Assembly (NCBI RefSeq): GCF_041346945.1
Contig: NZ_CP166850.1
Location: 2,728,001-2,792,000, forward strand
Reading direction: 5' to 3'
DNA length: 64,000 nucleotides
From: Amycolatopsis sp. cg9
GTDB taxonomy: Bacteria > Actinomycetota > Actinomycetes > Mycobacteriales > Pseudonocardiaceae
Shown here: piece after piece, positions 1-64,000 of the stretch
Numbering within the stretch: position 1 is the stretch's first letter
How the letters are laid out: every line of letters begins with the position of its first letter
Made by a program: the position numbers and the translations under genes
Notes under the pieces: model-generated
Seen by the model: the letters and a program-made list of their open reading frames with translations, nothing else
Database searches by the model: none
What the model was told of the DNA's origin: nothing

Positions 1-749
1 AGCTCCATCGCGAGCTGCGGCGGGCTGTCGACGGACTTCGAGAACGCCAGCCGGACGTCGTGGTCGCCCGCCTCGGACTCGACGCGCAGCCGCAGCCCGA
101 ACCGGTCGAGGCCGAGCGGGCGGATCCGGCCGCCGCGCAGGTCCGCCGGCAGGTGCTTCGCCAGCTGGTCGACGACGTCGGAGTGGTCGCTCTCCAGGTG
201 CCGCAGCCACTGGGCCTCGTAGTCGTGGAACGGGTCCGGCGGCGCGGCGCTGAACATGTGCGGGCGCAGCGAGTGCGTGCCCTCGGCGTCGGCGAGCACG
301 AGCGACGCCGGGGTGAGCCGCAGCAGCGTGACGCCGTGGCCGACGTCGAGCAGCCGCTCGTCCGGCCGCGCCTCGGCGATCGCGACCGCCCGGGCCCGGG
401 CCGACACCGGCGAGAGCGGCCGCAGCCAGCCGGTGATCCACAGCAGCCCGCGGATCGGCTCCCGCAGGGCGACCGGCGCCTGGTCGGCGAGCTCGACCAT
501 CACGGCCAGCTCGCCGCGCTGGGTCTGCTTCGCCGCGGTGACCATCGGGTGGTCGTCGGCCAGCAGCACGCTCACGCTGCCGCTGTGGTGCACGTGGTGC
601 AGGACCGGGACGACGCGCTCGCCGTCGAGACCGGCGCGTTCGCAGGTGGGCAGCAAGGACGCGGGACCGTTGCGGGTCGCGATCGTCTTGGCGCGCTCGG
701 CGGGGTTCGGCGCCGGCGGGCGGCGGATGGATGCGGGTGCCTGGGTCAC
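1..749 (-). CDS. DUF2470 domain protein, iron-regulated (3' end cut by window)
   Basis: The gene reads leftward and runs off the window edge, leaving about 249 residues. The translation has the pattern of the actinobacterial DUF2470 family: an N-terminal part with VLLADDHPMVTAAK and LLWITGWLRPLSP, then the DUF2470 portion with RIRPLGLDRFGLRLRVE and a DHDVRLAFS segment near the edge. DUF2470 is the C-terminal domain of HugZ-type haem-utilisation proteins and of some FMN-binding split-barrel proteins; a haem or iron role is therefore plausible but not proven. The GTG start at 749 follows a strong ribosome site (GGAGGTGA). A DtxR/IdeR-type iron box lies directly upstream, so the gene should be repressed when iron is plentiful. 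No haem-ligand residue can be judged from the truncated sequence. Confidence 0.75.
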   Translation of the reverse strand, partial: MTQAPASIRRPPAPNPAERAKTIATRNGPASLLPTCERAGLDGERVVPVLHHVHHSGSVSVLLADDHPMVTAAKQTQRGELAVMVELADQAPVALREPIRGLLWITGWLRPLSPVSARARAVAIAEARPDERLLDVGHGVTLLRLTPASLVLADAEGTHSLRPHMFSAAPPDPFHDYEAQWLRHLESDHSDVVDQLAKHLPADLRGGRIRPLGLDRFGLRLRVESEAGDHDVRLAFSKSVDSPPQLAME

Positions 750-763
750 GGCTCACCTCCTAC

Positions 764-782
764 TTAGGTGAGCCTAACCTGA
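764..782 (-). promoter_or_regulatory. DtxR/IdeR-type iron box
   Basis: The 19-base sequence TTAGGTGAGCCTAACCTGA matches 16 of 19 positions of the classical DtxR/IdeR consensus TTAGGTTAGGCTAACCTAA. It lies 14 bases upstream of the DUF2470 start, overlapping the likely promoter. The membrane-protein gene on the other strand starts 124 bases away and could also be affected. Confidence 0.8.
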
Positions 783-905
783 ATTCGACGGTCTGGGTAG
801 TCACCCGGGTCACGTGGCCGTTCCGCTGAACGGAGTATCCGGTAACGCCGGTGACCGGTTCACCGAAAAGGCCGTAGACCAAAGCCGACACGGTGGGGGC
901 CCAGC

Positions 906-1928
906 GTGCAGATCGTCCCGGTTCCCGAACGCGTGCCGGCGTTCGAACTCGACCCCGCGATGCCGTCCGGGGCCCTGCCGATCTTCGGCGAGTACCTCGA
1001 CCGCATCGGCCGGAGCACCGCCGACCAGCGGCTGCTGTCCTGGCTGTTCCTGGTGTTCGGGGTCGCCCAGTTCTTCACCGGCGCTGGTGTCGCGCTGCCG
1101 GTGGGCACGCTCGCGCTGGCCGGCTCGGTCGAGGCGTGGTGGCTCTACCGCGCGTACGTGAGGGTGCCCGAAACGCGGCTGAAGCGGGAAGCGTTCCGGC
1201 AGGTGGACGTCACCGCCTTGGTCGCCGCCGGACGGACCGTCGGCGTCCGCCTGCCGGACGGCCGCTGGCTGCGCGTCCGCCTCGACGAGGCCCACCGGCT
1301 GCTGCTGGCCGGCCACCGGCGGGTCTGGCTGCTGGGACGCGGCCCGAAGGTCTTCGTCGGCTTCTCCGGGCTGGTCCGGGTCCGCCGCGCCCGGGTCCAC
1401 GAGACGCCGCCGCCGGGCGCGGTCCCGGTCCCGGTACCGGCCGGCTCGGGGTCGCCGCGGCTCGACCCGGTGCTCACCGCGCACCGCCGCCAGCTCGCCC
1501 GAGAGCTGCGCACGACGGCGGCCTTCCTGCTGGTCCTGGCCGGCTTCGCGCTGTGGGTCCGGCTCGACTTCCCGGTCCTGGGCTGGATCGCGTCGGCGTT
1601 CGCGACCGGCGCGCTGCTGGGCGCGCTCGCGGCGGGGCTGCGCTCGATCGCCCACGGCCGCCCGCTGCCGGCCGACCACTGGACGGAACTGCGCGCGGTC
1701 CTGGACGGCCCGGTCCGCATGGGCCGCCGCGGCACCGCCCGCCTGAGCGGCCTGACGATGCTGGCCGACGGCACGGTGGTCGCCTTCCGCCTGCCCAAGG
1801 CGGACCCGTCGATGGCCGCGAACATCGCGGCGACGGGCCGCCTGTGGATCGCGGGCGTCCCGAGGCCGGGCGCGGCTCGCACCGGCCTGCCGGGCTACCC
1901 GGTGCTGGGCACGGTCTGGCTGGGCTGA
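906..1928 (+). CDS. Conserved membrane protein of unknown function
   Basis: A 340-residue protein that I do not recognise. It has a soluble N-terminal stretch of about 40 residues, a hydrophobic pair around residues 42-78 (LLSWLFLVFGVAQFF and following), a hydrophilic middle with basic patches, and a second hydrophobic pair around residues 200-245. The last 100 residues are soluble and contain a small beta-rich segment (GTARLSGLTMLADGTVVAFRL) that could bind a ligand or another protein. The start is GTG at 906. It is divergent from the iron-box gene. Its 3' end is repeated in the tail of the convergent LysR gene (see findings). No function can be assigned. Confidence 0.6.
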   Translation: MQIVPVPERVPAFELDPAMPSGALPIFGEYLDRIGRSTADQRLLSWLFLVFGVAQFFTGAGVALPVGTLALAGSVEAWWLYRAYVRVPETRLKREAFRQVDVTALVAAGRTVGVRLPDGRWLRVRLDEAHRLLLAGHRRVWLLGRGPKVFVGFSGLVRVRRARVHETPPPGAVPVPVPAGSGSPRLDPVLTAHRRQLARELRTTAAFLLVLAGFALWVRLDFPVLGWIASAFATGALLGALAAGLRSIAHGRPLPADHWTELRAVLDGPVRMGRRGTARLSGLTMLADGTVVAFRLPKADPSMAANIAATGRLWIAGVPRPGAARTGLPGYPVLGTVWLG

Positions 1929-1975
1929 CCGACCCACCCCGGCCGCCTTCGCTGAACCGCCGGAACCCGCTCGGG

Positions 1976-2893
1976 CTACCCGGCGCTCGGGACGGTCTGC
2001 GCGGCCCATTCCGGCCGCCAAGCGCCGGCGACGCCTCGGCCGGGACGCAGGTAGCCGGTCAGCGTCCCCAGGGCGGGGTGTGGGTCGTCCCGGCGCCAGA
2101 CGAGCGAGTGCGGGTACACCGGCACCGGCCGTTCGATCTTCACCCGCCGCAGGTCGTACTCCGCCGGCCAGCGCAGCCGGGCGCCCGTCGGGAGCAGCGT
2201 CGCCACCTCCGCCGACTCCGCGATCGTGTCCAGCACCACCTCGGTGCCGAAGTTCGGTCCGGCCGCGTCGATCGACAGCCCGAACGCGGTCGCGAACGCG
2301 GCGTAGTACGCGCCCCACTCGGTTCCGGGCACCACGCCGGGCAGCCAGAGCCGGTGCCCGGCCAGCTCGGGCGGAGCCACCGAAGCCGCTCCGGCCAGCG
2401 GGTGCCGGGGGCCGCAGAGCAGCTCGATGGGCTCGTCGAACACCCACTGCGCGTCGAGGTCCGCCGGCCGCTCGACGAGCGCGCGGAACGAGGCGTCGAT
2501 CGAGCCGTTCCGGAGCGCGGCGACCGCGGTGTCGAAGAGGGTCACCACCTCCAGGGCGACCTCCGGATGCGCCTCGTGGAACCCGCGAAGCAACATCGCC
2601 GGGCACAACCGCCGGCCGATGACGTCGACCCGCAGCGGGCCGGTGCGGACCGACGCGAGCGCTCGCGCCTCCGCCGACAGCAGCTCCCTGGCGTGCGGCA
2701 GGAACGCTTCGCCCTCGGCGGTGAGCCGGGCGCCGCGGGCCGTGCGCGTGAACAACCGAGCCCCGAGCGCCTTCTCCAGCACCGCGATGCGCTTCGAGAC
2801 CGCCTGCTGCGTGATCGAAAGTTCCACCGCGGCGTCCTGGAACCGGCCCGCCGCCACGGCGGCCACGAAGGTGCGCACTGCCTCGAGGTCCAC
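1976..2893 (-). CDS. LysR-family transcriptional regulator
   Basis: Residues 1-60 form the LysR winged helix (DLEAVRTFVAAV, QDAAVELSITQQAVSKRIAVLE, LGARLFTRT), followed by the two-lobed effector domain (RVDVIGRR, then PLAGAASVAPPELAGHRLWLPG). Length from the chosen GTG at 2893 is 305 residues, normal for the family. A GTG seven codons further upstream (2914) is possible, but it would overlap the palindrome at 2911-2929, and family members usually begin just before the DLxxLRTF motif. The gene is divergent from an MFS exporter; this arrangement usually means that the regulator controls the exporter and itself. The ligand is unknown. Confidence 0.9.
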   Translation of the reverse strand: MDLEAVRTFVAAVAAGRFQDAAVELSITQQAVSKRIAVLEKALGARLFTRTARGARLTAEGEAFLPHARELLSAEARALASVRTGPLRVDVIGRRLCPAMLLRGFHEAHPEVALEVVTLFDTAVAALRNGSIDASFRALVERPADLDAQWVFDEPIELLCGPRHPLAGAASVAPPELAGHRLWLPGVVPGTEWGAYYAAFATAFGLSIDAAGPNFGTEVVLDTIAESAEVATLLPTGARLRWPAEYDLRRVKIERPVPVYPHSLVWRRDDPHPALGTLTGYLRPGRGVAGAWRPEWAAQTVPSAG

Positions 2894-2910
2894 GGCGACC
2901 GACTCTAAGT

Positions 2911-2929
2911 CCACAACCCCGCGTTGTGG
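2911..2929. promoter_or_regulatory. Palindromic operator candidate between lysR-type gene and MFS gene
   Basis: CCACAAC-N5-GTTGTGG, a perfect 7-base inverted repeat with a 5-base centre, lies in the divergent promoter region. Position and symmetry fit a LysR-type dimer site. Its presence favours the downstream starts chosen for both genes (2893 and 2989). Confidence 0.5.
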
Positions 2930-2988
2930 CTCGCCGACGCGTCGGTTGTTTGCTTCGCCGGGCCCTTCCTCGCTTTGATCTCCCGGTG

Positions 2989-4197
2989 ATGCGGAGGCGG
3001 CTCGGGCGGCGGTTCAGGTGGCTTTGGTCGGCGTACGCCGTGAGCGCGTTCGGCACCTGGCTCGGGTTCGGTGCCTTCCCCATGCTCGCCATCCTCGTGC
3101 TGCACGCCGGACCGGCGGCGGTGTCGGCGCTCGCCGCGGCCGGGCCGGCCGTCGGGGCGCTCGTGGCCGTGCCGCTGGGGCCGTGGGTCGACCGGCGCCG
3201 CAAGCGGCCGGTCATGGTGGCCATGGACCTGGTCCGGTTCGGCGCGCTGCTCAGCGTGCCCGCCTGCTACGCGCTCGGCCTGCTGAGCTTCGTCCAGCTC
3301 CTGGCCGTCTCGGTGGTCGTCGCCGCGGCGGACATCACCTTCACGTCGGCGAGCGGCGCTTTCCTGAAGGGGCTCGTGGCGCCGGAAGACCTGCTCGTGG
3401 CCAACGGCCGGTTCGAATCGACGAACTGGACGGCCACCGCGCTCGGGCCGCCGCTCGGCGGGGCCGCGTTCGCGGTGCTCGGGCCGGTGACGTCGGTGGC
3501 CGCCAACGCCGCCAGCTTCCTGCTCTCCGCGCTCGGGATCCGGGCGATCGGCGGGACCGAACCGCGTCCGCGGACCACCGAACGGCCGCGCGCGCGGGAC
3601 TTGGCGAACGGGTGGCGCTTCCTGCTGGCCCACCCCGGGCTGCGGCCCCTCCTGCTCAACGCCATGGTCTTCAACGGCTTGGTGATGGCGACCGAGCCGC
3701 TGCTCGCGGTGCTGATGCTCGGCGAGCTCGGGCTCACGCCGTGGCAGTACGGGCTCGCGTTCGCGGTGCCGTGCCTCGGCGGGCTGGCCGGTTCGCGGCT
3801 GACCCCGCGGCTCGTCGCCCGGTTCGGGCGGCACCCGGTGCTGCTGACGTCGGGCGCGGTCCGGGCGTGCTGGCTCCTCGCGCTCGCCTTCCTGCCCGGC
3901 GGCACGCGCGGGCTGGTCTTCGTCATGGTCGTCGAGCTGGGCCTGATCGTCAGCTGCAGCGTGTTCAACCCCGTGCTGGCCACCTACCGGCTGGAACAGC
4001 TGCCGGTGGACCGCGCCGCCCGCACGCTCTCGGCGTGGTCGGTCAGCACGAAAGCGGCGATCGCCGCGCTGACCGCGGTGTGGGGCGGGCTCGCCGGCTT
4101 CGCCGGCCCGCGGGTCGCGATCGGGATCGCCGGGGTCCTCGTGCTGGCGACGCCGCTGCTGCTGCCCCGGCGCGACCGGACGCCGGTCGCCGTCTAA
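2989..4197 (+). CDS. MFS transporter
   Basis: About 402 residues with twelve predicted membrane spans in two halves, in the pattern of the MFS_3 (enterobactin-exporter-like) group: WSAYAVSAFGTWLGFGAFPMLA in span 1 and the loop signature PLGPWVDRRRKRPVMVAMD between spans 2 and 3. Such proteins are proton-driven exporters, often of drugs or siderophores. The ATG at 2989 is preferred over an in-frame GTG at 2926 because the extra 21 residues are basic and not membrane-like, and because the palindrome at 2911-2929 would overlap the longer form. A GTG at 2986 is adjacent and equally possible. The gene overlaps the stop of the convergent coiled-coil gene by four bases. It is likely controlled by the divergent LysR regulator. 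Confidence 0.85.
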   Translation: MRRRLGRRFRWLWSAYAVSAFGTWLGFGAFPMLAILVLHAGPAAVSALAAAGPAVGALVAVPLGPWVDRRRKRPVMVAMDLVRFGALLSVPACYALGLLSFVQLLAVSVVVAAADITFTSASGAFLKGLVAPEDLLVANGRFESTNWTATALGPPLGGAAFAVLGPVTSVAANAASFLLSALGIRAIGGTEPRPRTTERPRARDLANGWRFLLAHPGLRPLLLNAMVFNGLVMATEPLLAVLMLGELGLTPWQYGLAFAVPCLGGLAGSRLTPRLVARFGRHPVLLTSGAVRACWLLALAFLPGGTRGLVFVMVVELGLIVSCSVFNPVLATYRLEQLPVDRAARTLSAWSVSTKAAIAALTAVWGGLAGFAGPRVAIGIAGVLVLATPLLLPRRDRTPVAV

Positions 4198-4931
4198 CCC
4201 AGCGACTTCCGCGTCGCCTGCTCGGTCTCCAGCACGCCCTGCCGGATGCCTTCCAGCTGGTCGCTCAGCTCCCGCACGGCGCCGGTGTCCACGGCGACGT
4301 CCGTCGTCGCGGCCGTCAGCTCCGCGACCCGCGCCACCAGGCTGTCCAGGCCGAGCGCACCGGACTGCAGCTGCGCCAGCAGCTTGTCGCGCGCGCCGGA
4401 GAGCCGGGCGTGCACGTCGGCTTGGGCCTGCACCGCCGTCAACGCCTGCTCGAGGTCGCCGTGCACCGCCGCGCTCGCCGAGCGCAGCTCGCGTTCCAGC
4501 CGGCGTCGCTCCTTCGCGACCGCGTCGAGGTCCACGCGGGAGAGGGCTTTCCCGGTCGCCGACGCGCGCCCGGCCAGCCGCTGCAGCGTCACCAGCGTCT
4601 CCTGGACCACCGGCTCCATGTCCGCGACGCGGTCGGCGAGCGGCCCCGAGCCGAGGGAGTCGCTGAGCGAGCCGAAGCCTTCGGCGGCGCTTTCGGCCCG
4701 GCGCAGCCAGTTCTCCTCGGCCGACCCGGCCACGACGTCGAGCACCCGCGCCTCACGTCGTTCCGGCTCCTTCTCGCGGGTCGCGACGGCGACGCCCGCC
4801 CGCGCGGCGAGCACCGCCACCCCGACCCCGATGGCGGCGGCGACCGGCAGCTGCACGGCCCACGCCACCCCGGCCGAGGTGGCGGCGAACAGCAGCCCCC
4901 ACGGTTCGGCGAGCTCACGCGCGAACTTCAT
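4194..4931 (-). CDS. Membrane-anchored coiled-coil protein, partner of VWA gene
   Basis: A 245-residue protein without a recognisable enzyme domain. Residues 10-47 form one or two membrane helices (WGLLFAATSAGVAWAV, then AAIGVGVAVLAA). The rest is strongly helical, rich in Glu, Arg, Leu and Ala, and has coiled-coil character (residues 120-240, for example RRRLERELRSASAAVHGDLEQ in part). It starts 13 bases downstream of the stop of the substrate-binding/VWA gene on the same strand, so the two are very probably one operon. A role in scaffolding or regulating a membrane complex with the VWA protein is inferred from context only. Confidence 0.65.
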   Translation of the reverse strand: MKFARELAEPWGLLFAATSAGVAWAVQLPVAAAIGVGVAVLAARAGVAVATREKEPERREARVLDVVAGSAEENWLRRAESAAEGFGSLSDSLGSGPLADRVADMEPVVQETLVTLQRLAGRASATGKALSRVDLDAVAKERRRLERELRSASAAVHGDLEQALTAVQAQADVHARLSGARDKLLAQLQSGALGLDSLVARVAELTAATTDVAVDTGAVRELSDQLEGIRQGVLETEQATRKSLG

Positions 4932-4944
4932 GACCGCCAGGATC

Positions 4945-6753
4945 TCAGAAATTCGAGATCACGGAGGTGAAGACCTGGTTGATCGAGTCCGGTTTGGACG
5001 AGTCGTACTCCGATCCCTCGGTCGCTTCCGCGATCTGCTTCAGCACGTCCTGGTCGGCGTCCGAGCCGTAGGCGATGGTGAACAGCCGGACCGTCTCCGC
5101 GTTGCCCTCCGGTCGCAGCTGCGGGACCAGGTGCTCGAGGTCGACGCCGTCGGGGTCCTCGTTGCGGCCGTCGGTCAGCACCACGACCGCGTTGATCGCC
5201 GCCGGGTCGACGCGGCCCTTCATGTACTCGTACGCGGCCAGCGAGGAGTCGTACAGCCCGGTGCCCGCCTGCGGCGTCAGCCCGCTCAGCCGCATGGCGA
5301 GCGTTTCCTTGCCGGCGGTGCCGAGCGCCTGCACCGGGAGCAGCTCCTGGTAGTCCTTGTCGCCGTCGAGGCGGGTCGAGAACTGCCAGAGCCCGACCTG
5401 GTCGCGCGGCACGAACTGGCCGAGCGCGTCGATCGCGGCCTGCTTGGCCAGGTCGATCTTGCTCTTGCCGGTGCCCTTGACCTCGTCGCCCATCGAGCCC
5501 GAGACGTCCACGACGAGCAGCACGTTCGCCTTCTTGCGCAGCTCGGTCCAGGTGGTCAGCAGCTTCGAGAGCACCGTCGGCGACGGCGGCCGGATGAAGT
5601 TGATCTTCGCGTCCGGCTGGACGCCGTTCGCGGTGGTCGCCTGCGGGCCGGGCTTGCCGTCGAACGACCGGAAGCCGAGCGCGGCGAACCGCTGCTGCGT
5701 CTCCGGGCCGCGCAGGTAGCCGAGGAAGTCCGCGGCGATCTGCTTGCGCGTCGGGTCGGCCCAGTTCAGCGTGACGAACGGGTGGTCGGAGTTGAGCGTG
5801 CCGTCGGCCGGGTAGATCGCGACGATCGGCACCTTCGGCGGCGCGTGCTGGCCGACCTTCGCCGGGTCGTTCGTCGGGTTGCCCTGGTTGTAGCCGATCA
5901 GCGAGCTCTCCTCGACGGTCACCGCCGAGATGTAGGACAGCGCCGCGCCGCGGTCGTCGGCCTTCTGCAGGTTCGTCAGGAAGGTGAGCGTGTTGTCGCC
6001 GTAGTGCACGATCGCCTGCTCGATGTTCGAGACGAACTGCTTGGCCTCGGGCTTCTCGAGCGCGGCCGCGGTGAGGTCGGACGACGTGCCGGTGGCCGCG
6101 TAGTAGGCGCCGATGGTGGCGTTCAGGCCCGCGGTGGAGATGTTCGGGTTCGTCTTGCCGAGCCGGAACTTGCCCCACTCGGGGTGGCCGTACTTCGCCC
6201 AGCCCGCCGGGTCGGTCGCCAGCGTGGCGAGGTCCTTCCAGCCGATCGGCTTGGCCGGCCAGCCCAGCGCCTCGGCCATCGGCTTCGGCATCGCGACGGT
6301 CAGCGGCGAGTTCGCGATCGACTGCGGGTCGCCGTCCGGCACGATCGACGCCGAGTCGCCCTTCGCGTTGACGCGCAGCAGGTTGACCCAGCCGCTCGCG
6401 GCCGGCGTCCAGACGTCCGGGCGCGGGCCGTCGGTGGCTTCGTTCCAGCCGTTGGCCAGCGCCTGCATCGCGATGCCCGACGACTTCGACTTCACGGCGA
6501 CGTCGACGCAGTGCCCGGCGACGGTCCGTCCGGAGTAGGCCTTGGCGGCTTCCTGGACGATGCCGACCTTCTCCGGTGACGACGCGACGTTGAGCGAGAC
6601 GGCGTCCGAGCCGGTGCACTTCGGCTCGTCACCGTCGCCGCCCGAGTCGCTGGTCCAGGCCCGGATCCCGATGATCAGCCCGGCGGCGACCACGATCGCG
6701 GCCAGGAAGGGGAGAATTTTTCTCTTTCGCCGCGTTGGTTGGGAATTGATCAT
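4945..6753 (-). CDS. Substrate-binding plus VWA domain membrane protein
   Basis: 602 residues. A basic N-terminus is followed by one membrane helix (residues 13-31) and a short linker. Residues 50-390 resemble a periplasmic solute-binding protein of the type used by ABC importers (SPEKVGIVQEAAKAYSG, DVWTPAASGWVNLL, DPTRKQIAADFLGYLRG). Residues 410-602 form a von Willebrand A domain whose metal-ion-dependent adhesion site is intact: D416, S418 and S420 in VDVSGSMGDE, and VVLTDGRNED later. The fusion places a ligand-binding and a metal-dependent protein-binding module outside the membrane. A strong GGGGAGGG ribosome site precedes the ATG. A coiled-coil membrane protein follows in the same operon. 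The ligand is unknown. Confidence 0.85.
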   Translation of the reverse strand: MINSQPTRRKRKILPFLAAIVVAAGLIIGIRAWTSDSGGDGDEPKCTGSDAVSLNVASSPEKVGIVQEAAKAYSGRTVAGHCVDVAVKSKSSGIAMQALANGWNEATDGPRPDVWTPAASGWVNLLRVNAKGDSASIVPDGDPQSIANSPLTVAMPKPMAEALGWPAKPIGWKDLATLATDPAGWAKYGHPEWGKFRLGKTNPNISTAGLNATIGAYYAATGTSSDLTAAALEKPEAKQFVSNIEQAIVHYGDNTLTFLTNLQKADDRGAALSYISAVTVEESSLIGYNQGNPTNDPAKVGQHAPPKVPIVAIYPADGTLNSDHPFVTLNWADPTRKQIAADFLGYLRGPETQQRFAALGFRSFDGKPGPQATTANGVQPDAKINFIRPPSPTVLSKLLTTWTELRKKANVLLVVDVSGSMGDEVKGTGKSKIDLAKQAAIDALGQFVPRDQVGLWQFSTRLDGDKDYQELLPVQALGTAGKETLAMRLSGLTPQAGTGLYDSSLAAYEYMKGRVDPAAINAVVVLTDGRNEDPDGVDLEHLVPQLRPEGNAETVRLFTIAYGSDADQDVLKQIAEATEGSEYDSSKPDSINQVFTSVISNF

Positions 6754-6890
6754 CGAACCCTCCCCGTTCCGCCAGTCCGACCATTATCCGGTGGGAGCGT
6801 GGTGGCCGGGGGTACGTTGCCGAACCGTTGCCCAGTGCGGCGGGGGCTGACGGCCGAAATGCCGCCATGGAATTTGTTTTGGTCCGGCAA

Positions 6891-8330
6891 TCATTTTCTG
6901 GTCGAAAACCTCGATCGCCGGCCGCGGTGGTGCTGCAGAACTGCCGTCACCGCCGAGGCCGCGGCGACCACGGTGGAAACGGCGGTGGCCGCGGAAAGGC
7001 GCCGTCGCCGGATCGCCGTCCGGCGGCGCGCTGTTTCTTCGGTCTCCCGGTGCCGCAACCCGGCGTCCAGGAACCGGCGCTCCCGCGCGTTCGGCCGGGC
7101 GTCCGGCCGCCGGGCCCAGTCCGCCGCCTCGGTCAGCCGGACGCCCCGGTACAGCGCGGCCGGTTCGCGCTTCGCCGCCTCCCACAGCCGGGTGGCTTCG
7201 GTGAGCCGGCGCTGGACGTCCAGTGCCTCCCGGTCCTCCGCCAGCCAGGTGCGCAGCCGTGGCCAGCCACCGATCAGCCCGTCGTGCGCGAGTTCCAGCC
7301 CGGTCCGGTCGGCGGTGATCAGCCGGGCCCGGACGAACCGCTCGGCCACGGCCGCCGCGTCCAGCTCGCCGTGGGGCAGCCGCCGCCGGGTGTCCGCGGT
7401 GTGGTCGCCGAAGGTGACCAGGCGGAGGAACAGGTCCCTGACCACGGCCCGCTCGGCCGCGGGGAGCCGCCCGTAGACCGCTTCGGCGGTGCCGGCCAGC
7501 ACGGCGGGGATGCCGCCGGTGGCGTCGTACCCGGCGAGCGTCAGGCCGCCGGCCCGCCAGGTCCGGCGCAACGCCTCCGTGGCGAACGGCAGCGCTCCCG
7601 GCTGCCGGACGACCTCGGCCGTGAGCGTCGCGAGCAACGCGTGCTCCAGCCCGCGCCCGGCGTCCGCCGCGGGCCTGCCGAGCGCGGCCCGCACCTGCTC
7701 GGCGGTCAACGGCCCCAGTGCGATCCGCGGGGCCGCGGCCAGTTCCGGGTACTGGCTCAGCGCGCCGAGGAAGTCGTCGCGCACGCCGACGGCGACCCGC
7801 GGCGAGTCCAGCACCGCCCGAGCCACGCCGCCGGTCAGGACGTCTTCGAACCGGTCGACGACCACCAGCGGCTCGCAGCGCTCCCGAACCGCTTGCAGCA
7901 CCGACGTTTTCCCGCTCCCCGACGGGCCCGTGAGCACCACCAGCCGCTCGGTGGCGAGGCGCTTCAGCACGAGTTCGACGACGGCCTCCCGGCCGAAGAA
8001 CCGCCCCGCGTCCCCCGGGCCGAACGCGGCCAAGCCGCGGTAGGGCGGCTCCGCGACGGAGCGGCGTAGCTCTTTCTCGGCCTGGTGCCACCGCTCGTCC
8101 CACGCGGAGACGGGTCCGTCGCACGCACGGACGTAGGCCAATGCGACGGCGCGCGTCGGCAGTTTCCGGCCGCTCGCCGCGTCGGACAATGTGCCCGCCG
8201 AGTAATGCGCCCGTTTCCCCAGTTCCCGATAAGGCGGACTCCCCGCGTGCTCCCGCAATCGCCGCAAATCCGCGGCGAACTGTGACAACACTTCTACGTC
8301 TGTATCGATCGGTCGTTCCCCACGCGACAT
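6891..8330 (-). CDS. XRE-type HTH / nSTAND1 NTPase without repeat domain
   Basis: 479 residues from the ATG at 8330, which has a good ribosome site (AGGGGGTG) seven bases away; an upstream in-frame ATG at 8384 lacks one. Residues 10-75 resemble the helix-turn-helix seen at the front of actinobacterial STAND proteins (FAADLRRLREHAG, GTLSDAASGRKLPT). Residues 97-115 carry the nSTAND1 entry motif PYRGLAAFGPGDAGRFFGRE, and residues 135-142 are the Walker A loop GPSGSGKT. A possible membrane helix (SAATAVSTVVAAASAVTAV) lies about 20 residues before the end. Usual members continue into 600 or more residues of WD40 repeats; here the protein stops after the helix. It may be a decayed or a minimal form. 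Confidence 0.8.
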   Translation of the reverse strand: MSRGERPIDTDVEVLSQFAADLRRLREHAGSPPYRELGKRAHYSAGTLSDAASGRKLPTRAVALAYVRACDGPVSAWDERWHQAEKELRRSVAEPPYRGLAAFGPGDAGRFFGREAVVELVLKRLATERLVVLTGPSGSGKTSVLQAVRERCEPLVVVDRFEDVLTGGVARAVLDSPRVAVGVRDDFLGALSQYPELAAAPRIALGPLTAEQVRAALGRPAADAGRGLEHALLATLTAEVVRQPGALPFATEALRRTWRAGGLTLAGYDATGGIPAVLAGTAEAVYGRLPAAERAVVRDLFLRLVTFGDHTADTRRRLPHGELDAAAVAERFVRARLITADRTGLELAHDGLIGGWPRLRTWLAEDREALDVQRRLTEATRLWEAAKREPAALYRGVRLTEAADWARRPDARPNARERRFLDAGLRHRETEETARRRTAIRRRRLSAATAVSTVVAAASAVTAVLQHHRGRRSRFSTRK

Positions 8331-8469
8331 CGTGCCACCCCCTTGGCACATTCCATTGTTCGGATTTTGTCGTTCGCTGTCCACAGAACCGGACAGAACA
8401 TCGCCCGCGCACTAGACCGGAAGGTGCCGGATCGACCGGTCCGGCGACGGGGGAACACTGGAGGGATCG

Positions 8470-8832
8470 ATGGACAGCAGCACGATGAAACGGGCCGGAG
8501 CCGCGGTGCTCGGGGCGGGCGCCCTGCTCGCCATCGGACTGGCCGGGGCCACCCCGGCCTCGGCCGACGAGCTCCCCAAGGGCGTGCACTCGGCGCTCGG
8601 CAGCACCGGCGGAGCGCAGGCGGACCACGTCCAGACCTGGGTGACCACCCACATCGACAGCGACGACTGGACGGCCAACGTGCGGATCGACTACGGCCGC
8701 AGCGGCGCCTGGACGCACTGTTCGGACGGCTCCGACATCCACGGGCCGCTGCAGGGGCCGGGCTACTGGGCCTTCGGCGGCAACTGCTACGGCCACGGGA
8801 CGATCACCAACTACGGCTGGTACGACGGCTGA
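8470..8832 (+). CDS. Small secreted protein, unknown function
   Basis: 120 residues with a clear Sec signal peptide (MKRAG, a hydrophobic core ALLAIGLAGA, and a cleavage site near TPASA-DE). The mature part of about 85 residues is polar, rich in Gly, Asp, Trp and Tyr, and has two cysteines (HCSDG and GNCYG) that could form a disulfide. The sequence ends in a Gly/Tyr-rich tail. I do not recognise the family. The ATG follows a GGAGGGATCG ribosome site. The gene stands alone and ends in front of a strong hairpin. Confidence 0.65.
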   Translation: MDSSTMKRAGAAVLGAGALLAIGLAGATPASADELPKGVHSALGSTGGAQADHVQTWVTTHIDSDDWTANVRIDYGRSGAWTHCSDGSDIHGPLQGPGYWAFGGNCYGHGTITNYGWYDG

Positions 8833-8841
8833 TCCCGCGGC

Positions 8842-8875
8842 CGGGCCCTCCCTCGCGGAAGCGGGGGAGGGCCCG
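8842..8875. terminator. Bidirectional terminator hairpin
   Basis: Two perfect 11-base arms (8842-8852 and 8865-8875, CGGGCCCTCCC / GGGAGGGCCCG) enclose a further four pairs and a GGAA tetraloop, giving a 15-pair stem with one G-T pair. It sits between the convergent secreted-protein gene and hmgA. There is no T-run, as is usual in actinomycetes. Confidence 0.75.
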
Positions 8876-8881
8876 TTGCCG

Positions 8882-10054
8882 TCAGCCGGCCGGACCGCGC
8901 CGCGACCACGTCCACGCGTAACCGGGGTCCTCGGACGCGTCGGCGGCCTCGCCGAGCTCCAGCGGCGCGAACGTGTCGACCATGACCGCGGTCTCGTCGA
9001 AGAACTCCGCGCCGATCGACGCCTCCGCCGCGCCCGGCTGCGGGCCGTGCGTGAAACCGGACGGGTGCAGCGACAGCGAGCCGACGCCGATGCCCGAGCC
9101 CTTCCGGGCTTCGTAGTTGCCGCGCACGTAGAACATCAGCTCGTCGGAGTCGACGTTCGCGTGGTTGTACGGCACCGGGATCGAGTCCTCGTGGTAGTCG
9201 ACCTTCCGCGGGCAGAAGGAGCAGACGACGAAGTTCGGGCCCTCGAACGTCTGGTGCACCGGCGGCGGCTGGTGCACGCGGCCGGTGATCGGCTCGAAGT
9301 CGTCGATGTTGAACGCCCACGGGTACAGGCAGCCGTCCCAGCCGACGACGTCGAACGGGTGCGTCGCGTAGGTGTAGCGCGTGAGGCCCGCGCGGTGCCG
9401 CACGAGCACCTCGACGTCCTCGCCGTCCACCACCAGCGGCGCCGACGGCCCGCGGATGTCGCGCTCGCAGTACGGCGCGTGCTCCAGGAACTGGCCCTTC
9501 GCCGACAGGTACCGCTTCGGCGGGCCGATGTGGCCGCGCGCCTCCAGCGTGAAGAGGTTGACCTCGCCGTGGGGGACGACCCGGTAGGTGCACGACGTCG
9601 GGATCACGAGGTAGTCGCCGTCGCCGACGTCGATGCTGCCGTAGATCGTCTCGACGGTCGCGGAGCCGCCGTGGACGTAGAAGAGCTCGTCGCCGGCCGC
9701 GTTGCGGTACAGCGGGCTGGGCGCGGTCGCGGTGACGAAGCCGATGGTGACGTCGGCGTTGCCGAACAGCCGGCGCCGGTCGGTCACGGCGTCGGTCTCG
9801 CCGCCGAACTTGAGGTCCTGGGTCTTGAAGGCCCGCGGCTTGAGCGGCAGGTTCGGCGTGAGCGACCCGCGGTCCTCCTCGACCGTGACGGCGTCGACGA
9901 TCGCCGTCGGCAGGCCGCGGTGGTAGAGCAGGGCGGAGTCGGCCGAGAAGCCCTCGACCCCCATCAGCTCCTCCGCGTAGAGGCCGCCGTCCGGCTTGCG
10001 GAACGCGGTGTGCCGCTTGTGCGGGATCTCGCCTACTCGCCGGTAGTAAGGCAT
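8882..10054 (-). CDS. hmgA: Homogentisate 1,2-dioxygenase
   Basis: 390 residues, the short actinobacterial form. It opens the aromatic ring of homogentisate with O2 and Fe(II) to give maleylacetoacetate, in tyrosine and phenylalanine breakdown in the cytosol. Typical segments are PYYRRVGEIPHKRHT at the start, a cupin core with FYVHGGSATVET and GDYLVIPTSCTYRV, and the iron-site region near the end (YHEDSIPVPYNHANVDSDE in part, then LSLHPSGFTHGPQPG). The ATG at 10054 has an AGGAGGGC ribosome site. The upstream region contains a TTGACA-like -35 element (10130-10135, minus strand) and two palindromes. Control by the IclR regulator encoded nearby is likely. Confidence 0.92.
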   Translation of the reverse strand: MPYYRRVGEIPHKRHTAFRKPDGGLYAEELMGVEGFSADSALLYHRGLPTAIVDAVTVEEDRGSLTPNLPLKPRAFKTQDLKFGGETDAVTDRRRLFGNADVTIGFVTATAPSPLYRNAAGDELFYVHGGSATVETIYGSIDVGDGDYLVIPTSCTYRVVPHGEVNLFTLEARGHIGPPKRYLSAKGQFLEHAPYCERDIRGPSAPLVVDGEDVEVLVRHRAGLTRYTYATHPFDVVGWDGCLYPWAFNIDDFEPITGRVHQPPPVHQTFEGPNFVVCSFCPRKVDYHEDSIPVPYNHANVDSDELMFYVRGNYEARKGSGIGVGSLSLHPSGFTHGPQPGAAEASIGAEFFDETAVMVDTFAPLELGEAADASEDPGYAWTWSRRGPAG

Positions 10055-10074
10055 CGGCGTGCCCTCCTGAACGT

Positions 10075-10089
10075 GTCCGCTGTGCGGAC
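10075..10089. promoter_or_regulatory. IclR-type operator candidate upstream of hmgA
   Basis: GTCCGC-TGT-GCGGAC is a perfect 15-base palindrome. It lies 20 bases before the hmgA start and just before the divergent operon that encodes an IclR regulator. IclR-family regulators commonly bind 15-base palindromes with a 3-base centre. Confidence 0.6.
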
Positions 10090-10101
10090 GATTTTGTCCT
10101 C

Positions 10102-10995
10102 ATGTCGTACGCTACTAGCGTGTCAGTCGTGTCAAGCGCTGTGGAACTCACGCCCCCCGGCCCCCGTGGGATTCCTCCCCTGTTCGCGAGGCTCGTCGAC
10201 GACTCGGCGCTGTTCCCTCCGGGCGATGCGGCCATGCCCGAAGCCCTGCGCGCGCATTTCGCGAGCCGGGAGTCCGAACACGCCGGTGTCCTGGGGGTTT
10301 TTCTCTGTCAGGCCTCCCGGTTGCCGGAACTGATCACCGAGTTGATCAAGATCAAGCCGAAGCAGCCGCTGCCGCTGTCGCTGATCATCGACACCGGTCT
10401 CGGCGGCGTCCCGAAGGCCATCTCGATCGTCGAGTCGCGCAGTGAGCTGCTGGCGCTGCGGATGGTCGAGATGCCCGCGCCGTCGGACGTCGACGAGGTG
10501 TGGCTGGAGCGCGTCTCGGAGTTCGTCCCCGAAGACGTCATCCGCGTGGTCGAGCCGCGGCGCGGCGTCGGCTGGCTGGACGGCGTGCGCAAGGTGATCG
10601 AGCACGGCAGCTGGCCGAAGATCCGCTGCGGCGGCAAGGCGGGGGAGAACTTCCCCAACGTCGACGAGGTCGCGGACTTCCTCGCCGTGGTCTCCGGGTC
10701 CAGCGGGGCCTCGTTCAAGGCGACGAACAGCCTGCACCGCGCGGTCCGGCACACGGACCCGGACACCGGCTTCGTGCACCACGGCTTCCTCAACCTGCTC
10801 GTGGCGTCCGCGCGCAGCCTCGCCGGCGGGGACGTCCGGGCGGCGCTGGAGTCGACCGACGCCCAGGCGCTGGCCGACGAAGCCCGTGCGCTGTCCGAAC
10901 CGGCCGCGAAGGCCGTGCGGGCGCTCTTCGCGTCCTACGCGGCGGCGTCGTTCGAGGAGCCGGTCGCCGACCTGGGCGAACTCGGCTTGCTGTGA
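10102..10995 (+). CDS. Conserved protein of unknown function, coupled to IclR gene
   Basis: 297 residues from the ATG at 10102; GTG codons at 10120, 10129 and 10141 are also possible starts, and homologues that I recall begin close to the VELTPPGPRGIPPLF segment. The protein is soluble with an alternating strand/helix pattern (LSLIIDTGLGG, ALRMVEMPAPSDVDE, KIRCGGKAGENFPN), suggestive of a barrel-like fold. I do not recognise an enzyme family. It is divergent from hmgA and its stop overlaps the start of an IclR regulator (GTGA), so it probably belongs to the same regulon. A role near aromatic breakdown is inferred from position only. Confidence 0.65.
   Translation: MSYATSVSVVSSAVELTPPGPRGIPPLFARLVDDSALFPPGDAAMPEALRAHFASRESEHAGVLGVFLCQASRLPELITELIKIKPKQPLPLSLIIDTGLGGVPKAISIVESRSELLALRMVEMPAPSDVDEVWLERVSEFVPEDVIRVVEPRRGVGWLDGVRKVIEHGSWPKIRCGGKAGENFPNVDEVADFLAVVSGSSGASFKATNSLHRAVRHTDPDTGFVHHGFLNLLVASARSLAGGDVRAALESTDAQALADEARALSEPAAKAVRALFASYAAASFEEPVADLGELGLL
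10109..10121. promoter_or_regulatory. Second palindrome in hmgA divergent promoter
   Basis: ACGCTA-C-TAGCGT is a perfect 13-base palindrome positioned between a TTGACA-like -35 (10130-10135, minus strand) and the hmgA start, where the -10 regions of both directions should lie. If the divergent gene starts at 10102 the palindrome is inside its coding region, which argues for a later start. Confidence 0.4.
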
Positions 10996-11633
10996 CCAGC
11001 CGGGAGGGGTCGCTGACGCTCGACCGCGGGTTGGCGCTGCTGCAGGCAGTGGCCGACGCCGGCGGCGACGCGGCGACCATCTCCGAGCTGGCGGTCACCA
11101 TCGGGGCCAGCCGCGCGGCCGTCTACCGGCTGCTCGTGCCGCTGTCGGAGCGCGGGCTGGTCTGGCGCGACGGCACCAAGGTCCGGCTCGGCGTCGGGCT
11201 GCTGCGGCTGGCCGGGCAGGTGCTCCCGCAGCTGCGGGACGCGGCCGGCCCGGTGTTGCGCGAGCTGGCCGAGAAGGTCGGCGCGACCGCGCACCTGTCG
11301 GTCGCGCAGGGGACGCAAGCGCTTGCGGTGGCCGTCGTCGAGCCGTCCTGGACGAGCTTCCACGTCGCCTACCGGGTCGGGAGCCGGCACTCGCTGACGG
11401 CCGGCGCGGCGGGCAAGGCGATGTCGTTGCGGCCCGGCGGCGAGGGCTGGGTGACTTCGGCGGGCGAGCTGGAGGCGGGCGCGTCCGGCGTCGCGGCGCC
11501 GGTCCGCGGGGTACCGGGGCTGAAGGCGAGCGTCGGCGTCGTCTCGATGGAGCCCTTGAAGGCCGCCGAGGTGGGTCCGCAGGTCGTCGCGGCCGCGCTC
11601 CGGCTGGCCGACATCCTGAAGACCGACGGCTAA
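10992..11633 (+). CDS. IclR-family transcriptional regulator
   Basis: 213 residues. The N-terminal winged helix (LTLDRGLALLQAVADAG, TISELAVTIGASRAAVYRLLVPL) is followed by the IclR effector domain (PVLRELAEKVGATAHLSVAQG, and HSLTAGAAGKAMS). The GTG at 10992 overlaps the previous stop as GTGA, so translation is coupled. The effector domain is slightly short at its end compared with typical 250-residue members. The palindromes in the hmgA promoter are the obvious target. It probably represses hmgA and its own operon until a pathway intermediate accumulates; the inducer is not known. Confidence 0.88.
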   Translation: MTSREGSLTLDRGLALLQAVADAGGDAATISELAVTIGASRAAVYRLLVPLSERGLVWRDGTKVRLGVGLLRLAGQVLPQLRDAAGPVLRELAEKVGATAHLSVAQGTQALAVAVVEPSWTSFHVAYRVGSRHSLTAGAAGKAMSLRPGGEGWVTSAGELEAGASGVAAPVRGVPGLKASVGVVSMEPLKAAEVGPQVVAAALRLADILKTDG

Positions 11634-12277
11634 CGCAGCGGCCGGACCATCGTCAGCAGCAGCGTGACGTCGACGGTGAACAGCAGCCGCTCGAACAGGC
11701 CGAGCGTGACCTCCTGGTTCGCCGGACCGAGCACGAGCGTGAGGACGAACCCGCCGAGCACCACGCCGACGCTGGCGAAGCTCGCCGTGGCCAGGCGCCG
11801 GATCGTCGTCCGGCGCGGCTCCCACGGGCAGCGCTCGCGCCCCTTCTTCGTCAGCACGAACGCGGCCGCGGGCAGCGCGACGAACGCCGTGAGCGCGGCG
11901 AGGTTGTGGACCTGCCCGGCCAGCGAGCGCGCCTGCCCGTCGGGGTCGACGGGCACGAGCCCGCACACGAGCAGCCCGGCCGACCACACGCCGAGCAGCA
12001 CGCAGACGGCGGTGGTGCCCGGTCGGTGCGCTTTCGCGATGCCGGCGAGCAGGGCGACCGAGCCGAGCGAGAGCGCCAGGCACATCACGCTGAACAGCGG
12101 CGCCGCCGACGCCGAGCCGAGCTTGCCGTAGACGTACTCCGAGAGCGTCTGCCAGATCGGGCTGACCTGGCCGGAGAGCCGCAGGTGCAGGTCGATCGAG
12201 ATGGCCACGGCGAGGCCGATGCCGCCGAGCGCGATCCGGCCGTGCAGCGGCGAGACCGCAGGCAGGGGCTTGTTCAC
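11630..12277 (-). CDS. DUF998 family membrane protein
   Basis: 215 residues with about six membrane spans. The pattern fits DUF998: a first span with GRIALGGIGLAVAISIDLHL, then WQTLSEYVYG (the conserved SEYxxG motif), PVDPDG and VHNLAALTAFVALPAA. The family has no established biochemical role. The start is GTG at 12277. The stop overlaps that of the convergent IclR gene by four bases. A hairpin lies over its ribosome site (12289-12306). Confidence 0.82.
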   Translation of the reverse strand: MNKPLPAVSPLHGRIALGGIGLAVAISIDLHLRLSGQVSPIWQTLSEYVYGKLGSASAAPLFSVMCLALSLGSVALLAGIAKAHRPGTTAVCVLLGVWSAGLLVCGLVPVDPDGQARSLAGQVHNLAALTAFVALPAAAFVLTKKGRERCPWEPRRTTIRRLATASFASVGVVLGGFVLTLVLGPANQEVTLGLFERLLFTVDVTLLLTMVRPLR

Positions 12278-12288
12278 CTGGCTTCCAC

Positions 12289-12306
12289 CCTTTCGTTTCC
12301 GAAAGG
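12289..12306 (-). promoter_or_regulatory. Hairpin over the ribosome site of the DUF998 gene
   Basis: In the minus-strand transcript the sequence folds as CCTTTCG-GAAA-CGAAAGG, seven pairs with a GNRA loop. The 3' arm runs into AAAGGGTGG, the only ribosome site before the GTG at 12277. It may control translation or serve as terminator of the upstream transporter gene. Confidence 0.45.
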
Positions 12307-12333
12307 TTACCCGGTGAACCTGTGAGGCAGCGG

Positions 12334-12933
12334 TCAGAAGGCCAGCTGGAGCAGGGCGAACGCCGAGAAGCCGGCGAAGACGAACCCGGCGCAGCGCTGG
12401 ATCAGCTTCGGCTTGATCCGGCTGCGGATCTTCGCGCCGATGAACACGGCCAGCCCGGCGACGACGACGAGCGCGGCGAAGGCGCCGACGCCGACGGCGA
12501 CCGGGTTGCCGATCCGGGCGGCGAGACTGGCGGTGGCGAGCTGGGAGGCGTCACCCCACTCGGCGGCGAAGAGCACGCCGAACGACGTCATCGCGGAGCG
12601 CAGGAAGGACAGCGGCGCCGGGCCGACGCGCGAAGCGTCTTCCCCGGCTTCGTCCGCTTCGCTGAATCCCTCGCGAAGGAGCATGAAAGAACCGAGGCCG
12701 AACATCGCCGCGACGACGAGGGAAAGAACGACGTCCGGCAACAGCGTCAGGAAGCTGCCGAACGCGACCGCGATGACGCATTGCACGGCGAACGCGGCGC
12801 ACACGCCGGCGAATACCGGACCACCGCGGAAACGGGTGGTCAGGACCAGGGTCGCGACCAGTGTCTTGTCCGGCAGCTCCACGGCGAGGACCAGGCCGAA
12901 CGCGCTGATCAGCGCCACCATCGCGGAAGTCAT
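12334..12933 (-). CDS. TMEM165/GDT1 (UPF0016) family cation transporter
   Basis: 199 residues, six predicted membrane spans in two repeats joined by an acidic loop. Both family signatures are present: E19-LPDKT in the first half and E124-WGDAS in the second (general form ExGD[KR][ST]). Characterised relatives move Mn2+ or Ca2+ out of the cytoplasm in exchange for protons. The length fits the family. The ATG at 12933 is preceded by AAAGGGG at a slightly long distance, and that site is part of a hairpin (12946-12971). I did not find the conserved core of a Mn2+ riboswitch there. Confidence 0.88.
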   Translation of the reverse strand: MTSAMVALISAFGLVLAVELPDKTLVATLVLTTRFRGGPVFAGVCAAFAVQCVIAVAFGSFLTLLPDVVLSLVVAAMFGLGSFMLLREGFSEADEAGEDASRVGPAPLSFLRSAMTSFGVLFAAEWGDASQLATASLAARIGNPVAVGVGAFAALVVVAGLAVFIGAKIRSRIKPKLIQRCAGFVFAGFSAFALLQLAF

Positions 12934-12945
12934 GTGATTTCTTCG

Positions 12946-12971
12946 CCCCTTTCACTGCAACGATAAAGGGG
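12946..12971 (-). promoter_or_regulatory. Hairpin enclosing the ribosome site of the GDT1 gene
   Basis: CCCCTTT (12946-12952) and AAAGGGG (12965-12971) are perfectly complementary. In the minus-strand mRNA the 3' arm is AAAGGGG, the probable ribosome site 12 bases before the start. Folding would hide it. A leader-based control is possible but unproven. Confidence 0.4.
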
Positions 12972-13060
12972 AGATTCAGAGAGCCGCAAGCTGATGGCGA
13001 ACGCGAAATCGGCTGATCGGTGGTCATGAATTTGTCATCCTGGCCGGGCGCACAATTTTT

Positions 13061-13079
13061 TTCGGCGTGCCGAATTTTT
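13061..13079 (+). terminator. Rho-independent-like hairpin with T-run ahead of S41 gene
   Basis: TTCGG-CGTG-CCGAA followed by TTTTT, preceded by a further T-run, within an AT-rich patch that is rare in this genome. It reads on the plus strand, 29 bases before the peptidase start, where no plus-strand gene precedes it. It could be a leader attenuator; the T-runs could also be promoter elements. Confidence 0.4.
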
Positions 13080-13107
13080 GTTTGCGGGCTGCGGTAGGTT
13101 GGTGGGC

Positions 13108-14100
13108 ATGGGGTCTGAGGCGCGTGCTGCGCAGGTCAACGAGGTCATCCGCCGGCTGGAAGCGCACTACGTGTTCCCCGACGTCGCCGCGAAGCTGGCG
13201 GACGCGCTCCGCGGTCGGCTTGGTGACGGTGCGTATGCGGACGTCGACGACGCCGAGTTCGCGACGCTCGTCACAGCCGACCTCCAGTCGGTCAACGGCG
13301 ACCCGCACCTGCGCCTGCGCCACCACGCCGACCCGGTCGCCGACGACGGCGACGCGGCGATGAACTCCGAGGACTTCCGGATCGAGGCCGAGCTCGAGGG
13401 CTTCGGCGTCGCGGCGGTCCAGCGGCTGGCCGGCAACGTCGGCTACCTCGACACGACGATGCTGTACCCGGCGGAGCTGGCCGGTCCCGCGATCTCGGCC
13501 GCGATGACGCTGCTCGCGACGACCGACGCGCTGCTGCTGGACGTGCGCCGCAACCGCGGCGGCAGCCCCGGGACCAGCGCGCTGCTCCAGACCTACCTGG
13601 TCGACGAGCAGGTGCACTACCTCGACATCTACGAGCGCGAGGGCGACCGGACGACCCAGATGTGGACGCTGCCGTACGTACCGGGCCCGCGGTTCGGCGG
13701 CACGAAACCGATCTGGGTGCTGACCGGCCCGCGGACGTTCTCCGGCGGCGAGGACCTGGCGTTCTCGCTCCAGCAGCAGGGCCGCGCGAAGACGGTCGGC
13801 GAGGCCACCCGCGGCGGAGCGCACCCGCGTGAGCAGTACAAAGTGGACACCTACCTCGACGTGACGGTGTCGATCGCGCGCTCGCTCCACCCCGAGACGG
13901 GGGAGAACTGGGAAGGCACCGGCGTCCGCCCGGACCTCCCGGTGGCGGCGGACGAGGCGTTCGACACCGCGTACGAGCTGGCGCTGCGCCACGTCCTGGA
14001 ACTGGGGGACGATGGCCCGCGCCGCGCGGTGGCGGACGAGGCCCGGCGGACGCTCGACCAGGTGAAGGACGTTGGTCCTGGGGTGGACAGGACCGTTTGA
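13108..14100 (+). CDS. S41 family (IRBP/tail-specific-like) peptidase
   Basis: 330 residues. The N-terminal helical part (VIRRLEAHYVFPDVAAKLAD) and the core (GYLDTTMLYPAE, LLLDVRRNRGGSP) are typical of the S41B branch related to retinoid-binding protein and C-terminal-processing peptidases. The nucleophile should be the Ser of RTFSGGEDLAF, followed by VGEATRGGAHP. There is no PDZ domain and no signal peptide, so the protein is probably cytoplasmic. The ATG at 13108 is the only start that leaves the N-terminal helix intact. The gene ends just 38 bases before cydA and may be transcribed into it. Confidence 0.85.
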   Translation: MGSEARAAQVNEVIRRLEAHYVFPDVAAKLADALRGRLGDGAYADVDDAEFATLVTADLQSVNGDPHLRLRHHADPVADDGDAAMNSEDFRIEAELEGFGVAAVQRLAGNVGYLDTTMLYPAELAGPAISAAMTLLATTDALLLDVRRNRGGSPGTSALLQTYLVDEQVHYLDIYEREGDRTTQMWTLPYVPGPRFGGTKPIWVLTGPRTFSGGEDLAFSLQQQGRAKTVGEATRGGAHPREQYKVDTYLDVTVSIARSLHPETGENWEGTGVRPDLPVAADEAFDTAYELALRHVLELGDDGPRRAVADEARRTLDQVKDVGPGVDRTV

Positions 14101-14138
14101 TCTAGCTGCCCCGCCGGCGCCGGAGCACGCTGGACCAC

Positions 14139-15611
14139 GTGGAGGTCCTTGAGCTAGCGCGGTGGCAGTTCGGCATCACCACCGTCTACCACTTCCTGAT
14201 GGTCCCGCTGACCATCGGGCTGTCGATCCTGGTCGCGGCGATGCAGACCGCCTGGGTCCGCACCGGCGAGCTGCGGCACCTGAAGATGACGAAGTTCTGG
14301 GGCAAGCTGCTGCTGGTCAACTTCGCGATGGGCGTCGTGACCGGCATCGTGCAGGAGTTCCAGTTCGGGATGAACTGGAGCGCGTACTCCCGCTTCGTCG
14401 GCGACGTCTTCGGCGCGCCGCTCGCGATGGAGGGGCTCGTCGCGTTCTTCGTCGAGTCGACGTTCCTCGGCCTGTGGATCTTCGGCTGGGACCGGCTGCC
14501 GAAGAAGGTGCACCTGGCCTGCGCGTGGGCGTTTTCGCTGGCCACGATGGCCTCGGCGTACTTCATCCTCGCGGCGAACTCCTGGATGCAGCACCCGGTC
14601 GGCGTGACGTTCGAGAACGGCAAGCCGACGATGAACTCGATCTGGGCGGTGCTGACGAACAACACGGCGCTGGCCGCGATCCCGCACACCCTGGCGGGCG
14701 CGTTCTCGGTGGCGGCGGCGTTCCTGGTCGGCGTCGCGGGCTGGCACCTCTGGCGCAAGCGCGGCCACCTCGACGTGTGGCGCTCGTCGCTGCGCCTCGG
14801 CGGCTGGGTCGGCGTGGCCGCGTTCGCGGTCCTCGCGATCACCGGCGACGCGCAGGGCAAGCTGATGTTCGAGCAGCAGCCGATGAAGATGGCGTCGGCG
14901 GAAGCGCTGTGCCACACGGAGAAACCGGCGAGCTTCTCGATCATCGCGATCGGCGACGTCGCGGGGTCGAACTGCGAGGACGTCAAGACGTTCAACGTGC
15001 CGGCGCTGCTGTCCTTCCTGGCGCACAACGACTTCAAGACCGAGGTCAAGGGTGTCGAGGACCTGATCACGGAGTACCAGGCGAAGTACGGCACGAACTA
15101 CCCGGACGACCCGGACCTCGGCTCGCTGGCCGGCAAGCCGATCGACTACGTGCCCAACCTCCCGGTGACGTACTGGGGCTTCCGCATGATGATCGGCTTC
15201 GGCGCGGTCTCGGCGGGCATCGGGCTCCTGGCCCTGTGGCTGACCCGCCGCGACCGGATCCCGACCGGCCGTTGGTTCCCGCTCCTGGTTCTGGGCGGCA
15301 TCGCGACGCCGTTCCTCGGCAACAGCGCGGGCTGGATCTTCACGGAGATGGGCCGTCAGCCGTTCGTGGTCGCCCCGAACCCGTCGGGCGTCGACGGGGT
15401 GTGGATGTTCACGGCCCAGGCGGTGTCGCGGTTGACGACCGGCGAGGTCTGGACGTCGCTGATCGCCCTGACCACGGTGTACGCGGCCCTCGGCCTGGTC
15501 GAGCTGTACCTGATGCGCAAGTACGTCCGCGGCGGCGTCGAAGCGGTGATGCCGCCGGAAAAGAAGGATTCCGACAAACCGGGCGAGGACACGCTCGCCT
15601 TCGCCTACTGA
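14139..15611 (+). CDS. cydA: Cytochrome bd ubiquinol oxidase subunit I
   Basis: 490 residues, about nine membrane spans. It carries the haems b558, b595 and d and oxidises quinol in the cell membrane while reducing O2 to water with high affinity. Typical sequences are LARWQFGITTVYHFLMVPLT at the start (axial His near residue 18), GMNWSAYSRFVGDVFG, and GWIFTEMGRQPFVV. The quinol loop is the short type found in actinobacteria. The start is GTG at 14139. It heads the cydA-cydB-cydDC operon. Only 38 bases separate it from the S41 peptidase gene, so any separate promoter must overlap that gene. Confidence 0.95.
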   Translation: MEVLELARWQFGITTVYHFLMVPLTIGLSILVAAMQTAWVRTGELRHLKMTKFWGKLLLVNFAMGVVTGIVQEFQFGMNWSAYSRFVGDVFGAPLAMEGLVAFFVESTFLGLWIFGWDRLPKKVHLACAWAFSLATMASAYFILAANSWMQHPVGVTFENGKPTMNSIWAVLTNNTALAAIPHTLAGAFSVAAAFLVGVAGWHLWRKRGHLDVWRSSLRLGGWVGVAAFAVLAITGDAQGKLMFEQQPMKMASAEALCHTEKPASFSIIAIGDVAGSNCEDVKTFNVPALLSFLAHNDFKTEVKGVEDLITEYQAKYGTNYPDDPDLGSLAGKPIDYVPNLPVTYWGFRMMIGFGAVSAGIGLLALWLTRRDRIPTGRWFPLLVLGGIATPFLGNSAGWIFTEMGRQPFVVAPNPSGVDGVWMFTAQAVSRLTTGEVWTSLIALTTVYAALGLVELYLMRKYVRGGVEAVMPPEKKDSDKPGEDTLAFAY

Positions 15612-15650
15612 GGTGCTGACGATGAGTGTCGATCCGATCACCCTCGTGGG

Positions 15651-15694
15651 TTACCCACAGCCAGCCTGTGGACAACTCCCCAGGCTGTGGACAA
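15651..15694. promoter_or_regulatory. Cluster of three DnaA-box-like sites between cydA and cydB
   Basis: TTACCCACA (15651-15659) and two copies of TGTGGACAA (15667-15675 and 15686-15694), the reverse complement of TTGTCCACA, the preferred DnaA box in GC-rich actinomycetes. The last two lie in a direct repeat of 19-base period. The spacer is 114 bases long, unusually large for a tight cyd operon. Confidence 0.55.
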
Positions 15695-15725
15695 CTCAGG
15701 GCAACCGTGTGGGAGGAGTGGCCCG

Positions 15726-16733
15726 ATGACCCTCGAAGTCGTCTGGTTCGTCGTCATCGCCTTCTTCTGGCTCGGCTACCTGTTCCTCGAAGGCTTCGAC
15801 TTCGGCGTCGGCATGCTGCTGCCGATCCTCGCCCGCGACAACACCGAGCGGCGCGTCATGGTCAACACCATCGGGCCGGTCTGGGACGGCAACGAGGTCT
15901 GGCTCATCGTCGCCGGCGGCGCGATGTTCGCGGCGTTCCCCGGCTGGTACGCGAGTCTCTTCTCGGCCGCCTACCTGCCGCTCCTGCTCCTGCTGCTCGC
16001 CCTCATCGGCCGCGGCGTCGCCTTCGAGTACCGCGGCAAGGTCGACTCCGACCGCTGGCGGCGCACCTGGGACCGCGTCATCGTGGCCGGCTCGTGGATC
16101 CCGCCGCTGGGTGTCGGGCTGGTGCTCGCGACCAGCGTCCTCGGCCTGCCGCTCGACGCCGAGGGCAACCGCGTCGGCTCCGCGTTCGCCGCCGTCCGCT
16201 GGGACACCCTGCTCGGCGCGGTCGCCATCACCGCCTTCTCGATCACGCACGGCGCCGCGTTCCTCGCCCTCAAGACCACGGGTGAGCTGCGGGAACGCGC
16301 CCGCAAGCTGGCGATCCGGCTGCTGCCGCTCGCGATGGTGCCGATCGTCGCGTTCCTGGCGGTCGTCCAGTGGCGCAATGGCACGCTGTGGACGCTGCTC
16401 GCGTTCGGCGTCGCCGCCATCGCCGCGGTCGTGGCCTGGTTCCGGCTGCGCGCGGACCGCGACGGCCAGGCGTTCGCGGCGCTCGGGGTGACGATCGCCG
16501 CGGCGGCCGTCGTGCTCTTCGGTTCGCTCTTCCCGAACGTCCTGCCCTCGACCCTCGACGCCGCCAACGACCTCACCATCGCGGGCACCGCGTCGAGCCC
16601 GTACACGCTGACCGTGATGACCTGGGTCGCCGTCTTCGGCGCCCCGGCCGTGCTGATCTACCAGGGCTGGACGTACTGGGTGTTCCGCAAGCGGATCGGC
16701 ACCCAGCACATTCCGGCGGTCCACGCACCATGA
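15726..16733 (+). CDS. cydB: Cytochrome bd ubiquinol oxidase subunit II
   Basis: 335 residues, about eight membrane spans, the scaffold subunit that pairs with CydA. Recognisable parts are EVVWFVVIAFFWLGYLFLEG at the start, FDFGVGMLLP, and VWDGNEVWLIVAGGAMFAAF, the most conserved segment of the family. The ATG at 15726 has a GGGAGGAG ribosome site; a longer in-frame start at 15687 would overlap the DnaA-like boxes and adds no conserved sequence. The stop overlaps the start of cydDC (ATGA). Confidence 0.95.
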   Translation: MTLEVVWFVVIAFFWLGYLFLEGFDFGVGMLLPILARDNTERRVMVNTIGPVWDGNEVWLIVAGGAMFAAFPGWYASLFSAAYLPLLLLLLALIGRGVAFEYRGKVDSDRWRRTWDRVIVAGSWIPPLGVGLVLATSVLGLPLDAEGNRVGSAFAAVRWDTLLGAVAITAFSITHGAAFLALKTTGELRERARKLAIRLLPLAMVPIVAFLAVVQWRNGTLWTLLAFGVAAIAAVVAWFRLRADRDGQAFAALGVTIAAAAVVLFGSLFPNVLPSTLDAANDLTIAGTASSPYTLTVMTWVAVFGAPAVLIYQGWTYWVFRKRIGTQHIPAVHAP

Positions 16734-19700
16734 ACAAGCTTCCCGGGCGCGCAACCCTTCTCGCCTCGGAGTCCACAGTGGACTCGGCGCGGCCGGGAAA
16801 GGGCCCGCTCGGCGCATTGCCGGCCCTCGTGCCGGCCGTGCGCCGAGCGCTGGCCCTGGTGGGGTTCCTCTCGTTCCTCCACGCCGCCGCGCTGGTGGCA
16901 CAGGCGTTCCTGCTCGCCGACGTCCTCGCGGCGATCGTCGGAGCGGGGTCCGGGGGACGCACCGCCCAGCTGGCCGCGCTGCTCGCGCTCGTCGCGACGC
17001 GCGCGTCGACCGGCTGGGCGGTGCGCACGGTCTCGGCCCGCGCCGCCGCGACCGCCCAACGCGAGCTGCGCGCCCGAGCCGTCGACCACGCGCTGCGCCT
17101 CGGCCCCGAGTGGATCGCCCGGCGCGGCCACGGCGAGCTGACCGCGCTCACCACCCGCGGCCTCGACGCGCTCGACGCCTACTTCCGCGAATACCTGCCC
17201 GCCCTGGTGACGGCGGCCGTCGTCCCGCTCGGCGCCGGCGCGGCGATCCTGTTCGCCGACTGGCCGTCCGGCGTGATCATCGCGCTGACCGTGCCGCTGC
17301 TCCCGATGTTCGCGATCCTCGTCGGCAAGTACACGGCCGGCCGGGTCGCCGGCGCGACCGACGCGACGCACCGGATGTCCGAGCGCCTGCTGGAGCTCGT
17401 GCGCGTGCTCCCGGTGCTGACCGCGTTCCGCCGCGCCGCCGCCCAGGCCGAGACGGTTCGTCGGCTGTCCGAACGCCACCGCCGCGCGACGCTCAAGACG
17501 TTGAAGGTCGCCTTCTCCTCGGCGTTCGTCCTCGAGCTTGCCGCGACGCTGTCGGTGGCGCTGGTCGCGGTCGTCATCGGCGTCCGGCTCGCCGGCGGTC
17601 ACCTGCCGCTGGCCATCGGGCTCGGCGTGCTGATCCTCGCGCCGGAGTGCTACCAGCCGCTGCGCGCGGTCGGCGCCGCCTTCCACGCCAGCGAGGACGG
17701 CGTCGAAGCGGTCCGGCGCGTCGCCGACCTGCTGGCCACGCCGGCCCCCACGCCCGGCACGGAGATCCCCGCGCGTGACGAGCTTCGGGTGTCTTCGCTC
17801 CGGGTGGCGCGCCGCGGCGGGTTCGCCCCGGACGGCGAGACGTTCACGGTCCGCCCGGGCGAGACGGTCTGGCTCCGCGCCCCGAGCGGCGGCGGCAAGT
17901 CGACGACGCTCTCGGCCCTGCTCGGCTTCGTCCCGGCCCACGACGGCGCCATCACGGTCGGCGCGGTCGACCTCGCCGACGCCGACCTCGCGCGCTGGCG
18001 CGAGCAGGTCGCGTGGGTCCCGCAGTCGCCCGTGTTCACCGGCGGCACGGTCCGCGACGAGGTGGGCTCGGAAGCCCCGCTCGACGAACTCGGCCTGACC
18101 GGGCTCGCGGACCGCCCGGTCGCGAAGCTGTCGCTGGGCCAGCGTCAGCGCGTCGCCGTGGCCCGCGCGCTGGCCCGGGTCGAACGCGGCGCCTGGCTGC
18201 TGCTGCTCGACGAGCCGACGGCGCACCTCGACGAAGCCACCGCACGCCTGGTCCTCGACGCGGTCCAGCGCGCGGTCGACAACGGCGCCGCGGCCGTCAT
18301 CGCGGCCCACGAGCGCACGGCCGCCGTCGACTTGCCACCCGGCACCGGCCCGGCGCTTGAAGTGTCCACAAAGGACTCGCAGGGTGAGCCGCTGAGCTGG
18401 CGCGCGCTCCTCGACGGCCGCTTGTTCGGCGGCGCCGTGCTGGGCGCGGTGGCGCTGCTGGCCGGGGTAGCGCTGACCGCGACGTCGGGCTGGCTCATCG
18501 CCAAGGCGTCGCAGCAGCCGCCGATCCTGACCCTGACGGTCGCGGTCGTCGGCGTCCGCGCGTTCGGTCTGGGCCGCGCCGGGCTGCGGTACGTCGAACG
18601 CCTGGCCACGCACGACGCCGCGTTCCGCATCGCCGGCCGGTTGCGGGTCCGGCTCTGGAATTCGCTGGTCCGCCTCGGCCCCGCGCGCGGACTGCGCGCG
18701 GGCGAGGGGCAACGCCGCCTGGTCGCCGACGTCGACACCGTGCGCGACCTCCTGCCCAGGGTGGTTTCGCCGCCGCTGGTGGTGGCGCTGGTCGCGGCGG
18801 GCGCGATCGCCGTCCAGACGTGGGTCCTGCCCGCGGCCGGCCTGACCCTCGCGGCGGCGGTCGCCGTCGGGCTGTGCGCACCGTGGGTCGCGCTGCGCAC
18901 CGAACGCCGGGCGACGTCCGCGCTGGCGACAGGCCGCCGCGACGTGGCTTCGCGAGTCCTGGTCCTGTTCGAGGCGGCAGCCGAACTCCTCGCCTTCGGC
19001 ACGGCCCGCGACCACCGCCGTGCCCTCGCGGATGCCGATACCCGCCTGGCCGCCCAGGCCCGCCGTCAAGCTTTCGGCGCGGGCGCGGCGGAAGCACTGG
19101 TGACGCTGGCCTGCGGGACGGCCACGGTCGTCAGCACGGCGTTCGCCGCTTCGGCGGTCACGTCCGGCCGGCTCGACCCGGTCCTGGCGCCCCTGCTGGC
19201 ACTGGTCCCGCTCGCGCTGGCGGAGGTCCTCGCGCTGCTGCCGCCGGTGGCGCAGCACTGGGACACGCTGCAGCGCGCCCGCCGTCGCCTCGCCGACGCG
19301 CCCCCATCGCCGCCTCGCGCCGAGCACCCCGGAGCGGGCGTCCAGCTGCGGGGCGCGGACCTCGGCTGGCCGAACGGCCCGGTCGTCCTCCACGACGTCG
19401 ACCTCGACCTCCCACCGGGCACGTACGCCGCGGTGGTCGGGCCGAGCGGCGCCGGCAAGTCGACGCTCGTCGCCGCGCTGCTGGGCTTCCTCGCACCGCG
19501 CGAGGGCGTGGTCACGGTCCCGGACGGGGTCGCGTGGGCACCGCAGGAGCCGATGCTCGCGGCCACGACGGTCGCCGAGAACCTCCGCCTCGCCCGCCCC
19601 ACGGCAACCGAGGACGACCTCCGCCAGGCGCTCCACCAGGCCGCCCTCGACGACGTCGACCCGGCCACCCTGCTCGGCAGCGGCGGCACCGGCCTCTCCG

Positions 19701-19951
19701 GCGGCCAAGCCCAGCGAGTCGCACTGGCCCGCGCACTGCTCGGCGCGCCGACGGCGGGGCTCGTCCTGCTGGACGAACCGACCGCGCACCTCGACGAACC
19801 GACGGCCCAGGCCGTACGCGCCCATCTGCGCGAAGCCCTGACCGGCCGCACGGTGCTGCACGTGACCCACCGAGCCGACGAAGCCACCGACGCGGACGTG
19901 GTCCTCGAGGTCCGCGACGGCCGGGTCGTGACCCGCGTACCGGTGCCGTGA
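16730..19951 (+). CDS. cydDC: Fused CydD-CydC thiol-exporting ABC transporter
   Basis: 1073 residues made of two ABC exporter halves. Each has a six-span membrane domain and a nucleotide-binding domain. First half: Walker A PSGGGKST near residue 386, signature LSLGQRQR, Walker B LLLLDEPTAH. Second half: Walker A GPSGAGKST near residue 904, signature LSGGQAQR, Walker B LVLLDEPTAH. In E. coli the two halves are separate genes and form a heterodimer that moves cysteine and glutathione (or haem) and is needed to assemble cytochrome bd. Fusion of the two is common in actinobacteria. The ATG overlaps the cydB stop. The first 25 residues are poorly conserved, and contain the palindromic GTCCACAGTGGAC motif. 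Confidence 0.92.
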   Translation: MNKLPGRATLLASESTVDSARPGKGPLGALPALVPAVRRALALVGFLSFLHAAALVAQAFLLADVLAAIVGAGSGGRTAQLAALLALVATRASTGWAVRTVSARAAATAQRELRARAVDHALRLGPEWIARRGHGELTALTTRGLDALDAYFREYLPALVTAAVVPLGAGAAILFADWPSGVIIALTVPLLPMFAILVGKYTAGRVAGATDATHRMSERLLELVRVLPVLTAFRRAAAQAETVRRLSERHRRATLKTLKVAFSSAFVLELAATLSVALVAVVIGVRLAGGHLPLAIGLGVLILAPECYQPLRAVGAAFHASEDGVEAVRRVADLLATPAPTPGTEIPARDELRVSSLRVARRGGFAPDGETFTVRPGETVWLRAPSGGGKSTTLSALLGFVPAHDGAITVGAVDLADADLARWREQVAWVPQSPVFTGGTVRDEVGSEAPLDELGLTGLADRPVAKLSLGQRQRVAVARALARVERGAWLLLLDEPTAHLDEATARLVLDAVQRAVDNGAAAVIAAHERTAAVDLPPGTGPALEVSTKDSQGEPLSWRALLDGRLFGGAVLGAVALLAGVALTATSGWLIAKASQQPPILTLTVAVVGVRAFGLGRAGLRYVERLATHDAAFRIAGRLRVRLWNSLVRLGPARGLRAGEGQRRLVADVDTVRDLLPRVVSPPLVVALVAAGAIAVQTWVLPAAGLTLAAAVAVGLCAPWVALRTERRATSALATGRRDVASRVLVLFEAAAELLAFGTARDHRRALADADTRLAAQARRQAFGAGAAEALVTLACGTATVVSTAFAASAVTSGRLDPVLAPLLALVPLALAEVLALLPPVAQHWDTLQRARRRLADAPPSPPRAEHPGAGVQLRGADLGWPNGPVVLHDVDLDLPPGTYAAVVGPSGAGKSTLVAALLGFLAPREGVVTVPDGVAWAPQEPMLAATTVAENLRLARPTATEDDLRQALHQAALDDVDPATLLGSGGTGLSGGQAQRVALARALLGAPTAGLVLLDEPTAHLDEPTAQAVRAHLREALTGRTVLHVTHRADEATDADVVLEVRDGRVVTRVPVP

Positions 19952-19989
19952 TCGCACCCCCGCTGCGCCGCGCGATAATGGCGGAACTC

Positions 19990-21432
19990 ATGGATCCGAC
20001 GCTTGCCGCGCGGGCACTGTCCGCCGCCACCGAGATCACGAGCACCGCCCTGTCCGGCGACGACCCGGGAGCGGTGCTCGACACGGTCGTCGCCCGAGCA
20101 GCCGAACTCGCCGACGCCGACCTCGGCCTCGCGATGGTGAGCGCCGACGACGGCCGAGTGGTGGTCGAGGCCGCCCACTACGCGACGGCGCACCCCAGCG
20201 CGCACCCGACCGCGGGGTCGGGCAGCGGTGGCCTGGGCACCGGCGGCCAGGAGGTCGGTACCCGCACCGCCGACCCAGCCGCCTCGCATGGCGAGCGGAG
20301 CGCGAGCGCCAGCACGCCACAGGCCGACACGGGCGCCGCCTCCATCGCCGGCCAGGGCGCCGATCGCGCGGGCACCCGAGGCGCCGGTCCCGTGGTCAGC
20401 CAAGGCACCGACGCGTCGGTCGGCCAGGGCGCCGATGCACCAGCCGGCCGGAGCGCCGGTCCCGCGGTCAGCCGAGGCGCCGATGCGTCAGCCGGGGAAT
20501 CCCTGCGAGGCCTCGCCCTGCCCGCCGACTCCGCGGCCGGGCACGTCGCTCGCGGTGGTGAACCGGTGGCCAGTGATGACTTCACCGTCGATCCGCGGAC
20601 CGCGCCCTACGTTCCCGCCGAGCTTCACGGCTATGGGCCGTTCGCGGCGGCGCCGTTCGGGTCCGGGGGGCGGGTGCTGGGTGCGCTGACCGTCTACCGG
20701 AAGCGGGGCCGGGAGCCGTTCTCCGCGGGGACCGTCGAGATGCTCGTCGCCTTCGCCGCGCAGGCCGGGGTCGTGCTCGCGCTCGCCGAGGGAGCCAACG
20801 CGCGGCACCGGGTCGCGCTGTACGAGGAGCGCGAGCGCATCGCCCGCGAGCTCCACGACGTCATCGTCCAACGGCTCTACGGCGCCGGCATGCAGCTGGA
20901 CCGGGTCCGGCGCAACATGCGCAAGCGGTTCGCCCAGGCCGACGGGGCTCGCCTCTCCGACGCGATCGACCAGCTCGACCAGACCATCGAGGAGATCCGC
21001 GGCACCGTGCGCGCGCTGCGGTCGCCGGAGCCTCGCCACGACACCGGCACGCCCACCGACCTCGCCGAGTCGGCGCGCGGCGAGGTCCGCATCGCCGGGG
21101 AGCTGCTCGGCTACCCGCCGACCCTGGAGCTGTCCGGCGAATTCGCCGACATCCCAGCGGAACGCGCCGACCACATCCGAGCCGCGCTGCGCGAAGCACT
21201 GTCCAATGTGGTCAGACACTCCGGTGCGAGCGAAACTCGTGTGACGCTGGCCAGGGACTCCGACGGTGTCAAACTCCGCGTCCGGGACAACGGTTCCGGT
21301 GTTCCCCAGGGCGTCGCCACCCGCGGTCTGCGTCATCTCGCCGAACGCGCGGACGCCGCGGGCGGCAAGTTCTTCCTGAACTCCTCACCCAGTCTCGGCA
21401 CGCTCGTCGCGTTCGACCTCCCACTTGACTGA
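19990..21432 (+). CDS. GAF-domain sensor histidine kinase (DevS-like) with inserted repeat
   Basis: 480 residues from the ATG at 19990; an ATG at 19978 and a GTG at 19948 overlapping the cydDC stop are alternatives. Residues 5-68 and 170-270 look like the two ends of one GAF domain; between them lie about 100 residues of Gly/Ala/Ser-rich imperfect repeats. Residues 275-345 are a HisKA_3 dimerisation domain with the phosphorylated His289 in RIARELHDVIVQRLYG. The ATPase domain follows (REALSNVVRHSGA, RDNGSGVP). No membrane span is seen, so it is a soluble sensor. It belongs to the DevS/DosS type by its kinase part. Placement after cydDC suggests control by oxygen or redox state. Confidence 0.85.
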   Translation: MDPTLAARALSAATEITSTALSGDDPGAVLDTVVARAAELADADLGLAMVSADDGRVVVEAAHYATAHPSAHPTAGSGSGGLGTGGQEVGTRTADPAASHGERSASASTPQADTGAASIAGQGADRAGTRGAGPVVSQGTDASVGQGADAPAGRSAGPAVSRGADASAGESLRGLALPADSAAGHVARGGEPVASDDFTVDPRTAPYVPAELHGYGPFAAAPFGSGGRVLGALTVYRKRGREPFSAGTVEMLVAFAAQAGVVLALAEGANARHRVALYEERERIARELHDVIVQRLYGAGMQLDRVRRNMRKRFAQADGARLSDAIDQLDQTIEEIRGTVRALRSPEPRHDTGTPTDLAESARGEVRIAGELLGYPPTLELSGEFADIPAERADHIRAALREALSNVVRHSGASETRVTLARDSDGVKLRVRDNGSGVPQGVATRGLRHLAERADAAGGKFFLNSSPSLGTLVAFDLPLD

Positions 21433-21509
21433 CCGGTTCTCCTGCGGACTCAACCTTCTCGGGTCATCCAGCCTCCCTTCCACGCCCTCGAAATGATCGT
21501 ACCGCTTGA

Positions 21510-21525
21510 TCGAACACACATTCGA
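21510..21525. promoter_or_regulatory. LexA/SOS-box-like palindrome
   Basis: TCGAACACACATTCGA differs at one base from the actinobacterial/Gram-positive LexA consensus TCGAAC-N4-GTTCGA. It lies in the 208-base spacer between the convergent kinase and response regulator genes, so no normal promoter is expected here. Function doubtful. Confidence 0.3.
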
Positions 21526-21640
21526 CTCACGTTCGAGTGAATCTTGTGCGGCAAATGCCCAGGACGGCATGGCGGACCGTGACCAGTCCGCAAAGAGCAA
21601 GCAGCGAACGGCGGATTGCGGACGCGCCGGTCGCGGGGGG

Positions 21641-22267
21641 TTACTTCTCGCGCCGCGCGATCCAGGCGGCGGCCTGCGTCCGGCGCTGCATGCCGAGCTT
21701 CGCGAGCACCGAAGTGACGTAGTTCTTGACCGTCTTCTCCGCGAGGAACAGCCGTTCGGCGATCTCGCGGTTGGACAGGCCCTGGCCGATCAGCTCGAGC
21801 ACGTCGCGTTCGCGCTCGGTCAGCGTCGCCAGCTCGTCCGTCGGCGGGTGCCGCATCTTCTCCAGCACCCGCGCGGTGCTCAGCGGGTCCAGCAGCGAGC
21901 GCCCGGCGGCGACCTCGCGCACCGCGTGCACGACGTCCTGCCCGCGCACCTGCTTCAGCAGGTATCCGGCGGCCCCCGCCATGATGGCGCCGACCATCGC
22001 CTCTTCGTCGTCGAACGCCGTGAGCATCAGGCACGCCGGCGGGTTCGGCTTCGACCGCAGTTCGCGGCAGAGGGTGATGCCGTCGCCGTCGCCGAGGCGG
22101 ACGTCGACCACCGCGACCTCCGGTTCGACGTGCATCGCCACCGCCAGGGCCTCTTCGACGCTGCTCGCCTCGGCGACGACCTCGATGTCGGGCTCGTCGC
22201 CGAGGAGGTCGCGGAGCCCGCGGCGGACCAGTTCGTGGTCGTCGACGAGCAGCACCTGGATCGGCAT
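21641..22267 (-). CDS. LuxR/NarL-type response regulator (DevR-like)
   Basis: 208 residues. The receiver domain has the acidic pair D9-D10, the phosphoacceptor D55 (VAVVDVRLGDGDG), T83 and K105 (GYLLKQ). Residues 145-205 form the LuxR helix-turn-helix (LTERERDVLELIGQGLSNREIA, KTVKNYVTSVLAKLGM). This layout and the spacing match DevR/DosR. The gene is convergent with the GAF histidine kinase, and the two probably form one signalling pair. Upstream is a 30-base inverted repeat at 22318-22347 that could be its own binding site. I saw no classical DevR box (GGGACTT type) near the cyd genes. Confidence 0.88.
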   Translation of the reverse strand: MPIQVLLVDDHELVRRGLRDLLGDEPDIEVVAEASSVEEALAVAMHVEPEVAVVDVRLGDGDGITLCRELRSKPNPPACLMLTAFDDEEAMVGAIMAGAAGYLLKQVRGQDVVHAVREVAAGRSLLDPLSTARVLEKMRHPPTDELATLTERERDVLELIGQGLSNREIAERLFLAEKTVKNYVTSVLAKLGMQRRTQAAAWIARREK

Positions 22268-22317
22268 ACCCCGAGGTTACGGGGTTGCGGACCACCTGGT
22301 GACGGCCGGTCGGCGCC

Positions 22318-22347
22318 GTCACACGTGAATTACGTCAAACGTGTGAC
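22318..22347. promoter_or_regulatory. 30-base inverted repeat upstream of the devR-like gene
   Basis: GTCACACGT (22318-22326) and ACGTGTGAC (22339-22347) are perfect 9-base arms separated by 12 bases. The region is otherwise AT-rich and lies between the divergent response regulator and excalibur genes (284 bases apart). It fits a dimer-binding operator better than a hairpin, since neither gene reads through it. Confidence 0.45.
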
Positions 22348-22551
22348 CGCTGCAGTCGTAACATTCCACCCGGTACGCATTTCCGGCGCGGATTTCCGCA
22401 GGTCGAAGCCGAATCGGGAAATAATCACGGAAATTCCGCGAAGTGGTGGATCGCTGTCCTTCCCGGAATTGCGAAATGGTCCGTAACAGCGTCGCCGGGG
22501 TCGCGATACTAACCACGCAATCGCACCGATTCCCCTCTGGAAGGACTTCCG

Positions 22552-23043
22552 TTGTCCTTGTTCCGTCGTGCCCTGACGACGTCCGTCGCCGTCGCCGGGC
22601 TCGCCCTCCTCGGTCCCGTCCCCTTCGCATCCGCGCAGCTCGCGACCCCGCTCGCGGCCGACGTCGACTGCGGCGACTTCAAATACCAGGAAGAAGCGCA
22701 AGCCGTCCTGGACGCGACGCCGGGCGATCCGAACCACCTCGACGACGACAAGGACGGCATCGCCTGCGAATCCCTGCCGCACCGCCCGCAGCCGGGCACG
22801 ACCGCCCCCGCGCCGACGTCCGAGCGGCCCACCACCACGAGCAAGACCCAGCCGGCCCCGAAGACCACCACCAAGAAGCCCGCCACCGGCACCCAGGTCA
22901 AGGTCAAGCCGGTCGGCGGCGTGGCCACCGGCGGCGGTGAACCCGACGCCGACGTCCCCGGCTTCCTGCTGCTCAGCGGCGCCCTCGTCGCCGCGGCGGC
23001 GTCCGGCGGCATGGTGCTCTACCTGCGCCGGCGCCCGAGTTGA
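22552..23043 (+). CDS. Excalibur calcium-binding surface protein, likely sortase substrate
   Basis: 163 residues. A Sec signal peptide (residues 1-28) is followed by an excalibur domain at residues 38-74 with the DxDxDGxxCE calcium loop (LDDDKDGIACE) and two cysteines. Then comes a Thr/Pro/Lys-rich wall-spanning linker (residues 80-120), a Gly-rich segment GGVATGGG (122-129), a membrane helix (137-157) and a short RRRPS tail. This is the architecture of a sortase substrate although LPxTG is absent. The TTG start has a GGAAGGA site. The stop overlaps the start of a sortase gene, which supports a substrate-enzyme pair. Confidence 0.82.
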   Translation: MSLFRRALTTSVAVAGLALLGPVPFASAQLATPLAADVDCGDFKYQEEAQAVLDATPGDPNHLDDDKDGIACESLPHRPQPGTTAPAPTSERPTTTSKTQPAPKTTTKKPATGTQVKVKPVGGVATGGGEPDADVPGFLLLSGALVAAAASGGMVLYLRRRPS

Positions 23044-23690
23044 GGCACCCGCGCCTGTGGCCCGCGGTCACGGCGGTCGCGGCGGCGCTCGGCGTCGTAC
23101 TGGCCGTGGCGCTCGTCCTCGTCCTGTCACCGCGCACACCGGAGCCGATCGCCCCGCCGAGCCCGGCGGTCCCGGCCGCCACGGGGACCTCGATCGCCCC
23201 GGGCACCGCGGCGGCGACCGCCGGCGGCCTGCCGGCGGCGAAACCGGCGTCGTTGAGCATCCCGGCGATCGGGGTCCGGGCCGACGCGATCGCGGACCTC
23301 GGGCTGACCGCGGACGGCGCGCTCGAGGTCCCGCCCGACGCCACGACGGTCGGCTGGTTCACCGGGGCGCCGTCGCCCGGCGAGACCGGCCCGGCGGTGC
23401 TGGCCGCGCACGTCGACTACCGGCACGTGCCCGGCGCGTTTTCCCGGCTCAAGGAGCTGCGCCCCGGTGAGCAGGCCAGGGTCGGCCGGGCCGACGGCCG
23501 GATCGCGGTCTTCACCGTCTACCGCGTCGACCGCTACGCGAAGGCCGACTTCCCGACCGGCCAGGTGTACGGCGACACCGCCGATCCCGAGCTGCGGCTC
23601 ATCACCTGCGGCGGGGAGTTCGACCGCGCGACCGGAAACTACCTCGACAACGTCGTCGTCTACGCCCGGCTGAGCGCGGTCGAAGTCTGA
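23040..23690 (+). CDS. Class F sortase
   Basis: 216 residues. One N-terminal membrane helix (residues 8-30), a Pro/Ala-rich linker, then the sortase barrel from residue 70. Catalytic residues are visible: His124 in LAAHVDY, Cys190 in LITCGGEFD and Arg196 shortly after. The GWFTGAPSPGETGPAVLAAH pattern (written here in part) is typical of class F. The enzyme cleaves a sorting motif on exported proteins and joins them to the cell wall. The TTG start overlaps the stop of the excalibur gene, so both are translated together. Its natural motif is unknown; the upstream protein offers a candidate. Confidence 0.88.
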   Translation: MRHPRLWPAVTAVAAALGVVLAVALVLVLSPRTPEPIAPPSPAVPAATGTSIAPGTAAATAGGLPAAKPASLSIPAIGVRADAIADLGLTADGALEVPPDATTVGWFTGAPSPGETGPAVLAAHVDYRHVPGAFSRLKELRPGEQARVGRADGRIAVFTVYRVDRYAKADFPTGQVYGDTADPELRLITCGGEFDRATGNYLDNVVVYARLSAVEV

Positions 23691-25918
23691 GCCAGGTCGA
23701 TCCGCGCCAGCTCGAGCCGCCGGTAGGCGCGCTCGCCGAGCGACCAGACGTCGAGGACGTCGCCGTCCAGCTCGGGGTACGCGATCACCAGCCGCGCGGG
23801 CTCGGCGCCGTCCTCGCGGTACACGATGTCGACCGGGATCCCGGCTTCGAGCTGCCAGCAGAGTTGCTGCTGCTTCGGCGTGAGCCGGCCCGCGTACCGG
23901 TCGCTCATCGCGCGGGCGAGCTGGCCGCGCAGCAGGGCCGGACCGCTCGCCGGGGCCGCCAGCAGCCGCTCGGCGTGGTCGACGGGATCGGGCCGGAGCT
24001 CGTCGGGGGCAGCGTCGCGCAGGACGGCCTTCGGTTCGGGCTGGTCGCGGGCGGGCAGCACGATGGTGCCGTCGGCGGCGTGGCGGGTCGGCGCGTAACC
24101 GGCTTCGCGCAGCGCTTCGAGCGTGCCCGCCGCGTCCACAGTGGACGTCAGCACGGTCGGCGCCACGGACCGCAGGCCGAGCTTGGCGAGCTTGCGGTGC
24201 GCGGCGAGTTCGGCCAGCACGGCGGGTTCCCCGACGACGACGCTCGCGACGTCGATCACCTGCGCTTCCCCGTGCCGCCGCGCGACGTCGTTGACCAGGT
24301 ACACCAACGGCTGTGGCAGTTCGCCCGCCGCGCTCGCGCCGAGGTCGGCGAGCAGCTCGGCGGCCGTCGCGCCCTGGTCGAACGCGCGCCGGACGGACGC
24401 GGGGGAGAACCGCCAGCTGGTCGCGGTGCCTTGGGATTCGCGGTCGGCGGCGCGGTCGAGCAGCGCGGCCAGCCGGGCGTCGGGCGAACCGGGCACGATC
24501 GCCGTCAGGTCGGTGCCGAACAACGCCGTCGTCCGCGCGCGGGCGACGAGTGCGTCGGTGACCTCGACGAGCTCGTCCTCGGACAGCAGCGCGCGCCCGA
24601 CGGCGGTGACCGCGCCGTGCGCGATGACGCCGAGCAGTTCACCCTCGGCGACCGCGGTCCCGACGTGCGCGGCGAAGTCGTCGGTCGGCAGCACCGGTGC
24701 GTGCCACTCGACGACGCTGGTCAGCTCGCCGGTGATCGCCGCACCGGGTTCGAGCCGCGCCAGCAGCCGCACGACCAGTCGCCGGACGAGCGCGTCGACG
24801 TCGGTTTCGTGCTCGAAGGGCGCCGGGTTCCACCAGGTCGTCAGCAGCAGGCGGTACAGCAGCGCCGGTGCGGGCCGGGCGAGGTCCGGGTCCGGCGCGA
24901 GCGTGGGCGGCGGCGCCTTCTGGCCGCGGCGCGGGGCCGGCGGCTCGTCGGCGAGCAGCAGCCCCGCCTGTGCCGCGAGGTCGATGGCCAGCTCGATCTC
25001 CGCCGGCGTCGCCCCGGTGTCCTTGGCGACCTTCTTGACCAGCCGGGCCCCGATCGTGCCGTCCTTGAGCAGCGGCAACGGCTCCGCGGCGGCCAGGTCG
25101 AGGATCGCCGAAACGCGGTCCAGCAACCGCAGCGCGGCGGCCGACGAAGTGGCCTCGGCCGCCTCGGTCCCGACGTGCGTGACCACGAATTCCGGCTCCG
25201 CGGGCGTGAACGGCAGCCGGTGGTCCGGACCACGCAGGGCGAGCGAGATCTCGACCGGCATGGCGGTACCGCCGTAGTAGGTGCCGAACAGGAACCCGTG
25301 GTCGAGCGCCCAGCCGAGCGGGGGCATGCCGTCGACCTCGGGGACGCCGTCGGCCATGTCCTGCAACACCTTCCGCGTCCGCTCGGGCGCGGTGGCGAAC
25401 AGTGCGCGGACGCGGTCGCGGTCGCGGTAGTGCCGGACGAGGTCCCCGGGCGGCACCCCGAGGTTGCGGGCCAGGCGCGCCCGCTGGATCGTGGTGAGGT
25501 CCGCGAGCAGGTCGGCGACCGGCTGACCGAGCCCTTCGGCGTGGAAGTTGTGGCGCTGCAGCACTTCCAGCAGGACGACGTGGTCGGCTTCCCGCCACAG
25601 CAGGGCGCGCTCGGCGAGTTCGTCCACAAAGGACTCCACGTTGGCGCCGGCGAGCAGCTCGGCGACGTCGCCGAGCGGCACCGGCCCCTGCCGGAGCGCG
25701 TTGCACAGCTGGACGGCCCGCAGCACCTGCGCCAGCGGCATGGACAACCCGAGCAGGGCCTGGTCGACGGATTCGGGCGACACGAGCCGCGCGACGACGA
25801 CGTCGAGCCGCCGCGGCCACGGCTCCGCCAGCACGTCCGGCCGGCGGGCCAGCACCTTCGCCAGCCCGTCCCGGTCCAGGCCCGCGAGCCTGCCGAGCAA
25901 TTCCTCGGCGGTGGTCAT
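23660..25918 (-). CDS. Helicase-associated (XPB/Ssl2-like N-terminal) protein
   Basis: 752 residues without helicase motifs. The protein starts with helical repeats (ELLGRLAGLDRDGLAKVLARRP, in part; SPESVDQALLGLSMPLAQVLRA) and has the helicase-associated domain (Helicase_C_3/XPB N-terminal type) around residues 480-620 (IDVASVVVGEPAVLAELAAHRK). The last 100 residues carry a WYL-like or XPB-like segment with IVYREDGAEPARLVIAYPE. The mycobacterial homologue, Rv0862c as I recall, sits beside an XPB-type helicase; here no such helicase is adjacent. Instead it lies 40 bases after mcrC on the same strand. Its 3' end overlaps that of the sortase gene by 31 bases. A role in DNA repair is likely by family only. 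Confidence 0.75.
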   Translation of the reverse strand: MTTAEELLGRLAGLDRDGLAKVLARRPDVLAEPWPRRLDVVVARLVSPESVDQALLGLSMPLAQVLRAVQLCNALRQGPVPLGDVAELLAGANVESFVDELAERALLWREADHVVLLEVLQRHNFHAEGLGQPVADLLADLTTIQRARLARNLGVPPGDLVRHYRDRDRVRALFATAPERTRKVLQDMADGVPEVDGMPPLGWALDHGFLFGTYYGGTAMPVEISLALRGPDHRLPFTPAEPEFVVTHVGTEAAEATSSAAALRLLDRVSAILDLAAAEPLPLLKDGTIGARLVKKVAKDTGATPAEIELAIDLAAQAGLLLADEPPAPRRGQKAPPPTLAPDPDLARPAPALLYRLLLTTWWNPAPFEHETDVDALVRRLVVRLLARLEPGAAITGELTSVVEWHAPVLPTDDFAAHVGTAVAEGELLGVIAHGAVTAVGRALLSEDELVEVTDALVARARTTALFGTDLTAIVPGSPDARLAALLDRAADRESQGTATSWRFSPASVRRAFDQGATAAELLADLGASAAGELPQPLVYLVNDVARRHGEAQVIDVASVVVGEPAVLAELAAHRKLAKLGLRSVAPTVLTSTVDAAGTLEALREAGYAPTRHAADGTIVLPARDQPEPKAVLRDAAPDELRPDPVDHAERLLAAPASGPALLRGQLARAMSDRYAGRLTPKQQQLCWQLEAGIPVDIVYREDGAEPARLVIAYPELDGDVLDVWSLGERAYRRLELARIDLAQTSTALSRA

Positions 25919-25958
25919 CGCTGTCCTCGAGTGGGTCGGTTACGGGGGCCGCTCGAGC

Positions 25959-27170
25959 CTACCCCGGTCCCGTGGTGCCGGGCTGGGGCCCGGGGGCGGC
26001 GGGCAGGTGATCGGCGATCCGGTCGGCGATCCGGTCGATCGACGCCAGCAACGCCTGCCGCGGCGCGGTCAGATCGAGCGAGTGGACGAAGAGTTCCACA
26101 CCGCCGTGCCGGACCTCGTAGATCGCGAGCGGCTCGGCACCCTTGGCGTACACCAGGTGCCCTTGGCGGAGGCCGAGAGCGGTGCAGTAGGCCAGCATCT
26201 GGAAGAGGTTGTCGTTGTTCCGCTTCCCCTTGTACTTGGCGTCGACGGCGGCCACCGGGCGCCCTCGGTGGTTCCACACCAGGTCGAGCTTGATCGTCAC
26301 CTGGTTGCCCGTGTCGAGGTGCGACCAATGAGGAGCGCTCGGCCAGCCCTCGACCCGGGAGCCGAGCGCGCCGGCGATCGACCTCGTCACGAAGTCTTCG
26401 AAGATGGTCTCCAGGTTGAACATGAAACCGTTGACGCTGAGCTCGCCGGGGGAGAGTTCGGGGGAACGGGCCTGCAGGATCACTTCGGCCAGCCCGAGCA
26501 CGGCGTGGTAGCGCTCGTTGAGGCGGTTGGCCGTCCACTTCGGCGGCTGCGCCCAGGGGCGCGGGAGCCGAACGCCTTCGAGTCTGCTCCGAAGCGCGTT
26601 CAGCCGTGCGGAGGACTCCTCGTCGACGCCGGGCACGGTCAGCATGTGCTCGATCGCAGCCAGGAGGATCCGGTTCTCGGCGATGTCCGGGGTGAAGTCG
26701 TCGTACTGGATCTCCATCGGCAACGGCTGGTCGAAGCGTCTCCGCAACTGGTCGGTGAGCCTGATCCGGCCACGCAGGGCAGTCGATGATTCGTCGCGTT
26801 GCCGATAACCGTGCAGCGGTCCGAGCCGCAAAGCCGCATCGGCTTGCCGCCACAGCATCTGGGCGATGGCCGGTACCACGCCCTCCGCGGTGCCGGTGGT
26901 GACCAGTTCGTCCAGCCAGCCGGCCGGGTTCCGGGCGTAGCCCGCCAAGAACAACAGCCGTGAGATCTTCATCTTGGGCATGACCCGGAACTCGAGATCG
27001 CCCACGCGGAAGGCGCCGACCCGGCCGCGCTTGCCCGCGACCGTCCACCAGCCGCTTTCCCTGCGCCGGGTCACGGTGACCAGCCCGGACGCCTCGAGCA
27101 GCGTCGCTTGGCGGTCGTCGAGCTCGACCGCCTCACCGCCACCGGTCTCGGTGAGGTCAATCGGTGACAT
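25959..27170 (-). CDS. McrC-like nuclease subunit of McrBC restriction system
   Basis: 403 residues. The N-terminal half is a McrC-type beta-rich domain that binds the McrB ring (GRVGAFRVGDLEFRVMPKM, ISRLLFLAGYA). The C-terminal half is a PD-(D/E)xK nuclease with IKLDLVWNHRGRPVAAVDAKYKGK: the motif residues are the Asp of KLDLV and the Asp-Ala-Lys of VDAKYK. It should cut DNA when the McrB NTPase translocates. The gene starts 14 bases inside the mcrB 3' end, so translation is coupled. The start ATG at 27170 fits the family. Together with mcrB and the DUF2075 gene it forms a probable type IV restriction operon. Confidence 0.88.
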   Translation of the reverse strand: MSPIDLTETGGGEAVELDDRQATLLEASGLVTVTRRRESGWWTVAGKRGRVGAFRVGDLEFRVMPKMKISRLLFLAGYARNPAGWLDELVTTGTAEGVVPAIAQMLWRQADAALRLGPLHGYRQRDESSTALRGRIRLTDQLRRRFDQPLPMEIQYDDFTPDIAENRILLAAIEHMLTVPGVDEESSARLNALRSRLEGVRLPRPWAQPPKWTANRLNERYHAVLGLAEVILQARSPELSPGELSVNGFMFNLETIFEDFVTRSIAGALGSRVEGWPSAPHWSHLDTGNQVTIKLDLVWNHRGRPVAAVDAKYKGKRNNDNLFQMLAYCTALGLRQGHLVYAKGAEPLAIYEVRHGGVELFVHSLDLTAPRQALLASIDRIADRIADHLPAAPGPQPGTTGPG

Positions 27171-29256
27171 CGTCCGGCAAATTCGCGCGAATGGCTGCCA
27201 GCCCGAAAGCGTCCAGGCTGTTTCCGCTGCCGTAGTGGTGCTCGGCGAGCAGCGGGAGGATCGATGCCTGCCACGCCCGATCGAGACCGTCCGGACGCCG
27301 GTAGATGCTTTCCCGCATCAGGAAAGAAGGCCCGACGGCGAGGTCGCGCTGGCGGATCATCCGGTTCAGCGCGTCGAGGACCTGGGGTGCGTCCCGGTTG
27401 AACTCGGCGCCTTCGATCCGGCCCAGCCAACGACCCAGCAAGCCGGCGGTCGGTGGCAGCGAGGGGTGCAACTCGGTGAAGACGAACCGCCGGCGGATCG
27501 CGGCGTCGACCTGGGCGATCGAGCGGTCGGTCGTGTTCATCGTGCCGATGACGAAGATGTTGGGGGGCAGCGTGAAGTCGGTCCGGTTCGAGTACAGCAG
27601 GCTGATCGCCTCGTCGCGGTACTCGAGCAGGAAGTACAGCTCGCCGAAGACCTTGGCCAGGTTCGCCCGGTTGATTTCGTCGATGATCAGGATGTGTGGT
27701 TCCGACGGGTTTTCGCGCGCCGCGTCGACGAGGTTCCGGAACGGGCCGCCGTGGAGGCCGAAGTCGACTTTCCCGTCCTCGCCCTGCTGTGGACGGAAGC
27801 CTTCGAAGAAGTCTTCGTACGTGTAGGAAGGGTGGAACTGCACCAGCTTGACCGCCGTGAGGTCGGCCAGCAGGTGCGCCAGTTTCTGCGCGAGGAAGGT
27901 CTTGCCGGTGCCCGGCGGCCCGTGGAAGATCAGTTGCTTGTACTCCCAGAGCAGGTCGGCCTGGCTCTGCAGCCACTCGTGGTCGACCAGGAGGCGTCCC
28001 GCCGCCTCCTCGGTGACGGTCGGGAAAGCCAGTTCGCGCTGCGGCTCGACAGCGGGGTCCTCGATCGTGACGCCCAGGTTCCGGAGCACCCGCTCGACGG
28101 TTCCCAGGTTGTCGGTCAGCTCGACGATGGCCGACTGGCTGCCGAGCTTCGCGCGGAGCTCCTGCGGCAGCTGGTCCACCGTGGGTGGCGCTTCGAGCGG
28201 GAACCACCGAGCGAAGCGGCGCAGGTTGGACCGGGTGCTCCCGGACAGGAAGCCGGCCGGGCCGTCGACGCGTCCGAAGTAGACGTGCTCGTGTTCGTCC
28301 CGCGTCAGGACGTAGTCGCCGACCTGGATCCGGTTGAGGAAGTCGTTGAACTCGGTGAAACGCTGCTTCTGCGCGTTGTAGGACAGGTGCTGGTAGTCCT
28401 GGTCGACCGCCTTCCGCAGGCGCTCCGCGGAAACGGGCAGCGCGAGCGGGCGGAGGTTCGACGGAAGCGATACGAAGCCTTCGTTCAGCCAACCGCCGAC
28501 GAGCTCTCGCTCTTCCGCCGAAGTTCCTTGGACCAACCAAGCCCGGCGCAGCGGCGCCGGCTCGGCCAGTGCGTCTTCGTCCAGCTGCTCCCGCAGCCAT
28601 CCGGCGGTGAGCCGGGCCCCGGGGGCGGCGTGCCCGAAGACGTCGAACTCCACCCCCTCGGCCTCCAAGCGCTTGCGCACGTCCATTCCGCGGTACCGGA
28701 CGGGCAGCATCCCTTCGGGCGGGAGCGAGCCGTCCACCTCGAGGATGCGATGGGTCCCCACCAACCCGGCCCGGGCCAGGAAGTGCCCGATGTGACGGGT
28801 GGACTGCCCGGTGATCTCCGAGAGGTCGTCGTAAGAACTCCAGAAGCCGGGGCTGACTTCGCCGACGAGCTTGATGATGGTGCGCTCCGAGCCACTGAGC
28901 TGCGCGACCGCTTCGTCGCGCTGCTTGCGCAACTCGCCGAGGCGGGTCTTCAGCTCCGCGAGCAGCTCGTCTTCGGAATGCGTCTCCAGCGCGATTTCGC
29001 CGGCGTCGGTCAAGGACCAGCCGCCGATCTTGCTCATCCAGCCGATCGTCGCCGCGTCGCCGGTGTGGTAGCCGAGGTGGACGCGCCAGCGGATTCGCCC
29101 TTCGCGGTCCTCTTCCCGCTCGTACGGTGACAGGCGATCGCCGACCCGCTCTTCGACCCGGTCGTACACCTGCCCCGGTTTGAGCGGGCCGTCGGCGTCC
29201 CGGAGGACTTCGAGGCTCGTCCGGAGGAGGGGCGCTATGCGTACGGTGTCGGCCAA
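27157..29256 (-). CDS. McrB-like AAA+ NTPase with Mrr_N and alkyltransferase-like domains
   Basis: 699 residues with an unusual front end. Residues 5-90 resemble the Mrr N-terminal winged helix (LKPGQVYDRVEER, GGWSLTDAGEIAL). Residues 92-120 are a coiled coil. Residues 130-205 match the MGMT/ATL fold: PGFWSSYDDLSEITG, IGHFLARAGLVGTHRIL, DGSLP and RKRLEAEGV; the reactive Cys of PCHRV is replaced (GTHRI), as in alkyltransferase-like proteins that bind but do not repair DNA. Residues 235-355 look like an EVE/PUA-type reader (VGDYVLTRD, VYFGRVDGP). Residues 420-680 are the McrB GTPase: Walker A GPPGTGKT (446-453), LIIDEINR (523-530) and MNTTDRS (573-579). It should recognise modified DNA and drive McrC. 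Confidence 0.85.
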   Translation of the reverse strand: MADTVRIAPLLRTSLEVLRDADGPLKPGQVYDRVEERVGDRLSPYEREEDREGRIRWRVHLGYHTGDAATIGWMSKIGGWSLTDAGEIALETHSEDELLAELKTRLGELRKQRDEAVAQLSGSERTIIKLVGEVSPGFWSSYDDLSEITGQSTRHIGHFLARAGLVGTHRILEVDGSLPPEGMLPVRYRGMDVRKRLEAEGVEFDVFGHAAPGARLTAGWLREQLDEDALAEPAPLRRAWLVQGTSAEERELVGGWLNEGFVSLPSNLRPLALPVSAERLRKAVDQDYQHLSYNAQKQRFTEFNDFLNRIQVGDYVLTRDEHEHVYFGRVDGPAGFLSGSTRSNLRRFARWFPLEAPPTVDQLPQELRAKLGSQSAIVELTDNLGTVERVLRNLGVTIEDPAVEPQRELAFPTVTEEAAGRLLVDHEWLQSQADLLWEYKQLIFHGPPGTGKTFLAQKLAHLLADLTAVKLVQFHPSYTYEDFFEGFRPQQGEDGKVDFGLHGGPFRNLVDAARENPSEPHILIIDEINRANLAKVFGELYFLLEYRDEAISLLYSNRTDFTLPPNIFVIGTMNTTDRSIAQVDAAIRRRFVFTELHPSLPPTAGLLGRWLGRIEGAEFNRDAPQVLDALNRMIRQRDLAVGPSFLMRESIYRRPDGLDRAWQASILPLLAEHHYGSGNSLDAFGLAAIRANLPDDVTD

Positions 29257-29292
29257 GGGTGCTCCAGTCGGCTGTGCATCGGGTCGGCGTCC

Positions 29293-31170
29293 CTAGGCCG
29301 TCATCGCTTCGAGGAACTCCTGGGTCTCCGGGTCGGTCGAGTAGACGCACGTTCCGCGCATGCCGCGGGTCAGCAACACCTTGTACGTGTGGGCGATGAG
29401 CGTCTTGAAGTAGAGGTCGTTCGCCTTCGCCTTCTTGACCTCGTCGTCGTGCGAGCTTTCGGCGTCGGCCACCCATTCGTCGCGCCGGCGCACGAAGTCG
29501 GGGCCGAAGATGACTCCCGACCAGTCGTATTCGAAGCCCTGCGCCGTGTAGACGCAGCCGACCTGGCCGAACCCGCGCGGGTCGGTCGCCCAGAAGTGCG
29601 AGGGCGGGACGCCGGGCACCGCTTTCTCCGGGCGCGCGTTCCACGGACGTTCCCACCCGGCGATGGTGACGTCCTTGGCCAGTTCGAGGCGGTCGCCCGT
29701 GCGGACCGGTTCCTTGCTCCAAGGCCAGCAGAAGCCGGCCGAGACGCGGGCGGTGCCGCCGTACTCGTTTCGCTGCCGGAGCAGCCAGTTCTCGAGCGAC
29801 TCGGGCGTCGCCGCGGTGGCCACCACCAGGTTCTGGTCCTTCGGCGTGGCGATCTTGCTCCAGGGCACGGGATCGAGACCGCCGAGGCCGAGGAGCCGGG
29901 CGACCCAGGCGTCGAACCGGGGCGACCCGCCGCACCGGAACTGGCTTTCGAGCCGGACCACCTCGCACTCGTAGCCGTTCGCCGTCGCCGCGGCCTCGAT
30001 CTCACGTCGCGAACCCATTTCCCCCGGCCGGACGGTCTGCTTCTCGTCGAGGAGGAAGACCGGCACCTTGGCCGCGGTGATGAGTTCGTCGATCTGTCTG
30101 CCTGCTTGCTCACGCACGTGCTTGGGGGTGTAGCGCTTCACGCTGGTTTCGCGGATGCGGTGCGCCTCGTCGCAGATGAGGGCGTCGAGTTCCCGAGCCG
30201 GAGCCGTCATGTAGTCGTTGAAGTACCGGAAGCCGCCCATCTTGCCGCCGGACCGCGAACCGCTGACCTTCCGGAGCGTGTTCGTGAACGAGCGCGAGCC
30301 GGTGGCGTGTTCGACGAGGTACCCGCGGCTGCTCAGGTCCTTCTTCAGCTTGAGGGCGATCGCGCTCTTCCCCGAACCCGGCCCGCCGAGCACGACCACC
30401 GCCTTGGGGGTTCCGGTGGCACGCGCGTGGTGGACGGCCCGGAGGACCTCCTGGTAGGCCACCTCCTGTTCGTCCAGGAGGACGAGGCTCTGGTTGACGG
30501 TCCTCGTTTCGACGTCGATCAAGAAGCCGGGATTGTGGTGGAGGCCCAGGAACTCGTCGCCCGCTTGCCGGGTCCTCGCCTGATCGTCGCCCGCTTTGAA
30601 GAGCGAACGCAAGTGGTACTGCAAGTCGGTACGGCGTTCCGGGGAAAACACGGCGACCAGGTCGGAATGGTCGTACCGATCGAACCAGGTGGCGTTGTCG
30701 ATGCCGTACACGTACGCGAAGCCGTGCACGCTCCGCGGGTTTTCGGCGAGCTTGGGTGCCGAAGTGAGCAGGTACTCGCAGTACTGCCGCACCTGGGCGG
30801 CGGGATGCAGGACCAAGGCGTTCCCGACGCGGATGAGCTCGTCGGTCTCCTGCTCCACATCGTCCGGCGAGGCCAGCTTGACCAGCATGTAACTGGGTTC
30901 TTCGGTGTGCGGGTTGTGTCCGCAGAGCACCAGGTCGACATGCTTCGGGCTCTTGCCGAGTCGCGGCTCGACGATGACGTCCAGAGAGCCCAAGGAGGCG
31001 TCTACGAGATCCGACAAAAGGTTCGGAAGACCGTTCGTCCACCGCCCGGGCTCCGGTTCGCGACCGCCGGAATCGCCGACGGTGTCCGAACCCTCCGCCA
31101 ATATCCGCTGGAGCCTGCCTGTCTTGGCGTCGGCCAGCAGTTCCCGGGCGGTGCGTCGGATGAGCGGCAT
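29293..31170 (-). CDS. DUF2075 DNA/RNA helicase-like protein, first gene of mcr operon
   Basis: 625 residues from the ATG at 31170; an ATG four codons upstream is possible. Residues 45-100 may be a nuclease-like domain (DVIVEPRLGKSPKHVDLVLCG, in part, then YMLVKLAS), with the D and K of a PD-(D/E)xK fold but a poor third motif. Residues 230-625 are DUF2075, a superfamily 1 helicase core: Walker A LGGPGSGKS (262-269), ALICDEAHR, LLDEKQTVRPGE, RLESQFRCG and VYTAQGFEYDWSGVI. Such proteins occur in defence gene clusters and in Schlafen-related groups. The stop is 36 bases before mcrB on the same strand. Confidence 0.82.
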   Translation of the reverse strand: MPLIRRTARELLADAKTGRLQRILAEGSDTVGDSGGREPEPGRWTNGLPNLLSDLVDASLGSLDVIVEPRLGKSPKHVDLVLCGHNPHTEEPSYMLVKLASPDDVEQETDELIRVGNALVLHPAAQVRQYCEYLLTSAPKLAENPRSVHGFAYVYGIDNATWFDRYDHSDLVAVFSPERRTDLQYHLRSLFKAGDDQARTRQAGDEFLGLHHNPGFLIDVETRTVNQSLVLLDEQEVAYQEVLRAVHHARATGTPKAVVVLGGPGSGKSAIALKLKKDLSSRGYLVEHATGSRSFTNTLRKVSGSRSGGKMGGFRYFNDYMTAPARELDALICDEAHRIRETSVKRYTPKHVREQAGRQIDELITAAKVPVFLLDEKQTVRPGEMGSRREIEAAATANGYECEVVRLESQFRCGGSPRFDAWVARLLGLGGLDPVPWSKIATPKDQNLVVATAATPESLENWLLRQRNEYGGTARVSAGFCWPWSKEPVRTGDRLELAKDVTIAGWERPWNARPEKAVPGVPPSHFWATDPRGFGQVGCVYTAQGFEYDWSGVIFGPDFVRRRDEWVADAESSHDDEVKKAKANDLYFKTLIAHTYKVLLTRGMRGTCVYSTDPETQEFLEAMTA

Positions 31171-31324
31171 TGTCCCCCACATGTGCACGCGTGATCTCAT
31201 GCGCGGGTGGGGACAGCGACGGAGTTTCCTCCGGTGTCCGTCGGGCCGCATTCGGCGTCGATATTAGTGGATCAGTACCGGTTCCCGTGGGCGTGTTCCG
31301 CATCCGGATTTCGGTAGCGTCGGG

Positions 31325-31879
31325 GTGGTGCCGAGACTGATCCACTTGAACGGGCCGTCCGGGATCGGGAAGTCCACGATCGCGCGGGCCTACGCCGAGC
31401 GGCATCCCGGGGTGCTGAACCTCGACACCGATCGGGTCGTCTGCCTCATCGGGGGTTGGCGGGAGACCTTCTTCGAGACCTTCCGGGCCGCGCAGCTGCT
31501 CACCCGGGCCATGGCGGAGACGCACCTGAAGACCGGGCACGACGTCGTCATGCCGCAGCTCGCCACGCGCGTCGTCGACGTCGAGGCCTTCGAGCGCGTC
31601 GCCGCGGACTGCGGGGCCGAGTACCGGGAAATCCTGCTCACCGCCGGCAAGCCCGTTGCCACGGAGCGGTTCGCCGCGCGGGCCGCCGGTGGGGATGCCG
31701 CGACCAAGGGTGTCGACGACGTCGTGAACTCGCGGGGTGGCACCGCGCTGGTCGAGCGGATCCACGACCAGCTCGCCGCCTACCTCCCGCAGCGGCCCGG
31801 GTGCGTCGTCGTCGCGACCGACGGGCGGGCGCCCGAGGAGACCTACGACGCCGTCGTCGCCCACCTGCGCGGGCGGTGA
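31325..31879 (+). CDS. P-loop AAA/kinase-like protein
   Basis: 184 residues. The Walker A motif LNGPSGIGKST lies at residues 8-18, and LNLDTDRVVCLIGGW follows where small-molecule kinases hold their substrate Asp. A Lys/Arg-rich lid occurs near residue 120 (ERFAARAAGGDAATKG). The layout resembles chloramphenicol phosphotransferase and related antibiotic or nucleoside kinases, annotated generally as AAA_33. The substrate cannot be told. Start is GTG at 31325 or the next codon. It is divergent from the mcr operon, with 154 bases between the starts, and three bases before a DUF3024 region. Confidence 0.72.
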   Translation: MVPRLIHLNGPSGIGKSTIARAYAERHPGVLNLDTDRVVCLIGGWRETFFETFRAAQLLTRAMAETHLKTGHDVVMPQLATRVVDVEAFERVAADCGAEYREILLTAGKPVATERFAARAAGGDAATKGVDDVVNSRGGTALVERIHDQLAAYLPQRPGCVVVATDGRAPEETYDAVVAHLRGR

Positions 31880-31902
31880 GGCGGTCCGGTTCACTGGTCG
31901 GC

Positions 31903-32205
31903 ATGGCGGGCATCCCGGAATTCGCGCTGCGGCAGATCGAGCGCTGGTGTGCCCGGCGCGTGCCCGAACACCTGCGGGACCAGCTGCGCGTCGAGTGCCG
32001 CACGCGGGGGCGGGCCGTCACCATCTTCGAGCTGCGGGCCGGGAGCGAGCAGAAGATCGCGCAGCTGCGCGTCGACGACTTCGGGATCTGGTCGGTGTTC
32101 TGGGCCGACCGGAACGGGCGCTGGCTGTCCCACCCGGACGCGCCCGTCGCCAGTACACCGCCGCCGTTGCTGGCCGAAATCGAACGGCGCTGCGAGCGGG
32201 ACTAG
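31903..32205 (+). CDS. DUF3024 family protein
   Basis: 100 residues. The pattern is typical of DUF3024: IERWCARRVPEHLRDQLRVEC, in part, at the front, RAVTIFELRAG in the middle, AQLRVDDFGIWSVFWADRNGR, in part, then LLAEIERRCERD at the end. These small actinobacterial proteins have no known role. The ATG at 31903 is chosen; there is no strong ribosome site, and a GTG at 31882 next to the previous stop is possible. The stop overlaps the convergent MazG-like gene by four bases. Confidence 0.72.
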   Translation: MAGIPEFALRQIERWCARRVPEHLRDQLRVECRTRGRAVTIFELRAGSEQKIAQLRVDDFGIWSVFWADRNGRWLSHPDAPVASTPPPLLAEIERRCERD

Positions 32206-32543
32206 GCGGGTGGCGGGAAGCGGACCTCGTTGCGGTCGATCTTCGCGTGCGCCGCGGCCGGCAGGTCGACGCCGAGGCGGTCCGCCAGCTGCAGCAGGTA
32301 CAGCGTGACGTCCGCGATCTCGTCGAGCACCTTCGCCTCCAGTTCCGCGTCTTCGCGCCACGCGTCGGACTCCTCCGGCGTCAGCCACTGGAACAGCGAG
32401 GTCAGTTCGCCCACCTCACCCGAGAGCGCCATCACGAGGTTTTTCGGGGTGTGGAACGGCTCCCAGGCGCGGGCCGCCGCGAAGCCGCGCAGGCGCTGGG
32501 TCACGTCGTCGAAGGTCACGCGGCGATTGTGCCCGGTCGTCAC
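32202..32543 (-). CDS. MazG-like nucleotide pyrophosphohydrolase
   Basis: 113 residues, the RS21-C6/dCTPase type of the all-alpha NTP pyrophosphatases. The metal-binding motif is complete: EVGELTSLFQWL with E-x2-E and later KVLDEIADVTLYLLQLAD with E-x2-D. The front has RGFAAARAWEPFHTPKNLVMALS, in part, a strong family signature. The enzyme hydrolyses a non-canonical or excess nucleotide to the monophosphate, cleaning the pool. Start is GTG at 32543; a GTG at 32519 is possible. Neither has a good ribosome site, and the gene may be leaderless. Confidence 0.85.
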   Translation of the reverse strand: MTTGHNRRVTFDDVTQRLRGFAAARAWEPFHTPKNLVMALSGEVGELTSLFQWLTPEESDAWREDAELEAKVLDEIADVTLYLLQLADRLGVDLPAAAHAKIDRNEVRFPPPA

Positions 32544-32653
32544 GGTGCGCTAACGGCCGTATGGCGGATTGTCGTTGACCGGTGAATCTCTCACTCAATA
32601 GGTTGCACTTCGTCGGGGATGCTTGCGGGGCCCAGGGCTGGGAAAGGAACGTC

Positions 32654-33574
32654 TTGAAGTACCTGCGATCCGTCCGCGGCCGCATGCTGGGCATCGCGCT
32701 CATCCCCGGCAGTGCTCTCGTCGTCGTGGCGATCGTCATCACCGCTTTCCTGGTCCACCAAGCGGTTCGCACGCGCGACCTCGCGGTGGAGACGGCGAAC
32801 GCGGCCGACCGGACGGCCCGGTCCGTGGTCGCGTTGCAGGCGCAGCGGAGCGCGGCGATGGCCGCGCCGGAACTGCGGACCGCCGCGTACGCGAGCTACA
32901 CCCAGCGGATCGACACCGCCATCGCCGGGCTGCGCGACTACGTCCGCCGCGCGCCGGACGCCGAATCGGCCTACCAGCAGACAACCGCCGTCGAGCTGCT
33001 TTCCGTCGCCGAAGGCATGGACCGCTCCGATTCCCTCGCGCTGGCGGGGCTCGACGGTGTCACGCGGCGGCCGTACGCCTCCGCCGTCGCGGCGTACCGG
33101 GCCGGGCTGACGCGGGTCGCGCCGCAGCTCACCGACAGTGGCCGGACGGTTTACGAGTCGCTCACCCGCAGCGCCGACTGGAGCAGGCTGGCCGCCGCCG
33201 AAGACGCGTTCGCCACGGCCGAACCGCTGCCCGTGCCCGAATCCACGTGGCGCAGCGCCGCCTACACCGTTTCCGAGCAGCTCGGCCGGCTCTACACCCA
33301 GCAGAGCCAGTACGCCGTGCAGCTCACGCTCGACGACGGCCGCCGCACGCTCGCCGGCGCGCTCTCCGCCGGGACCGCGCTGCTGCTGTGCGCGGTGCTC
33401 CTGCTGATCGTCGTGCGGCGGCTCGTGGCGCGGGTGCCGGTGCCGGTCGTCCCGATCATGGTCCCGACGGTGCGCTCGGCCATCCCGCGACCCCGCCACG
33501 CACGGTCACGACGGCCGAAGGTGCCCGAGCCGTGGCCGCTGAAAGCCGTGCTCGACGACTTGCGCCGTCAGTGA
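32654..33574 (+). CDS. NIT-like membrane sensor protein without output domain
   Basis: 306 residues. The TTG at 32654 follows an AAAGGA site at good distance and gives KYLRSVRGRMLGIALIPGSA, the usual beginning of actinobacterial nitrate/nitrite-sensing (NIT) histidine kinases. A membrane helix (residues 12-35) is followed by an extracellular helical domain of about 210 residues and a second helix (residues 235-258). After it only about 50 basic, Pro-rich residues remain. In NIT kinases HAMP and kinase domains would follow. The protein may be a trimmed sensor or part of a separate complex. An in-frame ATG at 32582 is less likely. Confidence 0.65.
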   Translation: MKYLRSVRGRMLGIALIPGSALVVVAIVITAFLVHQAVRTRDLAVETANAADRTARSVVALQAQRSAAMAAPELRTAAYASYTQRIDTAIAGLRDYVRRAPDAESAYQQTTAVELLSVAEGMDRSDSLALAGLDGVTRRPYASAVAAYRAGLTRVAPQLTDSGRTVYESLTRSADWSRLAAAEDAFATAEPLPVPESTWRSAAYTVSEQLGRLYTQQSQYAVQLTLDDGRRTLAGALSAGTALLLCAVLLLIVVRRLVARVPVPVVPIMVPTVRSAIPRPRHARSRRPKVPEPWPLKAVLDDLRRQ

Positions 33575-33662
33575 AGGCCTCACCGAGAGTCACGGATTAC
33601 TCCGAAAAGAGCACGCGGTTGGCCCACACGCCAGCTTGCCGGGCTCGGGCAGACTGGTGCGC

Positions 33663-34985
33663 GTGAGTCCCCACTCGGATCTTCGCCCCTACCTGCGCAC
33701 TTTGGACGCGGAGACGCTGGCGGACCTGCTGCACGCCCAAGCCGAGCGTGACCCTGAGTTGCGGCACTCGCTCGAACTGCGCGCCGCGACCCAATCCGGT
33801 GACGTCAGCGAGGCGCACCGCCTGCTGGACACCGCGGTGACCGACGGGAACGTCGAGTACACCGCGAAGATCGGCGCCGTCCTGGACACGCTGCAGCGGA
33901 TGCTCGACGCCGGCAGCCGCGCGGACCTGGCGCCGCTGGCCCGGCGCACGGTCGACGACATCAGCGAAGTGCTCGAACAGGCCGGTGACCACACCGGCGA
34001 CCTCGGCGAGCGGCTGGACCGGGCCGTCGAGCTGTACGCCCGCGCGTGCGCCGCCCGGCCGCCGGATCCGGAGAAGCTGGCCGCGTGGATCGTCGAAGTC
34101 GAGTTCGACGGCCCGGGCTGGCCGGTGATCGACCTCGCCGACTTCGCGACCGCGCTGGGGGAACGCGGGCTCAAGCTGATCAAGACCGCGGTGGACGACG
34201 TGCTCGGCGCGAGCGGCCCCGGCCACCGCCGGGACGTGGCCGAACGGCTGCGGGAGCAGCTGGCCGAGGTGCTCGGCGACGTCGACGAGCTGGTCGCGAT
34301 CCTGTCCGCCAAGCCGCCGCGGGTGGACGTCAGCCTCAAGATCGTCCGGGTCCTGCGGGCCGCGGGACGGCACAGCGAAGCCATCGCGCACGCCGCCCGC
34401 GCCCTCACCCACGACAAGCAGCCGGCGCCGCGCCCGGAGCCCGACGACGAGACCTCCCGCCGCCGCAAGGACTTCGACGCCCGGCCGGACCGCGAGACGT
34501 ACGCCGCGCTGCGCGAAGCCGCGCAGGCCGCGGGCAAGTGGACGGCGCTGCGCCGGGACGCGCTGGCTAGCCTGCGCGAACGCGCCGCCGAGGGCGGGGC
34601 CGACGAGCTCGTCCGCGTCCTGCTCGACGACGGCCGGCCCGACGAAGCCTGGCGTGCCTGCGTCCGGTTCGGGGCGGCGCCGGAGCTCAAGCTCGAACTG
34701 GCCGAGCTGCGCGCCACCGAGCACCCGGCCGAGACCATCCCGGTCTTCCGCGAGCACGTCGACGAGCTGATCGAGCGCAAGGACCCGCAGGCCTACCAGG
34801 AAGCCGCGCGCCGGCTGAAGTTGTTGCGCGGCTTGCACAAGCGCGCCGAAACGGCGGACGAATTCACCGCTTACCTCGCCGCGCTGGTGGAAACCCACCG
34901 CCGGAAAACCCGCCTGATCACGGAAATCCGGGCCGCGCGAATCGCCTTGCCCAAAGCCGTAACCTCCGCGCGCACACCTCGTTGA
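33663..34985 (+). CDS. Conserved helical-repeat protein (DUF6880/SWIM-associated-like)
   Basis: 440 residues, soluble and almost fully helical, with TPR-like repeats across its length (for example LKIVRVLRAAGRHSEAIAHA and LVRVLLDDGRPDEAWRA). The front, LRTLDAETLADLLHAQAERDPELR in part, and the segment RPDRETYAALREAAQAAGKW, in part, resemble proteins that follow or fuse to SWIM zinc-finger domains. No SWIM motif is present here. The GTG at 33663 is chosen because the upstream extension is not conserved in character. The role is unknown; protein-protein binding is likely. Confidence 0.6.
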   Translation: MSPHSDLRPYLRTLDAETLADLLHAQAERDPELRHSLELRAATQSGDVSEAHRLLDTAVTDGNVEYTAKIGAVLDTLQRMLDAGSRADLAPLARRTVDDISEVLEQAGDHTGDLGERLDRAVELYARACAARPPDPEKLAAWIVEVEFDGPGWPVIDLADFATALGERGLKLIKTAVDDVLGASGPGHRRDVAERLREQLAEVLGDVDELVAILSAKPPRVDVSLKIVRVLRAAGRHSEAIAHAARALTHDKQPAPRPEPDDETSRRRKDFDARPDRETYAALREAAQAAGKWTALRRDALASLRERAAEGGADELVRVLLDDGRPDEAWRACVRFGAAPELKLELAELRATEHPAETIPVFREHVDELIERKDPQAYQEAARRLKLLRGLHKRAETADEFTAYLAALVETHRRKTRLITEIRAARIALPKAVTSARTPR

Positions 34986-35058
34986 CCGGGGTGAACCGGT
35001 GTGCACGTGCACCGGGACACCGCGAGCCCGCCAGAGTGGCGACGCCCTGGCCAGCGAC

Positions 35059-35141
35059 GTCGCGGTGGCCCTGTTCCGTCGCCCCCGCCCGGCGCCTCCC
35101 CGCCGGGCACGCGACGGGACCCGCGCCAGGGCCACCGCGAC
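35059..35141 (+). repeat. Three-tier inverted repeat in the 34986-35171 spacer
   Basis: Nested perfect arms: 15 bases (35059-35073 with 35127-35141), 7 bases (35076-35082 with 35111-35117) and 7 bases (35088-35094 with 35101-35107), closing on a 6-base loop. It follows one plus-strand gene and precedes another, so it may be a terminator or a structured leader. A separate perfect 12-base palindrome, GTGCACGTGCAC, lies at 35001-35012. Confidence 0.6.
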
Positions 35142-35171
35142 CGGCTCGCCGGTAGGTGAAAACATGAGTCC

Positions 35172-36680
35172 ATGAGCCCGGTGAGTCGTGCCCGCAAGAG
35201 GCAGCCGCAGCCCGTCACCCACAGCGTGACCGGCCTGTTCAAGGACGTCCTGAACGACTTCTCGGCGCTGGGTGCCGAGCCCGCGCCGGTCGACGTCGAG
35301 CTGCTCGCTTCCGAGGTGCTCGGCCAGTTCCGCGACGTGCCCGTCGAGGACGGCGAAGAGTCCCTCGGCCTGGAGCTGATCGGCTTCGCGCAGCGCAAGA
35401 TCACCCCGGGCGCCGCCGCGCTGCTGGCCGCGCTGAAGGTCGTCGCCGAAACCGACGTCGAGCGCAAGGCCGCCGAAGACGGCCTGCAGGTCGTGCTCGG
35501 CCGGGGCATCCCCGCCCCGGCCTGGGCCGCCGGCCTGGGCCGCGTGACCGCCGGCGAGTGCTGGCGGACCGGCGACGTCTACGGCGACGAGTCCTCCCTG
35601 CTCTGCGTCTTCTCCCACGGCGACCAGGCGTACGGCCTGCTCGCGCTGCTCGACTTCACCGAGGGCGGCCGGGTGCGGGACCTCGTCGTGATCGAGCAGC
35701 CCGCCGACGTCCTCGGCGAAATGCGCGAGCAGGCCGAAGCGGACCCGGAGCTGGTCGTCTTCGAAGCGGTCGCCCCGGCCGAGGCGCACCGCCTGATCGC
35801 GGACGGCCTCGCCGCGACCGACCACCTCGAGGACGCCGACGTCAGCGAGGACTACGCGCGCTTCCACGCGGTCGCGCTCACCTGGTGCCGCGCGCTGCCG
35901 GAGCCCGCGCTCGTGCCCGAGGTGGCCGTCTGGTCCGAAGCCGAGCGGGCCGCGGTCGTCGAGCAGTTCGTCGTGGCGAGCGAGGAGGACGCCGACGCCG
36001 CTCGCGCGCTCGGCCGCCTGCTGCTGGAGCACGGGCTGCGCACCGACCCGGCGAACCCGCTGCGCGTCGGCCCGGAGAAGATCGCGCGGTTCCTCGAGGG
36101 CCTGCTTGGCGAGGAGTACGAGCTCGACGCCGACCACGAGGAAGCCGTCGAGCCGGTCGTGCTGGCCTGGGTGCAGTGGACGGCCGAGCGGGCCGGGCTG
36201 ACCGAGACCGCCGTCGCCGCGCTCGACGAGGCCGTCGCCGACTACCTCAGCGAGTACGCCGACGAGGACGACTCCCCGCTGGAGCGCTACTTCGGCGGCG
36301 TCGGCGACCTGTCGCCGAGCGAGCTGGCCGACGCGCTGGAGCGCCGGATGTTCGCCGTGCCGTCGCTGACCACGGAGATCGACGAAGAAGAGGTCGACCT
36401 CGACCCCACCGACCCCGAGCAGCGCCGGGCGCTCGTCATCGCCGAAGCCGACGAAGACGAGGAAGAGCAGCGGCTGATCCTGCGCGCGACCATCGTCGAC
36501 CAGCTGTGGGACGACGAGCCCGCCGAGGTCTGGCAGACCGTGGAGCGCCTGCGGGAGGGCGAGCTCGACCGCGACGAGATCTTCGAGCAGCTGATCGACG
36601 CGCTGGACGGCAGCCTGGTGGACGGCGAAACGCTGGAGTACGACCCGGACGCCTACCTCGAGGCGCTCGGCGAACTCTGA
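35172..36680 (+). CDS. Large acidic conserved protein, unknown function
   Basis: 502 residues, very acidic, with no membrane span or signal peptide. The first 20 residues are basic. A middle beta-rich part (ECWRTGDVYGDESSLLCVF, GLLALLDFTEGGRVRDLVVIE, in part) is followed by helices and a terminal acidic region (EIDEEEVDLDPTDPEQ, EADEDEEEQRLILRA). I know it only as an actinobacterial conserved protein. A ribosome site (GGTAGGTGA) is better placed for an ATG at 35164 that encodes only three residues and whose stop overlaps this ATG, so initiation may be coupled. Confidence 0.65.
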   Translation: MSPVSRARKRQPQPVTHSVTGLFKDVLNDFSALGAEPAPVDVELLASEVLGQFRDVPVEDGEESLGLELIGFAQRKITPGAAALLAALKVVAETDVERKAAEDGLQVVLGRGIPAPAWAAGLGRVTAGECWRTGDVYGDESSLLCVFSHGDQAYGLLALLDFTEGGRVRDLVVIEQPADVLGEMREQAEADPELVVFEAVAPAEAHRLIADGLAATDHLEDADVSEDYARFHAVALTWCRALPEPALVPEVAVWSEAERAAVVEQFVVASEEDADAARALGRLLLEHGLRTDPANPLRVGPEKIARFLEGLLGEEYELDADHEEAVEPVVLAWVQWTAERAGLTETAVAALDEAVADYLSEYADEDDSPLERYFGGVGDLSPSELADALERRMFAVPSLTTEIDEEEVDLDPTDPEQRRALVIAEADEDEEEQRLILRATIVDQLWDDEPAEVWQTVERLREGELDRDEIFEQLIDALDGSLVDGETLEYDPDAYLEALGEL

Positions 36681-36683
36681 CGG

Positions 36684-36842
36684 CTACGGGAGGGGGCCCG
36701 CCGGCTCGGCGGGCTTCACCGCTTTGCGGCGGCGCTCCTGCAGCCGGTCGTCGAAGTCCACGACGAACGTCCCGGCGGCCATCGCGAGCAGCAAGGCCAG
36801 ACCGAGCACCGCACCGACCCACGTGAGGATCATCGAGAACAT
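36684..36842 (-). CDS. Small membrane protein (52 residues)
   Basis: A short reading frame with one strong membrane helix (MILTWVGAVLGLALLLAMAA) and a charged cytoplasmic tail (DDRLQERRRKAVKP). The ATG has an excellent GGGAGGAGG ribosome site eight bases away, which is the main argument that it is real. Its last codons overlap a hairpin (36696-36714) that closes the convergent acidic-protein gene. The role is unknown. Confidence 0.6.
   Translation of the reverse strand: MFSMILTWVGAVLGLALLLAMAAGTFVVDFDDRLQERRRKAVKPAEPAGPLP
36696..36714. terminator. Hairpin between convergent genes
   Basis: GCCCGCCG-GCT-CGGCGGGC, eight perfect pairs, 16 bases after the acidic-protein stop and inside the end of the small membrane protein gene on the other strand. 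Confidence 0.5.
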
Positions 36843-37009
36843 CGTGGGCCTCCTCCCCAGCTCAGAGCCGTTTTCCGGACTCCTTCAGGGTCGCTTTCCG
36901 AACGGGCGTCCGGTATCGGCCAACCGGTTAGGCCTCACCGCACGCCCTCGGCCGATCGGCCGGTGTTTCGGGGCGCAGCGTGGGGATGGTGCGCGTGTGG
37001 GTGACGAAA

Positions 37010-37942
37010 TCAGAGCTTGCGGAGCCGGACGCGGTTGATCGCGTGATCGCAGTCCTTGCGCAGCACGAGCGTCGCCCGGGGCCGGGTCGGCTTGATGTTC
37101 TCCATCAGGTTCGGCTCGTTGATCGAGCGCCACAGGTGCTTCGCCTCGGCGCGGGCCTCGTCGTCCGGCAGGCCGGCGAAGTGGTGGAAGTGCGACGCCG
37201 GGTCCGCGAACGCCGTGTGCCGCAGCTCCAGGAACCGCTCGATGTACCAGCGCTGGATGTCGTCGGTGTGCGCGTCGACGTAGATCGAGAAGTCGAAGAG
37301 GTCGGACACCATCAGCCGCGGCCCCGGCTGCAGCACGTTCAGGCCCTCGAGGATGAGGATGTCCGGCTGCTGCACGACCTGCTCCTGGCCGGGCAGGATG
37401 TCGTAGGCCAGGTGCGAGTACACCGGCGCGGCGACGCGCTCGGCCCCCGACTTGACGTCGGTGACGAACCGCAGGAGCGCGCGGCGGTCGTAGCTCTCCG
37501 GGAAGCCCTTGCGGTGCATGATCCCGCGGCGCATCAGCTCGGCGCGCGGATAGAGGAACCCGTCGGTGGTGACCAGGTCTACGCGGGGGTGGTCCGGCCA
37601 GCGGGCGAGCAGCGTGCGCAGGATGCGGGCGGTGGTCGACTTGCCGACCGCCACGCTGCCCGCGATGCCGATCACGAATGGGACCTTCGTGCCGCGGGAG
37701 TCGTCACCGAGGAACGTCGTCGTCGCTTCGTAGAGCCGCTGGCGTGCGGCGACCTGCAGGTTGATCAGGCGGGAGAGCGGCAGGTAGACGTCGGCGACCT
37801 CGGCCAGGTCGACCTGCTCGCCGAGCCCGCGCAGCCGCAGCAGCTCGGCCGCGGTCAGCGGCAACGGTGTCGAACTCCGCAGTTCTTTCCACTGTTCCCG
37901 GTGCAGCTCGACATACGGGCTGAGTTCGCGGACCCGGGTCAT
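37010..37942 (-). CDS. coaA: Pantothenate kinase, type I
   Basis: 310 residues. It phosphorylates pantothenate with ATP, the first and controlling step of coenzyme A synthesis. The P-loop [14 protein letters not shown], the [11 protein letters not shown] segment, the RKGFPESYD motif and [11 protein letters not shown] are all intact. The front [15 protein letters not shown] is typical. The ATG at 37942 follows GGAGGAG at six bases; an upstream in-frame codon at 37978 is not needed. It is monocistronic by context, 167 bases away from the small membrane gene upstream on the map. Confidence 0.95.
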
Positions 37943-38040
37943 CGCACACTCCTCCGGCCGTCGCCTGCACTGGCGCACGTTTCACCTGCGTGATTAACGG
38001 TAGGGCTTACGACGGGTGAACGCGCTGTGATGTAGTCCAC

Positions 38041-38057
38041 CCCCTGACTTTCAGGGG
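38041..38057. terminator. Hairpin after the macro-domain gene
   Basis: CCCCTGA-CTT-TCAGGGG, seven perfect pairs directly after the stop codon of the macro-domain gene (minus strand). Confidence 0.5.
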
Positions 38058-38690
38058 TTACCGCGGGTAACGGTTCTCGAAGACCTCGTCCCACGCGGCC
38101 GCGACCTGCCGGGCGCACGTCGCCGGCGCGACGCCGCCCACGCCGGTGCCCAGGCCCGGCATCGCGATGGTGCCGACGTGCTCGCGCACCGGCCCGTCGT
38201 CGAGTTGCCCGTCGCGCCACTGGAGGAACACGGCGCGGGCGGCGAGGTAGGGGTGGACGGTGTCGGCGGGCAGCAGCTCGCCGGGCCCGCGCATGGTCGG
38301 CGCGCTGATCAGCCAGGCCGGCTCGGGCTCGCCGGTCGGCACGACCACGGCCTCGCCGATCGGCAGCTCGCCGCCGTGGAAGGCCAGGACAGCGCTGCGG
38401 ACGCGCTGCTCCACCTCGGGGAACGCCCGCGCGTAGACGGCGTCGATGCCGCCGCGCATCCAGCCGTAGGAGTTGGCCGGGCTGACCACGGCCTGCGCGA
38501 CGACGTCGAGCACCGACCCGCGGTGCACCCGGACCCGGCCGGCCAGTTTTTCCACGGCGGCGGTCCAGGCGGTGGCGAGTGGTTCATCGACGGCGCACAG
38601 CACCAGCTCGGGGGTCCGAGGGGAGACCGGCGGGTGTGCGTCCCCGCGGCCGGTGTGCGTGCCGGAGTCGGCGGTCACACCCCCCAGCAT
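38058..38690 (-). CDS. Macro-domain protein
   Basis: About 210 residues from an ATG at 38690; codons at 38705 and 38678 are alternatives and the ribosome site is unclear. Residues 30-200 form a macro domain, a binder or hydrolase of ADP-ribose compounds: VVSPANSYGWMRGGIDAVYA (the conserved ANSxxxMxGGID-type motif), VVVPTGEPEPAWLISAPTM and IAMPGLGTGVGGV. The VSPANS version is often seen in stand-alone bacterial macro proteins. The substrate is not known. It is divergent from pheA. Confidence 0.82.
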   Translation of the reverse strand: MLGGVTADSGTHTGRGDAHPPVSPRTPELVLCAVDEPLATAWTAAVEKLAGRVRVHRGSVLDVVAQAVVSPANSYGWMRGGIDAVYARAFPEVEQRVRSAVLAFHGGELPIGEAVVVPTGEPEPAWLISAPTMRGPGELLPADTVHPYLAARAVFLQWRDGQLDDGPVREHVGTIAMPGLGTGVGGVAPATCARQVAAAWDEVFENRYPR

Positions 38691-38777
38691 CGCAAAAAAC
38701 GCCACCCGGCGTAACCGCTTCGCGTACCGGCTGTCCGAGTGAAAGTCACCACCGTCGGGCCCCGTAACCTGGGCGCT

Positions 38778-39686
38778 GTGTCACGGATCGCATACTTCGG
38801 CCCCCGGGGGACCTTCACCGAACAGGCCGCGCGGGCGCTCGCCCCCGGCGAAGAGCTGCTTCCGGTCGAGACCGTCCGGCAGGCGCTGACGACCGTCCGG
38901 GACGGCGGGGCGGACGCCGCCTGCGTGCCGATCGAGAACTCGGTCGAAGGTGTCGTGCCCGCGACGCTCGACGCGCTCAGCGAGTCCACCCCGCTGGTCG
39001 CCGTCGCCGAAGCCATCCTGCCGATCCACTTCAGCGTGCTGACCCGGCCCGGCGGCGGCGAGATCCGGACCGTCGCGAGCCACCCGCACGCCTTGGCCCA
39101 GGTCCGCGAGTGGCTCGAAGCGAACCTCCCGGGCGCGCACCCGGTGGCCTCGTCGTCGACGTCGGCGGCCGCGGTCGGGGTGCTCGAGGGCCAGTTCGAC
39201 GCCGCGGTCTGCGCGCCGGTCGCGGTCGAGCACTACGACCTGGAGGTGCTGGCCACCGAGGTCGCCGACGTCGGCGACGCGGCGACGCGGTTCCTGCTGG
39301 TCCGCCCGCCGGGCGAGCTGCCGGAGCCGACGGGCGCGGACCGGACGTCGGTGGTCGCCGCGGCCGTCAACCGCACCGGCACGCTCGCCGAGCTGCTCAC
39401 CGCGCTGGCCGACCGCGGCATCAACCTGACCCGGCTCGACGCCCGGCCGACGCGCAACAACTTCGGCGAATACCGCTTCTTCATCGACTTCGAGGGCCAC
39501 GTGGCCGAGCCGCGGATCCTCGACGCGCTGACGGCGTTGCGCCGGCACTGCCGCAACCTGCGGTTCCTCGGCTCGCACCCGCGCGCGGACGGCACCCGGT
39601 CCACGATCGAAGCCGGCGCCGGCAACGACGACTTCGTCGAAGCGGCGGTGTGGGCCGACGCGGTCCGCAAGGGGGAGCTGGCGTGA
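38778..39686 (+). CDS. pheA: Prephenate dehydratase
   Basis: 302 residues. It converts prephenate to phenylpyruvate in phenylalanine synthesis. The catalytic domain has IAYFGPRGTFTEQAARAL, PIENSVEGVV and the active-site DAATRFLLV (Thr-Arg-Phe motif). The ACT regulatory domain follows with NRTGTLAEL (GALV-type motif) and LDARPTRNNFGEYRFFIDFE (ESRP-type motif), so feedback inhibition by phenylalanine is expected. The GTG at 38778 gives the usual short front. The stop overlaps the GTG of the phosphatase gene. The pair corresponds to Rv3838c-Rv3837c of M. tuberculosis. Confidence 0.95.
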   Translation: MSRIAYFGPRGTFTEQAARALAPGEELLPVETVRQALTTVRDGGADAACVPIENSVEGVVPATLDALSESTPLVAVAEAILPIHFSVLTRPGGGEIRTVASHPHALAQVREWLEANLPGAHPVASSSTSAAAVGVLEGQFDAAVCAPVAVEHYDLEVLATEVADVGDAATRFLLVRPPGELPEPTGADRTSVVAAAVNRTGTLAELLTALADRGINLTRLDARPTRNNFGEYRFFIDFEGHVAEPRILDALTALRRHCRNLRFLGSHPRADGTRSTIEAGAGNDDFVEAAVWADAVRKGELA

Positions 39687-40300
39687 GGCTGCTGCTCATC
39701 CGCCACGGGCAGACCGACGGGAACGTCCGCGGCGCGCTCGACACCGCCCTCCCCGGGCCGCCGCTGACCGAGCTCGGCCGCCGGCAGGCCGCCGAGCTCG
39801 CGGAGCGGCTCGAGGGCGAGCCGCTGGTCGCGGTCTACGCGTCGCAGGCGACCCGCGCCCAGCAGACCGCGGCGCCGCTGGCCGCCCGGTTCGGCGTCGA
39901 CGTGCAGGTCGTCGACGGTGTGCACGAGGTCGTCGCGGGCGATCTGGAGGGCGCGACCGACCACGCGTCCATCCGGGTCTACATGGAGACGGTCCGGCGC
40001 TGGACGCTCGGCGAGCTGGAGCCGGCGCTGCCCGGCGGCGAAAGCGGCACCAGCGTGCGCGCCCGGATGCTCGACGCGGTCGGCGCGCTGCGGGCCAAGC
40101 ACGAGCAGGCCGACCCGGACGGCGTGGTCGCGCTGGTCTGCCACGGCGGCGCGATCCGGCTGGCCGGCGAGTGGCTGGCGCCGAACGTCCACGCCGACGT
40201 CGCCAACGCGGCGCTGATCCCGAACACCGGCCTGATCGAGCTGGAAGCGCGGCCGGGCGGGGAATGGCACTGCCTGACCTGGGTCGACACCCCGCTGTAA
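39683..40300 (+). CDS. Histidine phosphatase family protein (phosphoglycerate-mutase-like)
   Basis: 205 residues. The catalytic RHG motif is at residues 7-9 (LLLIRHGQTDGN), and VCHGGAIRL supplies the second His. TRAQQTAAPLA and HEVVAGDLEG complete the pattern. Members dephosphorylate small phosphates; the substrate cannot be told. The GTG overlaps the pheA stop as GTGA, so both genes are translated together. The same pair is kept in mycobacteria, which hints at a shared pathway, but this is not proven. Confidence 0.9.
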   Translation: MRLLLIRHGQTDGNVRGALDTALPGPPLTELGRRQAAELAERLEGEPLVAVYASQATRAQQTAAPLAARFGVDVQVVDGVHEVVAGDLEGATDHASIRVYMETVRRWTLGELEPALPGGESGTSVRARMLDAVGALRAKHEQADPDGVVALVCHGGAIRLAGEWLAPNVHADVANAALIPNTGLIELEARPGGEWHCLTWVDTPL

Positions 40301-40423
40301 ATCGCCACGAAAGTGTGATCCCGTCACGTTTGAGAAACGTTTGGTGGGGAATTAACGGTGCGAACCAACCTGCCGGAGATCCGTACGTCTACCCAGTAGC
40401 ACCACACCAGGGAGGCGATTGAC

Positions 40424-41065
40424 ATGGTTCGGACGAAGCTTTCACGGTTTTTCCCGGTGGTCGCGGCTTCGGCGGGCGTTTTCGCGCTTTCCGCCTGCGG
40501 GGGCGGCGGGGCCACCCCCGCGGCGACCACTTCGACGCCGTCGACCTCGGCGTCGCCGACCTCCACCAGCGTCACCACGGCCACTTCGAGCCCCAGCAAC
40601 TCGGCGCCGGCCTCGTCGCCGGTCGCCCAGCCCGCCGACAACGGGCTTTGCAAGGCCGGGGACGTCAAGCTCTCGCTCGGCCAGGGCGACGCCGGCGCCG
40701 GCTCGGTGTACCGGCCGCTGCTCATCACCAACTCGAGCGCCAAGCCGTGCACCATCCAGGGGTTCCCCGGCGTGTCCTACGTGGCAGGCGCGGACGGGCA
40801 CCAGGTCGGCAAGGACGCGTTCCGCGAAGGCACCAAGGGCAACGCGGTCAAGCTGAACCCGGGCCAGACCGCGGTCGCCGACGTCCAGTTCGTCAACGTG
40901 CAGAACTTCGACCCCGGCACCTGCCAGCCGACCGCGGTGAAGGGCCTGCGGATCTACCTGCCGCAGGAGACGGCGTCGAACTTCCTGCCGTCCGAGGGCA
41001 CCGGCTGCGCGAGCACGAAGATCCCCGGCAACCAGCTTTCGGTGAAGACCGTCCACCCCGCCTAA
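40424..41065 (+). CDS. DUF4232 lipoprotein
   Basis: 213 residues. A lipoprotein signal (SAGVFALSAC, Cys at residue 25) is followed by a Ser/Thr/Pro-rich linker to residue 70 and a DUF4232 domain with four cysteines (NGLCKAGDVKLSLGQ, SSAKPCTIQGFPGVSYV, DPGTCQPTAVKGLRIYLP, in part). The domain is beta-sandwich-like and secreted by many actinobacteria; its role is unknown. An AGGGAGG ribosome site precedes the ATG. The 123-base upstream region holds an AT-rich patch with a likely promoter. Confidence 0.88.
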   Translation: MVRTKLSRFFPVVAASAGVFALSACGGGGATPAATTSTPSTSASPTSTSVTTATSSPSNSAPASSPVAQPADNGLCKAGDVKLSLGQGDAGAGSVYRPLLITNSSAKPCTIQGFPGVSYVAGADGHQVGKDAFREGTKGNAVKLNPGQTAVADVQFVNVQNFDPGTCQPTAVKGLRIYLPQETASNFLPSEGTGCASTKIPGNQLSVKTVHPA

Positions 41066-41550
41066 ATGCGGCCGCAGATCTCCTTGGCCTCGGTCAGGTG
41101 CCGTTGCCCGGAGATGTCGTTGAAGTGCAGGCTCAGCACCATCCGGCTGACGCCGTCGATGTGGTCGGCCAGCGGCTGGTAGTTGGCGTTCACCTGGGCA
41201 GCGGCCGCGGAAAGGGCGCGGGCCGCCGTCATGCGCTGCAGCCGTTCCGCGCTGAGCCCGGGCGTCAGCGACGGCTGCGCGTCCCGGCTCGTGTCGGGCA
41301 GCTCGCCCACCCGGTCGAGCGCCTGGCACGCCGCGACGGCGTCGTCGAGCGCGCCGGCGTGCACCCCGGACAGCCCCCAGAGCAGCCCGAGCACGCTGCC
41401 GCCCAGCACGAACCCGGCGACCGCGCAGAGCACCAGCAGCCGGCGTGACGGCGGCGGTGCGGTGGGCTCGCCGGACTCACCGGACTCGGCCGGGGACTCG
41501 TCGAAGTCGGGACCGGCGTCGGTGCCGGTGCCGCTGTCCACGGTGCGCAT
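41062..41550 (-). CDS. Membrane-anchored protein, unknown function
   Basis: 162 residues: an acidic, disordered cytoplasmic front (residues 1-35), one membrane helix (LLVLCAVAGFVLGGSVLGLLW) and an external helical domain of about 100 residues (SAERLQRMTAARALSAAAA). Two cysteines in the outer part may pair. I do not recognise it. The ATG at 41550 has a GGAGGCG site. The stop overlaps the convergent lipoprotein gene by four bases. Confidence 0.6.
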   Translation of the reverse strand: MRTVDSGTGTDAGPDFDESPAESGESGEPTAPPPSRRLLVLCAVAGFVLGGSVLGLLWGLSGVHAGALDDAVAACQALDRVGELPDTSRDAQPSLTPGLSAERLQRMTAARALSAAAAQVNANYQPLADHIDGVSRMVLSLHFNDISGQRHLTEAKEICGRI

Positions 41551-41595
41551 GGTCGCCTCCTCACCACCTGGGTGAGGAGCTATTTCAGCTCACAT

Positions 41596-42831
41596 TCACG
41601 GATCCTGGTGCATCAGCGCCGTGGCTGAGTCCGATTCGTCACCGAGCGGGAACCGCCGCAGCGCCCCGAACGCGAACGCGGCGATCACCAGCATGGCCAC
41701 GCCCGACGCGGCGAACGTCCGCGCGGCCGAGCCGAGCACCCCGGTCAGCACCCCGCCCAGCAGGGCGCCGAGCGGGATCGCGCCCCAGACGACCGTGCGC
41801 CACACGCCGAGCACCCGGCCCAGCAGCTCGTCCGGCACGAGCGTGTGCCGCGCGGTCGCGAGCACGACGTTCACCGCGACGACCGCGGCCGCGAACAGGC
41901 CGAACAGCGCGGCCCCCGCGACCGGCGAGCGCACCAGGCCCATCCCGCCGAACCCGGCGCCGCAGCAGACGACCCCGCCGACGACCACCGCGCGCCGGCC
42001 GGCCGCGCGGACCAGCCGCGGGGCGAGGCCCGCGCCGGCGAGCCCGCCGATCCCGCCCACGAACGCGAAGAACCCGAAGGCCGCGTCCGACAGGTGCAGG
42101 TCGTCGAGCGCGTACAGCACCAGCTGCGCCTGCGCGAGCTCGCTGACCAGGCTGAGCAGGCCGGCGACGACGACCAGCCGCAGCAGCAGCGGGTGCCCGC
42201 GCAGCCAGCGCAGGCCGTCGGCCAGCTCGGTGCGCAACCGCGTCGGCTGCTCGTCGCCGCGGCCGCGGTAGGTACCGGCTAGCCCGAGCAGCACCGCGGC
42301 CGCGATCGCGAACCCCGCGGAGTTGAGGACGAACGGGAAGGCGGCGAAGAGGGCGAACGCCAGGCTCCCGATCGGGCCGCCGAGGAACGTCTGGCCGACG
42401 ATCTCGCACGCCTGCAGCTTGCTGTTGGCCGCGTCGAGCGAGCCGTCGCCGACGACCGCCGGGACCAGCGCGTTCGCCGCGCTGTCCGCGATCGTCTCGG
42501 CCGTCCCGATGACCAGCGCGATCAGGTAGACCAGCCAGATCGTCATCCCGCCGGCGGCGACCAGCACGGCCAGCACGCCGACCGCGGCCGCGCGGGCGGC
42601 GTTCGCGACGACCATCGCGCGCCGCCGGTCGATCCGGTCGACCAGCGCCCCGGCGACGGCGGCGAACAGCAGCCACGGCAGGAACTGGGTGGCGGACAAC
42701 CCGGCGATCAGCACCGGGTCGTGGGTGAGGGTCGTGGCCAGCAGGGGCAGCGCCACCTTGCCGATGCCGTCGCCGAGGTTCGAAACCGCGCTCGACGTCA
42801 GCAGCCACGGGAGTCTCCGCGGGTTGTCCAT
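41596..42831 (-). CDS. MFS transporter (exporter type)
   Basis: 411 residues, twelve predicted spans. The loop between spans 2 and 3 reads AGALVDRIDRRRAMVVAN, typical of the MFS_3 exporter group. PDELLGRVLGVWRTVVWG in span 10-11 supports this. It probably exports drugs or small metabolites by proton exchange. The ATG at 42831 has GGGGG six bases before it; an upstream ATG at 42846 is possible. No regulator is adjacent. Confidence 0.85.
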   Translation of the reverse strand: MDNPRRLPWLLTSSAVSNLGDGIGKVALPLLATTLTHDPVLIAGLSATQFLPWLLFAAVAGALVDRIDRRRAMVVANAARAAAVGVLAVLVAAGGMTIWLVYLIALVIGTAETIADSAANALVPAVVGDGSLDAANSKLQACEIVGQTFLGGPIGSLAFALFAAFPFVLNSAGFAIAAAVLLGLAGTYRGRGDEQPTRLRTELADGLRWLRGHPLLLRLVVVAGLLSLVSELAQAQLVLYALDDLHLSDAAFGFFAFVGGIGGLAGAGLAPRLVRAAGRRAVVVGGVVCCGAGFGGMGLVRSPVAGAALFGLFAAAVVAVNVVLATARHTLVPDELLGRVLGVWRTVVWGAIPLGALLGGVLTGVLGSAARTFAASGVAMLVIAAFAFGALRRFPLGDESDSATALMHQDP

Positions 42832-42918
42832 CGGGGCCCCCAGCACGTATCGCAGTCACCCAATGACTTCTGGTGACAGGATAAGCGTGCCGTCACCCGA
42901 TGGGGTTACGGTGCGGGC

Positions 42919-43269
42919 TCAGCCCCAGCCGAGTTCGTGCAGGCGGGCGTCGTCGATGCCGAAGTGGTGGCCCAGCTCGTGCACCACCGTGATCAGGACT
43001 TCTTCGACGACCTCGTCCTCGTCCTCGCACATCGAGAGGATCGGCTGCCGGTAGATCGAGATCCGGTCGGGCAGCACCCCGCCGTACGACGACGTCCGCT
43101 CGGTCAGCGCGATCCCGTGGTAGAGCCCGAGGATGTCCGGCGCTTCGTCGTTGAACTCCTCGACGAGCACGACGACGTTGTCCATCGCCCGCGCGAACTC
43201 GGGCGGCACCTCGTCCAGCGCTGCCGAGACCAGTTCCTCGAACCGCTCCCGGCTCATCTCGACCGGCAT
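42919..43269 (-). CDS. Zincin-type metallopeptidase family protein
   Basis: 116 residues. The HExxH zinc motif is in VVHELGHHFGID, with the downstream Asp as probable third ligand; RISIYRQPILSM and LGLYHGIALTER are family features. It is the short form known as Rv3836-like in mycobacteria. The ATG shares one base with the stop of the septum-formation gene (TGATG), so translation is coupled. Biological substrate unknown. Confidence 0.85.
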   Translation of the reverse strand: MPVEMSRERFEELVSAALDEVPPEFARAMDNVVVLVEEFNDEAPDILGLYHGIALTERTSSYGGVLPDRISIYRQPILSMCEDEDEVVEEVLITVVHELGHHFGIDDARLHELGWG

Positions 43270-44297
43270 CAGCCGTTCTTCTTCGTCGACGGCGGGGCCG
43301 AGCTCGACGTGGCCGGGCCGCCACCCCCGTCCGACGGTGGGCCGCCGTCCTGGGGCTGGCCGCCGTCGGGACCGGCGGGGGCGGCCTTGACGCTGCCGGT
43401 GACCGCCTGCAGGCCGCTCTTGTCCGGCAGGAGCGCCGCCACCTTGCAGTTGACCTTGGCCGAGCCCGCGTCCCAGCTCTCCTGCTCCCGCAGGTCCCAG
43501 GTCAGGATCAGCTTCTTCTGATCGAGGTCGGCGCCGCCGGTGTAGTCCGCCGCGGCCTTGTTGCACTCGGTGTCGAGCCAGGCCTTCTGGTCGTCCTGCT
43601 TCGGGTAGCCGTCCTTGAACTTCGTCTTGAGGTCGAGGGTCGCGACGATCTCGTAGGAGTGCGGCTTGGCGCAGTCGAGTGGGTCGCCGACGCCCTTGCC
43701 CTGCAGCGCCAGGCAGGTGCCGGGCTCGAAGACCAGCGACTGGTCCTGCTCCTTGGCCGGCCCGGTCGTCGGCAGCAGCTTGCCGCCGGGGCCCGCCCAC
43801 TGCAGGCCGCACCGCAGCTGGCGGTCGCCGTCGTCCCACTGCGACGGCGTCGGGCGCAGCAGGTTCGTCGTGAGCTTCCCGTACGGATCGAGGTTGTGGC
43901 CGAGGTACGGCTTCACGTCCGCGGTGCACTTCTGCTGCGCGATCTGCTGCCACTGGTCGAGCGACGGCACCGGCGCGCCCTCGGGGAACTGGGCGCCGAT
44001 GTCCGCCAGCGCGGTCACCTCGAACAGGTGCGGCTCGGTGCAGGCCACCTTCCGCGCGTCGCTCGCGTCCGGGTTGTCCCAGGTCAGGCAGCTGCCGGGC
44101 GGCGAGTGGAACGCCTCCTGGGCGGCCGCGGACAGCTTGCCGGCGCCACCGCCGGAGCCGCCGGTGATGCCGTCGCTCCAGGAGAACACGACGCTGAGGG
44201 CGAGCGCGATGAGCGCGCCCGCGAAGATCCCGCCCATCACGACGCGGGTGCGCAGCGTCTGCGTGGCGGTGGGGAACCGATCGGCGCTGGGAGACAT
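43269..44297 (-). CDS. Septum-formation domain membrane protein
   Basis: 342 residues. A membrane helix (residues 20-42) leads to an outer region with two Septum_form repeats; cysteines recur at matching places (GSCLTWDNPDA, KVACTEPHLFEV; GTCLALQGKGV, LDCAKPHSYEIV). The tail is Pro/Gly/Ser-rich and disordered. The family name comes from the proposed septum role; biochemical function is unknown. It is coupled to the metallopeptidase gene, as in Rv3835-Rv3836. The start ATG at 44297 has no strong ribosome site visible. Confidence 0.82.
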   Translation of the reverse strand: MSPSADRFPTATQTLRTRVVMGGIFAGALIALALSVVFSWSDGITGGSGGGAGKLSAAAQEAFHSPPGSCLTWDNPDASDARKVACTEPHLFEVTALADIGAQFPEGAPVPSLDQWQQIAQQKCTADVKPYLGHNLDPYGKLTTNLLRPTPSQWDDGDRQLRCGLQWAGPGGKLLPTTGPAKEQDQSLVFEPGTCLALQGKGVGDPLDCAKPHSYEIVATLDLKTKFKDGYPKQDDQKAWLDTECNKAAADYTGGADLDQKKLILTWDLREQESWDAGSAKVNCKVAALLPDKSGLQAVTGSVKAAPAGPDGGQPQDGGPPSDGGGGPATSSSAPPSTKKNG

Positions 44298-44391
44298 CGC
44301 AGTCCATGATGCCCGCGCCGCGCGCGACGTGCGCGATCCGGGTGGTTAGGGTGGGTCACGGTTTCGTGGTGGCCGGGATTACGGAGCGCAC

Positions 44392-45003
44392 ATGACGCAG
44401 GACAGCAACACTGGGGACCAGCCGCCCCCCGAGCCGCCGAAGCGCGGTTCGATGAGATTCCAGGACTCGAACACGCAGCCCAAGCAGCCGTCGGTCGCCG
44501 AGCAGCGGGCGCGGCAGCAGGCGCTCGCGCAGGAGGAACGCGACCAGGAGCTGGCCCGCCAGGCCGACGCCAAGGCGGCGACCCGGCGCAAGATCCTGAT
44601 CGGCAGCGGGGTCACGGTCGGGCTCGTCGGCCTGGTCGCGACGTTCTACACGGTCGCCAGGCCCACCGGCAGTGTCACGGCGGTCTGCACCGACAAGGAC
44701 GGCATCGTCCAGAACGACGACTACTGCGACGACAACTACGTCACCAGCCACGGCGGCTACCACAGCGGCGGCTTCCTGTTCCTGCCGATCAACACCGGCG
44801 GCTACCAGAGCTACCGCTACAACTACGGCGGCACCGGCACGATCGGGCAGCGCGTCTCCGGGGGCTCGTACGACGCGCCCTCGTCGCGGACCAGCGTGAA
44901 CACGAAGTCCGGCAAGTCCGTCCAGCGCGGCGGCTTCGGCATCAGCGGGAAGAGCGGCAGCACCGGGGGCACCGGCGGCAGCGGCAAGAGCGGGGGATCG
45001 TAG
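44392..45003 (+). CDS. DUF1190/YgiB-like membrane protein with Gly/Ser/Lys tail
   Basis: 203 residues. A charged, Gln-rich cytoplasmic front (residues 30-65 coiled) precedes one membrane helix (68-88) and an outer part. It has a three-cysteine segment (VCTDKDG, DDYCDDNYV), a Gly/Tyr-rich middle (GGYHSGGFLFLPINTGGYQ) and the motif SVQRGGFGISG at 177-187, which matches the RGGFG motif that I recall near the end of E. coli YgiB/YjfM (DUF1190). The tail is Gly/Ser/Lys-rich. The stop directly touches the GTG of an ATP-grasp gene. This pairing is known for YgiB-YgiC and suggests that the tail is the ligase substrate. Confidence 0.7.
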   Translation: MTQDSNTGDQPPPEPPKRGSMRFQDSNTQPKQPSVAEQRARQQALAQEERDQELARQADAKAATRRKILIGSGVTVGLVGLVATFYTVARPTGSVTAVCTDKDGIVQNDDYCDDNYVTSHGGYHSGGFLFLPINTGGYQSYRYNYGGTGTIGQRVSGGSYDAPSSRTSVNTKSGKSVQRGGFGISGKSGSTGGTGGSGKSGGS

Positions 45004-46170
45004 GTGTACCGGGACCGGCGCGAGCCGCGGCGTGACTGGCAGCGGATCGTCGAGGAGCAGGGACTCGTCTACGGCACGCCGGCCCGCGACAGCAGCGGCC
45101 GGGTGCGGCCGTACTGGGACGAGTCCGTGCACTACGTCTTCGAAATGGACGAGGTCCTCTCGCTCGAAGCCGACGTCGAACTGCTGCACTCGATGTGCCT
45201 CGAGGCCGTCGACAACGTCGTGACCACCGAGGGCTACCAGCGGTTCGGCATCCCGGAGTGGGTCTGGCCGCACATCGCCGAGTCGTGGAAGCGGCAGGAC
45301 CCGCACGTCTACGGCCGGTTCGACCTGCGCTACGACGGCAAGTCGCCGGCGAAGCTGCTGGAGTACAACGCGGACACGCCGACCACGCTGCTCGAGGCGT
45401 CGCTGCTGCAGTGGCACTGGAAGACCGACGTCTTCCCGGACGACGACCAGTGGAACTCGATCCACGAGAAGCTCGTCGAGCGGTGGTCCGAGCTCCAGGA
45501 CAAGCTGCCGTCGAACGAGCTGCACTTCACCTGGTCCGCGGCCGACCCGACCGGCGAGGACAACGTCACCACGGCGTACCTGCAGGAGACGGCGGCCGAA
45601 GCCGGGCTCGACACGGTGGGGCTGGCGATCGAGGAGATCGGCTGGGACCCGCTGCTCAAGCGGTTCGTCGACCTCGAAGAGCAGCAGATGGCGACCGTGC
45701 TGAAGCTGTACCCGTGGGAGTGGGTGGTCGACGAGGAGTTCGGCCGCCACGCCGTCGAGTCGCTGCCGCGGACGCTGTGGATCGAGCCGCTCTGGAAGAT
45801 GATCCTCTCCAACAAGACGCTGCTCGCGATCCTGTGGGAGAACTACCCGGGCCACCCGAACCTGCTGCCCGCCTTCGCCGACGACCCGGGCCTGCTCACC
45901 GAGTACGTCCGCAAGCCGAAGCTGGGCCGCGAGGGCGCGAACGTCCAGATCGTCGCGACCGGCTACGAGACCCAGACCGACGGCGTCTACGGCGCCGAAG
46001 GCTTCGTCTACCAGGCGTTCGACCCGCTGCCCGAGTTCGACGGGTACCGGCCGGCCCTCGGCGCGTGGATCGTCGGGGACAGCTCCGCGGGCCTCGGCAT
46101 CCGGGAAACCGGGGGCCTGGTCACCGACGACGGTGCGGCATTCGTCCCACATCGCATCGTCGAGTCGTGA
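45004..46170 (+). CDS. Glutathionylspermidine-synthase-like ATP-grasp ligase (YgiC/YjfC family)
   Basis: 388 residues. The family is the C-terminal ATP-grasp half of glutathionylspermidine synthase. Diagnostic segments are VYGRFDLRYDGKSPAKLLEYNADTPT (in part), LYPWEWVVDEEF, LWENYPGHPNLLPA, VRKPKLGREGANVQI and GAWIVGDSSAGLGIRE. These hold the ATP, Mg2+ and carboxylate sites. It should activate a carboxylate and join it to an amine. Free-standing members were predicted to modify peptide tails. It sits between the YgiB-like gene (no gap) and DUF350 (45 bases), as in E. coli yjf genes. Confidence 0.9.
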   Translation: MYRDRREPRRDWQRIVEEQGLVYGTPARDSSGRVRPYWDESVHYVFEMDEVLSLEADVELLHSMCLEAVDNVVTTEGYQRFGIPEWVWPHIAESWKRQDPHVYGRFDLRYDGKSPAKLLEYNADTPTTLLEASLLQWHWKTDVFPDDDQWNSIHEKLVERWSELQDKLPSNELHFTWSAADPTGEDNVTTAYLQETAAEAGLDTVGLAIEEIGWDPLLKRFVDLEEQQMATVLKLYPWEWVVDEEFGRHAVESLPRTLWIEPLWKMILSNKTLLAILWENYPGHPNLLPAFADDPGLLTEYVRKPKLGREGANVQIVATGYETQTDGVYGAEGFVYQAFDPLPEFDGYRPALGAWIVGDSSAGLGIRETGGLVTDDGAAFVPHRIVES

Positions 46171-46215
46171 TAGAACACCGTCGCTGATCAGCTCTTTTCC
46201 CCTGGGAGACAACTC

Positions 46216-46668
46216 GTGAACACGACCCTTGCGCTGTCCGACACGTTCGGCTCCGACCTCGTGCGGGGGATCGGCGCGATCCTGCTGTACGGCGTCGTCG
46301 GCCTGCTGCTGATGTTCGTCGGCTTCTACGCGATCGACTGGACCACGCCCGGCAAGCTGTCGAAGCTGGTCACGCAGGGCTTGCCCAACGCCGTGATCGT
46401 GACGGCGTCCGGGATGCTCTCGATGGCGTTCATCGTCGTCGTGGCGATCTTCAACTCGGCGAGCGACCTGACCGAAGGCCTGATCACGTCGCTGGTCTAC
46501 GGCCTGCTCGGCATCGTCGTCCAGGTCGTCGCGGTCCGCCTCCTGGAGTGGGCGACCCGCATCGACGTGGCGTCCACCATCGAAAGCGAGAAGTTCGCGC
46601 CGGTGAGCATCGTGGTCGCGGCCGCGCACCTGGGCCTGGGCCTCGTGGTGGCGGTCGGCATCTCCTGA
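46216..46668 (+). CDS. DUF350 family membrane protein (YjfL-like)
   Basis: 150 residues with four predicted membrane spans in two DUF350 repeats (LYGVVGLLLMFVGFYAIDWT, TSLVYGLLGIVVQVVAVRLL). The family accompanies YjfC/YgiC ligases. Its biochemical role is unknown; a channel or an anchor for the modified protein is inferred. A GGGAGA site precedes the GTG at 46216. It ends the three-gene operon, and a strong hairpin follows. Confidence 0.88.
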   Translation: MNTTLALSDTFGSDLVRGIGAILLYGVVGLLLMFVGFYAIDWTTPGKLSKLVTQGLPNAVIVTASGMLSMAFIVVVAIFNSASDLTEGLITSLVYGLLGIVVQVVAVRLLEWATRIDVASTIESEKFAPVSIVVAAAHLGLGLVVAVGIS

Positions 46669-46689
46669 CGCCCGCCCCCAGACCGACGT

Positions 46690-46720
46690 GAGCCGGGTCA
46701 CGCAGTGCGTGGCCCGGCTC
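46690..46720 (+). terminator. Terminator hairpin after DUF350 operon
   Basis: GAGCCGGGTCACGC pairs with GCGTGGCCCGGCTC around a 3-base loop: 14 pairs with one G-T. It lies 21 bases after the DUF350 stop and just before the dehalogenase gene. Confidence 0.65.
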
Positions 46721-46745
46721 TGCCATTCGCACTAGCGTGGGTCTG

Positions 46746-47651
46746 GTGCGCCTGCTGAGGACACCGGAAGACCGGTTCACGGACCTGCCCGACTTCCCCT
46801 TCGAGCCGAAGTACGCCGAGCTCGACGACCCCCACGGCGGCGTGATCAGAGTGGGTTACGTCGAGGCGGGCCCGGCCGACGGCCCGGTCGTCCTGCTCCT
46901 CCACGGCGAACCGAGCTGGTCGTACCTGTACCGCAAGGTGCTCCCGGTGCTCGCGTCCGCGGGCCTGCGCGCGATCGCGCCGGACCTGGTCGGCTTCGGC
47001 CGCTCGGACAAGCCGGGCGACCTGGCCGACCACACCTACGCCCGGCACGTCGAGTGGATGCGCGGCTTCGCGTTCGACGCGCTGGACCTGCACGACGTGA
47101 CGCTCGTCGGCCAGGACTGGGGCGGCCTGATCGGCCTGCGCCTGGTGGCGGAGCACCCCTCGCGCTTCGCCCGGGTGGTGGCGGCCAACACCGGCCTGCC
47201 CACCGGCGACATCGACATGCCGCCGCAGTGGCACGCGTTCCGCGAGGCCGTGGAGAAGGCCCCGGTACTGGACGTCGGCCGCTTCATCCAGTCAGGCTGC
47301 CGGTCCTCGCTGACGGAGGCGGAGCGGGCGGCGTACGACGCACCGTTCCCGAACGAGATGTACAAGGCAGGCCCCCGGGCAATGCCCTCATTGGTGCCCT
47401 ACCGGCCCGACGACCCGGCCTCGACGGCGAACCGCGCGGCGTGGCGGACGCTGACGGAGCTGGAGCTGCCGTTCCTGGTGGCGTTCTCCGACGGCGACCC
47501 GATCACGGGCGGCATGGCCCCGATCCTGCAGCGCTCGATGAAGGGCGCACAGGGGATCGAGCACCCGGTGATCGCCGGAGCCGGGCACTTCCTGCAGGAG
47601 GACGCGGGCGAAGAGCTGGCCGAGCAGGTGGTGCGCTTCGTACGGGGCTAG
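46746..47651 (+). CDS. Haloalkane dehalogenase (subfamily HLD-I)
   Basis: 301 residues, alpha/beta hydrolase fold. The nucleophile is Asp124 in LVGQDWGGLIG with halide-binding Trp125 next to it; numbering happens to equal that of DhlA. The oxyanion loop is LLLHGEPSWSYLYR, and the base is the His of GAGHFLQED. The front LRTPEDRFTDLPDFPFEP is typical of HLD-I. It cleaves carbon-halogen bonds to give alcohols; the natural substrate is uncertain. GTG at 46746 is chosen over GTG 46737 by fit to family starts. It is transcribed alone. Confidence 0.9.
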   Translation: MRLLRTPEDRFTDLPDFPFEPKYAELDDPHGGVIRVGYVEAGPADGPVVLLLHGEPSWSYLYRKVLPVLASAGLRAIAPDLVGFGRSDKPGDLADHTYARHVEWMRGFAFDALDLHDVTLVGQDWGGLIGLRLVAEHPSRFARVVAANTGLPTGDIDMPPQWHAFREAVEKAPVLDVGRFIQSGCRSSLTEAERAAYDAPFPNEMYKAGPRAMPSLVPYRPDDPASTANRAAWRTLTELELPFLVAFSDGDPITGGMAPILQRSMKGAQGIEHPVIAGAGHFLQEDAGEELAEQVVRFVRG

Positions 47652-48013
47652 CAGTTCCCAGCCCAGTCGCGAGCGAACCGGCGGCCGGCGGCGCAAACCC
47701 GAGCGTCGACCGAGAATCCCACCGGAGGGGCGGGGGAGGTCGGACCCGCTCTCTCGCGGGAGTCTCTGGCAAGGAGAAAAGATAAAAGCTGTCCTCGCCG
47801 GACGGGCAGGCTCTGGGATGACCACCAGCCCCGCTGTTCTCCCACCTTTTCGAGGGGGTCGCTGGGTGGTCATCCCGTCGCCTGAGCGAGGCCTATCACT
47901 TTGAGCCGGGCCCGCAAGCTTGCGCTGTCTTCTCGCGTTGGGCTGTGGGTTGCGGGCCCGGCTCAAAGTGATTTGACGGCCTCAGGCGACGGGATGACCA
48001 CCCAGCTCTTGGG
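47652..48013. other. 362-bp spacer between convergent genes
   Basis: I see no credible gene here. It contains a short copy of one repeat arm (47815-47829), the 146-bp nested inverted repeat, and an AT-richer run around 47770-47792. The reading frames across it have poor codon bias and no ribosome sites. Confidence 0.7.
47861..48006. repeat. 146-bp nested inverted repeat
   Basis: Outer arms of 26 perfect bases (47861-47886 and 47981-48006) and inner arms of 23 perfect bases (47895-47917 and 47950-47972) are separated by an 8-by-8 internal loop and closed by a 32-base loop. The outer arm begins GCTGGGTGGTCATCCC. A partial third copy (GGGATGACCACC-AGC, 47815-47829) in the same orientation as the right arm lies upstream, so two alternative hairpins are possible. 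Confidence 0.85.
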
Positions 48014-49303
48014 TCAGAGTGCCGCGTGGGTTGCGGCCAGGGAGTCGAGCAGGATGTTCAGGCCCTCCTGGGCCTCGTCGGCGGTAAGGGTCATCGGGGG
48101 GCCCAGGCGCAGGACGTTGCCGTGCAGGCCGCCCTTGCCGATCAGCAGGCCGCGCTCCTTCGTCTCCTCCAGCATCCTTGCCGCCGCCGCCACGTTCGGC
48201 TCGGTCGTGCCCGGCTTGATCAGCTCCACGCCGATCATCAGGCCCTTGCCCCGTACCTCGGCCACCAGCGGCGAAGAAGCGGCGCGCAGCCCGTCGAGGA
48301 GCTGACGTCCTCGGGCCGCGCAGTTGGCCTGGAGGTCGTGGTCCTTGATGTAGTCCAGCACCGCCGTCGCGCCGGCCATCGAGACCGGGTTGCCGCCGAA
48401 CGTCGAGAACGACTGGGCCTGGAAGCAGTCGAGGACGTCGCCGCGGGCCACGACGCCGCCGACCGCGAGGCCGTTCCCGAGTCCCTTCGCGAACGTCATC
48501 ATGTCCGGGGTCACGCCGTGCGCGTCGATGCCCCAGAAGTGCTCGCCCGTGCGGCCCCAGCCGGTCTGGACCTCGTCGGAGACGAACAGCACCCCGTATT
48601 CGTCGAGGACCTCCTTCATCGCCCGGAACAGGCCGTCTGGCGGGAGGCTGAACCCGCCGACGCCCTGGATGGGCTCGGCGATCAGGCAGGCCACGTCGCC
48701 CGCGGTCGCCGTGTCCAGCACGTCCACCAGGTCCGCGACGCAGGCCTTGATGTAGTCGGCGTCGGACAGGTCCCGGAACGGGCTGCGGTAGCGGTAGCCG
48801 CCGTGGACGTAGTTGACCTTGACCGGGCTCAGCGCCGACGCCGACCAGCCGCGGTTGCCCGTGATCGCGACCGTCCCGAAGGACCGGCCGTGGTAGGAGT
48901 TCCGCATCGCCAGCACCTGGTTGCTGCGCCGGAACTGCGTCGCCAGCATCAGCGCCGTGTCGTTGGCCTCGCTGCCGGAGTTCGTGAAGAACACCTTCGC
49001 GTCCGGGATGTTCGACAGCTTCGCGATCCGCTCGGCCAGCTCCACCTGCGAGCGGATCAGGTACAGCGTCGAGGTGTGCAGGATGCCGGTGTCGAGCTGC
49101 TTGCGGACCGCGTCGCCGATCTCCGCGACGTCGTAGCCCATCGAGTTCGTCAGCACGCCGGCGAAGAAGTCGAGGTAGGTGCGGCCCCGCGAGTCCGTCA
49201 TGCGCCGGTCGTGGGCGTGCACGATCTCGATCGGTTCGTGGTAGAGCAGCGACATCCAGGACGGCATCACTGCGCGGTGCCGGGCGAGCAGCTCGTCGGT
49301 CAT
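48014..49303 (-). CDS. Class III PLP aminotransferase
   Basis: 429 residues. It belongs to the ornithine/4-aminobutyrate/alanine-glyoxylate group. The cofactor Lys lies in MMTFAKGLGNG; the Asp that holds the pyridine is in LFVSDEVQTGWGRTG; the phosphate loop is FTNSGSEANDTA. RGRTYLDFFAGVLTNSMGY is typical for the alanine-glyoxylate/hydantoin-associated branch. It moves an amino group between an omega- or alpha-amino acid and a keto acid. The ATG at 49303 has a GGAGGAGG site. The stop lies eight bases from the inverted repeat, which may act as its terminator. Confidence 0.88.
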   Translation of the reverse strand: MTDELLARHRAVMPSWMSLLYHEPIEIVHAHDRRMTDSRGRTYLDFFAGVLTNSMGYDVAEIGDAVRKQLDTGILHTSTLYLIRSQVELAERIAKLSNIPDAKVFFTNSGSEANDTALMLATQFRRSNQVLAMRNSYHGRSFGTVAITGNRGWSASALSPVKVNYVHGGYRYRSPFRDLSDADYIKACVADLVDVLDTATAGDVACLIAEPIQGVGGFSLPPDGLFRAMKEVLDEYGVLFVSDEVQTGWGRTGEHFWGIDAHGVTPDMMTFAKGLGNGLAVGGVVARGDVLDCFQAQSFSTFGGNPVSMAGATAVLDYIKDHDLQANCAARGRQLLDGLRAASSPLVAEVRGKGLMIGVELIKPGTTEPNVAAAARMLEETKERGLLIGKGGLHGNVLRLGPPMTLTADEAQEGLNILLDSLAATHAAL

Positions 49304-49422
49304 CGGGGCGCCTCCTCCGTGTTTCCTGGAGTATGAGGACGCCGTGAACAGCGCTTCAACGATCAGACTGTCGGGATAACCCAGTAGGGCCGCACAGTCT
49401 GTACGGACTACCCTCTGTCTTC

Positions 49423-50685
49423 GTGATTGACCCCAGGACTCTGCGCGAAGACCCGGAAGCCGTGCGCGCGTCGCAGCGCGCCCGTGGTGAAGACGAGGGA
49501 GTGGTCGACAAGCTGCTCTCCCTCGACACCCGGCGCCGGTCTTCGATCGCGGCCGCGGACAAGCTGCGCAACGAGCAGAAGCTCCTGGGCAAGCAGATCC
49601 CGAAGGCCCCACCCGAGGAGAAGCAGCAGCTGCTGGCCACCGCCAAGGAGCTCGCCGCGCAGGTCAAGGCGGCCGAGGCGGAGCAGAACACGTCGTCGGA
49701 GGAGTTCGACCAGCTCTTCCGCTCCGTGCCGAACCTGGTCCACCCGGACGCTCCCGTCGGCGGCGAAGACGACTTCGCCGTGGTCAAGCACGTCGGCGAG
49801 CCGACGAAGTTCGACTTCACCCCGAAGGACCACCTCGAGCTGCTCGAAGCGCTCGGCGGCGTCGACATGGAGCGCGGCGCGAAGGTGTCGGGCTCGCGGT
49901 TCTACTTCCTCACCGGCGTCGGCGCGCAACTGCAGCTCGGCCTGCTCAACATGGCCATCGCGCAGGCGCTCGAAAACGGCTTCACGCCGATGATCACGCC
50001 GTCGCTGGTCCGCCCGGAGATCATGGCGGGCACCGGCTTCCTCGGCTCGCACTCGAGCGAGATCTACCACCTCGAGGACGACGACCTCTACCTGGTCGGG
50101 ACGTCGGAGGTGCCGCTCGCCGGCTTCCACGCCGACGAGATCCTCGACCTGACCGACGGCCCGAACCGCTACGCGGGCTGGTCGTCCTGCTACCGCCGCG
50201 AGGCCGGCTCGTACGGCAAGGACACCCGCGGCATCATCCGCGTGCACCAGTTCGACAAGGTCGAGATGTTCGTCTACGCCAAGCCGGCCGACGCCGAGGC
50301 GGAGCACGAGCGGCTGCTCGGCTGGGAAGAGCAGATGCTCGCGAAGATCGAGGTGCCCTACCGGGTGATCGACACCGCGACCGGCGACCTCGGCACGTCC
50401 GCGCACCGCAAGTTCGACTGCGAGGCGTGGATCCCGACGCAGGACACCTACCGCGAGCTGACCTCTACGTCGAACTGCACGACGTTCCAGGCCCGCCGCC
50501 TGTCGGTCCGCTACCGCGACGAGAACGGCAAGCCGCAGATCGCCGCCACGCTCAACGGCACGCTGGCCACCACCCGGTGGATTGTCGCGATCGTCGAGAA
50601 CCACCAGCAGGAGGACGGCTCCGTCCGCGTGCCGGCGGCGCTGCGTCCGTTCGTCGGCGGCAAGGAAGTCCTCACCCCTCGCTGA
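49423..50685 (+). CDS. serS: Seryl-tRNA synthetase
   Basis: 420 residues. It charges tRNA-Ser with serine. The N-terminal long coiled-coil arm (residues 28-100, [20 protein letters not shown]) binds the tRNA. The class II catalytic core has motif 2 ([21 protein letters not shown], in part) and motif 3 ([15 protein letters not shown]). [19 protein letters not shown] is the serine site region. Start GTG at 49423. The 119-base region before it is shared with the divergent aminotransferase gene. In M. tuberculosis the homologue is Rv3834c. Confidence 0.96.
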
Positions 50686-50749
50686 ATCGGGCGGATCCGC
50701 GGTGCTCGTCCGTTCGTCCCAGTACAGTCCGGGCCGAACGGGAGGATCA

Positions 50750-51751
50750 ATGCGCATGAAGTGGCAGGTGGCGGTGGCGCTGGCCGCGGCGACCGTGGTG
50801 ACCGGGTGCACGGTGGCGGTCGGCGGTTCGGCGTCGCCGGTGCCCGGCCAGGGCCCGGTCGTCAAGGCCGTCGACGCCTGCAAGCTGCTCGACGAAGCCC
50901 AGGTCGACGCCCTCGGCTACCGGCAGCCGGGCCGTTCGGTGCCGGAGAACAAGGACCGGCTCCAGCCGCCGATGTGCCTGTGGAGCTTGAAGGACAACGA
51001 CGACCTGTCGGCCGTGCTCAGCGTCGGTCTCGCGACGGACATGGACTTCAACGAGTACATCGCCGGCGCCGTCCCGAAGTCCTCGCCGCAGGAGATCGGC
51101 GGGCTCAGCTGGACGCAGTACGGCTCGATCCTCCCCGACGACTGCACGTTCTACGCGTCGCTCGGCGACAAGTCGTTCGCCTTCGTCGGCGTCTCGACCG
51201 GCAAGCTCGAGAAGTCGTGCGAACTGGTGAAGCTGGCGATCCCGCAGGCCGCGGCGCACCTGCCCGGTGGGCAGGACGCGCCGCCGATCACGCCGCAGAC
51301 CTCGGCGAAGCCGGAGCCGGGCGGGCCGCTGCTGTCGGCCGACCCGTGCGCCACGCTCAAGCCCGACCAGGTGGCGCAGCTGAAGAACATCTCGCCCGAC
51401 GGCGAGAAGACCAACTCGACCGTGATCCCGAACTCGACCTACTGCCTCTGGGACGACACCGACGGCGACGAGGGCCAGAAGGCCTTCGAGGTCTGGTTCG
51501 GCCCCAGCACGCCGGTGGCGGACTGGCCCGGCGCCAAGGGGGTCAACCCGACCGAGACCCTCGACGTCGGCGGCAAGAAGTGGGGCCTGTTCCCGAACAT
51601 GGGCGGCCTGCGGGCGACCTGCGGCGCGACGCTGGCGATCACCGAGACGTCGTCGATCCAGGTGGTCAGCGGGTTCATCGGGGACGACACCAAGACCTGC
51701 GACGTCGTCAAGCAGGCCCTGCCGCTGGTGACGCCGAACCTGCCGGGCTAG
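50750..51751 (+). CDS. DUF3558 lipoprotein (two repeats)
   Basis: 333 residues. A lipoprotein signal peptide ends at Cys20 or near (AAATVVTGC). Two DUF3558-like halves follow: DACKLLDEAQVDALGY with PPMCLWSLKDND, and DPCATLKPDQVAQLKN with STYCLWDDTDGD. Each half has the paired cysteines of the family. The role is unknown; these proteins are common on the outer face of Pseudonocardiaceae cells. The ATG at 50750 has GGGAGG four bases away. The stop overlaps that of the convergent oxidase gene by four bases. Confidence 0.88.
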   Translation: MRMKWQVAVALAAATVVTGCTVAVGGSASPVPGQGPVVKAVDACKLLDEAQVDALGYRQPGRSVPENKDRLQPPMCLWSLKDNDDLSAVLSVGLATDMDFNEYIAGAVPKSSPQEIGGLSWTQYGSILPDDCTFYASLGDKSFAFVGVSTGKLEKSCELVKLAIPQAAAHLPGGQDAPPITPQTSAKPEPGGPLLSADPCATLKPDQVAQLKNISPDGEKTNSTVIPNSTYCLWDDTDGDEGQKAFEVWFGPSTPVADWPGAKGVNPTETLDVGGKKWGLFPNMGGLRATCGATLAITETSSIQVVSGFIGDDTKTCDVVKQALPLVTPNLPG

Positions 51752-52935
51752 CCCTCGGACACCTGGTCGGCGATGTGGCGCGCGATCTCCAGCGCGCTCG
51801 TCGCGGCCGGCGACGGCGCGTTCAGGACGTGCACCTGGTCGCGCGCGGTCTCGATGAGGAAGTCGTCGACGAGCGAGCCGTCGCGGCGCATGGCCTGGGC
51901 GCGGACGCCGGAGCCGTGGCGGACGATGTCGTCCTCGGTGACGGCCGGGACGAGCCGGGCGAGGCTGGCCGCGAAGCGCTTCTTCGAGAACGAGCGGCGG
52001 ACCTCGTCGAGCCCGGTCGGGAACGCGTACTTCTTCGCGAGCCGCCAGACGCCGGGGAAGGCCGCGACCTCGGCGACGTCCTTCGCGGAGAAGTCGGCCC
52101 AGCGGTAGCCCTCGCGGCGCAGCGCGAGCACGGCGTTCGGGCCGGCGTGCACGCTGCCGTCGAGCATCCGCGTGAGGTGCACGCCGAGGAACGGCAGCGT
52201 CGGGTCCGGCACCGGGTAGATCAGGCCCTTGACCAGGCCGCGGCGCTCCGGCTTGAGCTCGTAGTACTCGCCGCGGAACGGCACGATCCGCGCGGACGGC
52301 GTCAGGCCGGCCAGCCGCGCGACGCGGTCGGAGTGCAGGCCGGCGCAGTTGACGAGGGCGTCCGCGACGACGACGTCGCTGCCGGTGGCGACCTCCACCC
52401 CGCCGTTCGCGCCGGCCCGGATGGCCAGCGCGGGACTGTCCAGCCGCAGGTCGACACCGGCTTCGTCGAGCAGCCGGACGAGCGCGTGGCAGACGGCGGG
52501 GAAGTCGATGATCCCGGTGGACTCGACCCGCAACGCGGCGACGCACGAGACCTCGGGCTCGTACTCGCGGGCTTCCGCGGGCGAGATCTTCTTGGCCGGG
52601 ACGCCGTTGGCTTCGGCCCGCTCGGCGAGCGTGTCCAGCGCGGGGATCTCGCGTTCGTCGGTGGCGACGACGAGCTTCCCGCACACCTCGACCGGCACGC
52701 CGTACTGGCGCGCGAAGTCCACGATGGACCGGTTGCCGGCGACGGACATCCGCGCCTTGAAGGACCCGGGCTTGTAGTAGAGCCCGGCGTGCACGACGTT
52801 CGAGTTGTGCCCGGTCTGGTGGGCCGCCCACCGGGATTCCTTCTCCAGCACGGTGACGTCCAGCCCTCGCCTGGTGAGTTCCCAGGCCACGGCCAGACCG
52901 ACGATCCCGCCCCCGACGACCACCACGTTGCGCAC
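51748..52935 (-). CDS. lhgO: L-2-hydroxyglutarate oxidase
   Basis: 395 residues, DAO-type FAD enzyme. The dinucleotide fold is NVVVVGGGIVGLAVAWELTR, in part, at the start. HNSNVVHAGLYYKPGSFKA, PFRGEYYELKPE, PVPDPTLPFLGVHLTR and VHAGPNAVLA are strongly typical of LhgO. It oxidises L-2-hydroxyglutarate to 2-oxoglutarate and feeds electrons to the membrane chain, as a repair step for side products of central metabolism. Start GTG at 52935. It stands alone; the hairpin at 52998 lies upstream. Confidence 0.92.
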   Translation of the reverse strand: MRNVVVVGGGIVGLAVAWELTRRGLDVTVLEKESRWAAHQTGHNSNVVHAGLYYKPGSFKARMSVAGNRSIVDFARQYGVPVEVCGKLVVATDEREIPALDTLAERAEANGVPAKKISPAEAREYEPEVSCVAALRVESTGIIDFPAVCHALVRLLDEAGVDLRLDSPALAIRAGANGGVEVATGSDVVVADALVNCAGLHSDRVARLAGLTPSARIVPFRGEYYELKPERRGLVKGLIYPVPDPTLPFLGVHLTRMLDGSVHAGPNAVLALRREGYRWADFSAKDVAEVAAFPGVWRLAKKYAFPTGLDEVRRSFSKKRFAASLARLVPAVTEDDIVRHGSGVRAQAMRRDGSLVDDFLIETARDQVHVLNAPSPAATSALEIARHIADQVSEG

Positions 52936-52997
52936 GATCGACCAGGCTACGCGAACGCCCGGCCCGGTGGACGCTGCCTGGCCGCAGCCCCGCCGCC

Positions 52998-53056
52998 GGC
53001 GGGCTGAAGGGGACTTTCGGCGCGTCTGATGCGAGGAAAGTCCCCTTCAGCCCGCC
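52998..53056. repeat. Long hairpin overlapping the stop of the AfsR-type gene
   Basis: Perfect 21-base arms (52998-53018 and 53036-53056) with a 17-base loop. The core GGCTGAAGGGGACTTTC resembles intergenic palindromes that I recall as frequent in Amycolatopsis. The right arm contains the stop codon (53047-53049) of the regulator gene on the minus strand. Confidence 0.8.
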
Positions 53057-56000
53057 AGACCCGTCGCGGTCAGCGCCTTCTGTGCGCTCATCCCCGCCCC
53101 GGTCGCGAACGCCCGCTCGAAGCCCTCGGCGCCCAGTGCCTCCCGCACCCGGGCGCGCACCGCGCCGGCGTCCGGGTCGCCCGCGATCGCCGTGCCCCGG
53201 ACACCCGTCGCCGCGCCGAGCAGGAGCGCCGCCTGTTCCGGTCCGGCCGCGCCGGCCAGGCCCTCCAGCGCGAACGCCACCACGTCCCCGGCGTGCCACC
53301 GGTGTCCCGTCAGCAGCGCCTCCCGGTGCAGCCGGGCCGCCTCGGCCGGGCGGCCTTCCGCCAGCGCCAGCCAGCCCAGCGAGATCATCGCGCCCGCCCG
53401 GACCGTCTCCGCCGCGAACGACCCGCCGGGGCACTCCGCCAGCGCGCGCTCGTTCAGGGACCGCGCCGCGGCCAGGTCGCCTTCGTGCCGGGCCAGGTTC
53501 GCCAAGCCGGTGTACGCCGCCGCGCGGGACTCCGGCATGCCCGCTCGCCGGGCCGTCGCCGCGGCCAGGTCGTAGTCGGCCTGCGCGCCCGCGCGGTCGC
53601 CGGAGAGCAGCCGGGTCCACGCGCGGCGGCAGATCAGGTCCGCCACGTCGTCCGTCGCGCCGATCTCGTGCATCAGGGCCAGCGCTTCGTCCATGAGCGG
53701 CAGCGCGGCCTCGTGCTCGCCCCGCCACGTCAGCAGCTGCGACAGGTGGTCCAGCGCCATCGACAGGCCCCAGCGCTCGCCCAGCGCGCGGAACTGCGCC
53801 GCACCCTCGCGCAGCCCGGCCTCGGCCTCGGCCAGCTCGCCGGTCATCATCGCCCGCAGGCCGACGCCCATCGGCAGCAGCGCCCAGCCCCACGCGTCGC
53901 CGCGGGTGAGCAGCCCCTTGCCGCGGCCGAGCATCTCGTCGTCGTCACCCGGCGGTCCGACGACGACGCCCATCAGCATCACCAGCATCGGGTTCCGCGG
54001 CGTCCAGTCGCCGTCCACCGCGTACCGGCGGACCAGCGGCAGGTACTGCTCCAGCGTCTCGTGGGGGTGCCCGGACAGCGCGCCGAGCACGCAGACCAGG
54101 AACTCCTCGGGGTACCGCTCCTGGATCTCCGGGGAACAGCGCGAAACGACCTCCAGCGACAACCCGGCCCCTTCGAACCGCCGCCCGCGCATCCACCAGT
54201 ACATCGCCAGCAGCGGCACCAGCCGAAGCGCGAGCGCGACGTCGTGCGCGGTGGCCCAGCGCAGGGCGGCCAGGACGTTGTCGTACTCGGCGTCGATCCG
54301 GTCGAGCCACGCCAGCTGCGCCGCGGTCCGCAGCATCGGGTCCGCTTCCTCGGCGAACCGCAGGAAGTACTCGGCGTGCGCGCGGTGCACCCGCTCGGTT
54401 TCGCCCGCCTCGGCGAGCTTCTCCGCGCCGAACGCGCGGATCGTCTCCAGCATCCGGAACCGGCCGCCGACCGCCTCGACGAAGGACTTGCTCGCCAGCT
54501 CCGGCAGCAGGTCGACGTCGGCGCCGCACACCTCGGCGGCGGCCGCGGCCGTGGCGCCGCCGGAGAACACCGTCAGCCGCCGCGCCAGCTCGCGCTCCTC
54601 GTCGTCGAGCAGGTCCCAGCTCCACTCGACGACGCCGCGCAGCGAGCGGTGGCGCGCCTCGGCCGTCCGGCTGCCGCGGGCCAGCAGCCGGAACCGGTCG
54701 TCGAGCCGGGTCGCGATCTCGCCGGCGGGCAGGGCCCGGACGCGCGCGGCGGCCAGCTCCAGCGCCAGCGGCAGGCCGTCGAGGGCCGCGCAGATGTGCT
54801 GGACGTCGCCGACCGTGGTCTCGTCGAGCGCGAACGCGGGATCGCTCGCGGCGGCGCGGTCGGCGAAGAGCCGGATCGCCGGGAACGCACTCGCCTGCCG
54901 GGCGGGCGTCCCGGGCGGCGGGACGGCCAGCCGCGGCACCGGGGCCAGCTGTTCGCCGGTGATGCCGAGCGGTTCCCGGCTGGTCGCCAGCACCCGCAGC
55001 CCCGGGCACGCGGCGAGGAGCCGGGCGGTGAGCCGGGCGGCGACCTCGACGACGTGCTCGCAGTTGTCGAGCACGAGCAGCGTCGTCCGGTCGCGCAACG
55101 CGCCGATCAGCCGCTCGACCGGGTCCTGCGGCCCGCCGCGTGCGCTGTCCCGCAGGCCGAGCGCGGTCAGCACCGCGCGGACGACGCCGTCGCCTTCGTG
55201 CGGGGCCAGTTCGACGAACGCGACCGGTCCGGCGTCGGCGGCCGTGACCTCGATGGCCAGGCGGGTCTTGCCGGTGCCGCCCGGCCCGGTCAGCGTCACG
55301 AGCCGGTTGCGCCCGAGCAGCTCCGCCACCTGCCGCAGCTCGGCGTCCCGGCCGACGAAGCTGGTCAGCTGGGCGGGCAGCGCCGGGATCACCGGCTTCT
55401 CGGTGTCGCCCCGCAGCACGGCGAGGTGGGCTTCGGCGAGTTCCGCGCCGGGGTCGGCGCCCAGTTCGTCGGCCAGCGTGCGGCGGGCGTCCTCGAACGC
55501 GGCCAGCGCGTCGGCGGCCCGGCCCGCGGCGGCCAGCGCCCGCACGAGCTGCGCCCGCGGCCGTTCCCGCAGCGGCCGCGCGGCGACGGTCTCCCGCAGT
55601 CCGGTCAGGACGTCCTCGGCCTGCCCCAGCGCCAGCCGGGCCTCGACGTGGTCGTCGACCGCGTCCGCCCGCAGCTCCTCGAGCCGCGCGGCCTGCGCGG
55701 CGGCGAACGGCGCGTCCGCCAGATCGCTGAACGCCGGCCCGCGCCACAGCGCCAGCGCGTCGCCCAGCAGCTCCGCGGCCCGGGTGGCATGGCCGTTCTT
55801 CAGCAGCGCACGGCCTTCGCGCGCGAGGCGTTCGAAAGCGTGAACGTCCACTTCGTCCGGTCCGACGGCCAGCCGGTAGCCGGCCGCGGTGAACTCGACC
55901 GGGGCCAATTCCTTCACCGCCGTCCGCAGCCGGGACACCTGGGACTGGAGGGCGTTCGCCGCGCCGTCCGGCGGGTATTCGCCGTACATGCCGTCGATCA

Positions 56001-56136
56001 GCCGGTCGGCCGGGACGAACCGCCCGGCGTCCAGCGCGAGCAACGCCAGCAGCGTCCGCGAGCGCGGGCCGCCGACCGCCACCTGCGTGCCGTCCGGGGT
56101 CCACGCGGCGACGGCCCCCAGCACCCCGAATCGCAT
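53047..56136 (-). CDS. AfsR/SARP-type transcriptional regulator with NB-ARC and TPR domains
   Basis: 1029 residues. Residues 1-95 are an OmpR-like winged helix (MRFGVLGAVAAW, PADRLIDGMYGEYPPDGAANALQ, in part), residues 96-245 the bacterial activator domain BTAD. An NTPase domain follows with Walker A TGPGGTGKT (283-291), LLVLDNCEHVVE and ATSREPLGI. The C-terminal 400 residues are TPR-like helical repeats. This is the layout of large SARPs that activate antibiotic or stress genes after a signal reaches the TPRs. The ATG at 56136 gives the normal front. The nearest plausible target is the divergent sugar operon 127 bases away. Confidence 0.9.
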   Translation of the reverse strand: MRFGVLGAVAAWTPDGTQVAVGGPRSRTLLALLALDAGRFVPADRLIDGMYGEYPPDGAANALQSQVSRLRTAVKELAPVEFTAAGYRLAVGPDEVDVHAFERLAREGRALLKNGHATRAAELLGDALALWRGPAFSDLADAPFAAAQAARLEELRADAVDDHVEARLALGQAEDVLTGLRETVAARPLRERPRAQLVRALAAAGRAADALAAFEDARRTLADELGADPGAELAEAHLAVLRGDTEKPVIPALPAQLTSFVGRDAELRQVAELLGRNRLVTLTGPGGTGKTRLAIEVTAADAGPVAFVELAPHEGDGVVRAVLTALGLRDSARGGPQDPVERLIGALRDRTTLLVLDNCEHVVEVAARLTARLLAACPGLRVLATSREPLGITGEQLAPVPRLAVPPPGTPARQASAFPAIRLFADRAAASDPAFALDETTVGDVQHICAALDGLPLALELAAARVRALPAGEIATRLDDRFRLLARGSRTAEARHRSLRGVVEWSWDLLDDEERELARRLTVFSGGATAAAAAEVCGADVDLLPELASKSFVEAVGGRFRMLETIRAFGAEKLAEAGETERVHRAHAEYFLRFAEEADPMLRTAAQLAWLDRIDAEYDNVLAALRWATAHDVALALRLVPLLAMYWWMRGRRFEGAGLSLEVVSRCSPEIQERYPEEFLVCVLGALSGHPHETLEQYLPLVRRYAVDGDWTPRNPMLVMLMGVVVGPPGDDDEMLGRGKGLLTRGDAWGWALLPMGVGLRAMMTGELAEAEAGLREGAAQFRALGERWGLSMALDHLSQLLTWRGEHEAALPLMDEALALMHEIGATDDVADLICRRAWTRLLSGDRAGAQADYDLAAATARRAGMPESRAAAYTGLANLARHEGDLAAARSLNERALAECPGGSFAAETVRAGAMISLGWLALAEGRPAEAARLHREALLTGHRWHAGDVVAFALEGLAGAAGPEQAALLLGAATGVRGTAIAGDPDAGAVRARVREALGAEGFERAFATGAGMSAQKALTATGLAG

Positions 56137-56263
56137 GTGCCCAGCGTAGGACGTCGATCGAGCCGCGACGGGCGTCACTCGAAAGTGGAGTACGGCGTGG
56201 GCCTGTGAATCAGCTGAGCGTGCGTATATACACTTCGCCGGGTCCCCACGCAATGGGAGAGGT

Positions 56264-57397
56264 ATGTCGTCCGACAGCATTGCCCTCGGTCAGCCGACCG
56301 TCGGTGAAGAGGAGCTCGCCGCCGTCGCGGCGGTCTTCCGGTCCGGCTGGCTGGCCGGAGCGGGGCCCGCGTGCCGCCGGTTCGAGGAGCGGTTCGCCCA
56401 GGTCACCGGCACCGCGCACGCGTTGACGACCGCGAACTGCGGCTCGGCGCTCTTCCTGGGGCTCAAGGTCCTCGGCGTCCGGCCGGGCGACGAGGTGATC
56501 GTCGGCGACTACACGTTCCCGGCGACCGGTCACGCCGTCGTCCAGGCGGGGGCGAAGCCGGTCTTCGCCGACATCCGCCCGGACGTCTTCAGCGCCGACC
56601 CGGCCCACGTCGAAAGCCTGGTCACCGAGCGGACGGTCGGCATCCTCGCCGTCGACGTCGCCGGCCAGCCCGGTGACTTCGACGAGTACCGCGCGATCGC
56701 CGACAAGCACGGGCTCTGGCTGTTCGAGGACGCCGCCTGTGCCGCCGGCGCGACGTACAAGACGCGGCCCGCGGGCAGCCTCGCCGACCTCGCCGCGTTC
56801 TCCTTCCACGGCCGCAAGGGCATCACCGCGGGGGAGGGCGGCGCGCTCGTCTCGGACCGCGAAGACCTCATCGCGCACGCCCGCAAGCTGCACACCTACG
56901 GCATCGAGCCGGCGATCAGCCGCGAGGGTTCGGCCACGCTGCCGATCCCGGAGTTCCACGAGCTCGGCTACAACTTCCGCATGTCGGACGTGCAGGCCGC
57001 GATCATGAACGTCCAGCTCGACCGCCTGCCGGACCTCCTCGCCGCCCGCCGCTCGGTCGCGAAGCGCTACCACGAAGCGTTCGAAGACGTCGACGCGCTG
57101 ACCGTCCCGGTGGAACTGTCCGATCGCGAGCACCCGTGGCAGGCCTACCTCCTCACGGTCGCGCCGGAGCTCAGCCGTGACGCGCTGGCCCTGCGGATCC
57201 GCGAGCAGGGCGTCCAGTGCAACTTCGGCACCTACGCCTCCCACCTCCAGCCGGTCTACGGCCCCCAGCCCCCGCTGCCCGTCTCCGCCGACGCGTTCGC
57301 GCGCCAGCTGGCCATCCCGATGCACGCGAACCTCACCGACGCCGAGGTCACGCGCGTCGGCGAGGTCGTGCGCGCCGCCGTGCAGTCCCTGTCCTGA
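56264..57397 (+). CDS. DegT/DnrJ/EryC1/StrS-family sugar aminotransferase
   Basis: 377 residues. PLP-dependent transfer of an amino group to a nucleotide-linked keto sugar. The cofactor Lys is in FSFHGRKGITAGEGG; LFEDAACAAGATYKT and GYNFRMSDVQAAI are typical. The front QPTVGEEELAAVAAVFRSGW is that of perosamine or 4-keto-sugar aminotransferases. It is the first gene of a tight four-gene operon. The ATG at 56264 has a GGGAGAGG site. The promoter must lie in the 127-base region shared with the AfsR-type regulator. Confidence 0.9.
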   Translation: MSSDSIALGQPTVGEEELAAVAAVFRSGWLAGAGPACRRFEERFAQVTGTAHALTTANCGSALFLGLKVLGVRPGDEVIVGDYTFPATGHAVVQAGAKPVFADIRPDVFSADPAHVESLVTERTVGILAVDVAGQPGDFDEYRAIADKHGLWLFEDAACAAGATYKTRPAGSLADLAAFSFHGRKGITAGEGGALVSDREDLIAHARKLHTYGIEPAISREGSATLPIPEFHELGYNFRMSDVQAAIMNVQLDRLPDLLAARRSVAKRYHEAFEDVDALTVPVELSDREHPWQAYLLTVAPELSRDALALRIREQGVQCNFGTYASHLQPVYGPQPPLPVSADAFARQLAIPMHANLTDAEVTRVGEVVRAAVQSLS

Positions 57398-57421
57398 AGC
57401 CGCCCGACCGAGGAGAAATTG

Positions 57422-58351
57422 GTGTCCGACAAGAAGGTGCTCTTCACCGGGGGCGGCGGCTTCATCGCCGCGCACGTCATCCCGCTCCTGCTCGAAGGCG
57501 GCTACACGGTCCGGATCTTCGACAACATGACCCGCGGCGACCGCGCCCGCGTCAACGAGTTCGTCGCGACCGGCCAGGTCGAGCTGGTCGAAAAGGACGT
57601 CCGCTACGGCGGTGCGGTGCGCGAGGCCATGCGCGGCTGCACGCACGTCATCCACTTCGCGACGGTGTCGATCAACAAGTCGATCGCCGACCCGCACGAG
57701 TCGATCGACATCAACATGATCGGCAACCACAACGTCTTCGCCGCGGCCGCGGACGAAGGCGTCGAGCGGCTGGTGTTCGCCTCGACCGCGTCGGTCTACG
57801 GTGACCCGAAGCGGCTGCCGATGCACGAGGACGACGAGCTCAAGCCGCTCACGCCGTACTGCATCTCGAAGCGCGCGGGCGAGGACATGCTCGGCTTCTA
57901 CGAGCGCACCAAGGGCCTGTCCTGGAACGCGCTGCGGTTCTTCAACGTGTACGGCCCCGGCCAGAAGATCGAGGCCTACTACACCTCGGTGATCAACCAC
58001 TTCATCCAGCGCCTGCGCGCCGGCCAGCCGCCGATCATCGACGGCCGCGGCGACCAGTCGATGGACTTCGTGCACGTCGACGACCTCGCGCGCGCGGTCG
58101 TCGCGGCGCTGGAGTCGGAGCGGGCGAACCTGCCGATCAACATCGGCACCGGCATCGACACGTCGATCGCGGCGCTGGCCAAGATCCTCATCGAGGCCGT
58201 CGGCGTCGACGTCGAGCCGCTGTTCAACGAGCGCGACGTGCTGGTCTCGCGGCGCGCCGCCGACATCACCCGCGCGCGTGACGTGCTGGGCTGGGAGCCG
58301 CGGATCACCGTCGAAGACGGGATGCGGGATTTGGTCAAGGAAACCGAGTGA
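57422..58351 (+). CDS. NAD-dependent sugar epimerase/dehydratase
   Basis: 309 residues, extended short-chain dehydrogenase. The nucleotide motif is FTGGGGFIAAHV (GxxGxxG). The catalytic Ser is in FASTASVYGD, and Tyr-Lys are in TPYCISKRAGE (YxxxK). FFNVYGPGQ and DFVHVDDLARAVV are typical of UDP-glucose 4-epimerase relatives. It acts on a nucleotide-sugar, probably before the aminotransferase. The GTG at 57422 follows an AGGAG site. The stop overlaps the start of the glycosyltransferase (GTGA). Confidence 0.9.
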   Translation: MSDKKVLFTGGGGFIAAHVIPLLLEGGYTVRIFDNMTRGDRARVNEFVATGQVELVEKDVRYGGAVREAMRGCTHVIHFATVSINKSIADPHESIDINMIGNHNVFAAAADEGVERLVFASTASVYGDPKRLPMHEDDELKPLTPYCISKRAGEDMLGFYERTKGLSWNALRFFNVYGPGQKIEAYYTSVINHFIQRLRAGQPPIIDGRGDQSMDFVHVDDLARAVVAALESERANLPINIGTGIDTSIAALAKILIEAVGVDVEPLFNERDVLVSRRAADITRARDVLGWEPRITVEDGMRDLVKETE

Positions 58352-59580
58352 CGGCGACGGCGGGGCCGGCCCGGGGACGCGCCATGCGCATCGCGGTGGT
58401 GAACAACTTCTTCCCGCCCCGCGTCGGCGGCAGCGCGCACATGTCGGCGTCGCTGGCGGCGCAGTTCGTCGAGGCCGGGCACGAGGTCCTGGCGATCACG
58501 GCGGCCTACGGCGAGGCCCCGGCCGAGGAGGAGCGCGACGGCTACCGCGTCGTGCGCCTCCCGGCGGTGAAGATGCCGCAGATCGGCCTGTCGATCGACT
58601 TCGACATGAGCTTCGCCTCGCTGCGCCCGGGCAACTGGCGGCGGCTGTGGAAGCTGCTGGACGAGTTCAAGCCGGACGCGATCCACCTGCACGGCCAGTT
58701 CTTCGACCTGTCGTGGCTCGCGGGCATTTACGCGCGGCGGCACGACATTCCGACGCTGCTGACCATCCACACGCTCCTGATCAGCGACAACAAGCTGTAC
58801 GGCGGCGTGTTCCGGCTGCTGGACGCGGTGCTCGTGCGGCCGATGCTGGCCTACATCAAGCCGCGGTACGTCATCCTCGACAAGCTGGGCGTCGACTACT
58901 GCGTCGACCGCTACGGCACGAGCGACGCGAACTCGGAGTACTTCCCGATCGCGGTCGACACCGGGCACTTCGCGAAGCCGGTGACGAAGGACGTCCGCGC
59001 GGAGCACGAAATCGGCGACGCACCGCTGATCGTCTCGCTGGGCCACGTCATCCCGCTGCGCAACCGGCTGCCGCTGATCGAGGCCCTGCCGTCCATTTTG
59101 GACAAGCACCCTGGCGTCCGGGTGGTCGTGGTCGGCCGCGTCTACCACGACGCGTTCCTCAAGCGGGCGGCGGAACTGGGCGTCTCGGACGCGCTGGTCG
59201 TCACGGGCGCGGTCCCGAAGGAGGACGTCCCGGCGTACTTCGCGGCGGCGGACATCGTGACGCACGACCTCAACGGCGGCTGCGGCACGGCGTCCCTGGA
59301 AGCGATGCTGTCGGGCACGGCGACGATCGCGTCGGTCACCGAAGACAACTACCCGGGCATCGAGCTGCGCAACGGCGAGAACGTGCTGCTGGTCCGCCCG
59401 GACGACGCGGAAGCCGTGGCCCGCACGGTGGTCGAGCTGCTCGACGACCCGGAACGGCGCGCGCTGATCGCGCAGCGCGAGAGCGAGATGGTGCGCTCGA
59501 ACTTCGGCCTCGACGTCGTCGCGGAGGAGCACTTGAGGACGTTCGAGAAACTGGTGTCGGAAGCCGATGTTCTTCGATGA
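58348..59580 (+). CDS. Family 4-type glycosyltransferase (GT-B)
   Basis: 410 residues. Two Rossmann halves: front RIAVVNNFFPPRVGGSAHM, then PLIVSLGHVIPLRNRLPLIEAL, in part, and VVVVGRVYHDAF in the nucleotide-sugar half. The E-x7-E type motif lies in NGGCGTASLEAMLSG and VTEDNYPGIE. It moves a sugar to an unknown acceptor. The GTG overlaps the epimerase stop; an ATG at 58384 gives the more usual front and cannot be excluded. The 3' end overlaps the acyltransferase start by 14 bases. Confidence 0.88.
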   Translation: MTATAGPARGRAMRIAVVNNFFPPRVGGSAHMSASLAAQFVEAGHEVLAITAAYGEAPAEEERDGYRVVRLPAVKMPQIGLSIDFDMSFASLRPGNWRRLWKLLDEFKPDAIHLHGQFFDLSWLAGIYARRHDIPTLLTIHTLLISDNKLYGGVFRLLDAVLVRPMLAYIKPRYVILDKLGVDYCVDRYGTSDANSEYFPIAVDTGHFAKPVTKDVRAEHEIGDAPLIVSLGHVIPLRNRLPLIEALPSILDKHPGVRVVVVGRVYHDAFLKRAAELGVSDALVVTGAVPKEDVPAYFAAADIVTHDLNGGCGTASLEAMLSGTATIASVTEDNYPGIELRNGENVLLVRPDDAEAVARTVVELLDDPERRALIAQRESEMVRSNFGLDVVAEEHLRTFEKLVSEADVLR

Positions 59581-60193
59581 CGAGCGCAGCCACCGGCTGC
59601 GCCCGCAGATCCTGACCGAGCTCGTCTCGCAGTACATGAACGACGCCGAGCGAGCTGCTTTCTACGGCCTGCCGCCGACGTGCCGGGTGCGCGAGCGCGT
59701 GAAGATCATCAGCCCCGAGAACCTCAAGATGGGCGACCACTGCTGGGTGGGCGAGGGCGCGGCGCTCGACGCGAGCGGTGGCCTGGAGATCGGCGAGCAC
59801 ACCAGCATCGGCCTGAACACGCTGATCTTCACGCACTCGAGCTGGCTGGCGAACATGACGCTGCAGAACCACTCGGGCAGCGACCTGATCGAACGCAAAC
59901 CCGTGAAGATCGGCAAGGGCTGCTTCATCGGCGGCCTGGTGGTCATCATGGCCGGTGTGACGATCGGCGACTTCGCGACGGTGCAGCCGAATTCAGTGGT
60001 GGCGAAGGACGTCCCGCCGCGGACGCTGGTGGCGGGCAACCCGGCGCGGGTGTTCCAGCGGTACGACGAGGAGTACATCCGGTCCGAGGTGGAGCGGGTC
60101 CGCGCGGAAAACGCGCGGCGCCGGGAGATCGCGGAAGAGCGCGGCGGTGACGCTACCGGCTGGGGTGCGCCGTCCGGGGACTTCTCGGATTAG
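59567..60193 (+). CDS. Hexapeptide-repeat (LbH) acyltransferase
   Basis: 208 residues. The left-handed helix runs from about residue 45 to 165 with repeats such as NLKMGDHCWVGEGA, LEIGEHTSIGLNT, VKIGKGCFIGGLVVIMAGVT, in part, and VVAKDVPPRTLVAGNPARV, the closing signature of the maltose/galactoside acetyltransferase group. A helical tail follows. It should transfer an acetyl (or other acyl) group, most simply to the amino sugar produced by this operon. The hairpin at 60200-60236 closes the operon. Confidence 0.9.
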   Translation: MFFDDERSHRLRPQILTELVSQYMNDAERAAFYGLPPTCRVRERVKIISPENLKMGDHCWVGEGAALDASGGLEIGEHTSIGLNTLIFTHSSWLANMTLQNHSGSDLIERKPVKIGKGCFIGGLVVIMAGVTIGDFATVQPNSVVAKDVPPRTLVAGNPARVFQRYDEEYIRSEVERVRAENARRREIAEERGGDATGWGAPSGDFSD

Positions 60194-60199
60194 CTGGAT

Positions 60200-60236
60200 G
60201 ACGGCAGCGCCGGCGCCGACCGCCGGCGCCGCCGTC
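60200..60236 (+). terminator. Terminator hairpin after the sugar operon
   Basis: GCGCCGGCG (60207-60215) and CGCCGGCGC (60221-60229) form nine perfect pairs with a 5-base loop; six more outer pairs (GACGGC / GCCGTC) follow after one mismatch. It begins seven bases after the acyltransferase stop. Confidence 0.65.
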
Positions 60237-60362
60237 GTGAAACCGCCCGCGCGGACCCCGAAGCAGGTCAGCGTCCGCGCGGCGGCGAAGCTCGCGCACG
60301 TAAGCGCACGACCGACAATCTAGTCGCCTGTGACCGAGCGCGAGATATCGGTTACGCAACGT

Positions 60363-60950
60363 TTAAAGGCGCTCGCCGAGCAGTTTCGCGAGCGATTCGC
60401 AGACGTCGGCCCGGCTGCGCCCCATTTCGACCTCGGCGACCCGCAGCTGGCCGTGCGCGTGCTTGGCCACCACGACCAGCGAGCTGTAGCCCTTCCCGTA
60501 GCAATAGCTCGCCAGCTCACCCGCGCCCGCAACCGGCTTCGCGGGATCCGCGCACTCCGACTCCAGCTGCTTGACCATCGCGGCCGGCGACTTGCCGCCC
60601 GAAACCGCGAGGACGTACAGCTCGCCCGTCGGGTACGAGCACCGGAACGCCTTGCCCGGGCCGATCGGCTCGGGCGGCATCTCGCTCGGCTCCCGCGCGT
60701 TCCAGGCGACGCCGAGGAGCTGCGCGAACTCGACGTTGCCCAGAAGCGGGCAGGCGCCGGTCAGCTTCTCCGGCGACACCACCGGCGTGAACGTCGGCGT
60801 CGGCGTGGTGGTCGGCTTCGGCTTGCTCGTCGAAGTGGACGGCGGTGGCGGCGGAGGCGCGGCCGCGGTCGTCGTCGTGGAGCCGCCGGAACACGCTGCG
60901 ACACAGGTCAGCAGGCATGCGGCGGCGAGGATCCCCCTCAGTGAACGCAT
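60363..60950 (-). CDS. DUF3558-like lipoprotein
   Basis: 195 residues. The signal peptide ends with the lipobox CVAAC (Cys20). A Thr/Pro/Ser-rich linker runs to residue 58, then a single DUF3558-like domain with four cysteines (GACPLLGNVEFAQLL, FRCSYPTGELYVLAV, ESECADPAK, SYCYGKGYSSLVVV). It is the one-repeat relative of the lipoprotein next to serS. Function is unknown. Start ATG at 60950. Confidence 0.85.
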   Translation of the reverse strand: MRSLRGILAAACLLTCVAACSGGSTTTTAAAPPPPPPSTSTSKPKPTTTPTPTFTPVVSPEKLTGACPLLGNVEFAQLLGVAWNAREPSEMPPEPIGPGKAFRCSYPTGELYVLAVSGGKSPAAMVKQLESECADPAKPVAGAGELASYCYGKGYSSLVVVAKHAHGQLRVAEVEMGRSRADVCESLAKLLGERL

Positions 60951-61042
60951 GGGGTCAATCTAGCCCGCGCGTACGCTCGGAAGATCGACGAGCAACCTTT
61001 CCGCGGCCCGCCCGTCGCTGGGTGAGGAACAGGGGGTGACGC

Positions 61043-61552
61043 ATGGCGCGCGGCGACGAGGAGTTCGCGGAGTTCGTCCGCGCGTCGTCGGCCCGGCTCA
61101 CCCACGCCGCGTTCCTGCTCACCGGCGACCGCCACCAGGCCGAGGACGCCGCACAGACCGCCTTCACCCGCACCTACGCCGCCTGGTCGCGGGTGCGGCA
61201 CAAGGACGCCTACGGCTACGCCCGGACCGTCCTCGTGAACCACGTCATCGACGGCTGGCGGCGCCCGATCCGCGAGTACGCCACCGAGGCGATGCCCGAG
61301 CGGCCCGACCGCCTCGACGTCGACCAGGCCGTCACCCAGCGGGCCTGGCTCACCGCCGTGCTCAAGACGCTCACCGACCGCGAACGCGCGGTCGTCGTGC
61401 TGCGGCACTTCTTCGACCTGCCGGAAGCCGACGTGGCCCGTGAGCTCGGCGTTTCGGTGGGTACCGTGAAGAGCACGAATTCGCGGGCGCTGGCCAAGCT
61501 GCGGATCGAAGCGGGCACCGAAGACACGCTGATCGGAGGGGGCGGGCGGTGA
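61043..61552 (+). CDS. SigE-family (ECF) RNA polymerase sigma factor
   Basis: 169 residues. Region 2 has DEEFAEFVRASSARLTHAAF and GDRHQAEDAAQTAFTRTYAAW (the ECF core-binding part); region 4 has LTDRERAVVVLRHFFDLPEA and VARELGVSVGTVKSTNSRAL, a helix-turn-helix. This combination is the SigE family of actinobacteria. The ATG at 61043 is preceded by AGGGGGTGACGC. The stop overlaps the start of a membrane protein (GTGA) that probably acts as its partner or anti-sigma factor. Confidence 0.92.
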   Translation: MARGDEEFAEFVRASSARLTHAAFLLTGDRHQAEDAAQTAFTRTYAAWSRVRHKDAYGYARTVLVNHVIDGWRRPIREYATEAMPERPDRLDVDQAVTQRAWLTAVLKTLTDRERAVVVLRHFFDLPEADVARELGVSVGTVKSTNSRALAKLRIEAGTEDTLIGGGGR

Positions 61553-62268
61553 ACGACCTCGACGACTTCCGCGCCGCGCTCCGGCAGCCGCCCGAAGAGC
61601 CCTTCGCCGAGCCGGACCTGGCCGCGATCATGGCCGGCGGGGCGCGCATCCGGCGTCGGCGCCGCGTCCTGACCGGCGCCGCCGGGGTGGCCGCCGCGGC
61701 CGTCGTCGTGCTCGTGGTCGGGTTCGCCATCCAGGTGCGGCAGCCCGCACCGGCCCCGGTCGCCCAACCGCCCGCCCCGGTTTCGAGCACGCTGACGACC
61801 GCGCCGACGACCGCGGCACCGGCCGAGGCGCCGCCGATCGGGGACGTCATCGGAACGGGGATCAAGACCGCCCGCGGCGAGATCGTCTTCTTCGCGCGGG
61901 CGGTCGACCTGCCGCAGCTGCCGGACATCCACTTCGGCCTGGTGGCCGGGTTCCGCTCCGGGGAGACGCTGCAGTCCGTGCTCATGACGAACGAGTTCCG
62001 CGGCTCCGACCGGTCGTTCGGCTTCCACGCCACCGACGGCGGCGAGCTCTCCGGTGACGAGGTCATCCCCGTCTTCGGCTACTTCGCCGGCCAGGCGGCG
62101 CGGATCACGACCACGGTGCACGGCAAGACCGTCGAAGCGAGCTTGGCGAGGTGGAGCGGGGACCCGAACGTGGTCGTCTTCTGGTTCGACCCCGCCGCCG
62201 TCCCGAACTCCGCCGTCCTGACGCCGCTGATCGCCTACGACGCCGCCGGGAAGCGGCTCACCAAGTAG
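61549..62268 (+). CDS. Membrane protein coupled to SigE, probable anti-sigma-like partner
   Basis: 239 residues. A short acidic cytoplasmic front (residues 1-33, [15 protein letters not shown]), an Arg-rich stop and one membrane helix (residues 41-63), a Pro/Thr-rich linker, then an outer domain of about 140 residues rich in strands. No HxxxCxxC zinc anti-sigma motif is present, so the anti-sigma role is inferred from coupling (GTGA) and topology only. Confidence 0.7.
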
Positions 62269-62308
62269 GCGGTACCCGCCGGGGCGGTCCGGGCGTAAGA
62301 AACCGACC

Positions 62309-63697
62309 GTGACCTCTCGACGAGCGTTCCTCACCGCGACGGCCGCACTCGGACTGGCGGCGTCGGCGGCCCCGGCCGGTGCCGCCGAACTCGGGGACCG
62401 CGGGCCCGGTGCCCCGGTCCGCCCGCAGCGGCCCGGCCCCCAGCTGCGGGCCCTGCTCCGCCAGGTCGACGAACGGCGGATCGAAGCGACCGTGCGGCGG
62501 CTGGCCGCGTTCGGCACGCGGCACACGCTGTCCGCGCAGGACGACCCGGTCCGCGGCATCGGCGCCGCGCGCGACTGGCTCTTGGCGCAGTACCGGCAGA
62601 TCGCGGCCGCGTCCGGCGGCAGGCTGACCGTCGAGCCGCAGTCGTACGTCCAGCCGCCCGCCGACCGGATCCCGGTGCCGACCACGATCACGAACGTCGT
62701 CGCGACGCTGCACGGGGCCACCGACCCGGGGCGCGTGTACGTCGTTTCAGGGCACTACGACTCGCGCCGCACCGACGTCATGGACTCCACCGGGGACGCG
62801 CCGGGCGCGGACGACGACGCATCGGGCGTCGCGGTCGCGCTGGAGCTGGCACGGGTGCTCTCGACGCGGCAACCGGCGGCGACGATCGTCTTCGCCGCCG
62901 TCGCGGGCGAGGAACAGGGCCTGTACGGCTCGCGGTTCATGGCGCAGCGGTTCAAGGCGGCCGGCACCGACGTCCAGGCGATGTTCACCGACGACATCGT
63001 CGGGTCGAGCCGCGCCGACGACGGCACGCGCGACCCGACGACGATCCGCCTCTTCGCCGAGGGCGTGCCGACGGCGGAGACACCGGCCGAGGCCGCGCTG
63101 CGCCGCAGCATCGGCGGCGAGAACGACTCCCCGCCGCGGCAGCTGGCCCGGTTCGTGAAGTCGGTGGCCGAGAACGACGCGACCGGCATGACGGTCCGGG
63201 TGATCTACCGCCGCGATCGCTACCTGCGCGGCGGCGACCACATCGGCTTCCTGGAGCAGGGCTACCCGGCGGCGCGTTTCACCGAGCCGAACGAGGACTT
63301 CGCGCACCAGCACCAGGACGTCCGCGTGGAGAACGGCGTCCAGTACGGCGACCTGCCGGAGTTCTGCGACTTCCCGTTCATCGCGCGGGTCGCCCGGGTC
63401 AACGGCGCGGCGCTGTGGTCCCTCGCGACGGCGCCGGGCACGCCGAAGGGCGTGAAGATCCGCACGGCGGCGCTGACGAACGACTCGGAACTGCTCTGGG
63501 ACGCCACCCCGGGCGCCGCGGGCTACGAGGTCCTCTGGCGCGAGACGACGGCCCCGGACTGGACCCACGCGATCGACGTCGGCCCGGCCCGGACGGCGAA
63601 GATCGACCTGTCGAAGGACAACGTCTTCTTCGGCGTCCGCGCGGTGGGCCCGGACGGCAGCCGGAGCCCGGCCGCGTTCCCGGCGCCGGTCGGTTAG
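62309..63697 (+). CDS. Tat-exported M28-family aminopeptidase-like protein
   Basis: 462 residues. The signal peptide has the twin-arginine motif [13 protein letters not shown], so the folded enzyme should leave by the Tat route. The zinc peptidase core has [12 protein letters not shown] (first ligand), [17 protein letters not shown] (bridging Asp) and [16 protein letters not shown] (catalytic Glu and ligand). [14 protein letters not shown] carries a late ligand. A fibronectin-III-like segment ends the protein ([21 protein letters not shown], in part). It likely removes N-terminal residues from outside peptides. Start GTG at 62309. Confidence 0.9.
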
Positions 63698-63729
63698 CGC
63701 GGCCCGCGGCCGGTCGGCATGCTGTGCCG

Positions 63730-64000
63730 ATGACCGACCGGGTGCGCAGCAGCGGGGCCTACCTCGCGTACGCGGGGTTCCTGCTGCTGATCACGCCGAC
63801 CGGCTGGCCGCTGCTCTTCGCCGTCGGCACGGCGATCTACGCGGTGGCCGAACAGGACTCCGAAGCCGCGGTCGCCGCGGTGGCCTTCGGCGTGCCCGCG
63901 CTGGTGCTCGGCTGGTTCGGGTGGCGGTTCCTCGGCCGGTCGTGCCGCCGGCTCCCGGACGGCCTGCGCGTGCGCGGGTTCTTCCGCACCCACCGCGTGC
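63730..64000 (+). CDS. Membrane protein of unknown function (3' end cut by window)
   Basis: The first 90 residues are visible, reading to the window edge. Two hydrophobic spans are present (AYAGFLLLITPTGWPLLFAV and AVAAVAFGVPALVLGWFGW), then a basic stretch and RLPDGLRVRGFF. I do not recognise it. The ATG at 63730 is 33 bases after the peptidase stop; the ribosome site is weak. Confidence 0.55.
   Translation, partial: MTDRVRSSGAYLAYAGFLLLITPTGWPLLFAVGTAIYAVAEQDSEAAVAAVAFGVPALVLGWFGWRFLGRSCRRLPDGLRVRGFFRTHRV

Follow-up and report, generated by a model that had tools for sequence, protein, structure and literature searches.

The locus studied here raises the question of whether a fold known from DNA repair can serve a restriction enzyme as a reader of modified DNA. 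It lies in a stretch of 64,000 nucleotides from Amycolatopsis sp. cg9 (NZ_CP166850.1, positions 2,728,001 to 2,792,000), hereafter the window, and consists of an mcrB-like gene and an adjacent mcrC gene (Table 1). An earlier note on this DNA had proposed that the McrB contains an alkyltransferase-like (ATL) domain without the reactive Cys, flanked by a winged helix and an EVE/PUA-like domain, and that it may sense altered bases in the way of the ATL proteins, which bind O6-alkylguanine and flip the base.

Table 1. Features of the mcrB locus and its upstream neighbor, in positions of the window
Feature	Coordinates	Strand	Remarks
mcrC	25959..27170	-	403 aa; 14-base overlap with the end of mcrB
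mcrB-like gene	27157..29256	-	699 aa; TTG start at 29256
McrB AAA+ GTPase domain	27187..28014	-	residues 415-690; Walker A GPPGTGKT, Walker B IIDE, MNTTDRS
EVE/PUA/YTH-like domain	28072..28548	-	residues 237-395
W-type ATL/AGT-fold domain	28603..28905	-	residues 118-218
Thr168	28753..28755	-	position of AGT active-site Cys / ATL Trp; codon verified
Arg154	28795..28797	-	helix register of arginine finger, not conserved; codon verified
N-terminal winged helix, Mrr_N-like	28942..29256	-	residues 1-105
Schlafen-group-3-type helicase (PF09848)	29293..31251	-	652 aa; upstream of mcrB, co-directional, 36-base gap

The two genes appear to have the anatomy of McrBC, with a reader region, a GTPase motor, and a nuclease. 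The AAA+ domain of the window McrB matches 6hz4_A in the PDB (phmmer, E 4e-42) and AAA_5 in Pfam (77.6 bits), and the Walker A, Walker B, and NxxD motifs are all present. The McrC matches PF10117 in Pfam (155.5 bits) and contains the nuclease motif D...DAK, in the form LDLVW...VDAKY. In the reader region, a match to a PUA-like fold was obtained for the EVE/YTH-like domain. McrC is located downstream of McrB in all 28 loci examined, three of which lack the ATL domain.

The window McrB alone gave no direct proof of the ATL fold. Its match to PF01035 in Pfam was below the threshold, it was not among the PF01035 matches in its own genome in a search at E<=10, and no ATL was found among the best 60 of its 101 phmmer matches in the PDB, so that an assignment from this protein alone was rejected. 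The assignment therefore rests on the family, for which the profile and fold match to the AGT/ATL superfamily spans the whole domain and extends beyond the helix-turn-helix (HTH). A protein search with residues 112-240 of P0001 returned three proteins, the query among them. The earlier note had named two outcomes that would speak against its proposal, no match to the fold or a match to a generic winged helix only, and neither was observed; the profile, fold, and shuffle controls also argue against a chance match. The predicted neighbors of the domain, the winged helix and the EVE/PUA-like domain, were both found.

In a phylogeny inferred from 94 rows and 108 columns, in which some rows are identical and 18 of the 85 inner branches are open, the restriction-linked domains and some solo domains form a clade of their own (65 rows, support 100/99), opposite 29 classic ATL and AGT sequences. 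The McrB domains form one clade (support 96/97), which suggests that the ATL-fold domain was captured once by McrB. Residues were counted in unique sequences, comprising 56 domains from the new clade (25 from McrB, 24 from GmrSD, a second Type IV restriction enzyme, and 7 solo) and the 29 classic ones, 85 in total. Sequences present more than once, in most cases because a species occurs in two collections, had been removed (McrB from 33 to 25, GmrSD from 25 to 24), and a fragment of 62 amino acids, L127, was excluded from both the counts and the tree. The clade is marked by a Trp at the place of V22 in Atl1, which is present in 25/25 McrB, 24/24 GmrSD, and 7/7 solo domains but in 0/29 classic sequences, and its members are here called W-type.

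The reactive Cys is missing, as the earlier note had read from the window, where Thr168 takes its place, and none of the 56 W-type domains has this acceptor residue. The position is occupied by Ala, Ser, Gly, or Thr in 23 of the 25 McrB domains and by Ala in 23 of the 24 GmrSD domains. The Trp of the PWHRV motif, which most ATLs have at this site, is absent from the window, and the domain differs from a canonical ATL in this respect. The His of the PCHRV motif is retained in 17/25 McrB, 23/24 GmrSD, and 5/7 solo domains, and the position is either His or Tyr in 23/25 McrB and 24/24 GmrSD domains. The Arg that follows this His is present in all 85 sequences, and the pocket Glu is present in 84 of them, including all 56 W-type domains, the remaining sequence having a gap.

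An arginine finger drives base flipping in AGT and ATL, and the finger and a Tyr residue are conserved between the two, according to the relevant sections of PMC10779285. Since the placement of a two-residue gap at the finger varies with the alignment, we counted the finger by helix register. An Arg is located at this register in 25/29 classic sequences and 5/7 solo domains, but in 1/24 GmrSD domains and 1/25 McrB domains, the latter being the window itself; one further McrB has a Lys. A looser count, which accepts Arg or Lys within five residues before the core Val/Ile, gave 25/29 classic, 6/7 solo, 1/24 GmrSD, and 4/25 McrB. In P0003 and P0004, the nearest relatives of the window protein, the finger register is occupied by Gln and Asn, and the window has a residue other than Arg at the position corresponding to R69 of Atl1. 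Judged on the family, the recognition helix thus lacks the arginine finger of a canonical ATL. The Tyr that supports flipping (Atl1 Y25) corresponds to Tyr142 in the window; the residue is Tyr in 12, Phe in 6, and another residue in 7 of the 25 McrB domains, and Tyr in 23 of the 24 GmrSD domains. From the finger counts, most of the solo W-type relatives still look like flippers, whereas the restriction-fused ones mostly do not. Among the short solo W-type proteins L122, L123, L124, L125, L126, and L082, five of six have Arg at the finger. L122 (456 aa) was rejected as a further fusion, since its N-terminal part is an apparent spurious GC-rich frame extension and the ATL domain stands alone at its end.

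GmrSD domains were found together with a PF01035 match in L081, L087, and L089-L092, with the ATL domain towards the C-terminal side. The PF01035 match was above the cut-off in L081 and L092 and below it in L087, L089, L090, and L091. With profile A1, the L081 domain scores 116.7 bits, and 11 Pseudonocardiaceae McrB loci score 102.7-161.7 bits. This profile leaves out L031 and L039, in which the segment is very divergent, and L053, which has no usable frame; profile A2 leaves out L029, L030, L031, L039, and L053. The script computed E-values at a set database size of 1000, and those of L081-L085 are conditional on these loci having very likely been found through the peptide pattern EAEGVEFD inside the domain. 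In L089, L090, and L091, a RAMA domain lies between the GmrSD and the W-type ATL domains, which gives two candidate readers per enzyme.

Within the Pseudonocardiaceae, 41 of 297 genomes contain a match at E<=1e-9, with 43 matches in all. The 30 of these loci that were examined comprise 11 McrB and 19 GmrSD loci and none without either enzyme; a GmrSD model free of the ATL part gives the same 19 loci, the call for L147 being made on a frame piece of 206 aa only. Across the phylum, 50 of 396 genomes match at E<=1e-4. Those with E 2.1e-11 or better number 12: the window McrB, five GmrSD proteins, each from a different genome, a fragment of 72 aa, and five frames that are short or solo. The 18 weaker loci examined all have the motif with Cys or Trp and are thus classic ATL or AGT. 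A protein-database search with the L018 domain returned 31 proteins, which by their precomputed domains belong to the McrB type (8), the GmrSD type (18), and a third type (5). Two of the 18 GmrSD-type proteins are without GmrSD_N and two without a PF01035 call. The precomputed domains shown also include PF28529 and PF28530.

The third carrier type, P0011-P0015, includes Microbispora and Nonomuraea among its names. P0011 and P0012, which reach furthest towards the N-terminus, contain a winged helix and the ATL reader, with an Mrr_N match below the cut-off. In all five proteins, the ATL domain is followed by an unannotated region with an invariant RRNNIAH and a weak match to HEPN_RiboL-PSP (E 0.05-0.1, below the cut-off). 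The five are not independent witnesses, since P0012-P0015 share 64-65% identity with P0011. We regard their putative HEPN nature as a lead rather than a finding; the type is possibly a new RNase-type effector. A search for short winged-helix and ATL relatives returned 14 proteins, some of which are pieces of GmrSD by their domains; two sequences were inspected, and these are one shortened McrB and one shortened HEPN-like form.

In the McrB homologs L034, L049, and L060, the winged helix runs directly into the EVE-like domain. To judge from the sequences, these are natural deletions of the ATL segment, which would make it an optional module. The position of the domain also differs between the enzymes, being in the middle of McrB and in the C-terminal part of GmrSD. 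With close relatives on one or more further restriction enzymes of unrelated type, it has the look of a portable detector, and we take it for an interchangeable unit with which modification-dependent defense enzymes may read DNA.

How such a module would act can be judged from the residues that it has lost and kept. A canonical ATL would flip and bind O6-alkylguanine or bulky alkyl-type bases in phage or damaged DNA, as the earlier note had suggested. The fold and the absent Cys agree with this, as do Tyr142 and Arg154 of the window, the latter in finger register, and six of the 18 GmrSD forms bear the JGI name "alkylated DNA nucleotide flippase Atl1". However, even P0003 and P0004 do not have the finger, almost all restriction-fused relatives have lost it, the Trp and the R69 equivalent are absent, and the W-type clade is well separated from the ATL and AGT sequences. 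We therefore consider a canonical ATL function unlikely; flipping of O6-alkylguanine is not likely to be the mechanism, and the mode of action would not be copied from Atl1. What stands of the earlier proposal is the idea that a restriction enzyme may use such a domain to read altered bases, to which the same domain on GmrSD and the third protein type lends weight; an alkyl-type ligand bound by ATL flipping finds no support.

The domain may even have lost its base reading, since the finger is gone and part of the McrB branch has another residue in place of the Tyr that supports flipping, and the EVE-like domain could do all the reading. The ATL fold would in that case be a non-specific clamp, in which the HTH binds or bends DNA through the minor groove while the EVE/YTH-like domain alone reads the modified bases. 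We find this rather doubtful, since Arg, Glu, and mostly His of the pocket are conserved over 56 W-type domains, seemingly beyond the needs of a clamp, and since no EVE-type family was found in the six GmrSD-ATL proteins, where the Pfam matches are GmrSD_N, GmrSD_C, PF01035, RAMA, and weak rows. Nevertheless, in L081 the domain is followed by a stretch of about 170 residues that match nothing in Pfam, which leaves room for a second reader. It is very improbable that the segment has no DNA-binding role and merely spaces or oligomerizes the readers: its absence from L034, L049, and L060 and its very divergent versions in L031 and L039 would suit a spacer, but a spacer role would not account for the different fusion positions, nor for a Trp, an Arg, and a Glu that are invariant over 56 domains on unrelated enzymes.

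The conserved pocket Arg and Glu, the mostly conserved His, and the transfer of the domain between enzymes argue instead for a retained role in recognition. We give about an even chance to the reading in which the window locus is a Type IV, modification-dependent restriction system of the McrBC type, with the ATL-fold domain contributing to the reading of modified bases. The McrB would have a composite reader ahead of the GTPase, formed by the winged helix, the W-type ATL-fold domain, and the EVE/YTH-like domain. We infer that the HTH of the ATL-fold domain docks in the minor groove and that the domain helps to recognize a foreign base modification, such as one in phage DNA. In its old base pocket, the Cys that accepts an alkyl group in AGT is missing, and the residue at this place is mostly small. 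Recognition would proceed without the arginine-finger flipping of the repair ATLs, and the EVE-like domain would be a second, possibly the main, reader of modified bases. Binding to DNA would then license translocation driven by McrB, followed by cleavage by McrC. More tentatively, and as something possible rather than probable, the repair-derived W-type ATL may be a portable sensor of phage-DNA modification on at least three unrelated effectors (McrB/McrC, GmrSD, and the HEPN-like proteins) that uses an enlarged, dead pocket and no arginine finger for its reading, a mode not known for AGT or ATL.

Part of this family has been seen before, in a study by Machnicka et al. Sections of this paper (PMC4619093, 2015) report that several homologs of GmrSD, mainly from Streptomyces, contain PF01035, described there as a DNA-binding domain, so that the fusion to GmrSD has already been outlined; McrB is absent from the part of its text on PF01035 fusions. 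The McrBC census (PMC11090510) includes Mrr_N, EVE, and DUF3578 among the McrB-associated domains, and the relevant parts of its main text mention neither alkyl nor MGMT. None of the terms looked for occurs in the EVE survey (PMC7641849), and "alkyl" does not occur in the corresponding parts of a 2025 review (PMC12707154), in which many of the described modification-dependent restriction readers are PUA-type folds. In the literature searched, which did not extend to supplements, no fusion of McrB with ATL, alkyltransferase, PF01035, or MGMT was found, nor were the W-type clade, the finger loss, or the third carrier, the searches being aimed mainly at the McrB fusion; the pairing of GmrSD with alkyltransferase also returned no paper. 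As far as searched, the statement in the earlier note that the combination is not a described system holds for McrB. Nevertheless, PF01035 and McrB domains already occur together in the database records P0005-P0010, where the combination is visible to anyone looking, although we found no paper that discusses it. For ATL and diaminopurine, the literature listed was toxicology only. The base 2,6-diaminopurine in phage DNA is a conceivable target of such a domain and lies outside our claims.

The window system resembles McrBC of E. coli K-12 in its AAA+ GTPase with NxxD, its adjacent McrC with a PD-(D/E)xK-type motif, and its N-terminal specificity region, as described in parts of PMC11090510, but the E. 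coli McrB has ADAM/DUF3578 where the window McrB has the winged helix, the ATL-fold, and the EVE-like domain. The GmrSD domains found here belong to the same W-type clade as those of McrB, while the effector in the homologs of PMC4619093 is the GmrSD nuclease. The W-type domains share the fold, the HTH, and the lack of both an N-terminal AGT domain and an active Cys with S. pombe Atl1 and E. coli ATL, but differ in having no conserved arginine finger and no Trp at the Cys place, an invariant Trp at the V22 place, and a fusion to restriction enzymes. VcaM4I is an EVE-HNH enzyme; unlike this and other EVE-domain enzymes, the window protein is an McrB that also has an ATL-fold reader. Since bulky purine adducts are what ATLs hold, such a reader would add a different chemistry. 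Modification-dependent restriction enzymes differ by their readers, and the ATL fold would bring a chemistry apart from the PUA-type. This raises the questions of which base is held by the W-type pocket, and whether McrBC, GmrSD, and the possible RNase respond to the same trigger; the domain might also be developed into a new reagent with affinity for a DNA modification.

The surroundings of the McrB genes vary between loci. The helicase upstream of the window mcrB, which matches PF09848 in Pfam (248.1 bits), is perhaps part of the same operon, but a similar helicase is located upstream of McrB in 2/28 loci only, L009 and L015, with about 56% identity to that of the window. It is thus no constant partner of McrB, and the genomic context is thin; both loci, as well as L081, are named Amycolatopsis. 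An SLFN-type helicase near the solo domain of L117 was rejected as an association, being only distantly similar to that of the window. A frame of 479 aa for an AAA_21/AAA_15 ATPase, AbiEii-like by its Pfam description, is located between McrB and McrC in L014 (8123-9559) and L018 (8099-9535). In L019 (6013-7479), the McrC match is split in two in different frames, which may reflect a disrupted gene or a sequencing error. The McrB homolog of L029 has an extra N-terminal stretch before the winged helix, which by eye resembles a second EVE/PUA-type domain.
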